Below, piece after piece: positions 1 to 40,823 of a stretch of DNA of 40,823 bases (position 1 is the first letter of the stretch; every line of letters begins with the position of its first letter). A program made the translations under genes and the position numbers. The notes below the pieces were generated by a model. It searched no databases. It was not told the origin of the DNA and saw nothing but the letters and a program-made list of their open reading frames with translations. The stretch is taken from positions 1 through 40,823 of the forward strand of contig CALVRX010000049.1 of NCBI GenBank assembly GCA_944358815.1. Reading direction: 5' to 3'. This DNA comes from an uncultured Bacilli bacterium. Its GTDB lineage: Bacteria; Bacillota_I; Bacilli_A; RF39; UBA660.

Positions 1-21
1 AAACAAAGACAAGGTAAATAG
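1..21 (+). CDS. rpmJ: Ribosomal protein L36, C-terminal end (partial)
   Basis: The first six codons read KQRQGK and end in TAG at 19-21. KQRQG is the usual C-terminus of bacterial L36, and rpmJ normally sits directly before rpsM, so both sequence and context agree. The rest of the gene lies outside the window. L36 is a small zinc-ribbon protein of the large ribosomal subunit. Confidence 0.8.
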
Positions 22-32
22 GAGGTGTTTTT

Positions 33-398
33 ATGGCACGTATTAAAGGTGTAGATATACCAAATAACAAAAGAATTGAAATCGCTCTTACTTATATTTA
101 CGGTATTGGAAGAAGTTTGTCTAATAAAATCTTAGCTGACGCTAAAGTTGATATTAATAAAAAAGCAGGAAGTTTAGATAATGATGAACTTTCACGTATT
201 CGTGATGAAGTTAACAAATATTTAACTGAAGGTGATTTACGCCGTGAAGTTAACATGAATATTAAGACTAAGATGGAAATCAATTCTTATCAAGGTACTC
301 GTCATAAAAGAGGCTTACCAGTAAGAGGACAAAGAACTAGTAGAAACGCTAGAACTCGTAAGGGTAAACCTAAGACAATAGCAAATAAGAAGAAATAA
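33..398 (+). CDS. rpsM: 30S ribosomal protein S13
   Basis: A 121-residue protein of normal S13 length. It starts [10 protein letters not shown], carries the Y-GIG helix-hairpin motif near residues 23-26, and ends in the basic tail with [17 protein letters not shown]13 sits in the head of the 30S subunit and contacts the P-site tRNA and the subunit bridges. A consensus AGGAGGTG site precedes the ATG. It is followed 18 bases later by rpsK in the conserved alpha-operon order, so it is co-transcribed with the upstream ribosomal genes. Confidence 0.98.
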
Positions 399-416
399 CT
401 TTAAAAGGAGGATATT

Positions 417-800
417 ATGGCTTATAAAGCAAGAAAACGTAAGGTTAAAAAGAATGTCCCAGAAGGTAGAGCCTTTATTCATTCAACTTTCAATAATACA
501 ATTGTTACCCTTACTGATAAAGAAGGAAATGCGATTAGTTGGGCATCAGCTGGTACTGTAGGCTTTAAAGGTAGTAAAAAATCAACTCCTTTTGCGGCTG
601 GTATGGCTGCAGAAGCTGCTGGTAAAGCTGCAACTGAAATGGGTATGAAAAAAGTTGAAGTATATGCGAAAGGTTTAGGTTCTGGAAGAGAAACAGCAAT
701 TCGTTCATTACAAACAGCTGGTTTAGAAATTACTTCAATTTCAGATGTCACACCTATGCCACATAACGGATGTCGTCCACCAAAACGACCTCGTGGATAA
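417..800 (+). CDS. rpsK: 30S ribosomal protein S11
   Basis: A 127-residue protein with the S11 hallmarks: a basic N-terminus, [13 protein letters not shown] near residues 22-34, GxGSGRE in the middle, and the C-terminal [12 protein letters not shown]11 lies on the 30S platform and lines the mRNA exit path. An AAAGGAGGA site precedes the start. It sits between rpsM and rpoA in the usual operon order. Nothing is missing or truncated. Confidence 0.98.
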
Positions 801-817
801 TTGGAAAGGAGACTTTT

Positions 818-1765
818 ATGAATTTTGAAAAACCAGATTATAAAATAACAGATTATGTAGAAAGTAATAATTATGGAAAGTTTGAACTAGAACCTTTGGA
901 AAGAGGTTTTGGTATGACTATCGGAAATGCACTTCGTAGAGTTATGCTTTCATCAATGCCTGGTAGTGCAATTGTAGCTGTTAAGATTGATGGAGTTCAA
1001 CATGAATTTCAAACTATGGAAGGTGTTATCGAAGATGTTACAGCTATAATTTTAAATTTAAAAGGTATAGCTATTAGAAATCATTCTGATGAAGTTAAAA
1101 CGGCTCATTTATCAGTTCATGAAGAGAGAACAGTTACAGCGGCTGATATTATCTGCGATAGCGATGTTGAAATAATTAATAAAGATCAAGTTATTGCTAC
1201 TTTAGCTAAAGGTGGAAAACTTGATATGGAATTTATTATTGCTAACGGTCGTGGTGCTGATTTATCAAATGTAAATAAAAAATATATTACAGATGCAAGT
1301 TTAGGATATATTCCTATTGATGCACTTTACTCTCCAATTGAAAGAGTAAGTTATGAAATTGATAAAGCTCGTGTAGGACAAGATGCTTCTTATGATCAGT
1401 TAATTATGGAAGTAGAAACTAATGGTGCACTTCGTCCTGAAGAAGCTATGGCTTTAGCTGCTAAAATATTAATTGAGCATTTAAATATTATTACTAATTT
1501 AAGTGAAATTGCTGATATTACTGGTATTATGAATGCTAAACAAGAAGATAGTAAGCAAAAGAAATTAGAGACTTCTATTGATGATTTGGATTTCTCTGTT
1601 AGAGCTTATAATTGTTTGAAGAGAGCAAATATTAATACTTTAGGTGATTTAACTGAAAAATCAGAATTAGAAATGATGAAAATACGTAATTTAGGTAAAA
1701 AGTCTTTAAAAGAAGTTATGGACAAAATTAAAGATATGGGACTTAAATTCCGTGATGAAGATTAG
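818..1765 (+). CDS. rpoA: DNA-directed RNA polymerase subunit alpha
   Basis: The alpha subunit, 315 residues from the ATG at 818, which follows the ribosome site GGAAAGGAG. A longer reading from 770 would overlap rpsK and has no ribosome site. The N-terminal assembly domain shows [18 protein letters not shown] and SMPGSAI. The C-terminal domain, from about residue 240, has the helix-hairpin pattern [13 protein letters not shown]...LRNLGKKSL-type that binds UP-element DNA and activators. The gene is full length for the family and lies in the standard rpsK-rpoA-rplQ order. Confidence 0.98.
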
Positions 1766-1779
1766 TTAGGAGGGAATTA

Positions 1780-2136
1780 ATGGCTTACAGAAAATTAGGA
1801 CGCGATAACAAACATAGAAGAAGTATGCTAGCTAATTTAACTAAAGATGTTATCAACAATGAAAAAATAGTTACTACTGAAACTAGAGCTAAAGAAGTTC
1901 GTAAATTTGTCGATAAGATGATTACTTATGGTAAAGACGGTTCATTAGTAGCTAGAAGAAAGGCTTTAGCATTTTTACATAATGATAAGGATACTGTAAA
2001 AAAAGTATTTGATGACTTGGCAGTAAGATATGCTAAAAGAAATGGCGGATATACTAGAATTTCTAAGATTGATGAAAGAAGAGGAGACGACGCTTTAATG
2101 GTTGTTTTATCTTTAGTAGAAGAGGATGCAAAATAA
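1780..2136 (+). CDS. rplQ: 50S ribosomal protein L17
   Basis: A 118-residue L17 with the conserved start [17 protein letters not shown], the [11 protein letters not shown] segment and the GGYTRI motif near the C-terminus. L17 is a component of the large subunit near the peptide exit tunnel. An AGGAGGG site precedes the ATG. It is the last gene of the ribosomal operon here, and its stop codon lies inside a terminator hairpin. Confidence 0.98.
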
Positions 2137-2151
2137 GCATCTTTTTTTTTT
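2125..2151 (+). terminator. Rho-independent terminator of the ribosomal operon
   Basis: The arm GATGC at 2125-2129 pairs with GCATC at 2137-2141 and is extended by wobble pairs. It is followed by about ten T residues at 2142-2151. The loop holds the rplQ stop codon, so the gene end and the terminator overlap. Confidence 0.75.
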
Positions 2152-2197
2152 GACTTTAAGGTCAATCCATGATATAAATATTATAGGTGATATTATA

Positions 2198-3034
2198 ATG
2201 GATGAAGAAGTAAACGCATATGTAGCTGATATTGATAGGGTATCTATTTCTGAGGTAGTGAATGTTTTACCGAAAATTGAAATTTATAATTCTGATATTA
2301 TTATGAGTCAAATATGTGATTGTTTGGCTCGAAATATTAATATTATGCGTCAACTTAATGACGAAGCTGGGAACCACGCATTAGATGGAGAAATTGTTAT
2401 TTCATTAAAAAAATATTATATATGTGTAAATGCGTTTAATCATGTTAATGCAAAGAAAAATAAGAAGAATGAGGTTGCTCATCAAATTGTTTTTGCTAAA
2501 ACGGCTAATGGTAAGCCTTATTTTATACAGGATTTGGATAAAGTTCCTAAGGAATTATATGGTGATGTAGCTAAGGCTTTAAATTTGATTATTAATGGAG
2601 TTAATATGAGTAATATAAGTAAAGTACGTTTTTACAACAATTCTTTATCGCAAAAAGTGTTGGAATTTAAAGGCTTTCAAGCAAGAATTTTTACGACTAA
2701 GTTAAAAGGTAATATTTTATGTATATTGGGATTAGTTATAAAAAAAGCTACAGATTATAAAAAAATACAAGATAATTTGAAATATAGATTGATTCAGGCG
2801 AATAGTCAAATTGAAGGTTTAAGACAAATGATGAATGATCCTGAAGCAACGAAAAAATTATTGAGTGAGAGTAAAGAAATTTTAGATGAAGTTATGAAAA
2901 AAATTGGGGTCATTGAGGATAGTGATGATGTTGAGTTGTTATTTCCAGATGATGAACAGTTGAATGAGATGGTTCCTTATTCACAGGATGAAAATTTAAA
3001 TAATGATGTACATAATGTAGTACGTGTAAAATAG
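2198..3034 (+). CDS. Hypothetical protein with a HigB/Gp49-like segment
   Basis: A soluble 278-residue protein I cannot assign to a family. The ATG at 2198 is chosen because GGTGAT precedes it; a longer reading from 2126 would run into rplQ and the terminator. Residues about 140-200 (KVRFYNNSL, LEFKGFQARIFTTKLKGN, LGLVIKKATD) resemble the RelE/HigB-type Gp49 toxin core, which has a basic strand, an R-I/V-x-Y/F strand and a terminal KK. The tail is helical, then acidic. No antitoxin is adjacent, and residues 1-140 are unlike small toxins, so this may be a housekeeping protein that borrows the fold. The resemblance is visual only. Confidence 0.65.
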   Translation: MDEEVNAYVADIDRVSISEVVNVLPKIEIYNSDIIMSQICDCLARNINIMRQLNDEAGNHALDGEIVISLKKYYICVNAFNHVNAKKNKKNEVAHQIVFAKTANGKPYFIQDLDKVPKELYGDVAKALNLIINGVNMSNISKVRFYNNSLSQKVLEFKGFQARIFTTKLKGNILCILGLVIKKATDYKKIQDNLKYRLIQANSQIEGLRQMMNDPEATKKLLSESKEILDEVMKKIGVIEDSDDVELLFPDDEQLNEMVPYSQDENLNNDVHNVVRVK

Positions 3035-3062
3035 AAAAAATTGCTGTTTTCAGCAATTTTTT
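3035..3062. terminator. Bidirectional terminator between convergent genes
   Basis: A twelve-base stem, with its A-rich side at 3035-3046 and T-rich side at 3051-3062, closes over a loop of four T residues. The core pairing is TTGCTG with CAGCAA. The A-run on the left and T-run on the right serve transcripts from both sides, which fits the two genes that converge here. Confidence 0.85.
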
Positions 3063-3559
3063 TATAATGGTTTTCTTTTTGTCATGATTTTTTGATTTTC
3101 TTCTTCTGCCCATTTTAAATGATTATTATTGTAATTTTGGTGATATTGGTGCATTAAATCTTCATTTTTTAATTCTTCAAACATTTCTTCTGGAAGATAT
3201 GGTTTGATTTTATCACCCCATATTATATATAACATTTCTAAAAATTGGTTATTGTATTTTTCGTTAGTGGGAATTTTTGTAAGAGTCTTGGGGTCGGTAA
3301 GTAAGTTGTGTAAAATAATTTCTTCATCTTCTAAGGTAATATTTGGTTTATTTTTTTGATGATAAAATTGATTGATTTTTAATTTTTTTAGAATTTCTGT
3401 TGGAATATATGGAGCAATTTTATCTTCTAAAATAATGTAATATAGTTCTAGAAAATCATAATCATATTTATAGGTGGCAGGTAATGAAGCAATTATTTGA
3501 GGATTTTCGATGATAGCTTTAAATAATGTTTCGCCATCTGACATGTGTTTTTTATTCAT
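3062..3559 (-). CDS. Hypothetical protein with two copies of a ~50-residue helical unit
   Basis: A 165-residue protein of unknown function. The start at 3559 is preceded by AAAGGA; the in-frame ATG five codons earlier overlaps that ribosome site and is less likely. Two parallel segments are visible. One contains NPQIIASLP and then FLELYYIILEDKIAPYIP. The other contains DPKTLTKIP and then FLEMLYIIWGDKIKPYLP. There is no signal peptide or membrane segment. The periodic IP and Y residues loosely recall the repeats of the protein at 38313-40703. The gene has its own promoter and points away from the SDR gene. Confidence 0.65.
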   Translation of the reverse strand: MNKKHMSDGETLFKAIIENPQIIASLPATYKYDYDFLELYYIILEDKIAPYIPTEILKKLKINQFYHQKNKPNITLEDEEIILHNLLTDPKTLTKIPTNEKYNNQFLEMLYIIWGDKIKPYLPEEMFEELKNEDLMHQYHQNYNNNHLKWAEEENQKIMTKRKPL

Positions 3560-3581
3560 ATTTTTTCCTTTCATTATAATT

Positions 3582-3610
3582 ATATTAAAACACTTTAGAG
3601 ATTATGTCAA
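3582..3610 (-). promoter_or_regulatory. Sigma-A-type promoter for the minus-strand gene
   Basis: On the minus strand, TTGACA (3605-3610) is separated by 17 bases from TAATAT (3582-3587). This places the start of transcription just before the ribosome site of the gene ending at 3559. Confidence 0.65.
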
Positions 3611-3614
3611 ATAA

Positions 3615-3643
3615 TTTACAAATTGAATATCATATTATATAAT
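3615..3643 (+). promoter_or_regulatory. Sigma-A-type promoter for the SDR gene
   Basis: TTTACA (3615-3620), a 17-base spacer and TATAAT (3638-3643). It stands back to back with the minus-strand promoter; the two -35 boxes are four bases apart. Confidence 0.6.
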
Positions 3644-3660
3644 GTTTTTAAGGTGATTTT

Positions 3661-4413
3661 ATGAAGGCATTAATTACAGGTGCAAGTTCTGGTATAGGCG
3701 CTGATATGGCTAGAGTATTAGTGGATGAGGGATATGAAGTAATACTTGTAGCTAGAAGAAAAACGAGATTAGAAAAATTAGCTAAAGAATTAGGAGATAG
3801 AGCTAGAATAATTGTTAAAGATATTTCTAGTACATATAATTGCATGGAACTTTATAATGATTTAAAAAAAGAAAATATTGATATTTTAATTAATAATGCG
3901 GGATTTGGGATATTTGGCGAATTTAGCGATACTAATATTGATAAAGAATTAGATATGATTGATTTAAATATAAAAGCATTACATACACTTACTAAATTGT
4001 TTTTAAAGGATTTTAAACGGAAAGATCGCGGTTATATTTTGAATGTGGCATCTTCGGCAGGTTTTTTATCTGGTCCTTTGATGGCAAGTTATTATGCGAC
4101 TAAGAATTATGTTGTCAGCTTATCTTTAGCAATTTATGAAGAGTTAAGAAGAGATAATAGTAATGTTTCAATTAGTGTTTTATGTCCTGGACCAGTAAAT
4201 ACGGAGTTTAATAAAATAGCTAGGGTACATTTTTCTATTAAAGGAATGGAAAGCATGGATGTAGCTAAATATGCTATTAAAAAAATGTTTGATGAAAAAT
4301 TAATTATTATACCAGGATTGAAAATGAAATTAGGAATATTTTTGATTAGATTTGTTCCTAGAAAATTACTATTAAAAATTAGTTATAAAATTCAAAATGG
4401 TAAGCGAAGTTAA
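3661..4413 (+). CDS. Short-chain dehydrogenase/reductase (SDR) family protein
   Basis: A 250-residue classical SDR. The Rossmann glycine motif TGASSGIG is at residues 6-13, NNAG at 78-81, the catalytic Ser at 131 and the YxxxK pair at Tyr144/Lys148. The two Args near residues 32-33 (VARRK) suggest NADP(H) preference, which is an inference. After the catalytic core comes a C-terminal extension (residues 190-250) with a hydrophobic, basic stretch that may touch the membrane. The substrate cannot be read from the sequence. The gene has its own promoter and a GGTGAT-type ribosome site, and ends in a terminator. Confidence 0.88.
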   Translation: MKALITGASSGIGADMARVLVDEGYEVILVARRKTRLEKLAKELGDRARIIVKDISSTYNCMELYNDLKKENIDILINNAGFGIFGEFSDTNIDKELDMIDLNIKALHTLTKLFLKDFKRKDRGYILNVASSAGFLSGPLMASYYATKNYVVSLSLAIYEELRRDNSNVSISVLCPGPVNTEFNKIARVHFSIKGMESMDVAKYAIKKMFDEKLIIIPGLKMKLGIFLIRFVPRKLLLKISYKIQNGKRS

Positions 4414-4436
4414 ATCTTTGGTGATTTAACTTATTC
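4407..4436 (+). terminator. Terminator on the SDR stop codon
   Basis: AAGTTAAATC (4407-4416) pairs with GATTTAACTT (4423-4432) over a six-base loop. The following run is T-rich but interrupted, so termination may be moderate. Confidence 0.6.
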
Positions 4437-4471
4437 TTTTGCGTATGTTATAGTGTGGGAGTTGATATATT

Positions 4472-5659
4472 ATGGGGAAAATATTAGATTATGATGAGAT
4501 GAATGAAATTTTGGATAATTTGGATAGTAAGGTTATTAAGAAAGAAAAGCCTATTGGATATACATATTTTGGTTATCCAATAGAACATTATGTATATGGT
4601 CATGGTAGGTATCATGTGATTATTACTGGAGGAACACATAGTAGTGAATTAATTAGTAATATTTTTGTGATTAGATTTATGGAAAAAATTTGTAATAAAG
4701 AAGTTAATATAGATGAAGATGAATATACTATTCATTTTATTCCAATCGTTAATCCTGAAGGTACTATTATTGTGACAAGTGCGATTAGGTCACTTATTCC
4801 AAGAGGCATAAGTGATGAAGAAGAGCAGACTTTTTGCCTTACTTATTATAGAAATAGTCATATCGAAGGTGATTATGTTAATAAATATGGTGACAAGGGG
4901 GAAAAGTTACAACAATTAATGTTTAGACATGCAACTCCTGATATATTAGATGGTAGACATAATAAGTTAAAAGATTATTTAAAAAAATTGTTTAAAGATA
5001 ATAATTTACCTATTGGTTGTATGATTAATTGGTCTAGTAATGGTAGAGGCGTTGATTTAAATAGTAATATTGAATGTGGAAAATTTGTTAGCCGAGTTGA
5101 AAATGGTGAAGAGATATATGCAAAGTTACATTTAAACAATATTAGAAGAGATAAGTTAGGACCATTAGGTTGTCCTTATTTTGCTAAAAAAGGGGAAATT
5201 GAAAAAGAAAATGAAGCGTTGTTGAAATTTTATAATGAAATAAAAAATAATTTTGATTTAATTGGTTCATTTATTTATCATAGTTGTGGTGATATTGTTT
5301 ATTATTTAGGTGATTCTAAAAAAGAAAATCCTTGGATAAAGTTATCTGAAAAAGATAAAAATAAAAACTATGAAGTGGCAAAGGTTTATGCGGGTAATAC
5401 TGGTTATAAGCTAGACGGTTTTGAAATTTATACAACTATGGATTCGAAGTTAAAAAGTCTTTTTCCTGTTACTTTATTAATTGAGCTTGGAAGTGTTAGG
5501 GCAACGCCTTTATCGCAGTTTATGGATTTTGATTTAGATGGCAGTTTTGAAGCGTTTAAAATGGTCTATTCTAAGATAATTAAAAATAATTCGATGGCTA
5601 TTATAAAGACCTTGCCGGTTATGGTTAAAATGTTTAATGAAGGTTCAATTGAGAAATAG
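4472..5659 (+). CDS. M14-family zinc carboxypeptidase-like protein
   Basis: A 395-residue cytoplasmic protein with the M14 metal site: His56 and Glu59 (HSSE after TGG), the third ligand His270 (IYHSCGD) and the catalytic Glu338 (LIELGS). VNPEG near residue 94 is also typical. The family motif GVDLNRN appears here as GVDLNSN (residues 193-199), so the Arg that normally grips the substrate's free carboxylate (Arg145 in bovine carboxypeptidase A) is Ser198. The protein may therefore act on something other than a plain peptide C-terminus. No signal peptide is visible. A GGGAG site precedes the ATG. The gene stands alone between two promoters. Confidence 0.78.
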   Translation: MGKILDYDEMNEILDNLDSKVIKKEKPIGYTYFGYPIEHYVYGHGRYHVIITGGTHSSELISNIFVIRFMEKICNKEVNIDEDEYTIHFIPIVNPEGTIIVTSAIRSLIPRGISDEEEQTFCLTYYRNSHIEGDYVNKYGDKGEKLQQLMFRHATPDILDGRHNKLKDYLKKLFKDNNLPIGCMINWSSNGRGVDLNSNIECGKFVSRVENGEEIYAKLHLNNIRRDKLGPLGCPYFAKKGEIEKENEALLKFYNEIKNNFDLIGSFIYHSCGDIVYYLGDSKKENPWIKLSEKDKNKNYEVAKVYAGNTGYKLDGFEIYTTMDSKLKSLFPVTLLIELGSVRATPLSQFMDFDLDGSFEAFKMVYSKIIKNNSMAIIKTLPVMVKMFNEGSIEK

Positions 5660-5782
5660 ATAAGAATAATTTTAAATATTTAATAATAGTTAGTAAGAAA
5701 TAAAAAATTATAATTTATTTTAGAAGATTATGTGCATGTTGATGAAGAATAGAAGCAATATATAGCTTTTCTTATTTTTTCA

Positions 5783-5811
5783 TTGTAAATTGTTTGTATT
5801 TATAATATAAT
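5783..5811 (+). promoter_or_regulatory. Promoter of the ABC ATPase pair
   Basis: TTGTAA (5783-5788), a 17-base spacer and TATAAT (5806-5811). A second overlapping TATAAT starts at 5801. The rest of the 172-base gap upstream shows only AT-rich sequence. Confidence 0.6.
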
Positions 5812-5831
5812 AAATTTTGTGGTGAAATTGT

Positions 5832-6608
5832 ATGCAGGCGATAGAAATAAAAAATTTAAGTTTTAATTATGGAAAATTGGTAGTTTTTAAAAATTTAAAT
5901 TTAAATATTTTAGAAGGTAGTTTTGTCACAATTTTAGGAAAAAATGGTTCTGGTAAAACTACGCTTGCAAACATTTTGGCTGGTAATTTAAAATATAATG
6001 GTGATATTTTAATTTTTAATAAACCTTTTGATAAGAACAATGTTGGATTTACTGGCGATGAATTGGAATATGATAATTATGATACAGTTATGAATATTTT
6101 ATTAAAAAAGGTACATGCTTTTGAGAAAAAAGATGTTAGAAAGAGGATTTTAGATCTTGCGGTTGAATTTTATTTTAGTAAGTATTTAGATAAAAAATTT
6201 GATGAACTTTCTATTACTGAAAAAAAGTTAGTTGTTTTGGGAAGTTTTTTGATAGAACCAGTAAAAATATTAATTATGGATAATTTTTTTGAAGATTTTG
6301 ATAATAATTTAAGGAGTAATATATTAAATAAATTACGAAAGTTTTCTAAAAAAATAAATATGACAATAATTAATTTTACTAATGATGTAGAAGAGGGATT
6401 AGTTGGTAATCAGGTAGTAATTATTGGAAATGGGAAAGTTCTTTTAAAAGGGTCTAAAAAGAATGTTTTTGAAAACGAAAATTTTTTTGATGAAAATGAT
6501 ATGAATTTGCCTTTTGTAGTTAGTTTGTCAGATAAGCTGAAATTTTATGATTTAATAGATAAAATATATTTGAATGAAAAGAAATTGGTGGATGATTTAT
6601 GGAAATAA
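5832..6608 (+). CDS. EcfA1-like ABC ATPase with degenerate catalytic motifs
   Basis: A 258-residue ATPase in the position of ecfA1 (cbiO) in Bacilli, where the pair energises ECF vitamin and metal transporters. Walker A is intact (GKNGSGKT, residues 36-43). The other motifs are eroded. The Q-loop reads VGFTGDE without Gln, the signature reads LSITE in place of LSGGQ, Walker B reads ILIMDNFF with Asn in place of the catalytic Glu, and the switch His is Asn (NFTNDV). The chain is otherwise full length and in frame. It overlaps the second ATPase by ten bases, so the pair is co-translated. No ecfT follows. It probably binds ATP but is doubtful as a normal hydrolase. Confidence 0.82.
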   Translation: MQAIEIKNLSFNYGKLVVFKNLNLNILEGSFVTILGKNGSGKTTLANILAGNLKYNGDILIFNKPFDKNNVGFTGDELEYDNYDTVMNILLKKVHAFEKKDVRKRILDLAVEFYFSKYLDKKFDELSITEKKLVVLGSFLIEPVKILIMDNFFEDFDNNLRSNILNKLRKFSKKINMTIINFTNDVEEGLVGNQVVIIGNGKVLLKGSKKNVFENENFFDENDMNLPFVVSLSDKLKFYDLIDKIYLNEKKLVDDLWK

Positions 6609-7357
6609 TATTTGATAATTTATCTGATAATGTTTTGAGTTTTTCTGATTTAGCACTTAATATTGAGAAGAAAAAAATCACTATTGTGACTGGAAAAAAT
6701 GGTAGTGGTAAAAGTCGTTTACTTTTATTGATTCGTGATGAATTAGTGAAAGAAGGTTTTAATAAAATTGGCTATTTAGCTCAAAATCCGGAAAATTTCT
6801 TTTTTTGTAATACTATTTATCAAGAAATTTTATTTGTACTAAAAAAAAATAAAATACATACTGATTATGATAAGAAAATATTTGGTGCTTTAAAGATGGT
6901 TGGATTAGATAGAAGCTATTTGGATCGTTCACCTTTTGATATTAGCCGTGGTGAACAAAAGAAAGTGGCTTTGGCTAAAGTATTAGTGTGTAATCCAAGA
7001 ATTTTAATTTTAGATGAACCGTTTACTTATTTAGATTATTCTAGTAAGTGTAAGATGATTAAATTATTTAGAATGATGAAACTAAGATATGGTAAAACTA
7101 TTATTTTAGCTACTAATAATACAGATTTAGCTTTGGAACTGGCTGATGATATTATGGCTTTAAAAGATGGGGAAGTGGCTTTTAAAGGTGGTAAGTTTGA
7201 ATTTTTTACTAATCATAAGCTGTTGGAAAAATTTAATTTGGATGAGCCTAAGTTAGCTGAGTTTACTAATTTGGTGAAAAATACTAAAGGAATTAATTTA
7301 GGGTACCGCGATGATATTAATGATTTAATAAAAGATATATATAGATTTGTTCGATGA
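6599..7357 (+). CDS. EcfA2-like ABC ATPase
   Basis: A 252-residue partner of the preceding ATPase. Walker A GKNGSGKS, Q-loop YLAQNPEN, signature SRGEQKK and Walker B ILILDEPF with its Glu are all present, and FTYLD forms the D-loop. The switch His is Asn (ATNNTD). The C-terminal region, with LDEPKLAEFTNLVKN, matches the EcfA type that holds the EcfT coupling helices. The start overlaps the upstream gene and has GGTGGATG-like sequence before the ATG. The normal third gene, ecfT, is absent before truA, so the membrane partner must be encoded elsewhere or be lost. Confidence 0.85.
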   Translation: MEIIFDNLSDNVLSFSDLALNIEKKKITIVTGKNGSGKSRLLLLIRDELVKEGFNKIGYLAQNPENFFFCNTIYQEILFVLKKNKIHTDYDKKIFGALKMVGLDRSYLDRSPFDISRGEQKKVALAKVLVCNPRILILDEPFTYLDYSSKCKMIKLFRMMKLRYGKTIILATNNTDLALELADDIMALKDGEVAFKGGKFEFFTNHKLLEKFNLDEPKLAEFTNLVKNTKGINLGYRDDINDLIKDIYRFVR

Positions 7358-7437
7358 TAAATGTGCATGAAATAATTATTTGTGCTACAATAATATAGAC
7401 ATATTTGAACATAATAATTTGTAGTAGGAGGAATATT

Positions 7438-8181
7438 ATGAGATACTTGATAACGTTTGCTTATGATGGTTCTAAATATAGAGGTTATCAAAAGCAACCT
7501 GATGTAAAAACGGTGCAAGGTGAATTAGAAACGGCATTAAAAACAATTAATGGGCACAAAGATGTAAATGTTGTGGCAGCCGGAAGAACTGATGCTGGGG
7601 TACATGCTTATAATCAAAAAGCACATTTTGATTTAGATATTAAACATATTACACCAGAAAAATTAAAGGATGGATTAAATAGTTTATTACCTAATGATAT
7701 TTATATAAGAAATGTGGAAATAGTTGCAGATGATTTTCATGCTAGATATAATGCTAAAGCGAAAGAATATATTTATATTATTAATATGGGTGAGTATAAT
7801 CCAATTGAAAAGGATTATATATATCAGTACAATAAAAAATTGGATGTTGTCGAGATGGAAAGAGCTTTAAAGTATTTAGAGGGTACCCATAATTTTAAGT
7901 CGTTTACTAAAAGTGACGATGAAAGGGAGGATTATGTTAGAACAATTGTGCAAACTAGACTTACTAGAGAACTTAAGAATGTTAATAAAATTACGCTTAG
8001 TTTTTTAGGAACTGGTTTTATGCGTTATCAGGTAAGAAATATGATTGGTACTTTGATTGAAATTGGTGAAGGCAAAAGGAAAAGTGAAGATATTATAGAT
8101 ATATTAAATGCTCAAGATAGAAGAAAAGCTGGTAAGACGGCTAGTCCAGAAGGTTTATATTTAAAAGATGTACTTTATTAA
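7438..8181 (+). CDS. truA: tRNA pseudouridine(38-40) synthase TruA
   Basis: A 247-residue enzyme that makes pseudouridine at positions 38-40 of the tRNA anticodon arm. The catalytic motif AGRTDAGVHA is near residues 49-58, followed by FHARYNAKAKEYIY and the GTGFMRYQVRNMIGTL segment. The ATG at 7438 follows GTAGGAGGA and is preferred over the in-frame ATG at 7405, which has no such site. It lies in the conserved slot between the ecf ATPases and rplM. A long inverted repeat downstream separates it from rplM. Confidence 0.96.
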   Translation: MRYLITFAYDGSKYRGYQKQPDVKTVQGELETALKTINGHKDVNVVAAGRTDAGVHAYNQKAHFDLDIKHITPEKLKDGLNSLLPNDIYIRNVEIVADDFHARYNAKAKEYIYIINMGEYNPIEKDYIYQYNKKLDVVEMERALKYLEGTHNFKSFTKSDDEREDYVRTIVQTRLTRELKNVNKITLSFLGTGFMRYQVRNMIGTLIEIGEGKRKSEDIIDILNAQDRRKAGKTASPEGLYLKDVLY

Positions 8182-8237
8182 TATAAAAGGTAATATTTTT
8201 AAAAGATTATCAAGAAGCTGTAAATATTTTAATTTTT

Positions 8238-8293
8238 AGTCAATAAAATGTATGAGAAAGGTTATAAAATCATATAATTTTATTGACTTTTTA
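8238..8293 (+). terminator. Long-stem terminator after truA, overlapping the rplM promoter
   Basis: AGTCAATAAAAT (8238-8249) and ATTTTATTGACT (8277-8288) form a perfect 12-base inverted repeat. TATGA/TCATA extends the stem inward, and T residues follow. The right arm contains the -35 box of the next promoter. Confidence 0.6.
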
Positions 8294-8311
8294 CATTGTT
8301 TTGACTATAAT
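8283..8311 (+). promoter_or_regulatory. Strong promoter of rplM-rpsI
   Basis: TTGACT (8283-8288), a 17-base spacer and TATAAT (8306-8311). Transcription should begin near 8318, giving a leader of about 74 bases before rplM. Confidence 0.85.
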
Positions 8312-8330
8312 TAATACTGGTACATTGATT

Positions 8331-8375
8331 TTATCCCACAAGTGTAAGTCCTGGGAAAACTTACAATTGTTATGG
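8331..8375 (+). ncRNA. Ribosomal protein L13 leader-like RNA
   Basis: In the rplM leader, GTAAGT (8344-8349) pairs with ACTTAC (8359-8364). The outer ACAA pairs with TTGT across one mismatch. CCCA near 8334 can also meet TGGG at 8352-8355. Bacilli regulate rplM-rpsI through a small L13 leader at this position, and size and place agree. The match was judged by eye, not with a covariance model. Confidence 0.6.
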
Positions 8376-8391
8376 AGAAAGGAAAATAAGA

Positions 8392-8823
8392 ATGAAAACA
8401 TACATGCAAAGAAAAGAAGATGTCACTAGAACTTGGTATGTTGTTGATGCTGAAGGACAAACTTTAGGTCGTTTAGCTACAAAAGTAGCTAGTGTTTTAA
8501 GAGGTAAACATAAACCTACTTATACTCCACATATCGATGGTGGCGATTATGTTATAGTAGTAAATGCGAATAAAGTAGTACTTACTGGTAACAAATTAAA
8601 TGATAAAATTTATTACAACCATAGTAGATATACAGGTGGTTTACGTGAAAGAACAGCTAAAGAGATGATTGAAAATTATCCAGTTGAAATGATTGAAAGA
8701 GCTGTGAAAGGTATGCTTCCAAAAGGAAGATTAGGTAGACAAATGTATAAAAAATTATTTGTATATGCAGAAGGAAATCATCCACATAGTGCTCAACAAC
8801 CTGTCGAGCTTAAAATGGACTAG
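8392..8823 (+). CDS. rplM: 50S ribosomal protein L13
   Basis: A 143-residue L13 with [16 protein letters not shown] at the start, the GDYVIVVNA strand, HSRYTGGL, and [15 protein letters not shown] before the C-terminal [15 protein letters not shown]13 binds 23S rRNA early in 50S assembly. It begins its own two-gene unit with rpsI, behind a strong promoter and a structured leader that probably mediates feedback by L13 itself. GAGAAAGGA supplies the ribosome site. Confidence 0.97.
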
Positions 8824-8834
8824 GAGGAAAATAA

Positions 8835-9248
8835 ATGGCTGAAAGAAAATTTTTAGGAACTGGTCGTAGAAAAGCATCTATTGCTAGAGTACAAATGGTA
8901 CCTGGTAAGGGAACTATTACAGTTAATGGCAGAGATGTAAGAGACTTTTTCCCATACGAAACTAATATTATGGATTTAATGCAACCATTAGTTGCAACAA
9001 ATAATGAAAATACATTTGATATTACTGTTAAAGTAAACGGTGGCGGATTTACTGGACAAACTGGAGCAATTCGTTTAGGTATTACTAGAGCTTTGCTTGA
9101 GTATGATAAAGAAAATGAAGGTAAAGAAGATTGTTATCGTAAGACTTTAAAAAGAGCTGGATTTGTAACTCGTGATTCAAGAGTTAAAGAAAGAAAGAAA
9201 CCTGGATTAAAAGGTGCACGTAGAGCTCCACAATTCTCAAAACGTTAA
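8835..9248 (+). CDS. rpsI: 30S ribosomal protein S9
   Basis: A 137-residue S9 with [12 protein letters not shown] near the start, the VNGGG strand, [14 protein letters not shown], and the conserved basic tail ending in QFSKR that reaches the P-site tRNA. It follows rplM after 11 bases with an AGGAGG site and is co-transcribed with it. A terminator follows 15 bases downstream. Confidence 0.97.
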
Positions 9249-9262
9249 TATATTTTATCATC

Positions 9263-9294
9263 AAACATTGGAAATTTATTTTCAATGTTTTTTA
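9263..9294 (+). terminator. Terminator of rplM-rpsI
   Basis: AAACATTG (9263-9270) pairs with CAATGTTT (9283-9290), with further A-T pairs inside, and is followed by a short T run to about 9293. Confidence 0.75.
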
Positions 9295-9354
9295 TTATTA
9301 GGAATTTGCTTTGTAAAACTTTGTGTAAAGTTAAGTTATTTTTTTGAAATGATA

Positions 9355-9383
9355 TTGTTAAATTTTGGATATATACATATAAT
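9355..9383 (+). promoter_or_regulatory. Promoter upstream of the GH10 gene
   Basis: TTGTTA (9355-9360), a 17-base spacer and TATAAT (9378-9383). The predicted start, near 9390, is about five bases before a large hairpin. Confidence 0.6.
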
Positions 9384-9394
9384 GTTAGTATAAG

Positions 9395-9444
9395 GTTGGA
9401 AACAATAGGGGCTGGCAATAGCCAATTCAATTTTCCAACTTTTT
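9395..9444 (+). promoter_or_regulatory. Two-part hairpin and U-run in the GH10 leader (attenuator, operator or small RNA)
   Basis: The outer arms GTTGGAAA (9395-9402) and TTTCCAAC (9432-9439) enclose a second stem, GGCT (9410-9413) with AGCC (9420-9423). TTTTT (9440-9444) follows. The element sits at the predicted transcription start and ends 56 bases before the gene. It could be an intrinsic terminator or attenuator, a short RNA, or a repressor site. Confidence 0.55.
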
Positions 9445-9500
9445 ATATATATAAAATTTTGTTCTATATCATATGTAGAAATTTTTGGAAGGGTGAAATT

Positions 9501-10847
9501 GTGAAAGAACAGATAAAAAAATTGATTATTGATGTTATAAAAGAATTGAATTATAATCCAGATGATATAGAACTTCAAAAATATTTATATGAAAAGGGTG
9601 TTAAAGCTATACATAAAATTGATACTGAAAATTATACATTAGCTGAAGTAAGAAATCTTCTGAAAGAAAATATACCAACTATGATGCAAGAGTATGTAAG
9701 AATGAAAAATGTTATAGATAAAAAGAAAACTTCTAAAACTAGTTTTGGGGTAAGTGTTAATTATCAGTTAATAGAATTATTTAAGATATTAAATTATGTG
9801 TCATTAAGTGATGAATTTGAAATGGTAAAAAATAAATATTTGCACTCTCAGCCAGTAATTTTCCCTGGGCTTTTAGAATGTTCTTATGAAGAACTTCAAA
9901 ATATTTATAAAAATATTATAGATAATTGTGATATTATAACACCTGAAGCTGAAGCAAAAATGTCATTAACAATTAATGATCAAATAATTCCATTTAATAA
10001 TGATGGTACTGTTAATACTAAGGTGTTTAATTTTTCTTATTTGGATATTATTATGGATTTTGCTCGTCAAAATAATATGAAGGTAAAGCTGCATACATTG
10101 ATTTGGCATAAACATTTTCCAAAAGTATTAGAAAATTGTTCTTATACTCAAATTATGTCGTTTTTAGAAGCGTATTTTTCTTGCTTGTCCAACAGATATG
10201 GTACTGATGTTTTTTATTCAATAGATGTCTTAAATGAAATTGTGGCTGATATTAATTCTGAGGAATTTAAAAATGGGGAAATTTTACGTGATTCAAAATG
10301 GAAAGAGAAACTTGGGAATAATTATTATTTAATTATTTTGAAATTAGCACGAAAATATTTTTCGAATGTTAATTTAGTGTATAATGAATATGATGAGATT
10401 AATTTAGAAAAGAGACATCGCATGATTAGATTGATTAATGATATTAAACGTGAAGAAATGCTTACTGGCACTACTTTACTTAATTCGATAGGTTTGCAGT
10501 CTCATTATAATGAATATACTTCAGATGAGGATATTAAAGAAACTTATAAAGATTTGTCGCAAACTGGTAAATTGCTTCAAGTATCTGAATTAGATGTGCG
10601 GCAAATTAATGGTTATGATAGTGTACAAACAAATAGGATTTTTAGAACTGTATTAGATTGTGCTACAACATATAATGTCGATTATTTTACTTTTTGGGGA
10701 CCTACTTCTTCTATTTCTTGGAAGTCAAAGAAGGTAAGAACTTTTTTAAATGATGAAGGAGCAATTGATAATAATGTGAAGCAAATAGTGAACACTTATA
10801 GTCAAAAAAGGAAAAGCAAAATGCTTAAAGATGGAAAGAGCTTATAA
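9501..10847 (+). CDS. Glycoside hydrolase family 10 (xylanase-like) protein, apparently cytoplasmic
   Basis: A 448-residue protein with a GTG start at 9501 behind GGAAGGGTGA. The C-terminal two thirds is a GH10 barrel. The motifs, in order, are IITPEAEAKM (residues 145-154), LIWHKHFP (200-207), DVLNE with acid/base Glu246, SIGLQSHY (329-336), SELD with nucleophile Glu363, and TFWGP followed by SW. Family members cleave beta-1,4-xylan and related chains. Residues 1-110 are helical and charged, with no signal peptide or membrane segment, which is unusual because most GH10 enzymes are secreted. Imported oligosaccharides are one possible substrate. The gene is a single transcription unit behind a hairpin. 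Confidence 0.82.
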   Translation: MKEQIKKLIIDVIKELNYNPDDIELQKYLYEKGVKAIHKIDTENYTLAEVRNLLKENIPTMMQEYVRMKNVIDKKKTSKTSFGVSVNYQLIELFKILNYVSLSDEFEMVKNKYLHSQPVIFPGLLECSYEELQNIYKNIIDNCDIITPEAEAKMSLTINDQIIPFNNDGTVNTKVFNFSYLDIIMDFARQNNMKVKLHTLIWHKHFPKVLENCSYTQIMSFLEAYFSCLSNRYGTDVFYSIDVLNEIVADINSEEFKNGEILRDSKWKEKLGNNYYLIILKLARKYFSNVNLVYNEYDEINLEKRHRMIRLINDIKREEMLTGTTLLNSIGLQSHYNEYTSDEDIKETYKDLSQTGKLLQVSELDVRQINGYDSVQTNRIFRTVLDCATTYNVDYFTFWGPTSSISWKSKKVRTFLNDEGAIDNNVKQIVNTYSQKRKSKMLKDGKSL

Positions 10848-10871
10848 AAAGATACCTTGATGTATTTTTTT
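10847..10871 (+). terminator. Terminator of the GH10 gene
   Basis: AAAAGATAC (10847-10855) pairs with GTATTTTTT (from 10862, one wobble) over a six-base loop. The T-rich arm runs on to about 10872. Confidence 0.65.
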
Positions 10872-10943
10872 TTGAAATTTTTAGAATTTGTCATAATATG
10901 GTATACTATTTAGTGGATATTAAATGAAATTGGCGGTGATTAA

Positions 10944-11825
10944 ATGCTTAAAATTAGTGATGAATGGGTCGATTATGAATGTTTAGATGCTGGTAATGGT
11001 GAAAAATTAGAAAGATGGGGTAATATTATTTTAAGAAGACCAGAACCTCAAGCTATGTGGGAGATTAAGTTTGATTATGCTTGGGATAAAATCGATGGCT
11101 TTTATCATCGCTCTAATAAAGGTGGCGGATATTGGGAATTTAAAAATAAATTACCTGAATTTTGGACAGTTAATTATAAAGATTTGACATTTAAAGTTAC
11201 ACCGACAAATTTTAAGCATACTGGTTTATTTCCAGAGCAAGCTGTTAATTGGGATTTTATGATGAATAAAATAACAAAGGCAGTTTCGCAAGGAAGACAT
11301 GTTAAAGTTTTAAATTTATTTGCTTATACTGGGGCGGCTAGTATGGCTTGTAGTAAAGCAGGAGCAGATGTTGTGCAAGTCGATGCGTCTAAGGGAATGA
11401 CGTTATGGGCTAAAGAAAATCGAGATTTATGTGGTCTTGCTAATCATAATATTAGATTTATTGTGGATGATTGTTTAAAGTTTGTAGAAAGAGAATATAG
11501 ACGTGGTCATAAATATGATGGAATTGTGATGGATCCTCCTAGTTATGGTAGAGGTCCTAATAAGGAAGTTTGGAAGTTTGAGAAGAATATGGCAGTTTTA
11601 TTAGATGCTTGTTTAAAAATACTTAGTGATAAGCCTTTATTTTTGCTTATAAATTCTTATACGACAGGAATTAGTAATATAGTTTTGGCTAATATGCTTA
11701 AGGCTATGATGTTACCAATTTACCCTAATGGTACTATATCTTCTGGTGAGGTAGGACTTCCTATTTCAAAAAATAATTTAATATTACCATGTGGAATATA
11801 TGGGAGATGGGAATGTAATGATTAA
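10944..11825 (+). CDS. Class I SAM-dependent rRNA methyltransferase (RlmI/RlmK-like)
   Basis: A 293-residue methyltransferase. A short N-terminal part (residues 1-115) has the RW-x-x-x-LRRPEPQA segment. The SAM-binding motif is VLNLFAYTGAASMAC near residues 124-138, followed by the acidic motif VVQVDAS. The catalytic DPPSYGRG at about 198-205 is the form found in the Methyltrans_SAM group that modifies 23S rRNA bases. The PUA domain of E. coli RlmI is absent. GGCGGTGAT precedes the ATG. The end overlaps the next gene by eight bases, so the two RNA-modifying enzymes are coupled. The exact target is not evident. Confidence 0.85.
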   Translation: MLKISDEWVDYECLDAGNGEKLERWGNIILRRPEPQAMWEIKFDYAWDKIDGFYHRSNKGGGYWEFKNKLPEFWTVNYKDLTFKVTPTNFKHTGLFPEQAVNWDFMMNKITKAVSQGRHVKVLNLFAYTGAASMACSKAGADVVQVDASKGMTLWAKENRDLCGLANHNIRFIVDDCLKFVEREYRRGHKYDGIVMDPPSYGRGPNKEVWKFEKNMAVLLDACLKILSDKPLFLLINSYTTGISNIVLANMLKAMMLPIYPNGTISSGEVGLPISKNNLILPCGIYGRWECND

Positions 11826-12471
11826 TATAATTTATGAAGATAATCATTTGTTAGTAGTAGAAAAACCAATAAATGTCCCAGTTCAAGCGGATAGTAGTGG
11901 TGATGAAGATTTACTTTCAATGCTTAAGAAGTATATAAAAGAAAAGTATAATAAGCCTGGCGATGTTTATTTGGGTTTAGTACACAGGCTGGACAGACCA
12001 GTAGGTGGAGTAATGGTATTTGCTAAAACTTCTAAGGCGGCTAGTCGACTTGCTAAGCAAGTGCAAAAGCATGAGATGAAAAAAATATATATGGCAGTTA
12101 TTGAAGGAAAAGTTAGTGAAAGTGGAACTTTTATTGATAAGTTAAAAAAAGATGAAAAAAATAATATTACTAGAGTGTGTGAAGATGGTAAAGAAGCAGA
12201 ACTTAGTTATAATTTGATTGGCTTTGTAAATAATTTATCCTTGGTTAGAATTAGTTTAAAAACAGGAAGAAGTCATCAAATTAGGGTACAATTTGCATCT
12301 AGAAAAATTCCTCTTTATGGCGATCAGAAATATAATCCTAATGCGGTTAAGGATCAGATTGCTTTATTCGCTGCAAAACTGGAGTTTAGACATCCAGTAA
12401 CTAAAGAAATAATGAGTTTTGAATTACCATTGCCTGAGCGTTATCCATTTACATTATTTAAAAGTGTATAA
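11818..12471 (+). CDS. RluA-family pseudouridine synthase
   Basis: A 217-residue pseudouridine synthase. The catalytic motif is GLVHRLDRPVGG, with the essential Asp in HRLD, near residues 50-60. SLKTGRSHQIRVQF follows near 145-158, and IPLYGDQKY after it. It has no S4 domain at the N-terminus, so it is the short form. The ATG at 11818 lies inside the end of the methyltransferase (overlap ATGATTAA) and has GGGAG about a dozen bases before it. Two in-frame ATGs further upstream are possible but less well spaced. Such enzymes act on 23S rRNA or tRNA; which one is unclear. Confidence 0.9.
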   Translation: MINIIYEDNHLLVVEKPINVPVQADSSGDEDLLSMLKKYIKEKYNKPGDVYLGLVHRLDRPVGGVMVFAKTSKAASRLAKQVQKHEMKKIYMAVIEGKVSESGTFIDKLKKDEKNNITRVCEDGKEAELSYNLIGFVNNLSLVRISLKTGRSHQIRVQFASRKIPLYGDQKYNPNAVKDQIALFAAKLEFRHPVTKEIMSFELPLPERYPFTLFKSV

Positions 12472-12484
12472 TGGGGGGATTTTA

Positions 12485-13150
12485 ATGAAAAAGTTTAAAA
12501 ATATTATTATTATTGTGATTGTGTTAATTATAATGTTTTTGATTGTAGGTGCTTTTTTAAGAAAGCCTAATTTAATGCCTGTTAAGGGACAGTTACAAAA
12601 GATTAATTTATCTGGAGTTGATAAATTAATGATTGTATCGCACCCTGGTGATGAGAGTGTATGGGGTGGAGCACATTTATTATCAGATAATTATTTAGTT
12701 GTTTGTATATCTTGTGGATTTGATAAGGATAAAACTAGTATTTTTCAGAAAAATTTACAAATAAGTAAAGATTATGGGATAATGATGGGCTATTCAGATA
12801 AGTTTTATTTTAGTAATGATTATAAAAAAATAAAGAAGCAAATAAAATATATTTTAAAATATAAAAATTGGAAAGAAGTTGTAACTCATAATCCAGATGG
12901 AGAATATGATAATTACCAGCATAAACAAATAAATAAGATTTTAAATGATTTATCTGCGACTAATCTTCATTATTTTGGTAAATATTATAGTGAAAGAGAG
13001 TTAGATAAGTTAGATAAAGAAACTACTTTAGATAGAAAATTAATTCAGCAAAAGATTAATATGGTGAAAAAATACGCGGATGTTTATAATGATTATAAGC
13101 ATATGTTGCCATTTGAAGATTGGATTGGTGCGGATAAGTGGAAAAGTTAA
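12485..13150 (+). CDS. Membrane-anchored PIG-L/LmbE-like protein lacking the usual catalytic Asp
   Basis: A 221-residue protein. Residues 6-24 form a membrane anchor and the rest faces outward. It matches the PIG-L (LmbE) zinc deacetylase family: HPGDE at 53-57, THNPDGEYDNYQH at 134-146. In active members the first motif is HPDDE, where the first Asp is the general base and the second binds zinc. Here the first is Gly55, while the zinc ligands His53, Asp56 and His146 remain. It may be inactive or changed in chemistry. The ATG at 12485 follows GGGGGGA. It overlaps the YfhO-type gene, which hints at joint work on a surface glycan. Confidence 0.75.
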   Translation: MKKFKNIIIIVIVLIIMFLIVGAFLRKPNLMPVKGQLQKINLSGVDKLMIVSHPGDESVWGGAHLLSDNYLVVCISCGFDKDKTSIFQKNLQISKDYGIMMGYSDKFYFSNDYKKIKKQIKYILKYKNWKEVVTHNPDGEYDNYQHKQINKILNDLSATNLHYFGKYYSERELDKLDKETTLDRKLIQQKINMVKKYADVYNDYKHMLPFEDWIGADKWKS

Positions 13151-15645
13151 ATAAAAAAGATAAACTTTATATTTTGTTGATTGTTTTAATTTATTTGTTG
13201 ATTGCAGTGATGATTACACATGGTGAGTTTATTTTTGGTTCTAAAACTGACTGGGGATTTCAACATTTTGCATTTCCAGAATATTTTAGAATGCTTTTTT
13301 ATAAGACTCATGATTTATTACCAGATTTTGCTTTGAATATTGGTGGTGGACAAAATATTTTTTATTTTGCATACTATGGTTTATTAAGTCCGGTTATATT
13401 ATTTTCTTATTTATTTCCTTTTATACCAATGAGTTATTATTTGATTTTTAGTACTTTGTTGTTAGGTGTTATTTCTATATGTTTATTTTATAGGTGGATT
13501 AAGGGTTTTGCTTTTTCTGGTAGTTTATGTTTTGTTTTAACTTTACTTTTTGCGATGGCAGGACCTTTATTATTTCATAGTCATAGACATGTGATGTTTA
13601 TCAATTATATGCCATTTTTGATTTTGGGTTTAATTGGGGTAAGAAGATATTTTCGTTTTAATTATAAAGGTTTAATGATAATTAGTATTTTTTTAATGAT
13701 TATGACTAGTTATTATTATAGTGTTGGTGGAATACTTTGTTTAACGGTGTATGGAGTTTATGAATATTTAAGGGTAAATGATAAATTTGTTTTAATGGAT
13801 TTTATAAAAAAAGGTTTATGCTTTGCTGGATTAGTGATTACTGGTGTTTTAATGGCAGGTATAATTTTGCTACCGATAGTATATGCTCTTATGAATGGTA
13901 GAGGTGAAAGTTTTGGTGGTGTTTCTTTGCTTGAGGCATTGGTACCTCAGCTAAAGTTAAATTTTTTGCTTTATAAGGCTTATTCTGTTGGATTAATTGG
14001 AATTAGTTTTATTGCTATTATCTATTTAATTTTTAAGAAAAAAGAAAATAGATTTTTGGGAATAGTGTTATCATTATTAATTATTTGTCCAATTTTTGTT
14101 TATATTTTAAATGGCGGATTATATTTAGATGGTAAGGCTTTGATTCCATTTTTACCACTTTATGTTTTAGCTACAGGTTTATTTTTAAAAGATGTGTTAG
14201 ATAAGAAAGTAAAGGTTAAAGTTGTATTTTTGATAATGATAATTAGTTTACTTTATATTTATTTAGTTGATGATGGGTTAAAATTATATTTTACGTTAGA
14301 ATGTATTTTATTGATAATAATTTGGATTTTATATAAGAAATTTAATAATAAATTAATTTTGTTTATACCAATTTCATTAGTTAGTATAGGTGTTTGTATT
14401 GGCGTTAATGTTCAAGATGATTTAATTAGTTTGGAAGATTTTAAAAAGCAAAATGATCCTGTTTTAGGTGAAATTATGGAAGATATTAGTGAAAGTGATG
14501 ATGGTTTTTACCGAACGGCAATTAATTTGAAAGCATCTAATAGTTTGGTTAACCACGTTTATAATATTAACAATAATTTGATTACTTTATATTCTTCAAC
14601 TTATAATACTAATTATAGTGATTTTTTCTATAATTTTAACAATAATAGAGCTTCTAGAAATATGTTTATTACAAGTGAGAGTGGTAATGTTTTATTTGAA
14701 AGTTATATGGGAGTTAAATATTTGGTAACTGATTTACCAGCGCCACTTGGTTATAAATTGTGGAAGAAGTATGATAATTATAAAGTTTATATTAACGAAA
14801 ATACTTTACCTTTAGGTTATGCGACTGATCGATTGATAGGTAAATCTGAATATAAAAAATTATCTTTTCCAGATGAGCTTTTAGCTTTATTTGGTAATGT
14901 TATTACTGATGATGGAAATTATAATTATAATAGTTTAGTAAATAAAGTTAATTTGAATTTTGAAAAGGCTAGTTTAGATAATGTAAAATTAGAAGATTAT
15001 AAAAATGGGTATAAGGTAACTGTTGATGATGGTGTTGGACATTTAAGAATAAAATTAAATGAGAATACTAAAGATAAACTTTATTTACTTAGATTTAATA
15101 TGGAAAAACCACAGAGTTGTAAATTAGGAGATACCAGTATTACAGTAAATGGTATTATGAATAAATTAACTTGTAAGAGCTGGAAGTATTTTAATAGTAA
15201 TTATACTTTTGATTATACAATATCTAGTAATGAGAATTTTGAATATTTGGATATGACTTTTTCAAAAGGTGAACATTTTATTAAGTCTTTCGAGTTATAT
15301 AGTTTAGATTATGATAGTTTTAAAACTTATTATGATGATATAGATCGTTTTGAAGTGAGTAGTGCTTTAGGTGATAAAATAAGTGGTAAAATTAATGTAG
15401 AAAATGATGGTTATTTTAATTTATCTATTCCGTATGATAAAGGATTTATAATTACTGTAGATGGTAAAAAGGTGAATTATGAAAAGGTTAATGAGGCATT
15501 TATTGGATTTCCAATTAGTAAAGGAGAACATAAAATAGTGATAGAGTATAAGGCACCAAATTTTGGATTAGGAAAGATGGTAAGTGTGTTAGGGTTAGTT
15601 ATTTTTATAGGTATTATAGTTTATGAAAGAAGAAAACTTGTGTAA
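13138..15645 (+). CDS. YfhO-family multi-pass membrane protein (probable GT-C type glycosyltransferase)
   Basis: An 835-residue protein that starts with GTG at 13138, inside the end of the PIG-L-like gene. The first 400 residues hold about eleven membrane segments. An extracellular domain of roughly 400 residues follows, then a final membrane segment and a short basic tail (YERRKLV). The loop after the first helix has KTDWGFQHFAFPEYFR, a D-x-x-x-Q pattern typical of YfhO. In Bacillus and Listeria, YfhO-type enzymes add sugars to teichoic acids from lipid carriers. The family assignment is firm; the substrate is inferred. A terminator follows. Confidence 0.8.
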   Translation: MEKLNKKDKLYILLIVLIYLLIAVMITHGEFIFGSKTDWGFQHFAFPEYFRMLFYKTHDLLPDFALNIGGGQNIFYFAYYGLLSPVILFSYLFPFIPMSYYLIFSTLLLGVISICLFYRWIKGFAFSGSLCFVLTLLFAMAGPLLFHSHRHVMFINYMPFLILGLIGVRRYFRFNYKGLMIISIFLMIMTSYYYSVGGILCLTVYGVYEYLRVNDKFVLMDFIKKGLCFAGLVITGVLMAGIILLPIVYALMNGRGESFGGVSLLEALVPQLKLNFLLYKAYSVGLIGISFIAIIYLIFKKKENRFLGIVLSLLIICPIFVYILNGGLYLDGKALIPFLPLYVLATGLFLKDVLDKKVKVKVVFLIMIISLLYIYLVDDGLKLYFTLECILLIIIWILYKKFNNKLILFIPISLVSIGVCIGVNVQDDLISLEDFKKQNDPVLGEIMEDISESDDGFYRTAINLKASNSLVNHVYNINNNLITLYSSTYNTNYSDFFYNFNNNRASRNMFITSESGNVLFESYMGVKYLVTDLPAPLGYKLWKKYDNYKVYINENTLPLGYATDRLIGKSEYKKLSFPDELLALFGNVITDDGNYNYNSLVNKVNLNFEKASLDNVKLEDYKNGYKVTVDDGVGHLRIKLNENTKDKLYLLRFNMEKPQSCKLGDTSITVNGIMNKLTCKSWKYFNSNYTFDYTISSNENFEYLDMTFSKGEHFIKSFELYSLDYDSFKTYYDDIDRFEVSSALGDKISGKINVENDGYFNLSIPYDKGFIITVDGKKVNYEKVNEAFIGFPISKGEHKIVIEYKAPNFGLGKMVSVLGLVIFIGIIVYERRKLV

Positions 15646-15659
15646 AAGCAAGTTTTTTT
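15633..15659 (+). terminator. Terminator after the YfhO-type gene
   Basis: AAAACTTG (15633-15640) pairs with CAAGTTTT (15649-15656) over an eight-base loop that contains the stop codon. T residues continue to 15659. Confidence 0.8.
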
Positions 15660-15726
15660 AATTTTTAAAAGGAATTTTTATTTAAAAAAAGTATGTTAAT
15701 AAATGAGGGGCTTAGAAGGGAGATAT

Positions 15727-16620
15727 ATGAAAAAAATTTTTACACTTTTATTACTTTTATCATTTTGTTTAAGACCAAATGTGAATGTTCAAGCTGAGGA
15801 GGTTAGAATTACTTATAATAAATTGCATGGTATTGCTTATAATATGAAATTGGATGGTAAGTATAAAAGTAATACAGTAACTATGTTTCAAATGGGTAAT
15901 AGAATAGCTTATTGTATTGAACCTGGCGTAGAGATTACAAATAATTATTATGATATTTATACTGATTGGAGTACTGTAAAATTTTCGGATGATTTAAAAA
16001 AATATATTGAAAAAGTAGGTTATTATGGATATGAGTATCCTGGTCATAAGACTAATTATTATTATATTGCTGCTCAAGAATTAATTTGGAAAGCGGTCAG
16101 ACCGGAAATTGATGTGAAATGGACAACTGGAGAAAATTATACAGGTAAGGTAATTGATGTCAGTAAAGAGAAAAAAGAAATATTGGATTTAGTTAATAAT
16201 CATGATTTGACTCCTAGTTTTAGTCAGCAAGAGTTTAAAGGTGAGGTTGGTACAACGATGGTACTAGAGGACAAAAATGGTGTTTTGGATGAATACGATA
16301 TTTCAGAAAGTCAGTTTCATAAAATAGTGAAAAACGGTAATAAATTAGAGATTACTTTAAATGAGAAAGTAGTTCCAACTGAAGAGTTAATTTTAAAAAG
16401 AAAACATTACGATAATGCACCATTACTGGTATATAGTAAGGGAAATTCTCAAAAATTATCAGCACTGCGAATAACTTATGACAAAGATACATATGTGAAA
16501 GTTACGAATGAGGAAATTCCAGAGATAGTGGAGGTTCCAAATACAGGAAGTTATGATATTTCTTTATTTGTGGGAACTATTTTAGTAGGTGTAGGATTTG
16601 TTTTGGCAAAAGTATATTAA
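15727..16620 (+). CDS. Sortase-anchored thioester-domain surface protein
   Basis: A 297-residue surface protein. A signal peptide covers residues 1-23 (cut after VQA). A Cys-Gln thioester domain follows: Cys63 in AYCIEPG and Gln117 in AAQELIW, the spacing and context seen in thioester adhesins, which bond covalently to host or matrix amines. A single beta-rich domain spans about 160-260. The tail carries VPNTG at 270-274, a hydrophobic segment and a very short end (KVY), making a sorting signal. The ATG at 15727 is favoured by GAAGGGAG; an ATG at 15703 lacks such a site. The sortase gene starts within its 3' end. Confidence 0.8.
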   Translation: MKKIFTLLLLLSFCLRPNVNVQAEEVRITYNKLHGIAYNMKLDGKYKSNTVTMFQMGNRIAYCIEPGVEITNNYYDIYTDWSTVKFSDDLKKYIEKVGYYGYEYPGHKTNYYYIAAQELIWKAVRPEIDVKWTTGENYTGKVIDVSKEKKEILDLVNNHDLTPSFSQQEFKGEVGTTMVLEDKNGVLDEYDISESQFHKIVKNGNKLEITLNEKVVPTEELILKRKHYDNAPLLVYSKGNSQKLSALRITYDKDTYVKVTNEEIPEIVEVPNTGSYDISLFVGTILVGVGFVLAKVY

Positions 16621-17221
16621 AAATATTGGTTTTATTTTAATATTGCTGGGACATTATTATTTTTGCGGTTATGTATTATCAGAGGTTCATGAGATGAAAA
16701 CTTATGAACCTTTGGTAGTAAATGATTGCCCAATCAAAAATGAAAAAAAGGTTCAAAATAATTTGAATGACAATAAAGAAAGTATAGATAAAGAAAAGGT
16801 AAAGATAAGTCAAAAAGTATTAAAAAAAGATAATAATTATTTGGGATTATTAGATATTCCAAAGATTAATTTGCGAAGAAGTTTATATAAGATTGGTTCT
16901 TATCAGAATAATGTTGATAGGAATGTTGAAGTTTTAAAAGGTTCTAATATGCCAGATAAGCTAAATGGTAATTTTATTTTAGCTGGTCATAATGGCAATA
17001 CCAAAGTTGGTTATTTTAAAAATTTACATAAATTGATAATAGGTGATAAGGTTATTGTAAATTATAAAGGTAAAGTTTATACTTATGAAGTTACAAAAAT
17101 TTATGATGTACCTAAAACGGGAACAGTAGCTATTAGGAGAGAAAAAAATAAAACAGCGATTACTTTAATAACTTGTCTGGGTATTGATAGGCAGTTAGTA
17201 ATAATTGGTTATTTAAAATAG
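16598..17221 (+). CDS. Sortase (cysteine transpeptidase)
   Basis: A 207-residue sortase. A membrane segment at residues 11-29 anchors it N-terminally, a charged linker runs to about 80, and the catalytic beta-barrel follows. The active-site residues are His131 (LAGHNGNT), Cys193 (TLITC) and Arg199 (GIDRQLV). The start is taken as TTG at 16598, inside the adhesin gene, with GGTGTAGGA just before it; no ATG is available before the membrane segment. Overlap with a substrate gene suggests a dedicated enzyme for the VPNTG signal. I cannot settle the sortase class by eye (A- or D-like). Confidence 0.88.
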   Translation: MFWQKYIKNIGFILILLGHYYFCGYVLSEVHEMKTYEPLVVNDCPIKNEKKVQNNLNDNKESIDKEKVKISQKVLKKDNNYLGLLDIPKINLRRSLYKIGSYQNNVDRNVEVLKGSNMPDKLNGNFILAGHNGNTKVGYFKNLHKLIIGDKVIVNYKGKVYTYEVTKIYDVPKTGTVAIRREKNKTAITLITCLGIDRQLVIIGYLK

Positions 17222-17282
17222 GACTGTTTCAAATAAGAGAATAAGAATATAAAAAAAGAATAATATTAATATAGGTGATTGA

Positions 17283-17945
17283 ATGTTTAAATATAAATTA
17301 GGAGCATTAATTGCCCTTTTAACATTACTTTGTTTTTTTAATTTTGTAAGTGCGAAAGATAATACGTTTCCATTACTTTCCAAAGTTATTTATTTAGATG
17401 CAGGACATGGTGGTGCAGATAGTGGAGCTTTTTATAAGAATGTTAAGGAGTCTGATTTGAATTTAGCTATTACAAATAAAGTGATGAAATTACTTAGGGA
17501 TGATGGGGCAATTGTATATTTAACAAGATATGGTGATTATGATTTATCGGTAAGTAATGCTTGGAATCGTAAGAGAAGTGATTTATCAAGACGAGCTAAT
17601 ATTATAAATAGATCTGATTGTGATTTATATTTATCAATACATTTAAATGCAGAGGATAGTGGAACACTTCATGGGGCAGAAGTGTATTATGATACAATTA
17701 ATCCTGATAATAAAAAAATTGCAGAAATTTTTCAAAAAGAGTTTAAAAAGCATTTGAATACTAATAGAGATTATAAGGAAAACAGTACTAAGTATTTGCA
17801 AAGAAGAGTTACTAGACCAGGCGTTCTTTTAGAGGTTGGTTTTTTAAGTAATGCTAGTGAACGTTCTTTACTAAAAAGTAATACTTATCAAAATAAGATT
17901 GCATCGGTGATTAGGGAGGCAGTTATTTTATATTTTAATGAGTAA
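17283..17945 (+). CDS. N-acetylmuramoyl-L-alanine amidase (Amidase_3), CwlD-like
   Basis: A 220-residue secreted amidase. The signal peptide covers residues 1-24 (FVSA^KD). The zinc-dependent Amidase_3 domain fills the rest: YLDAGHGGADSGA with the first His, the Glu of KESDLNLAI, the second His in LYLSIHLNAE, and the catalytic Glu in PGVLLEVGFLSN. It cleaves the bond between MurNAc and the stem peptide. There are no LysM, SH3 or other binding modules, as in CwlD. GGTGATTGA precedes the ATG. It lies 61 bases after the sortase and may share its transcript. Confidence 0.9.
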   Translation: MFKYKLGALIALLTLLCFFNFVSAKDNTFPLLSKVIYLDAGHGGADSGAFYKNVKESDLNLAITNKVMKLLRDDGAIVYLTRYGDYDLSVSNAWNRKRSDLSRRANIINRSDCDLYLSIHLNAEDSGTLHGAEVYYDTINPDNKKIAEIFQKEFKKHLNTNRDYKENSTKYLQRRVTRPGVLLEVGFLSNASERSLLKSNTYQNKIASVIREAVILYFNE

Positions 17946-17981
17946 ATTTCACACTTTTATCATAATTAGTGGTTCTTTTTG

Positions 17982-17990
17982 TGCTATAAT
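17982..17990 (+). promoter_or_regulatory. Extended -10 promoter of the Abi-type gene
   Basis: TGCTATAAT, an extended -10 element, ends 17 bases before the ATG at 18008. No good -35 box is visible. Confidence 0.45.
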
Positions 17991-18007
17991 GTTTTGTAGG
18001 TGAGTAT

Positions 18008-18940
18008 ATGACTGGAAAAATATTTAAAACAATCGATGAACAGGTAGAGATTTTAAGGGATAAAGGTTTAGTTATTAATGGTGATAAAAAGACAAAAGAG
18101 ATATTACTTAGGGAAAATTATTTTTTCATTAGTGGATATAGACATTTATTTATGACTAAAGAATCTGGTAAGAAGTTTTTACCAGGAACAACTTTTGAAG
18201 AACTTTATGCGACTTTTTTGTTTGATAGAGCTATTAGAAATACTTTTTTTAAAAATATTTTAATTGTTGAAAATAATATTAAGTCAATTGTTAGTTATCA
18301 ATTATCTAGAAAATATGGTTTTAAAGAAAAAGATTATTTAAATCCGCAAAATTTTTCTCAAGATGGTTTACAGTCAAGACAAGTATATGATGTTTTAAAT
18401 AAGGTTAAAAGGCAAATAAGGGTTAATGGACGTAAGCATGCTGCAACGTATCATTATATTGAAAATTATGGTTATATACCACTTTGGATTTTAGTTAAAG
18501 TACTTTCTTTTGGGCTTATGGCAGAATTTTATGATATTTTAAAATATGAAGATAAATTAGAGATAAGCAAATTTTATGAGATAAGTCCAGATGTTTTAGA
18601 TATATATTTGTCATTACTTTCTAATTTTAGAAATGTTTGTGCACATGAGGATATTTTATATGATCATAGAACGCAAAGAAGTATTCCTGATTGTGAGTAT
18701 CATGAAATATTAAATATTCCAAAGGATGATGATGGTTATATATATGGAAAAAATGATTTGTTTAGTTTAGTTATTATGCTAAAAACGATGCTTAGAAAAG
18801 ATGATTTTAATATAATGATAGAAGAGATAAAACATGAAGTTAATTTGCTGGATGAGGCAATAAACGTAGTACCGCTTGATACTATTTTGAACAGAATAGG
18901 TTTTCCAGATAATTGGTATGATATTAAAGAAGCAAAATAG
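18008..18940 (+). CDS. Abi_2 family (AbiD/AbiF-like) abortive-infection protein
   Basis: A 310-residue protein of the Abi_2 group. The N-terminus KIFKTIDEQVEILRDKGLVI and the NYFFISGYRHLF segment are typical, as is FDRAIRN near residues 72-78. The C-terminal SNFRNVCAHED (Arg208 to His213) matches the Rx4H signature of HEPN RNases. Relatives such as AbiD and AbiF stop phage growth in lactococci, apparently by RNA cleavage. It has its own -10 element and a GGTGAG ribosome site. The htrA ribosome site overlaps its stop codon, so the protease may be read from this transcript. Confidence 0.85.
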   Translation: MTGKIFKTIDEQVEILRDKGLVINGDKKTKEILLRENYFFISGYRHLFMTKESGKKFLPGTTFEELYATFLFDRAIRNTFFKNILIVENNIKSIVSYQLSRKYGFKEKDYLNPQNFSQDGLQSRQVYDVLNKVKRQIRVNGRKHAATYHYIENYGYIPLWILVKVLSFGLMAEFYDILKYEDKLEISKFYEISPDVLDIYLSLLSNFRNVCAHEDILYDHRTQRSIPDCEYHEILNIPKDDDGYIYGKNDLFSLVIMLKTMLRKDDFNIMIEEIKHEVNLLDEAINVVPLDTILNRIGFPDNWYDIKEAK

Positions 18941-18951
18941 GAGGGATGTTT

Positions 18952-20037
18952 ATGCGTGAGCGAATTGTTAATATTGTTATTATTTTAATTGTGTTAGCGC
19001 TTGGTGTAACTGGAACATTATATTTTGTAAATAATAATTCTAGTGATGGTGGCAGTTTAGTGAAAAAGAATGTGACTATTACTTCGAACGATTCAATTAA
19101 TGAATCTATTGATAAAGTGTATGATTCTGTTGTTGTTGTTAGCAATTATCAAAATGGGCGTTTAGTGGGATATGGTTCTGGTTTTGTTTATAAAAAAGAA
19201 GGAAGATATGGTTATGTTTTGACTAATAATCACGTAGTCGAAAATGCAGATGAAGTAAAACTTACTTTAAGTTCTGGTGAAGAAGTAGATGCTAAAGTGT
19301 TAGGTACAGATGCTTATATGGATATTGCTGTTTTAAGAATGGATGGCGATAATGTTTTACAAGTAGCAGAGATTGGAGATAGTACGGAATCTAAAATAGG
19401 TGATACAGTATTTACGGTTGGAACACCTGTTAGTACAGATTATGCTGGTACAGTTACTAAAGGTATTATTTCTGGAGAAAATAGAGAGATTACAGTTACT
19501 AATAATGGTTCTTCATATATGATGGAGGCAATTCAAATTGATGCTTCAATAAATCCTGGTAATAGTGGTGGACCACTTGTTAATATTAATGGTCAAGTTA
19601 TTGGTATTAATTCTGTGAAGTTAGTAGAAAGTTCGATTGAAGGCATGGGGTTTGCAATTCCTATTGAGGTTGCTATGTCACAAATTGATAAATTAGAGAA
19701 TGGTGAACCAATTGAAAGACCGGTTATTGGTGTAACTCTTTATGATTTAGATAGTTTACCATTGTTAGGTTATGGTGATTTACGTATTGATGATAATATT
19801 AAATCAGGTGTGGTAGTTGATTCTGTACAAAGTGGTTCAGATGGAGAAGCTGCTGGTCTTAAAAGAAATGATATTATTACTAAAATAGATGGAACGACAA
19901 TAAAGAATTCTGCACATTTAAAATATTTGCTTTATAAACATAATATTGGTGATAGTGTTAAACTCACTATAGTTCGTGATGGAAAAGAAAGAGAGTTAAC
20001 ACTTAAGTTAACTCATCAAATAGGAGACTCTGAATAA
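18952..20037 (+). CDS. HtrA/DegP-like membrane-anchored serine protease with PDZ domain
   Basis: A 361-residue trypsin-like protease. A signal anchor spans residues 5-26. The catalytic triad is His94 (TNNHVV), Asp124 (MDIAVL) and Ser205 (NPGNSGGPL). One PDZ domain follows from about residue 250 (PVIGVTLYDL, VVDSVQSGS, AAGLKRNDIITKIDG). It degrades or refolds damaged proteins on the outer face of the membrane. The ATG at 18952 is six bases from AGGAGGG; the ATG at 18946 touches that site and is unlikely. It follows the Abi_2 gene by 11 bases. Confidence 0.93.
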   Translation: MRERIVNIVIILIVLALGVTGTLYFVNNNSSDGGSLVKKNVTITSNDSINESIDKVYDSVVVVSNYQNGRLVGYGSGFVYKKEGRYGYVLTNNHVVENADEVKLTLSSGEEVDAKVLGTDAYMDIAVLRMDGDNVLQVAEIGDSTESKIGDTVFTVGTPVSTDYAGTVTKGIISGENREITVTNNGSSYMMEAIQIDASINPGNSGGPLVNINGQVIGINSVKLVESSIEGMGFAIPIEVAMSQIDKLENGEPIERPVIGVTLYDLDSLPLLGYGDLRIDDNIKSGVVVDSVQSGSDGEAAGLKRNDIITKIDGTTIKNSAHLKYLLYKHNIGDSVKLTIVRDGKERELTLKLTHQIGDSE

Positions 20038-20046
20038 GAGTCTTTT
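20025..20046 (+). terminator. Weak terminator at the htrA stop codon
   Basis: AGACTC (20025-20030) pairs with GAGTCT (20038-20043) over a seven-base loop containing the TAA. Only four T residues follow. The converging gene ends just beyond. Confidence 0.55.
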
Positions 20047-20473
20047 ATCGTATTTCTGGGCATTCTCCGGGATCTGGTGCATAAAAGCAATGATTTTTAT
20101 ATCTTCCAGTATTGTATTGATCCCACCAAGTGCTTTTACATGATTCTCCTTTGTTTGGTGCATAAAACCATAAAGCATTAGTGGCAGGATAGTAGTATTC
20201 TCCTTTAATTACTCTATCAGCTAAATTTTTTTCTACTGTCGTAGGGTTACTGAAAAAAAGTGGACTATCTACTCCTGAAAAGCCTCCTGGATTTTGGTAT
20301 ATTACTTCACTTATAGTATCAACATTTTTGAAGGTTAAGCATCTTGCTAAAGCACGATTAACAACAACGTTTCCAACCATAAGCATGCCTAAATCTCCTT
20401 CACCAATGGCTTCTGCTCTCATTAATCTAGCTAAAAGATCTCTTTCAGTATCTGTGGTTCTAATTATAGACAT
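20045..20473 (-). CDS. SleB/CwlJ-type cell wall hydrolase
   Basis: A 142-residue single-domain hydrolase. The N-terminal TERDLLARLMRAEAIGEG holds the conserved Glu of the SleB/CwlJ fold, followed by VGNVVVNRAL, then GGFSGVDSP and ALWFYAPNKG near the C-terminus. In Bacillus these enzymes lyse the spore cortex, but homologues occur widely in non-sporing Firmicutes. No signal peptide or LysM domain is present, as in CwlJ, so how it leaves the cell is unclear. It converges on htrA and stands just upstream of, and opposite to, the tRNA gene. Confidence 0.88.
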   Translation of the reverse strand: MSIIRTTDTERDLLARLMRAEAIGEGDLGMLMVGNVVVNRALARCLTFKNVDTISEVIYQNPGGFSGVDSPLFFSNPTTVEKNLADRVIKGEYYYPATNALWFYAPNKGESCKSTWWDQYNTGRYKNHCFYAPDPGECPEIR

Positions 20474-20514
20474 AGTAAAATCACCAATATATTATATGTT
20501 TTATTTGCAAAATA

Positions 20515-20543
20515 TTGAAATATTTATGAAGCTATGGTATAAT
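20515..20543 (+). promoter_or_regulatory. Promoter of tRNA-Trp
   Basis: TTGAAA (20515-20520), a 17-base spacer and TATAAT (20538-20543), also preceded by TGG as a partial extended -10. Transcription should start near 20550, about 14 bases before the tRNA. Confidence 0.8.
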
Positions 20544-20563
20544 TTATTTGTCTTTGAGATGAT

Positions 20564-20639
20564 AGGGGAATAGTTCAGTTGGTAGAACGTCGGTCTCCAA
20601 AACCGAATGTCGTGAGTTCAAGTCTTGCTTCCCCTGCCA
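20564..20639 (+). tRNA. tRNA-Trp (anticodon CCA)
   Basis: The acceptor stem AGGGGAA (20564-20570) pairs with TTCCCCT (20629-20635). The D arm is GTTC/GAAC, the anticodon stem TCGGT/ACCGA encloses CTCCAAA with anticodon CCA, and the T arm is GTGAG/CTTGC around TTCAAGT. The terminal CCA is encoded at 20637-20639. A Trp tRNA with CCA alone reads TGG and fits the use of TGA as stop. Confidence 0.95.
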
Positions 20640-20649
20640 TGAGAATTAC

Positions 20650-20685
20650 CGATTTCTTGATGAACTTTCATTGGAAATCGTTTTT
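20650..20685 (+). terminator. Terminator after tRNA-Trp
   Basis: CGATTTC (20650-20656) pairs with GAAATCG (20674-20680), followed by five T residues. The loop has further weak pairing. Confidence 0.75.
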
Positions 20686-20721
20686 ATTTTATATATTATA
20701 AAATAAAAGTTGGTGATATAT

Positions 20722-21543
20722 GTGAAAATCATAACAAACGAAACAGAAATTCAAAATAAAATCAAGAAGGTTGATGGGGCAATGTCACAAGAAGGTATGC
20801 CACTTACAAAAGAATTAAGGTCTATTTTATATAATTGTTATATAGGGAAAACCACTTTTGATATAGAAAGGCAAAAAATGATTGATAAGTATATTTATGA
20901 AAAAACGATAAATTATTGTTATAAAGATTCTGATGTTTTAATTAATAAACTTAATATCACCGATGAAAGAAATCTTTATGAAGCAGAACGTGATTTAGTT
21001 GCATTACGAGTTGCTTGGTTAAACGAAGAACCTATAAAAGGATATTTTGATTTCAAACATTTAAAATTTATTCATAAGTTTCTTTTTCAAGATATTTATG
21101 GGTGGGCTGGAGTTATCAGAAACTGTAATATTGCTAAACAAGATTTATTTTGTTTATATGAATATATTGAATCTTTTGCTAATGATATTTTTAGCAGATT
21201 AAAAAAAGAAAAATATTTTATTAAATATAGTTATGAAGTTAAGTTAGAAAAACTAGCCCTTTTATTTGCCAATATTAATGCTCTTCATCCTTTTAGAGAA
21301 GGAAATGGTAGGTCTCAAAGAGAATTTATTAAGGAATTGGCTAAAATTAATGGAATTGATTTAAATTTAACGACTGTATCTGAAAATGATATGATTGTAG
21401 CAAGTCACGATAGTATTAATGGTCATTATGAAAAGTTATTTGAAATCTTTAAAAAGAATTCTGCTCTTCTAACTGAAGAAGAAAGAATATACTTTATAAA
21501 ATTATATTGTATTAAAGATCTATGTGACACTTTAATTTATTAA
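20722..21543 (+). CDS. Fic/DOC family protein with an antitoxin-like N-terminal segment
   Basis: A 273-residue Fic protein. The core motif HPFREGNGR is at 189-197, with SQREF after it. The flap region before it includes IYGWAGVIRNCNI (125-137). Fic enzymes usually transfer AMP to target proteins. Residues 14-50 (KKVDGAMSQEGMPLTKEL, then YIGKTTFDIE) resemble VbhA-type antitoxins, whose S/T-x-x-x-E-G helix blocks the ATP site; here the Ser/Thr position seems to be Ala20. This suggests a self-inhibited fused toxin and antitoxin. GTG at 20722 is chosen because GGTGAT lies six bases before it; an upstream TTG is unlikely. Confidence 0.85.
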   Translation: MKIITNETEIQNKIKKVDGAMSQEGMPLTKELRSILYNCYIGKTTFDIERQKMIDKYIYEKTINYCYKDSDVLINKLNITDERNLYEAERDLVALRVAWLNEEPIKGYFDFKHLKFIHKFLFQDIYGWAGVIRNCNIAKQDLFCLYEYIESFANDIFSRLKKEKYFIKYSYEVKLEKLALLFANINALHPFREGNGRSQREFIKELAKINGIDLNLTTVSENDMIVASHDSINGHYEKLFEIFKKNSALLTEEERIYFIKLYCIKDLCDTLIY

Positions 21544-21552
21544 TCAGTTAGG

Positions 21553-21663
21553 GTGTTTATTAGTTTAGGACGATGATATTTGGTTTATTATTTTGAAAAT
21601 ATTGAACAGAAACGGGCTTTGTTTTATACTAGTTTGGAAAGTAGGCATACTGTTAATAAACAC
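21553..21663. repeat. Ten-base inverted repeat in the only long gene-free stretch
   Basis: GTGTTTATTA (21553-21562) and TAATAAACAC (21654-21663) are perfect inverted copies 91 bases apart. They lie in 21544-21946, which holds no convincing gene. One frame inside reads a short protein-like stretch interrupted by stops, so a decayed gene is as possible as a folded RNA. The rest of the stretch is AT-rich sequence with nothing else I can name. Confidence 0.35.
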
Positions 21664-21902
21664 TGAATATTAAAGTTAATCTTATGGAATATTTATATTT
21701 TTGTATATTTATACAGATTTATTAAATATTTTTATTTTAGGGTGAAATTTTGAGGAAAATTAGTTATTATTGATAGGTATGTATTATGATATGAGCTATG
21801 TGATATAATTTTAACTGAAGAAAATAAATTAAAAGATAATAAAAAAGATATTTTTGAATAAGTTATTTTTTTTAGAAAATTGTGTTGAATTTGTTTAAAT
21901 GG

Positions 21903-21911
21903 TGCTATAAT
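21903..21911 (+). promoter_or_regulatory. Extended -10 promoter
   Basis: TGCTATAAT ends 35 bases before the next gene. TTGAAT at 21885 is too near to be an ideal -35 box (15-base spacer). Confidence 0.45.
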
Positions 21912-21946
21912 TAATAATAGAAAATGGTAAGAGGGATGAATAGAAT

Positions 21947-22324
21947 ATGAAAAATATTGTTTTATGTGGAAGCATGAAAGTTAAAGATAAAATTTTGGAA
22001 ATAGCAAATATTTTGAAGGATATGGGATATAATGTTTTGTTGCCAGAAGAATGTATGCGCGGAGAAGAAAAAACGATAGCTTCTAGGGCTCATTTCGATA
22101 GGATATGTAATTCTGATAATGAGATTATTTTAGTGGTAAATGCGCCTAAAAATGGTATTGAAAATTATATTGGACCAAATTCTTTTGCGGAGATTGCTTT
22201 TGGGTTTTATTTTCATAAAAAGGTTTATTTATTAAATGATATTTATGATCCTTATAAAGATGAACTTATGGGATGGAATGTTATTCCTTTAAAAGGTGAT
22301 TTAAAAAAATTAAATAAAAAATAA
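21947..22324 (+). CDS. Nucleoside 2-deoxyribosyltransferase-like protein
   Basis: A 125-residue protein with a Rossmann-like start (KNIVLCGSMKVKDKILEIANIL), a strand and helix NVLLPEE, and a conserved-looking GPNSFAEIAFGFYFHKKVYLLND segment. This layout, with Gly-Ser after the first strand and a Ser-x-x-x-Glu helix, is that of the nucleoside 2-deoxyribosyltransferase superfamily, which also includes DNA-modification and TIR-like folds. The Glu in FAEIAFG is the probable catalytic residue. The true substrate is unknown. GAGGGATGA precedes the start. It is a single gene that converges on dedA across a shared terminator. Confidence 0.65.
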   Translation: MKNIVLCGSMKVKDKILEIANILKDMGYNVLLPEECMRGEEKTIASRAHFDRICNSDNEIILVVNAPKNGIENYIGPNSFAEIAFGFYFHKKVYLLNDIYDPYKDELMGWNVIPLKGDLKKLNKK

Positions 22325-22349
22325 TGCTTATTTGGCATTAATTTTTTTT
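22322..22349. terminator. Bidirectional terminator
   Basis: TAATGC (22322-22327) pairs with GCATTA (22335-22340). A T run follows to 22349, and an A-rich stretch precedes it for the opposite strand. It overlaps the ends of both converging genes. Confidence 0.75.
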
Positions 22350-22948
22350 CTTTTTTTATAAAATATTATAATAGCTATTACAAAGATAATGGCTAGAAGA
22401 ATAACTATAATGTGTGAATAATTATCCATTATGGCTAATATATCAGTCCAATTTTCTCCAACAATACTACCTGCTATACTTAATACGCTATTCCATATTA
22501 AAGAACCAGCAATAGTATAAACTAGAAATTTTTTCATTGGCATTTCGCTCATACCAGCTGGTATAGAAATTAAACTTCTAATTAGAGGAATAAATCTACA
22601 AAAGAATACAGTTTTATTGCCTTTTGTATCAAACCAATTATCTGCTTTATCTATATCTTCTGGAGTTAATCTAAGTAATTTTCCGGGTTTACTGGTAATT
22701 ATTTTTTTTAGTCTTTCTTTATTTAAAATTTTTCCAATATAGTATAAGGCGATAGCTCCTAGTAATGAACCTAAAGTAGAAGCAATGATGACGCCAATAA
22801 TATTCATATCGGTGAATGTGGTCATAAATCCACCAAAGAGGAGAATGACTTCTGATGGGATTGGTGGAAAAACGTTTTCAAGGGCTATTAAAAGAAGGAC
22901 GCCTAGATAGCCAAAGCTATTCATTATTTCAATTATTGTGTTTTGCAT
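22328..22948 (-). CDS. DedA family membrane protein
   Basis: A 206-residue integral membrane protein. It has ALENVFPPIPSEVIL near residues 24-38, the DedA/VTT signature, then GKxxNKE, FFCRFIPLIRSLISIPAGMSEM near 115-135, and four to five hydrophobic segments with a basic KKRKK tail. DedA proteins are scramblases or transporters of lipid carriers; some flip undecaprenyl phosphate back across the membrane. The start at 22948 follows GAGGTG; an upstream in-frame ATG at 22996 has no ribosome site. It is transcribed away from the VanZ-type gene. Confidence 0.92.
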   Translation of the reverse strand: MQNTIIEIMNSFGYLGVLLLIALENVFPPIPSEVILLFGGFMTTFTDMNIIGVIIASTLGSLLGAIALYYIGKILNKERLKKIITSKPGKLLRLTPEDIDKADNWFDTKGNKTVFFCRFIPLIRSLISIPAGMSEMPMKKFLVYTIAGSLIWNSVLSIAGSIVGENWTDILAIMDNYSHIIVILLAIIFVIAIIIFYKKRKKINAK

Positions 22949-23075
22949 AAAGACACCTCGCCTTTTAAGTATAACATGAATTTTGTATATGGGCAATAAT
23001 GTGACAAAATTGTAATGCTATATGGGCAGAAAATCATGGTATAATGGAAGAGCTAAAAAATTTAGAGGTGGAAGT

Positions 23076-23120
23076 ATGTTTAAAATAAGTGTTTATGGTG
23101 GTATATATGAGTTATATTGA
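23076..23120 (+). CDS. Possible 14-codon leader peptide overlapping the VanZ-RDD start
   Basis: ATG at 23076 follows the strong site GAGGTGG and opens a 14-codon frame ending in TGA at 23118-23120. The VanZ-RDD gene starts inside it, at 23107, in another frame. TATAAT with an extended TGG lies at 23040-23045. It could be a coupling peptide or chance. Confidence 0.3.
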   Translation: MFKISVYGGIYELY

Positions 23121-24201
23121 GGCAATTAAAGTAGCATTATTGGTTTTTCCTATTCTTGCATTTTTATTTACGATTCCTTTTATATTAAAACAATATCATA
23201 AATATGGGTCAATAAATAAACTTAGAGTATTGATTATTTATTCTTTTATTTTATATTTAATATGTGTATATTTTTTGGCTATTTTTCCTTTACCTGATAT
23301 GAATCAGCTTGATATGAATAGTCCGATTTGGCAGCTTGTACCATTTCATTTTATTTTGGATATTATGCAAGATGTGTCTTATAAAAGTGTTTGGAGTGTT
23401 TTAAGTTGTCCTAGTGTTTATACGGTTTTATTTAATATTTTAATGTTTATACCTTTTGGTATATATTTAAGATATTATTTTAAGAAGAGTTTAAAGAAAA
23501 CAATTGTGTTTAGTTTCTTATTCAGTTTGTTTTTAGAAGTGACACAGTTAACGGGGTTATATTTTATTTATCCACATCCATATCGTTTATTTGATGTCGA
23601 TGATTTGATCATTAATACTTTTGGAGGAATAGTTGGTTATTTTGTTTCTAGTTTATTTATTAAGTTTTTACCTTCTAGAGATGAAATAGATAATTCTAGT
23701 TTTGAGGCTGGCAAACAAGTGAGTGGACTTAGACGTTTAACTAGATTTTGTTTAGATGGCTTATTATGGTTTGTTTTTACGGGTATTTTATATGTAATAT
23801 TTAGAACAGATTATGTGATTATTATTTCTTTAATTATTTATTATGTTATTATTCCATCGATATTTGGTGGTCAGACTTTAGGCAGTAGATATTTGAAGGT
23901 AAGGCTAATTTTTCCTAATAATAAGTTTTGGAGGTTATTATTAAGGTTAATTTTGGTGCTATTATATTATTTTGTGATACCTTTAGGTTTGGGATATTTA
24001 ATAATATTTATGACAAGGACTTTTAGTATATCTAGTATACTTGTATTTATGTTAATAGTTGTATATATATTGTTACTCGGTATATTTTATTTGATAAATT
24101 TAACTAATATTTTTAAAAGAAAAATTTTATTTTATGATAGATTAACTAAGGGAGAGTATGTAAGTACTATTTTAGAAAATAAAGAAGATACATATGATTA
24201 G
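23107..24201 (+). CDS. VanZ-domain and RDD-domain membrane protein
   Basis: A 364-residue multi-pass protein. The N-terminal half is VanZ-like: FNILMFIPFGIYLRY near residues 113-127, the helix ending LFLEVTQL, and DVDDLIINTFGGIVGY near 161-176. The C-terminal half is an RDD domain: RRLTRFCLDGLLW, then FGGQTLGSRYLKVRL. VanZ relatives affect teicoplanin resistance in enterococci, but most family members have no known role. The ATG at 23107 is preferred since GGTGG precedes it; GTG at 23089 is an alternative. A terminator follows the stop. Confidence 0.85.
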   Translation: MSYIEAIKVALLVFPILAFLFTIPFILKQYHKYGSINKLRVLIIYSFILYLICVYFLAIFPLPDMNQLDMNSPIWQLVPFHFILDIMQDVSYKSVWSVLSCPSVYTVLFNILMFIPFGIYLRYYFKKSLKKTIVFSFLFSLFLEVTQLTGLYFIYPHPYRLFDVDDLIINTFGGIVGYFVSSLFIKFLPSRDEIDNSSFEAGKQVSGLRRLTRFCLDGLLWFVFTGILYVIFRTDYVIIISLIIYYVIIPSIFGGQTLGSRYLKVRLIFPNNKFWRLLLRLILVLLYYFVIPLGLGYLIIFMTRTFSISSILVFMLIVVYILLLGIFYLINLTNIFKRKILFYDRLTKGEYVSTILENKEDTYD

Positions 24202-24217
24202 ATTATGTATCTTTTTT
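24185..24217. terminator. Terminator between convergent genes
   Basis: AAGATACATA (24185-24194) pairs with TATGTATCTT (24204-24213), with T residues to 24217. The A-rich flank lets it serve the minus-strand gene ending at 24203 too. Confidence 0.8.
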
Positions 24218-25792
24218 GATTGGTTTAAAAGTTTTAATTATTTGCTCAGCAACTTTGATACCATCAATAGCCGATGTCATGATTCCTCCAGCATATCCAG
24301 CACCTTCGCCACATGGATAAATACCATTGATATTAGAAGTAAAATTTTCATCTCTTATTATTTTGATTGGAGAAGATGTTCTTGATTCAACGGCGGCAAG
24401 AATAGCATCACCAGAAGCAAAACCTGTTATTTTTTTATTAAAGTTTTCTATACCTTCAATTAGAGCTTTCGAAATATATTCAGGATAAATATCTCTTAGA
24501 TTAGAAAAGGTATATTGTCCTTTAAAGATTGGGTTAATTGAATGGAAGTTTTTGCTTGGTTTATTTTGAATAAAATCTTGATAAAGTTGGATTGGAATTT
24601 TTCCTTGACCTAATTGAAAGGCTTTGGTTTCTAAATTTCTTTGAAATTTAATTCCATCTAAGGGATTAGTTCCAAAATCTTTAGGAGATATAGTGACTAT
24701 AATGGCACTATTAGCATTTTGGGTATCACGTTTATAATTACTCATCCCATTTATGGCTAGCATATTTGGTTCAGATGAAGCGTTTACGACATATCCCCCT
24801 GGACACATACAAAAGGAATATACGCCTCTTTTGTTAGAAGTTTGATAGGTTAGTTTGTAACTAGCTGGTGGAAGGTTTTGATTATCTCCATATTGGGCTT
24901 GGTTTATTAGTGATTGTGGGTGCTGGATACGTATACCGACAGCAAATGGTTTGGGGATAATATTTAAACCGTTATTTAAAAGCATTTCAAATGTGTCTCT
25001 ACTACTATGACCGAGGGCTAATATAAGGTTGTTACAATTGATAATTTTTTGATGATTTATTTCGATGGAAATTAATTGGTTATTTTGGGTGTTGATGTTA
25101 GTAAGACAGGTTTGGTAATGAATAGTTCCACCCATATTGATAATTTCATTTGTCATATTTTTAATAACATTTCTTAGAATGTCAGTGCCAATATGTGGTT
25201 TATTTAAATATAAAATATTTTTAGGAGCGCCATTTTTGACAAAAATTTTAAGTATTTCTTTGTCTCTATAATATTTATCTTTAGCGGTAGTATTTAGTTT
25301 ACCGTCCGAAAATGTTCCTGCGCCTCCAGCACCAAATTGAACATTAGAATTTGGATTTAAAACACCAGTTTTCCAAAATTTTTCCACAGTTTTAATACGG
25401 TTATCAACATTTTCGCCTCTTTCGATAATTATGGGTTTATATCCAGCTTTAGCTAGTATATATCCGGCAAATAAACCAGCTGGTCCGGCACCTACAATGA
25501 TAATTGGGTTTTGAAGTTGAATATTACCTTTGGGTGGAATTTTATAGGTTTCGTCTTTAGCTTTCAAAACATCTTTTATTTGTTTTTTTAAGATTTGTTT
25601 TTCATTTTTGACATTAATATTTAATTCATACACGTATAGTAGATTATCTTTGTGTCTTGCATCAATAGATTGTTTGTTTATTTTGATGTCGATAATATCT
25701 TTGGGTTTGATTTTTAATTTTTGAGCAATTTTTTGTTTTAATTCATTTTGAGTATGGTTAATTGGTAATTTTATTTGTCTTATGGTAAGCAT
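24203..25792 (-). CDS. FAD-dependent dehydrogenase of the COG2509 type
   Basis: A 529-residue flavoprotein. Residues 1-100 form a small alpha/beta domain (KLKIKPKDIIDIKINKQSID is typical). The FAD-binding motif IIVGAGPAGLFAGYILA follows near 112-128, with IIERGENVDNR. GGAGTFSDGKLNT, GHSSRDTFEML and the C-terminal GIYPCGEGAGYAGGIMTSA are family hallmarks. The reaction is not known for this group. The start is the ATG at 25792, which shares its A with the stop of the upstream flavoprotein (TAATG), so translation is coupled. An in-frame start at 25837 lies inside the upstream gene and is unlikely. Confidence 0.88.
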   Translation of the reverse strand: MLTIRQIKLPINHTQNELKQKIAQKLKIKPKDIIDIKINKQSIDARHKDNLLYVYELNINVKNEKQILKKQIKDVLKAKDETYKIPPKGNIQLQNPIIIVGAGPAGLFAGYILAKAGYKPIIIERGENVDNRIKTVEKFWKTGVLNPNSNVQFGAGGAGTFSDGKLNTTAKDKYYRDKEILKIFVKNGAPKNILYLNKPHIGTDILRNVIKNMTNEIINMGGTIHYQTCLTNINTQNNQLISIEINHQKIINCNNLILALGHSSRDTFEMLLNNGLNIIPKPFAVGIRIQHPQSLINQAQYGDNQNLPPASYKLTYQTSNKRGVYSFCMCPGGYVVNASSEPNMLAINGMSNYKRDTQNANSAIIVTISPKDFGTNPLDGIKFQRNLETKAFQLGQGKIPIQLYQDFIQNKPSKNFHSINPIFKGQYTFSNLRDIYPEYISKALIEGIENFNKKITGFASGDAILAAVESRTSSPIKIIRDENFTSNINGIYPCGEGAGYAGGIMTSAIDGIKVAEQIIKTFKPIKKDT

Positions 25793-26997
25793 TATTTCAC
25801 ATTCTTTCCGGTTATAATTCCACTCATCCAAGCCCAACCTAAGTTATAGCCACCACAGTCGCCATCAATGTCGATAATTTCGCCTGCAAAGTATAAATTT
25901 TTAGTTTTTAGAGATTCTAATGTTTCAGGATTTAATTCGTTTAGGGGGATGCCGCCAGAACAGACTTGGGCATGGTCTAAATTATTAGTTGATAAAATAT
26001 TAACTTCAAAATTAGTTAAAGTGTTAATTAAATTATTTATTTCATTATCTGATAAAGTTTTTAAAGGAATTTTTCTGTTGATGTGTGCTTTTTTTAAAAT
26101 TATATCAATAAGTTTATAGTGTAAAAATCCTTCTAATAGTTCACTTATGTTTTTGTGATAAGTGTTTTGATCGATATTTTTTAGATATTGTTTAGGGTTT
26201 TTAGTAAATGGCATAAAGTTGATTTTAATAGAAACTTTTTTTTGTTTGTTTAAGGCAATGGCGGCAGCGCCACTTAAATTAAAAATACAAATGCCACTGA
26301 TACCATAATTTGTCAGTTGTATTTCGCCTTCTTCACTTTTGATGAATTGCTTATCTATAAATAAACTAGCATTTACTTCACATCTGATGCCGCTCCAGTT
26401 TTTAAAATAGGATTCATCGCCTTTTAGCTGTACTAAGGAAGGAAGAGGTGTGATTATATGATGACCTAATTTTTGGGCTAGTTCATAGCCTTGTCCGTCA
26501 GATCCTGTTTTAGGAGCTGCTTTAGAACCGGCGGCGATAATGATATTTTTAGCTCGAATATTTTCTTTATTTGGATTAATGATAAAGCAATTTGTTTTTA
26601 TTATTTTTTCCACAGTAATATCATTGATTATTTCAACATTTAATTTTTGACATTCCGAGATAAGAATATTTTGGATACTGGCAGCTTGATTGGAAAAAGG
26701 ATAGTAATAGCCATTTTTGTTTTTGTATATAAGTCCAAGCGAATCGAAGAATTTTAAGACTTCTTTTTGTCTTTCCTTAGTTATAAATTGGTTTAAAATA
26801 TTTAGATTTGATGTGTGATAATGATTAATATTTTGATCTTCGTTCCAGAAGTTACATTTACCACTACCTGTGATTAAAATTTTTTTACCACATTTATTAT
26901 TTTTTTCAATTATTGTTACTTTTTTTCCATTTCTAGCGGCTATGATGGCAGCGACTAGTCCAGAAGCTCCACCACCTATAATAACAACTTGTTTCAT
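25792..26997 (-). CDS. HI0933/YhiN-like flavoprotein (COG2081)
   Basis: A 401-residue flavoprotein. It starts with the dinucleotide motif VVIIGGGASGLVAAI, then IIEKNNKCGKKILITGSGKCNFWN, the signature of the HI0933 family. Near the C-terminus it has QVCSGGIPLNEL and LYFAGEIIDIDGDCGGYNLGWAWMSG. The physiological substrate of the family is unknown. GGTGAT precedes the start on the minus strand, and a -10-like TATACT with a TG extension lies near 27014-27019. It is the first gene of a two-flavoprotein unit. Confidence 0.9.
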   Translation of the reverse strand: MKQVVIIGGGASGLVAAIIAARNGKKVTIIEKNNKCGKKILITGSGKCNFWNEDQNINHYHTSNLNILNQFITKERQKEVLKFFDSLGLIYKNKNGYYYPFSNQAASIQNILISECQKLNVEIINDITVEKIIKTNCFIINPNKENIRAKNIIIAAGSKAAPKTGSDGQGYELAQKLGHHIITPLPSLVQLKGDESYFKNWSGIRCEVNASLFIDKQFIKSEEGEIQLTNYGISGICIFNLSGAAAIALNKQKKVSIKINFMPFTKNPKQYLKNIDQNTYHKNISELLEGFLHYKLIDIILKKAHINRKIPLKTLSDNEINNLINTLTNFEVNILSTNNLDHAQVCSGGIPLNELNPETLESLKTKNLYFAGEIIDIDGDCGGYNLGWAWMSGIITGKNVK

Positions 26998-27109
26998 TTA
27001 TATCACCATAGATAGTATAACATGTTTAAATTTATAAATAAATGTTGGTGACTTTAAATTGGATTTTTAATATAAAAATTTCATATAATATATTGTTAAA
27101 TACATTAAT

Positions 27110-27138
27110 TTGCGACTAGTTTTGTCCTGTGATATAAT
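27110..27138 (+). promoter_or_regulatory. Promoter of the membrane protein gene
   Basis: TTGCGA (27110-27115), a 17-base spacer and TATAAT (27133-27138) with an extended TGA just before the -10 box. Confidence 0.65.
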
Positions 27139-27163
27139 TATAGCTAATAAAGGCGGTGAGGCT

Positions 27164-28063
27164 ATGCGTGTTTTAAAAAGTTTTATAGCTGGGTTATTTT
27201 CTTTGATTTTTGCGGTTTTGGTAATTGCGACAGTTTATGTATTTAATATAAGTGCTTTTGCAACTAAAGATAATATTGTCAGAAGTATGCAAGACACTGA
27301 TTTGCTGACTGATATTAAAAAAGTAAGAAATAGTGGTAGTGGTGATGGAAGTAATGGTGTTTCACAAATTATAGATGAGATGTATTCTTTAGCAGGACAA
27401 TTTTCTGTTTCGGAGGATGTAGTTGATAGTATTATCGATTCAAATATTACAAAACAGATAATAGGTGAAGCGGTTGGTAATGTGACGGATTATGTGATAA
27501 ATGGTAAAGAAGTAAAAGCATTTTCTGAGGATGATGTTTATAATTTAATTAGTGATAATTTAGATGATATATTAAAGTCTAGTAATGTTTCAATTGATGA
27601 TGGGCAAAAAGAGAAATTTTTAAGAGAGATAAAAAAACAATTACCAGATATTGTGGAGGTGTTACCTACTTCTGAGAGTTTAGCTAATAGCAGTCATAAT
27701 TTTGAGATTAATTTGATTCAAGAATTTTTTAGCACTGAGGTTAAGGGAGCTCTTTGCGTTGGCTTGATATTTAGTGGTGCTATAGTGATTATTTTGAAAA
27801 GAAAAGAATTTGAATGGTGTGCTAATTTAGGGGTTGCTTTACTTATCTCTGGTTTAATGATTTTAGGTATGGCTTTATTAATGCCTAGTGTAGTTGTCGA
27901 TATGATTGGTACAACTGATTTATCATTATTCGCATCTTCTATTGTAGATGTTTTAGCAAAACCAATTTTATATAGTGGTGTTGGAATATTAGTTTTAGCT
28001 ATTTTGTTATTTATTTTTTATAAAGTGATGGAAAAAGTTAGAGATAAAAAAATTAAGAGTTAG
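27164..28063 (+). CDS. Hypothetical integral membrane protein
   Basis: A 299-residue protein I cannot assign. A membrane segment at about residues 6-27 is followed by an extracytoplasmic region of some 180 residues rich in Asp and Ser. The C-terminus has three close membrane segments (about 207-225, 235-258 and 275-293) and ends in a basic tail (KVMEKVRDKKIKS). The ATG at 27164 follows GGCGGTGAGG; a reading from 27110 would begin inside the promoter. It is a single gene between its own promoter and a terminator. Confidence 0.7.
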   Translation: MRVLKSFIAGLFSLIFAVLVIATVYVFNISAFATKDNIVRSMQDTDLLTDIKKVRNSGSGDGSNGVSQIIDEMYSLAGQFSVSEDVVDSIIDSNITKQIIGEAVGNVTDYVINGKEVKAFSEDDVYNLISDNLDDILKSSNVSIDDGQKEKFLREIKKQLPDIVEVLPTSESLANSSHNFEINLIQEFFSTEVKGALCVGLIFSGAIVIILKRKEFEWCANLGVALLISGLMILGMALLMPSVVVDMIGTTDLSLFASSIVDVLAKPILYSGVGILVLAILLFIFYKVMEKVRDKKIKS

Positions 28064-28086
28064 ATTTTATTAATTTAACTCTTTTT
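28055..28086 (+). terminator. Terminator of the membrane protein gene
   Basis: AAGAGTTA (28055-28062) pairs with TAACTCTT (28076-28083), with T residues to 28086. It overlaps the stop codon. Confidence 0.65.
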
Positions 28087-28089
28087 ATG

Positions 28090-28305
28090 TTATTTGTTTA
28101 TTTTTTTATTTTTGGTTCTTTCTAACATATAATCAATACTGACGTTGTAAAAATCTGCTAATTTGATAAGTAAGTCGATGGGAATATCTCTTTTACCACT
28201 TTCGTATAAACCATATTGTTGTCTGGTGATTTTTAGTAAGTTGGCTATTTGTTTTTGATATAAATCGTGATCAATTCTTAAATCTTTGATTCTTTTAAAG
28301 TACAT
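28090..28305 (-). CDS. XRE-family helix-turn-helix regulator
   Basis: A 71-residue single-domain DNA-binding protein. The Cro/CI-type helix-turn-helix spans about residues 5-60: LYQKQIANLLKITRQQYGLYESGKRDIP, then LLIKLADFYNVSIDYML. No sensor or peptidase domain is attached. The ATG at 28305 is preceded by AAAGGGG; an in-frame ATG eight codons earlier is less likely. It is divergent from the secreted repeat protein at 28435, which it may regulate, though no operator was identified. Confidence 0.9.
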   Translation of the reverse strand: MYFKRIKDLRIDHDLYQKQIANLLKITRQQYGLYESGKRDIPIDLLIKLADFYNVSIDYMLERTKNKKINK

Positions 28306-28366
28306 AAAGTGCCCCTTTATTAAAATCATAACAAGAAATTATTTCAATTTATTATTACGCATTTAT

Positions 28367-28397
28367 TTGAGTGCCTTATGAACATAGTGGATATAAT
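28367..28397 (+). promoter_or_regulatory. Possible promoter of the secreted repeat protein
   Basis: TTGAGT (28367-28372) and TATAAT (28392-28397), 19 bases apart. A second TATAAT lies at 28403-28408. Either could serve. Confidence 0.4.
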
Positions 28398-28434
28398 TTG
28401 ATTATAATGTGTTTATAGTAGGAGGGTTATTGTT

Positions 28435-28947
28435 ATGAAAGATAAGTTAAAAAAAATATTTAAAAATCGTTTATTTCTTTGCATTTTTACAGCTTTAGTA
28501 GTTGGATGTGTGAGTGTATCAGCAGTTACATATTTTCCAAGTAATCAGGTAACTTATGATAATAAAACAAGTGGTCTTAAGTCAACTAATGTTCAAGGAG
28601 CTTTAGATGAACTTTATACTACATGTTCTTCTTCTGCTCAAGCAGGTAATTATTTGTATTATGCGGTTAATAGTTATGGGTCACATGGTGGTAATATAGT
28701 TCCAAATGGTTATACTTTGTATAGATGTAATTCTAGTGGTGGAAGTTGTAGCCAGATTGCTTTTGTTGGTAGTGGCAGTATTGGTTCAGTTTATGCGACT
28801 AATGATTATTTGTATTATGCGGTTAATAGTTATATTTCAAGTGGTCTTGGTGTAGATCCAAGTGGTTATACTTTGTATAGATGTAGTTTAAGTGGAGAAA
28901 GTTGTCAACCAACAATTAGGACATCAAGTGGAAAAATAGTAAGTTAA
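28435..28947 (+). CDS. Small secreted or membrane-anchored protein with two sequence repeats
   Basis: A 170-residue protein of unknown function. A basic N-terminus and a hydrophobic segment (about 12-30) form a signal anchor or signal peptide. A short conserved-looking part ends in NVQGALDELYTTC. Two copies of a unit follow: YLYYAVNSYGSHGG...GYTLYRCNSSGGSC and YLYYAVNSYISSG...GYTLYRCSLSGESC. The paired Cys in each copy could form disulfides. The pattern of Tyr and Gly recalls beta-propeller or cell-surface repeat proteins, but only two copies exist. A strong AGGAGGG site precedes the ATG. It is divergent from the XRE regulator. Confidence 0.75.
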   Translation: MKDKLKKIFKNRLFLCIFTALVVGCVSVSAVTYFPSNQVTYDNKTSGLKSTNVQGALDELYTTCSSSAQAGNYLYYAVNSYGSHGGNIVPNGYTLYRCNSSGGSCSQIAFVGSGSIGSVYATNDYLYYAVNSYISSGLGVDPSGYTLYRCSLSGESCQPTIRTSSGKIVS

Positions 28948-28953
28948 GATTAT

Positions 28954-28984
28954 AAAACGATAATAATTTTAAATTATCGTTTTT
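28954..28984 (+). terminator. Terminator of the secreted repeat protein
   Basis: An 11-base perfect stem, AAAACGATAAT (28954-28964) with ATTATCGTTTT (28973-28983), over an eight-base loop and T-rich on the 3' side. Confidence 0.85.
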
Positions 28985-29033
28985 ATTATGAAAAAAATTA
29001 ATTTTAAGGTATAATTGTAGTAGGAGGAATACT

Positions 29034-30308
29034 ATGGATTATAAGAAATTACTTTCAGAAAATGATTATGTAATCAGTAATAGTGATGAATATAAAGATG
29101 AAAAGGTTATTGTGTGTAAAGATAGTGCAGTTTTTTTAAAGTGGTTTATGAGTGATAAGAATTTATTTAATAAGAAAATAGGATTTCTTATGGATGATGA
29201 AGGGGAAGTTAAAAAGATTGAGATAATGTATGATTTTTTGAAGTATTATTTATCTATTAAGGATAAATATACTTTAAAGATGGAAGATTATAACAGTTTG
29301 TTTGTTAAAGGATACAGTAATAAATTTTTAGAAGAGGCTTTAGAACAGTTTGTTTCTAGTAATAATGGTGGTAAATTTTTAAGGGCATGTTTAATTGCTT
29401 TAGGCTATCAAAGTTTTGGAAAAAATGATGATAAATATTTACCTTTAGGTTGTGCTTTAGAACTTTTTCAAACTTCTATTTTAATTCACGATGACATTAT
29501 TGATAAGGCTGATAAAAGAAGAGGAATGGATACAATACCTATAAAATATGAAAAATTATATAGTGATCCAATTAAAGATGATGGTAGTTTTAAAGAAAAG
29601 CGTCATGATATTGGTTCATCTATGGCTTTATGTTTAGGGGATATGGGTTTTTATTTAGCCTTGCAGGTTATTGCCCAAAATTATAAAAATAATGAGAATT
29701 TAGGTAAGGTACTTGAGTATTATAATAGTGTAGCTATTAAGACTTGTGAAGGGGAAATGGTGGATGTTATTTTACCTTTTTACGAGGAGTTTTATAGTGG
29801 ATTAGATGATTTAGAGAGTCATGTGATGGAGATATATAAATTAAAGACAGCGTGGTATTCAGTGGTTGGACCTTATTGTTTAGGCGCTATATTAGGTGGT
29901 GCGGATGAAGATAAGATTCAAAAATTAGAGGATGCACTTTTAAATTTAGGAATTGCGTTTCAGATTAAGGATGATTTACTTGGAATATATGGTGATGAAA
30001 AACATATTGGTAAGTCAGTGACATCAGATGTTTCAGAGTTTAAGCAAACTATTTTATACGCTTATGTGATTAATACCAGTTATAAGGATAAACTTTTAAA
30101 ATATTATGGTAAAGATATAAGTATTTCTGATATGGAAGAGGTTAAAAAAATATTTGATGATTCTGGAGCCCATGAGTATGCGAATAAGACGATGGATAGA
30201 TTATTTAAAGACAGTTTTCAAGCTATTTTAGATTTAGATTTTTTAGATTTAGATAAGAAGAAGTTATTATTAGGTTTTGCAGAATTTTTAAGGGTTAGGT
30301 CTAAATGA
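29034..30308 (+). CDS. Polyprenyl diphosphate synthase family protein with N-terminal extension
   Basis: A 424-residue protein. The prenyltransferase part starts near residue 90. GGKFLRACL (112-120) is followed by the first Asp-rich motif, IHDDIIDKADKRRG (Asp153, Asp154, Asp157), which binds magnesium and the allylic diphosphate. The second motif is QIKDDLLGIYGD (typical DDxxD form degraded at the last position), with GKSVTSD after it. It joins isopentenyl units into longer carriers for menaquinone or wall lipid synthesis; the chain length is not evident. Residues 1-90, rich in charged residues, are an unusual extension. AGGAGGA precedes the ATG. It overlaps the lipoprotein gene by four bases. 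Confidence 0.88.
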   Translation: MDYKKLLSENDYVISNSDEYKDEKVIVCKDSAVFLKWFMSDKNLFNKKIGFLMDDEGEVKKIEIMYDFLKYYLSIKDKYTLKMEDYNSLFVKGYSNKFLEEALEQFVSSNNGGKFLRACLIALGYQSFGKNDDKYLPLGCALELFQTSILIHDDIIDKADKRRGMDTIPIKYEKLYSDPIKDDGSFKEKRHDIGSSMALCLGDMGFYLALQVIAQNYKNNENLGKVLEYYNSVAIKTCEGEMVDVILPFYEEFYSGLDDLESHVMEIYKLKTAWYSVVGPYCLGAILGGADEDKIQKLEDALLNLGIAFQIKDDLLGIYGDEKHIGKSVTSDVSEFKQTILYAYVINTSYKDKLLKYYGKDISISDMEEVKKIFDDSGAHEYANKTMDRLFKDSFQAILDLDFLDLDKKKLLLGFAEFLRVRSK

Positions 30309-30904
30309 TTAGAAAAATAATTTTATGTTTATGTATATTATTATTAATTGGCTGTGGGATAGAAACGCAGACTATTAAAAAGGCTAATGGTGATTCTAAA
30401 ACTTATTTGTTTTTTAAGGATTTTAATCCAAAAAAATATTATGTACAATTTTGGGATAGAAACAACCATAAGAACGATGATACAAAAATTATAATGGCTC
30501 GAGATGGGGATAAGTATTATTATGAGATTAAAGGGTCCATGAATATGATTATTATTCAAAAAGATGGATATATGTATACTTTAGATTCACAGATGAAGAA
30601 TTATAATAAGCAAGAAAGTGCATTAGTTGATTATGCTTTTGGAGTATTACCTAATGATATGACAACTTTAAAGGTAGCGGGGTATGAAACTGGAGAAGAA
30701 AAAGTTTATGGTAAAAATTACATTTATGAAAAATATGTTAATGATAATGATGAAACGACATATTATTTTGATGGAGATGATTTAGTTTACATTAGATATA
30801 AAGGTGTTTTAAAGAATGTGTTTTTTAAATTTAATTTTAAGAAGAGTAATCCTGATAAGAAATTATTTGAAATTCCAGATGATTATTTAGAAATTACTCC
30901 TTAA
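30305..30904 (+). CDS. Lipoprotein, possibly LolA-like
   Basis: A 199-residue lipoprotein. The signal sequence ends in the lipobox LLIGC with lipid-bearing Cys17. The mature part is mainly beta strand, with alternating Tyr and charged residues, and ends in LFEIPDDYLEITP. This curved-sheet pattern and IPDDY ending recall LolA/LolB-fold lipoproteins, but no specific family is recognised. It overlaps the prenyl synthase stop (ATGA), so the two are co-translated; a link to lipid handling is only suggested by that. Confidence 0.7.
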   Translation: MIRKIILCLCILLLIGCGIETQTIKKANGDSKTYLFFKDFNPKKYYVQFWDRNNHKNDDTKIIMARDGDKYYYEIKGSMNMIIIQKDGYMYTLDSQMKNYNKQESALVDYAFGVLPNDMTTLKVAGYETGEEKVYGKNYIYEKYVNDNDETTYYFDGDDLVYIRYKGVLKNVFFKFNFKKSNPDKKLFEIPDDYLEITP

Positions 30905-30927
30905 TATTAAGGAATGGAGGTTATTTA

Positions 30928-32016
30928 ATGAAAAAATTATTTAAGATATTTGTTTTATTAGTGTTGACTTTTATGATGAATAGTTCAGTGATGGCTAAAG
31001 AGGTTGAACATTTTAAGAGCGATATTGATACGGATGTAGAGATAAAAGATGATGTTAATGGTTCGGCAGCAGCTTTAGGTGATTCAGCTAAGATGAGCGG
31101 AAAAGTTGATGGTATTAGCTTTATTGTGGGAAATAATGCTTCTTTTTCTGGTAATAGTGAGTATATTGCAGCTATAGGTAATTCTTTAGAAGTTAAAGGT
31201 ATAGTTAGTAAGGATGCTTTTATTGCTGGCAATATAATTGAAATAGAGAAAAAGGCTGATTTGCAAAGAGATGTAATAGTGCTTGGAGCAGATATAGAAA
31301 TTAGTGGTAAAATTGGTAGAAATGTCAGTATATATGGTACTAATATTAAGATTAAGGGTGCTGAGATAGATGGTAATGTTAAGGTTTACGGTACTAATTT
31401 AAATGTAGATAAAAATACGGTAATAAAAGGTAATTTATCTTATCCGGAAGATGCAAGTGTTAAAGTTAGTGATGAGGTAGTAGGTGGCAAGGTCATTAAA
31501 ACAGAAGCTATTCAAAATAATAATGAAGGTTTTATAGCAACGGTTATGAGTAAGTTTTGGTATTTTATGTCAATTCTTTTGGTGTTTGCAGTATTAAGTT
31601 TAGTATGTTCTAAATTGTTTGTTAGGGTTCAAAAAGAATATAATGAGTTTGATTTTAATAAAGGAATGGAAACATTTACTAAAGGTTTGATGTTTTTAAT
31701 TGTTGTGCCATTTATTATTTTCATTTTGTTTTTGATGTCAATAGGTATTCCACTTGCTTTGATTTTACTTGCAGTTTATTTTATAGTTATGTATTTGTCT
31801 ACTGTTTTTGCAGGTTATTTATTGGGCTATAAATTATGGCAGAAGTTTTTTGATAAAGATATTAATATGTTAGTGGTAGGTATTTTTGGGTTTGCAATAT
31901 TATTTGTTTGTAGTTTAATTCCAGGAATTAGTTTTATTGTTTCTGCACTTACAACAATTATTGGTATTGGTATTATTTATGATGTTTTTTTAAGAAAATT
32001 AGGTTTTAATAAATAA
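30928..32016 (+). CDS. Bactofilin-like beta-helix protein with C-terminal membrane domain
   Basis: A 362-residue protein. A signal peptide covers about residues 1-23 (MAKEV follows). Residues 40-175 form a regular series of short strands (GDSAKMSGKVDG, GNSLEVKGIV, GADIEISGKIG, GTNIKIKGAEIDG), as in bactofilin or polymer-forming cytoskeletal proteins. The C-terminus has four hydrophobic segments from about residue 205. Bactofilins are normally cytoplasmic filaments, so an exported strand-rich domain attached to a membrane region is a distinct type found in several Firmicutes. ATGGAGG precedes the start. It follows the lipoprotein by 23 bases. Confidence 0.75.
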   Translation: MKKLFKIFVLLVLTFMMNSSVMAKEVEHFKSDIDTDVEIKDDVNGSAAALGDSAKMSGKVDGISFIVGNNASFSGNSEYIAAIGNSLEVKGIVSKDAFIAGNIIEIEKKADLQRDVIVLGADIEISGKIGRNVSIYGTNIKIKGAEIDGNVKVYGTNLNVDKNTVIKGNLSYPEDASVKVSDEVVGGKVIKTEAIQNNNEGFIATVMSKFWYFMSILLVFAVLSLVCSKLFVRVQKEYNEFDFNKGMETFTKGLMFLIVVPFIIFILFLMSIGIPLALILLAVYFIVMYLSTVFAGYLLGYKLWQKFFDKDINMLVVGIFGFAILFVCSLIPGISFIVSALTTIIGIGIIYDVFLRKLGFNK

Positions 32017-32044
32017 AGGGTATTTTAAAAGAATTTAAGATAAA

Positions 32045-32079
32045 AAATAACAAGTGTCCATATAAACACTTGTTATTTT
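32045..32079 (+). terminator. Strong terminator after the bactofilin-like gene
   Basis: A 13-base perfect stem, from AAATAACAAGTGT (32045-32057) and its complement (32066-32078), over an eight-base loop. T residues lie at the 3' end. Confidence 0.85.
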
Positions 32080-32127
32080 AATGATCGATTGTTTTTAAAA
32101 GAAATTATGTTTCGCTAATACTTTTCA

Positions 32128-32153
32128 ATGATTGTGTGGGTTTATACAATCAT
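32128..32153. repeat. Isolated inverted repeat between terminator and LysM gene
   Basis: ATGATTGT (32128-32135) and ACAATCAT (32146-32153), ten bases apart. No T run follows, so it is not an ordinary terminator. It could be a regulator site or a folded leader. Nothing else is visible in the 233-base gap beyond the terminator. Confidence 0.4.
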
Positions 32154-32249
32154 CTCTATTGTAATGGTACTATTTATACATTTTTATTAAATAATTATAA
32201 ATCAATGTATTTTTTTGGCGTGTAACATATAATATGGTGGGGTGATGAT

Positions 32250-32702
32250 ATGTATACAATATATCAAGTGCAAAATGGGGATACTTTAGCTAGCGTGGCA
32301 AACAAATTAGGAATTTCGGTAGAAGTGTTATCTAATTTAAATGGAATTATGATTGGCAGTGTGCTTAATCCTGGTGATTTTATTGTAGTACCAAGGAAAG
32401 ATGAAAATCCTTATTTTAGAGGGTATGTAGTAAAAAAAGGGGATAATATTTATGAAATTGCTAGAACTTATAATGTGAGTCCTAGTCAGCTATTGCGGTT
32501 GAATGGTTTGAATGATACGGATTTGATTTATCCAAATCAAAAGATTATGATTCCTAAAAAAGATGTTATGTTTTATATTACAGAAGCAGATGATACATTA
32601 GATGATGTGATGAAATTTTTTAATGTAGATGCGAATAAAATTGTTAGTCAGAATAAAACTATTTATTTAATTAATGATCAACTTATAGTGTATAAAAAAT
32701 AA
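32250..32702 (+). CDS. LysM-domain protein without signal peptide
   Basis: A 150-residue protein. There are two clear LysM domains, at residues 2-47 (YQVQNGDTLASVANKLGIS, then LNGIMIGSVLNPGDFIVVP) and 54-99 (YVVKKGDNIYEIARTYNVS, then LNDTDLIYPNQKIMIP). A third, degenerate copy, starting FYITEADDTLDDVMKFF, follows at about 107-148. LysM binds the glycan of peptidoglycan or chitin. With no signal peptide or enzyme domain, its export is unclear; spore-coat proteins of Bacilli share this feature. GGGGTGAT precedes the ATG. Confidence 0.85.
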   Translation: MYTIYQVQNGDTLASVANKLGISVEVLSNLNGIMIGSVLNPGDFIVVPRKDENPYFRGYVVKKGDNIYEIARTYNVSPSQLLRLNGLNDTDLIYPNQKIMIPKKDVMFYITEADDTLDDVMKFFNVDANKIVSQNKTIYLINDQLIVYKK

Positions 32703-32737
32703 AGTTTTAATGCTTTGTTTTTTATTTGGCTTTTTTT

Positions 32738-32765
32738 TTGACATGTTTTGTTATATAATTATATT
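32738..32765 (+). promoter_or_regulatory. Possible promoter of the thioredoxin-AAA cluster
   Basis: TTGACA (32738-32743), 16 bases and TATATT (32760-32765). A better -10 box, TATAAT, lies at 32754-32759 but is too close to that -35 box. The start of transcription would lie just upstream of the ATG, so this remains uncertain. Confidence 0.35.
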
Positions 32766-32774
32766 GGTGGTAAA

Positions 32775-33182
32775 ATGAAAAAGTTATTTATATTAATCGC
32801 AATAATTTTTATGCTTACTGGATGTGGTGGTAGGAGTACTTATGACGAAATAAGTTATAGCGATTTAAATAAAATGATAGATAATAAAGAAGATTTTATT
32901 TTATTTATAGGTTCTAGTAGTTGTAGTGCGTGTGCGGTCTATGAAGTTACATTAAACGACATTATCAAAGAGTATAATGTAGATGTTAAGTATATTGATT
33001 TATCTAAGTTATCTGATCAAGATGAGTCAGTACTTGTTAGTGAGTTTCCAATAACTGGAACGCCAACAACAGTGTTTGTTACTAATGGTGATGAAAAAGA
33101 TACGCATAATAGGATTAATGGCAGTGCAAAAAAAAGTAAGATTGTTGAAAAGTTTAAAGAAAACGGATATATAAAGGATTGA
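32775..33182 (+). CDS. Thioredoxin-fold lipoprotein with CSAC active site
   Basis: A 135-residue lipoprotein. The lipobox MLTGC carries the lipid-bearing Cys17. The thioredoxin-like domain has FILFIGSSSCSACAVY with the redox pair Cys50 and Cys53, and the cis-proline loop ITGTPTTVF. It probably reduces or oxidises disulfides on the outer membrane face. The ATG at 32775 follows GGTGG; an in-frame start nine codons earlier lies in the promoter. It ends five bases before the AAA ATPase gene, and the set appears to be one transcript. Confidence 0.82.
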   Translation: MKKLFILIAIIFMLTGCGGRSTYDEISYSDLNKMIDNKEDFILFIGSSSCSACAVYEVTLNDIIKEYNVDVKYIDLSKLSDQDESVLVSEFPITGTPTTVFVTNGDEKDTHNRINGSAKKSKIVEKFKENGYIKD

Positions 33183-33186
33183 TAAA

Positions 33187-34365
33187 ATGAATGGAAATAA
33201 TGTAAATATGTTAAATGGTAATACAGTTTTTTCTAGTGCAACTAATATGAATGGTAATGTTCCTAATGCTACAAAGCTAAATAGTAATATTACTAATACG
33301 ACTAATAGTAATATGAATGTAGCTAAGCAATCGGTGGATTCTAATCCCGCTTCAGGAAATACTGCTAGTACTAATACGTTAAATAATAGTACTTCTGAGG
33401 TTGTTTATTTGGATCCTGTAAAATTTCCAATTATTACTAATTATTGTGAAAATTTAACTACTAAACAGTATGTTACTAATCCAGCAATTGCTCGTGAAGA
33501 AGAAATTAAAAAAACCATTTTGGTTTTACTTACACCGGATAAGTCAGCTTTATTAATAGGTAAACCAGGTATTGGTAAAACAGCAATTGTCGAAGGTATT
33601 GCTTATAAAATACAACGTGGAGACGTACCTAATTCACTTAGAGGTTTTAATATTGTAAAAATTAATTCATCTTCTATGCTTGGAACAATGATGGTTAATG
33701 GTAAGCAAGAGTCAGTTACGAATTTGCTTGTAGCTGAGCTTAAAAGAGCGCCTAAGACTATTTTGTTTATCGATGAGGTACATACTTTAATTGGTGGTGC
33801 TGCTGATGGACCGATGGATTTGGCAAATATTTTGAAACCAGCGTTGGACCGTGGTGATATTAAGGCTATTGGTGCGACTACAACTATAGAATATGAGACT
33901 TATATTGTTCGAGATAGAGCGTTTTTAAGACGTTTTGATAGAATAGATGTTTTGGAACCAGACAGGGAAGCTACTATTCAAATTTTACTTGGTACAATTC
34001 CAAAAATTGAATATAAAACAGGTATAAAAATGTTGCAAAATGGATTTATTAGACGTTTACTTATGGAATCAATTGTCGATGCAACAAGTGAGTATAAACG
34101 TGTATATGGTCTTTCAGCAATGTATCCGGATGTTTCTTTATCTGTTTTGTCTGGGGCTTTTTCAAATGCACTTTTTGAAAATAAGACTGAGGTTGGTATT
34201 TTGGATGTTTATATTGCAATTCGCGATAGTAAACGTATTTATCCAGATACTAGAGTAAAAGAATGTGCAGCATTTAGAGATAAATTTTTGCGTATTTGTG
34301 AAGATAGACATATTGTTTTACCAGATGTAAAAATTGAAGATATTGATACCTCAGAAGACCTTTAA
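33187..34365 (+). CDS. Single-domain Clp-like AAA ATPase with Asn-rich N-terminus
   Basis: A 392-residue ATPase like the first (D1) module of ClpB/ClpC. Residues 1-70 are a low-complexity region of Asn, Thr and Ser. Walker A is GKPGIGKT (125-132), Walker B ILFIDE (192-197), sensor 1 lies in IGATTT, and paired Args follow at 248-249 (FLRRFDR). The usual Clp N-domain, middle domain and second AAA module are absent, as is any protease-docking loop I can recognise. The name and substrate are unknown. It lies between a thioredoxin-like lipoprotein and a membrane protein of similar fold, so a linked role is possible. Confidence 0.82.
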   Translation: MNGNNVNMLNGNTVFSSATNMNGNVPNATKLNSNITNTTNSNMNVAKQSVDSNPASGNTASTNTLNNSTSEVVYLDPVKFPIITNYCENLTTKQYVTNPAIAREEEIKKTILVLLTPDKSALLIGKPGIGKTAIVEGIAYKIQRGDVPNSLRGFNIVKINSSSMLGTMMVNGKQESVTNLLVAELKRAPKTILFIDEVHTLIGGAADGPMDLANILKPALDRGDIKAIGATTTIEYETYIVRDRAFLRRFDRIDVLEPDREATIQILLGTIPKIEYKTGIKMLQNGFIRRLLMESIVDATSEYKRVYGLSAMYPDVSLSVLSGAFSNALFENKTEVGILDVYIAIRDSKRIYPDTRVKECAAFRDKFLRICEDRHIVLPDVKIEDIDTSEDL

Positions 34366-34398
34366 TTGGAAACATTGTTAAGACAAGGAGGATTTAAA

Positions 34399-34914
34399 AT
34401 GAAAAAGGAAATCCCTAAGAAAAATTATGTGATATTGATAGTAGTATTTTTGGTTACTATTATTGCCGTTTTTTATGTGCGTGATTGGTATAATACTACT
34501 AAGGAATATTATGCTCAAAATTCAGTAATGACTAAAGTTATTAGAGAAATTAAAAGCGAAGAGATAGCTAATTACATTTTAGAAAATCAAAGATTTATTT
34601 TATATGTATCTTCTGGTCAAAATTCGGAAATTAAGAAGTTTGAGGATGATTTTAAAGGTTTGATTCAGAAATTGGACTTACGTGATGATGTTCTTTATAT
34701 GAATTTGGATGGTGTTGATGCGAATCGTTTTTATGATTTGCTTAAAAATGATTTTGTCAGTAATTCGAAGATTAAAAACCAATTAGTTGATTCTGATGCT
34801 AGTTTATATTTGTTTATGGATGGAAAGGTGACTAGTGTTTTGAATGATGTGGATGATTATTCTATGAAAAGATTAGAAACAATTATAGAAAGCTGGGATA
34901 TTAATAATGCTTAA
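34399..34914 (+). CDS. Membrane-anchored thioredoxin-like protein lacking active-site cysteines
   Basis: A 171-residue protein. A membrane segment at about residues 10-27 anchors an outward domain. The strand RFILYVSSGQNSEIKKF (65-81) aligns with DFILFIGSSSCSACAVY of the lipoprotein two genes upstream, but Asn and Ile stand where the Cys pair would be. No cis-proline TP loop is obvious, so the assignment rests on one segment and overall layout. The ATG at 34399 follows AAGGAGGA, whereas an in-frame ATG at 34366 has no such site. It overlaps trmL by eight bases. Confidence 0.68.
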   Translation: MKKEIPKKNYVILIVVFLVTIIAVFYVRDWYNTTKEYYAQNSVMTKVIREIKSEEIANYILENQRFILYVSSGQNSEIKKFEDDFKGLIQKLDLRDDVLYMNLDGVDANRFYDLLKNDFVSNSKIKNQLVDSDASLYLFMDGKVTSVLNDVDDYSMKRLETIIESWDINNA

Positions 34915-35413
34915 TGTAGTGCTTTATGAGCCGGAAATTCCGCAAAATACGGGTAATATTATGCGAACTTGTGCGGCTACTAATACAAAACTTCATTTGA
35001 TTAAACCACTTGGTTTTAGTTTAGATGAAAAAGCTATAAAAAGAAGTGGGGCAAATTATATAAACGAATGTGATTATACTGTTTACGAAAATTGGGATGA
35101 TTTTTTAAGTAAAAACAGTGGTGAATTTTATTTTTTAACACGTTATGGACATAAAACACATTCTGCTTTTGATTATAGTGATAAAAGTAAGAATATTTAT
35201 TTGGTATTTGGTAAAGAGAGTACAGGTATTCCTAAAGAAATTTTGAAAAATCATTTGAATACTTGTCTTAGAATTCCGATGACTAATAAGGTTAGAGCAT
35301 TAAATCTTTCAAATACAGTGGCAATTATGGTATATGAAGTGCTTAGGCAAAGAGATTATGAGGGCTTGCTTTTTGATGAACCATTTAAAGGAGCCGATTA
35401 TTTGGAAAGATAG
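34907..35413 (+). CDS. trmL: tRNA (cytidine/uridine-34 2'-O-)-methyltransferase TrmL
   Basis: A 168-residue SPOUT methyltransferase. The N-terminal LNVVLYEPEIPQNTGNIMRTCAAT, VFGKESTGIP near residues 105-114 and the C-terminal trefoil knot segment IPMTNKVRALNLSNTVAIMVYE are characteristic. It methylates the ribose of the wobble base in tRNA-Leu isoacceptors. Length is normal. It starts inside the end of the membrane gene (ATGCTTAA overlap) and is the last gene of that cluster, which is otherwise about the membrane and may simply share a transcript. Confidence 0.95.
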   Translation: MLNVVLYEPEIPQNTGNIMRTCAATNTKLHLIKPLGFSLDEKAIKRSGANYINECDYTVYENWDDFLSKNSGEFYFLTRYGHKTHSAFDYSDKSKNIYLVFGKESTGIPKEILKNHLNTCLRIPMTNKVRALNLSNTVAIMVYEVLRQRDYEGLLFDEPFKGADYLER

Positions 35414-35415
35414 AC

Positions 35416-35444
35416 TTGAAACACTTAAAAAAAAATGATATTAT
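35416..35444 (+). promoter_or_regulatory. Promoter of the Asn-rich membrane protein
   Basis: TTGAAA (35416-35421), a 17-base spacer and TATTAT (35439-35444), starting three bases after the trmL stop. Confidence 0.6.
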
Positions 35445-35471
35445 GTTTTTAGAATAGGAAGGAGCAATTTT

Positions 35472-35963
35472 ATGGATATATTTTCAAATATGACGTTTTG
35501 GATTATTTTAATTGCGATTATTTTTATATTAGCTTTAATCGGTTATTTAAGTGAAAGTATGAAAAAGCCTAAAGAGGAAAAGAAAAATCATGATGATACA
35601 GCTAGTATGGATAGTGCGACTACAACTAATAATACATTAAATATGAATAATACTATGGTTGCTGATAATAATTTAAATGTAAATAATTCAGCAATGGCTT
35701 CAGATAATATGACAATGCCGGAAGTTAATGTGGAAAAATTGGATACGGATAATCAGCATGTATTAGAAAGTCCTGTTACTGATAATTTACCAGGTAATAT
35801 GGATACAGTAAATAATGGTGTTGTTGAACCATTGGTTAATGAGCCAACTGATACTGTTGCAAGTGTGAATGTTAATGATAATGTCACACCAGTTGATTTA
35901 AATAATGCTAATCCACAGGCAACTACGGATAATGAAAAAAATAATAATATTTGGAATGGATAA
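35472..35963 (+). CDS. Single-pass membrane protein with Asn-rich tail
   Basis: A 163-residue protein of unknown function. Residues 7-27 form one membrane segment, followed by a charged region (KKPKEEKKNHDD) and about 110 residues of Asn, Thr, Met, Val and Asp without clear structure. The tail is probably cytoplasmic by the positive-inside rule. Its composition resembles the N-terminus of the AAA ATPase at 33187. GGAAGGAG precedes the ATG. It is a single gene flanked by its own promoter and terminator. Confidence 0.7.
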   Translation: MDIFSNMTFWIILIAIIFILALIGYLSESMKKPKEEKKNHDDTASMDSATTTNNTLNMNNTMVADNNLNVNNSAMASDNMTMPEVNVEKLDTDNQHVLESPVTDNLPGNMDTVNNGVVEPLVNEPTDTVASVNVNDNVTPVDLNNANPQATTDNEKNNNIWNG

Positions 35964-35987
35964 AAAGATGAGTTTCATCTTTTTTTA
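35962..35987 (+). terminator. Terminator of the Asn-rich membrane protein
   Basis: AAAAAGATGA (35962-35971) pairs with TCATCTTTTT (35975-35984) over a three-base loop, with T residues to 35987. Confidence 0.8.
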
Positions 35988-36053
35988 TGCGCCTTTTTGA
36001 ATGGAAGAGCTTTCTTTAGAAAAAAATAAAGGGTTTTATCCAAGGCTTAAGTA

Positions 36054-36062
36054 TGATATAAT
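36054..36062 (+). promoter_or_regulatory. Extended -10 promoter of cdaA-cdaR
   Basis: TGATATAAT, an extended -10 element, ends 28 bases before the cdaA start. No clear -35 box is seen. Confidence 0.5.
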
Positions 36063-36089
36063 TAATTAAGTTAGATGGAGGTTATTTCA

Positions 36090-36899
36090 ATGACGATAGA
36101 AACTTTAATTGAATTAGCTAGGAAAATACTTGATATTTTATTGGTATGGGCTTTATTTTATTTTATATTAAAAAGTCTAAGAAAAAATGTCAAAATGATT
36201 ATGCTTTTTAAAGGTATTTTAATTATAGTTATTACTAAAATTTTGGCTGATGTTTTAGATTTGGTGACAATCGGTTATTTGATTGATTATGTAATTGAAT
36301 GGGCGCCGTTAGCTTTGATTGTAATCTTTCAACCAGAAATTAGAGATGCTTTGGAGCAATTGGGAAGAGCACAGCTTTTAGGTAGACATAAGACTCTTTC
36401 TTTGACGGAGTTGGAAAAATCAATTGGAGAAATTGTTAGTGCGGCTGATTATATGCGCAAAATGCATATTGGTGCTTTAATTGTTATTGAAAGAGAAAAT
36501 AGTTTAGCTAGTTATGTGGAGAAAGCTCAAAAGATTTATGCGGATATTTCAGGCCCACTTTTATCATCTATTTTCTTTACTAATAATCCACTTCATGATG
36601 GTGGTGTAATTATTCGCGGTGATAAGATTATTTGTGCTGGTGCGGTATTTCCGACTAGTGATAGTATGGCAATAAGTAAGAGATTAGGAACACGTCATAG
36701 AGCTGCTTTAGGAATTGCTGAGAGGACGGATTGTATTGCGCTTGTAGTGTCTGAAGAGACTAGTAGAATTTCTATTGCGATGAATGGTGAACTTATTTAT
36801 AACCTTTCTTTAGATGAGGTGAGAATTCGTTTGTTAGAGGCCTTAGCTCCTTCTCACAAAATATTAGATAGTGCGAAAGAAGGTGGAGTAAATGAATAA
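36090..36899 (+). CDS. cdaA: Diadenylate cyclase CdaA
   Basis: A 269-residue enzyme that makes cyclic di-AMP from two ATP. Three N-terminal membrane segments (about 13-29, 38-54 and 60-80) are followed by the DAC domain, with FQPEIRDALEQLGR at its entry. The catalytic motif, usually DGA, reads DGG at 170-172 within LHDGGVIIRG; RHR, which binds the second ATP, is at 202-204 (GTRHRAALG). The ATG at 36090 follows ATGGAGGT, and an in-frame ATG at 36075 overlaps that site. It overlaps cdaR by eight bases. Cyclic di-AMP controls potassium and wall homeostasis. The usual third gene, glmM, does not follow. Confidence 0.95.
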   Translation: MTIETLIELARKILDILLVWALFYFILKSLRKNVKMIMLFKGILIIVITKILADVLDLVTIGYLIDYVIEWAPLALIVIFQPEIRDALEQLGRAQLLGRHKTLSLTELEKSIGEIVSAADYMRKMHIGALIVIERENSLASYVEKAQKIYADISGPLLSSIFFTNNPLHDGGVIIRGDKIICAGAVFPTSDSMAISKRLGTRHRAALGIAERTDCIALVVSEETSRISIAMNGELIYNLSLDEVRIRLLEALAPSHKILDSAKEGGVNE

Positions 36900-38244
36900 G
36901 AAACCGGGAATTTTTAAGAGAATAGCACGTTTTATAGATAAGAAAATTATTGTTCCAGTTACCAAAGTTGTAATGAAAATTACGAAATTAGGTTCTAATC
37001 GATCATTAGAAACCTGGCTTTCTAGAAGTAATACTTTACTTTTTGTTTCGCTTTTTTTAGCATTGCTAGTGTTCTTTTTATTCGATCAAAAGAAAATGTT
37101 ATTTAACGATACTAGTGCAGAGGTTTTAAAAGATCAAAAAGTTGAAGCTGTTTATAATGAAGAAGCATATGTCGTAGAAGGTTTACCAGATAAAGTGGAT
37201 ATTACACTTATGGGAAGTAGAAGTGATTTGTTTATTGCAAAGCAGTCTACAGCTTCTAAAGTGACAGTAGATTTAACTGGTTTGAAACCAGGTACTCATA
37301 AAGTAAATATTGAGTATATGCGGCCTAATGATTCAGTAGAATATAGTGTTAATCCTTCTGTCGTGACAGTTAATGTTTATCCGAAGGTATCAGAGTCTAA
37401 GACATTGACAGTGGATTTATTAAATCAAGATAGTTTGGATGATAAGTTAGTATTAGATGATGTGAAACCAGAAGTTGATAAAGTTGTTATTAAGGGTACA
37501 GATGATGAAAATGCGATTAATAGTTTGAAGAAAGTTGCTACAGTTAAAGCACTTGTCGATGTATCAGATTTAAATAATCAGGATGTTGGTACGGTAACTT
37601 TAAAGGATGTACCACTTAAGGCTTATGATTCTAATGGAAATGGTCTAGATATTGAAATAGTACCTTCTAAGATAAAAGTAACAGCTACATTATCTTCTCC
37701 AAGTAAGACAGTACCAATTAAAGTAGTTCCTAAAGGAGATGTGACATTTGGTCAGGCTATAAATTCTATTACTTTAAATGAAAGTAATGTTACAGTATAT
37801 GGTATGCAAAGTGTACTTGATGATTTAGAGTATGTACCAGTTAATGTCGATGTGGATGGTTTAAAAGAGAATAGGGAATATAAGTTGGAATTAGAGAAAC
37901 CAAAAGGTATTAAGTCAATGAGTATTAATAATGTGACAGTTGGTATCACTTTAGGTGTGGCAACGGATAAGGATATTTCTAATGTCAATATTGATGTTCG
38001 TAATTTAGATGAGAAGTACAGTGTTCAAGGTTTATCGCAAAGTGATATTCAAGTGACGGTAAATGTCAAAGGTGTAGCTGCAGTTTTAAATAATTTAACG
38101 GCTGAGAATATTACAGCTTATATTGATTTGAAAGGCTACCAACCTGGAGAATATGAAGTTCCAGTAAAGGTAGAAGGTACAGATTCTAGAGTTCAATATT
38201 TATCTAAAACAAAAAAGGTAAAAATTAGAGTTGTTGAAAAGTAA
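36892..38244 (+). CDS. cdaR: CdaA regulatory protein CdaR (YbbR-domain protein)
   Basis: A 450-residue protein. A basic cytoplasmic N-terminus (1-47), one membrane segment (about 48-66) and a long extracytoplasmic part with four YbbR-type beta repeats follow. Examples are VEGLPDKVDITLMGSRSDL near 97-115 and VYGMQSVLDDLEYVPV near 301-316. In Bacilli and Listeria, CdaR binds CdaA in the membrane and adjusts its activity. It starts inside the end of cdaA (ATGAATAA). The stop lies six bases before a GC-rich hairpin. Confidence 0.93.
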   Translation: MNKKPGIFKRIARFIDKKIIVPVTKVVMKITKLGSNRSLETWLSRSNTLLFVSLFLALLVFFLFDQKKMLFNDTSAEVLKDQKVEAVYNEEAYVVEGLPDKVDITLMGSRSDLFIAKQSTASKVTVDLTGLKPGTHKVNIEYMRPNDSVEYSVNPSVVTVNVYPKVSESKTLTVDLLNQDSLDDKLVLDDVKPEVDKVVIKGTDDENAINSLKKVATVKALVDVSDLNNQDVGTVTLKDVPLKAYDSNGNGLDIEIVPSKIKVTATLSSPSKTVPIKVVPKGDVTFGQAINSITLNESNVTVYGMQSVLDDLEYVPVNVDVDGLKENREYKLELEKPKGIKSMSINNVTVGITLGVATDKDISNVNIDVRNLDEKYSVQGLSQSDIQVTVNVKGVAAVLNNLTAENITAYIDLKGYQPGEYEVPVKVEGTDSRVQYLSKTKKVKIRVVEK

Positions 38245-38249
38245 TATGG

Positions 38250-38273
38250 AGCCACATCTAAGATGTGGCTTTT
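38250..38273 (+). terminator. Terminator of cdaA-cdaR
   Basis: AGCCACATCT (38250-38259) and AGATGTGGCT (38261-38270) are perfect inverted copies around one A. The innermost pairs must open to form a loop. Only four T residues follow. Confidence 0.7.
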
Positions 38274-38312
38274 AAAATAAATATTTGTTATAATGTTTTT
38301 GGAGGTGGAAGC

Positions 38313-40703
38313 ATGGATAATTTTAAGGAACGTTATTTTTATGATTTTGTGAAAGATGGAGGAGAATTGGCAAGCGTTCCTACGGAATATATTACTTTGG
38401 AAATGTGTTTTGAATATTTAAAGAGAACAAAAAATTTAAATGGTATACCTGAGGAAATTTTGATAAAACTTTTTGCTTGGTGGTTTTGTCAGAATCAAGA
38501 TATTAATCAAATTCCAAAACATGTTCAAACTAAGCAATTTTGGGTTGAATGGTTTAAGTTGATGCAAAAAAAAGTTTTGACACAAGAAATTTGTAATACA
38601 TATTTTGAAAAGACGGAAGATATAAAATTAATTCCTGATAAATATATAACTCAAGAAATGTGTGATGAATATTTCAAAAAGTCAGGAGATATAAAATCAA
38701 TTCCTTACAAATATAGAACTCAAGAGATGAGTGATGAATATTTCAAAAAGACGGGAGATATACAACCGATTTCTGAACAATATATAACTCAAGAAATGTG
38801 TAATGAATATTTCAAAAAGACAGGAGATATAAAACCAATTCCTGACAAATATAAAACTCAGGAAATGTGTAATGAATATTTTGAACAGTCAGGAGATATA
38901 AAATCAATTCCTTACAAATATATAACTCAAGAAATGTGTGATGAATATTTCAAAAAGACAGGAGATATAAAACCAATTCCTGACGAATATAAAACTCAGG
39001 AAATGTGTAATGAATATTTTAAATTGTATTATGATTTATCTTATATTCCAGAACAATTTATATCTTTTGAAATGTGTCAAAAAAATTTTGACTATTATCA
39101 TAATATATTTAAAATTCCTGAAAGTTTTAGAGAATTAGTGTATGAGGATTATTTTATAAGGACGGGTAATTTTGAGGATATTTCTAAGTATTATAGAACT
39201 CAAGAAATGTATAATGAATATTTTAAAGCGACAGGAGATATAAAACCAATTCCTAAATATTATAGAAATTATGAAATGTATAATGAATATTTTAAAAAGA
39301 CTGGAGATATAAATTTTGTTCCTATATGTTATAGAAATTATGAAATGTATAATGAATATTTTAAAAAGACTGGAGATATAAATTTTGTTCCTACAGGTTA
39401 TAGAAATTATGAAATGTATAATGAATATTTCAAAAAGACAGGAGATATAAAACCAATTCCTGACAAATATAAAACTCAGGAAATGTGTAATGAATATTTT
39501 GAACAGTCAGGAGATATAAAATCAATTCCTGAACAATATATAACTCAAGAAATGTGTAATGAATATTTCAAAAAGACAGGAGATATAGAGTCTATTCCTA
39601 AAGATTATAAAACTCAGGAAATGTATAATGAATATTTCAAAAAGACAGGAGATATAGAGTCTATTCCTAAAGATTATATAACTCATGAAATGTATAATGA
39701 ATATTTTAAAAAGACAGGAGATATAAAACCAATTCCTGACAAATATAAAACTCAGGAAATGTGTAATGAATATTTTAAATTGTATTATGATTTATCTTAT
39801 ATTCCAGAACAATTTATATCTTTTGAAATGTGTCAAAAAAATTTTGACCATTATCATAATATATTTGAAATTCCTGAAAGTTTTAGAGAATTAGTGTGTG
39901 AGGATTATTTTATAAGGACTGGTAATTTTGAGGATATTCCTAAAGAGTATAGGATTAATATTGCAAAAAATATTTTAACTATTCTAGAGAATGTTATGTT
40001 TACTAAAAATCAATTATTAAAAACTTTTAATTGGAGTAATGTACAATTTGATAGTATCATGAAAATCATATCTGAGGATAGTTCAGAGATATATTTAGCC
40101 ATTCAAAATATTTTGAATAATAATGCGAAGGATTATATTTTTAATACTAAAGTTAGAGTAAAATTTTTAAATGATTTGGTTACTTCAATGGATTTAAAAA
40201 AGCAAAAGGAATTAACTAAAGATCAAAAGATTTTATTTACTTATCAATTTTTTTCTCAAAAACCTTATAGGTCTTTAGATGCTATTTGGAATTGGATTAA
40301 CCGTTATCCCGAAAACAATAAACAATTAATTAATTTTTTTAGGTGGCATTTGAAATATAAAACAGCTTTTGATATGTCAAATTATGAGGTGTTATCTAAG
40401 AAAGAACAAGAACGGGAGCAACTTCCTAATTGGATAAAAACTTATAATTTAAATAAGAGCGTAGGACCTGATGATAGACCATTATCTTTAACTTTTATAC
40501 ATGATGGAAAAACTATTGTGATAAATAAAGATGATGTAAAAAATGTTTTATCTACATTAAAAGAAAACGATGTTCCAACTAAAAATTGTATTGTAAATGA
40601 AGCTATTAGATATTATTCTTATGGGGCTTTAGATGAATTTATAGAAAATTTGCAATTATCTTCAGTTGTTAATGAAAAGACAGAAAATAAAAAAAGTGTG
40701 TAG
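38313..40703 (+). CDS. 796-residue protein with about 23 copies of a 23-residue repeat
   Basis: A soluble protein with no signal peptide. After a 25-residue lead, units of 23 residues run from about residue 26 to 545, with the consensus Y-x-T-Q-E-M-C-N-E-Y-F-K-K-T-G-D-I-K-P-I-P-D-K. A few units are 22 residues, one is truncated to 17, and units 2-3 and 11-12 are divergent. Each unit looks like a helix, a turn at TGD and a short second element ending in IP, which would stack into a solenoid. The pattern resembles DUF4116-type repeats, but the match is visual. The C-terminal 250 residues are non-repetitive, helical and unknown. GGAGGTGG precedes the ATG at 38313; TATAAT lies at 38289. Confidence 0.82.
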   Translation: MDNFKERYFYDFVKDGGELASVPTEYITLEMCFEYLKRTKNLNGIPEEILIKLFAWWFCQNQDINQIPKHVQTKQFWVEWFKLMQKKVLTQEICNTYFEKTEDIKLIPDKYITQEMCDEYFKKSGDIKSIPYKYRTQEMSDEYFKKTGDIQPISEQYITQEMCNEYFKKTGDIKPIPDKYKTQEMCNEYFEQSGDIKSIPYKYITQEMCDEYFKKTGDIKPIPDEYKTQEMCNEYFKLYYDLSYIPEQFISFEMCQKNFDYYHNIFKIPESFRELVYEDYFIRTGNFEDISKYYRTQEMYNEYFKATGDIKPIPKYYRNYEMYNEYFKKTGDINFVPICYRNYEMYNEYFKKTGDINFVPTGYRNYEMYNEYFKKTGDIKPIPDKYKTQEMCNEYFEQSGDIKSIPEQYITQEMCNEYFKKTGDIESIPKDYKTQEMYNEYFKKTGDIESIPKDYITHEMYNEYFKKTGDIKPIPDKYKTQEMCNEYFKLYYDLSYIPEQFISFEMCQKNFDHYHNIFEIPESFRELVCEDYFIRTGNFEDIPKEYRINIAKNILTILENVMFTKNQLLKTFNWSNVQFDSIMKIISEDSSEIYLAIQNILNNNAKDYIFNTKVRVKFLNDLVTSMDLKKQKELTKDQKILFTYQFFSQKPYRSLDAIWNWINRYPENNKQLINFFRWHLKYKTAFDMSNYEVLSKKEQEREQLPNWIKTYNLNKSVGPDDRPLSLTFIHDGKTIVINKDDVKNVLSTLKENDVPTKNCIVNEAIRYYSYGALDEFIENLQLSSVVNEKTENKKSV
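38988..39191 (+). repeat. Three-unit block, first copy of a higher-order duplication
   Basis: This 204-base block encodes the divergent units that contain FKLYYDLSYIPEQ and CQKNFDYYHNIF. It recurs at 39744-39947, exactly 756 bases (11 units, one shortened) downstream, with only a few changes such as Tyr to His and Lys to Glu. Confidence 0.85.
39744..39947 (+). repeat. Three-unit block, second copy
   Basis: The second copy of the block at 38988-39191, ending at the last repeat. The shared non-consensus units make it unlikely that the two copies arose independently. Confidence 0.85.
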
Positions 40704-40740
40704 TTGTCAATGATGTGAGACCAAAAAGTCGTAAAAAATA

Positions 40741-40823
40741 TTAATTAGGAAGCAGTGCGTTAGCAAATGCTTCTTTTAAAATATCTCTTTTTTGAATAGG
40801 AGAAATCCATCCTAATACTTGCA
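40741..40823 (-). CDS. C-terminal fragment of a minus-strand gene, possibly a transposase (partial)
   Basis: Read on the minus strand from the window edge, this frame encodes QVLGWISPIQKRDILKEAF, then eight more residues and a TAA stop at 40741-40743. The LGWISPIQKR segment recalls the LxxxSPxxyR ending of IS3-type transposases, but this is a weak visual match. The start lies beyond the window. The 37 bases between this stop and the repeat gene's stop codon could be an insertion sequence end. Confidence 0.35.
   Translation of the reverse strand, partial: QVLGWISPIQKRDILKEAFANALLPN

Follow-up and report, generated by a model that had tools for sequence, protein, structure and literature searches.

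The genes for EcfA1 and EcfA2 normally power the import of vitamins. The window analysed here, a stretch of 40,823 nucleotides that makes up contig C49 of a 1.05 Mb assembly (63% complete), carries a pair of genes related to them, hereafter A1 and A2, in the order rpsK-rpoA-rplQ-hypothetical-SDR-M14-A1-A2-truA-rplM-rpsI. This is the location of the ecf operon, as the original prediction had it, with the refinement that three genes, encoding a hypothetical protein, an SDR and an M14-like peptidase, separate rplQ from ecfA1. Both ATPase genes were also rightly described as intact and overlapping: their reading frames are unbroken and share 10 bp. In the following list of features, site 1 is the composite ATP site formed by the A1 Walker motifs and the A2 signature, and site 2 the one formed by the A2 Walker motifs and the A1 signature.

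5832-6608, + strand: EcfA1-like pseudo-ATPase gene, 258 aa, intact ORF
5937-5963, + strand: A1 Walker A GKNGSGKTT, retained at residues 36-44 and belonging to site 1
6051-6059, + strand: A1 Q-loop position, T-G-D, with the Gln lost (VGFTGDELEYDN), from the alignment
6207-6221, + strand: degenerate A1 signature LSITE (for LSGGQ), residues 126-130, site 2
6270-6284, + strand: A1 Walker B LIMDN, with Asp150 retained and Asn151 in the place of the catalytic Glu
6381-6383, + strand: A1 switch-His position, Asn184 (FTN184D)
6432-6605, + strand: A1 C-terminal domain (LPFVVSLSDKLKFYDLID...LVDDLWK), where conservation is highest (lowest regional dN, 0.175)
6599-6608, + strand: overlap of the A1 end and the A2 start, 10 bp
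6599-7357, + strand: EcfA2-like gene, 252 aa, intact ORF
6692-6715, + strand: A2 Walker A GKNGSGKS of site 2, unaltered in the window and lost in relatives
6941-6955, + strand: A2 signature ISRGE, residues 115-119, completing site 1
7004-7018, + strand: A2 Walker B LILDE, Glu140 kept, from the alignment
7115-7117, + strand: A2 switch-His position, Asn173 (TN173N)
7301-7345, + strand: A2 C-terminal motif GYRDDINDLIKDIYR
7438-8181, + strand: truA (TIGR00071, 213 bits), directly 3' of A2, at the expected place of ecfT

Both proteins are homologues of the ECF ATPases, as indicated by their best models, their fold matches and the ECF C-terminal domain. The best NCBIfam model is TIGR04520 (ECF ATPase 1) for A1, with 120 bits against a curated cut-off of 315, and TIGR04521 (ECF ATPase 2) for A2, with 163 bits against 330; both scores lie far below the cut-offs, and neither protein qualifies as an EcfA equivalog. 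The AlphaFold2 models are confident (mean pLDDT 91.4 for A1 and 90.2 for A2), and their top Foldseek matches are EcfA and CbiO chains, with 4huq_A the best for A2 and 8bms among the top matches of both. A search of viral contigs returned no relatives of A1.

The alignment bears out all four of the changes proposed for A1, namely those of the Q-loop Gln, the LSGGQ signature, the catalytic Glu and the switch His. It also agrees with what had been said of A2, which keeps the Q-loop Gln (Q62), the Glu and the signature, the latter as ISRGE with its Ser and second Gly retained and its Gln changed to Glu, and which has Asn in place of the switch His. The central claim, that neither composite ATP site is canonical, thus stands: site 1 lacks the catalytic Glu and the His, and site 2 lacks the signature and the His. 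With no fully consensus composite site, the pair falls outside the class of ABC dimers that combine one degenerate and one consensus site. Nor does it have the make-up of a functional group II ECF module, as EcfT is absent and the A1 Glu and both switch His are gone.

The reported lack of ecfT held up as well. PF02361 has no match in the window's assembly, which is 63% complete, a profile built from EcfT proteins of the genus gives only a weak partial match with an internal stop (E 0.014), which is not convincing, and truA directly follows A2. At this locus the gap is a physical one, common also to relatives, and the relatives named are MAGs. The pair is present at the locus in 39 of the 44 genomes of the genus. 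EcfT comes after A2 in 13 of these 39 and is absent from 26, as judged with PF02361 and with the profile of the genus's own EcfTs, some of them very divergent; one EcfT gene split over two contigs (G151) was counted as present, and in one genome (G118) a contig end cuts through the locus. Loss of the pair in the other five members was rejected as unsupported; they show no truA either, probably because the assembly misses this stretch. Very divergent EcfT proteins are found in EcfT-bearing members of the genus (L083, L088, L092, L094, L097 and L098). In two genomes (G153 and G155), the conserved Ala-Arg-type coupling motifs of EcfT have apparently been lost, which suggests that EcfT may decay before it is lost.

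In a tree of the neighbouring genes, 17 species without EcfT, including that of the window, form a single clade with 100% support (the window clade), whose members all show unbroken frames, the 10-bp overlap and Asn151. The genus tree needs at least four changes of EcfT state, three of them forced. The locus was also readable in 112 genomes from the wider family, sampled with one genome per genus and with extra regions added; together with the genus, this gives 58 genomes with EcfT, 82 with the pair without EcfT, seven with neither and three undetermined. The 10-bp overlap is exact in 93 of 100 genomes from other genera. On the family tree, which was built by a quick method, is unrooted and contains many weakly supported branches, the EcfT state changes at least 22 times (12 of them forced by well-supported, starred branches), and loss of the pair, seen in seven sampled genera, needs five changes. 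Because ecfA1A2T is ancestral in Bacilli (PMC8046335), most of these changes in EcfT state should be losses. The EcfT-less and apparently catalysis-poor pair is thus a recurrent state across the family, which belongs to the uncultured gut Bacilli. A literature search, with most subscription journals outside its coverage, found no earlier description of an EcfA pair without EcfT.

The surroundings of the pair vary. The SDR oxidoreductase (window positions 3661-4413) lies upstream of the pair family-wide, and in three genomes from which the pair has been lost (G027, G066 and G100) it adjoins truA. In most window-clade species, and in some other members of the genus, the gene next to ecfA1 on its 5' side encodes the M14-like zinc carboxypeptidase-type protein (4472-5659; partial match to PF00246); many other relatives have no M14-like gene at this place. 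Elsewhere in the window are an Abi_2 (Abi-like, PF07751) protein, possibly an abortive-infection gene product (18008-18940), and a predicted surface protein beside a sortase (PF04203) and an amidase (PF01520; 15703-17945).

A scenario in which degeneration started with the loss of EcfT was considered and rejected, as EcfT-bearing relatives are already without the A1 signature and the A2 His. Essentially every genus member examined, EcfT-bearing ones included, shows the degenerate A1 signature together with loss of the A2 His, and no aligned member, with or without EcfT, has a switch His in A2. The EcfT-bearing sister group (G124, G137, G117 and G126) already has Asn for the A1 Glu, and some EcfT-bearing relatives also lack the A1 Glu and His. 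Since relatives that still have EcfT already lack these catalytic features, the loss of catalysis came before the loss of EcfT.

Conservation among the EcfT-less genomes of the family is uneven. In A1, the Walker A motif is matched in 68 of 81 genomes, Lys42 is kept in 93% of them (including the whole window clade) and the Walker B Asp in 77 (95%). The A1 catalytic position is Glu in four of the 81 (5%), Asn in 38 and Asp in 32, and it is Asn in all 17 species of the window clade. The A1 switch His remains in two genomes (2%), the second Gly of the signature in 9% and a consensus signature in six of 81, none of them in the window clade. In A2, the Walker A motif is matched in 25 of 79 genomes and its Lys is kept in 47%, and the signature retains Ser116 in 91% and Glu or Gln at position 119 in 87%. 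Other top-conserved positions fall in the C-terminal domains: P227, L236 and Y239, which are invariant, and W257 in A1; K245 (100%), Y248 (96%) and P217 in A2. To judge from these residues, what survives in genomes without EcfT is one putative ATP sandwich, site 1, minus the residues for hydrolysis. The coupling of the A1 Walker A with the A2 signature Ser is suggestive (Fisher p = 0.08), and comparisons of phylogenetically independent pairs, which are underpowered, go in the expected direction for EcfT loss against both the A1 Glu (median p 0.06) and the A2 Walker A (median p 0.13).

Reduction goes furthest in three genomes (G007, G045 and G088), where the proteins have shrunk to 149-157 and 181-185 aa, have lost both P-loops and match no Pfam family; their genes are still adjacent, overlapping and upstream of truA. 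ATP binding is therefore not universal, and the most reduced genera seem no longer to bind nucleotide at all. The smallest paired remnants, of about 150 + 183 aa, P-loop-free and with no Pfam match, lie at L255 517-1511, L257 495-1504 and L262 2202-3202.

Our preferred reading, in which we have moderate confidence, is that the pair would form an ATP-bound, non-hydrolysing EcfA1-EcfA2 heterodimer that acts as a scaffold or sensor independently of transport. It would be a derived heterodimer that has departed from ECF transport, arranged head to tail and probably held together by its C-terminal domains and by a single ATP sandwiched at site 1. Lacking the switch His and having Asn or Asp where the catalytic Glu should be, it would keep the nucleotide bound without turnover; site 2 would be dispensable and decaying. 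The dimer may then serve as an ATP-bound scaffold, or report its nucleotide state, for a partner other than EcfT. We favour a non-hydrolysing dimer because an ECF module with Glu-to-Gln changes closes without hydrolysis and because Pdr5 naturally has Asn at the catalytic position of one site. As the most reduced genera retain only C-terminal dimer-like cores, some other function may outlast ATP binding.

The regional pattern of substitution in the window clade matches a preserved site 1 and dimer core, with a relaxed site 2 and a relaxed A1 helical/Q-loop region. In A1, dN is 0.234 for the N-terminal/Walker A region, 0.568 for the helical/Q-loop region, 0.400 for the signature/Walker B/His region and 0.175 for the C-terminal domain; the values for A2, in the same order, are 0.453, 0.294, 0.242 and 0.243. 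The Walker region thus evolves more slowly in A1 than in A2, and the signature region more slowly in A2 than in A1, neither order being reversed in any of 500 bootstraps.

An alternative that we consider unlikely is slow relict decay, in which the use of the pair was lost along with EcfT and the genes persist under weak constraint, as a snapshot of reductive evolution with no new function. It would account for the graded series that leads from canonical pairs through degenerate motifs, EcfT loss, loss of the A2 P-loop and loss of the A1 P-loop to loss of the pair. It also draws on rates that are high relative to neighbouring genes: dN/dS is mostly 0.02-0.05 for truA as against 0.2-0.4 for the ATPases, and because the pair evolves so much faster than truA, the constraint on it is real but weak. 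In the window clade, gene-wide dN/dS (NG86) is 0.37 for A1 and 0.29 for A2 at a pairwise dS near 0.9, close to saturation; in one close pair of genomes (G135 and G141), it is 0.08 and 0.15, respectively. Frameshifts and a high dN/dS in close relatives, which would mark a decaying pair, were looked for, and none of the 17 orthologs is broken; with 17 of 17 pairs intact and dN/dS well under 1, they do not qualify as pseudogenes. Against relict decay also stand the near-universal 10-bp overlap, the retention of the EcfT-less pair in 82 genomes over deep clades, and a region-specific constraint that is strongest around site 1 and in the C-terminal domain. Moreover, where the A1 Glu has been replaced it has become almost exclusively Asn or Asp (70 of 77 cases), unlike what random decay would give. 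A pair that stays open, overlapping and regionally constrained through many losses of EcfT is not a pseudogene and should have some use that does not depend on EcfT. The original suggestion of a change of function rather than decay is therefore largely supported by the intact frames, the overlap, the low dN/dS and the region-specific selection; the slow switch or regulator named as examples of it would be a more speculative step. Its restriction to one lineage is not, as the change is family-wide and recurrent and began before EcfT was lost.

Continued import, driven by the pair through some other permease or a far-diverged EcfT whose gene lies elsewhere, is quite improbable. The incompleteness of the window's assembly (63%) leaves room for such cryptic transport, as does the probable vitamin requirement of these gut bacteria, and solitary ECF modules do serve many S components (PMC10368641). 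However, the genus-built profile recovers very divergent EcfTs and nothing convincing in the 26 members scored as lacking it, and none of the S component families PF12822, PF07155 and PF02632 has a match above cut-off in the 44 genomes of the genus, EcfT-bearing ones included. Six of the genomes with EcfT (G067, G132, G142, G151, G156 and G158) are examples of the latter situation. In known ECF modules, the A1 helical/Q-loop region is part of the side that faces EcfT; here, it is the least constrained part of A1 (dN 0.568), and the residues for hydrolysis are gone. Least credible of all is an asymmetric slow ATPase, a timer in which the A2 Walker A and Glu would hydrolyse ATP at site 2: A2 of the window does retain Walker A, Q-loop and Glu140, and the A2 Walker A is kept in 13 of 17 clade members, but it is gone in the other four and in most EcfT-less genera, substitutions accumulate in its region at about twice the rate of A1's, and site 2 has neither the A1 signature nor the A2 His. 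Alternatively, slow hydrolysis might be carried out by the Asp variants of A1. The pattern of residues, with Asn or Asp for the catalytic base, the His lost and one sandwich kept, would fit a non-hydrolysing dimer better than a slow ATPase.

We propose more tentatively, and with some reserve, that these pairs constitute a family-wide, repeatedly evolved class of pseudo-ATPases: transport-free heterodimeric scaffolds, at first ATP-bound and later P-loop-free, with a new cytosolic role. Only rarely are ABC ATPases found to lose both catalysis and permease while the pair itself stays conserved. A single bacterial family has gone through this many times over, and its intermediates span the range from canonical ECF modules to P-loop-free remnants, which offers a testable system for the conversion of a transporter motor into a pseudoenzyme and for what the C-terminal dimer of EcfA can do without EcfT. 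It also means that ecfA genes in reduced gut genomes are not proof of vitamin uptake by ECF transporters.

The closest known system is the group II EcfA1-EcfA2-EcfT module of Lactobacillus delbrueckii, L. brevis and Bacillus subtilis, which is alike in its homologous ATPases, gene order, ecf operon location and fold. The window pair differs from it in lacking EcfT, the A1 catalytic Glu, the A1 signature and both switch His, with no S component detected among the three families searched. Elsewhere in Bacilli, one reported loss took ecfA1A2T together (PMC8046335). In the 2EQ version of an ECF module (8bms), Glu-to-Gln changes in both ATPases abolish hydrolysis and yield a closed, ATP-bound state (PMC10368641). 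The window pair resembles it in the removal of the catalytic Glu and, presumably, in forming a closed, ATP-bound and non-hydrolysing dimer. However, the 2EQ module is engineered, changed in both subunits and still endowed with EcfT and His, whereas the window pair is natural, changed in A1 only and devoid of EcfT. Heterodimeric ABC exporters with a degenerate site, such as TAP, MRP1 and Pdr5, likewise have asymmetric sites in which Glu, His and signature are replaced, and the degenerate site of Pdr5 naturally has Asn for the catalytic Glu, Pdr5 also having a changed His (PMC7756269). In these exporters one site is still consensus and a membrane domain is present; the window pair has neither. 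Finally, PhnK-PhnL of C-P lyase (7z15, among the lower-ranked fold matches of A1) also brings together two different ABC ATPases without a permease of their own; these are not ECF ATPases, and the likeness considered here is that of the pairing.
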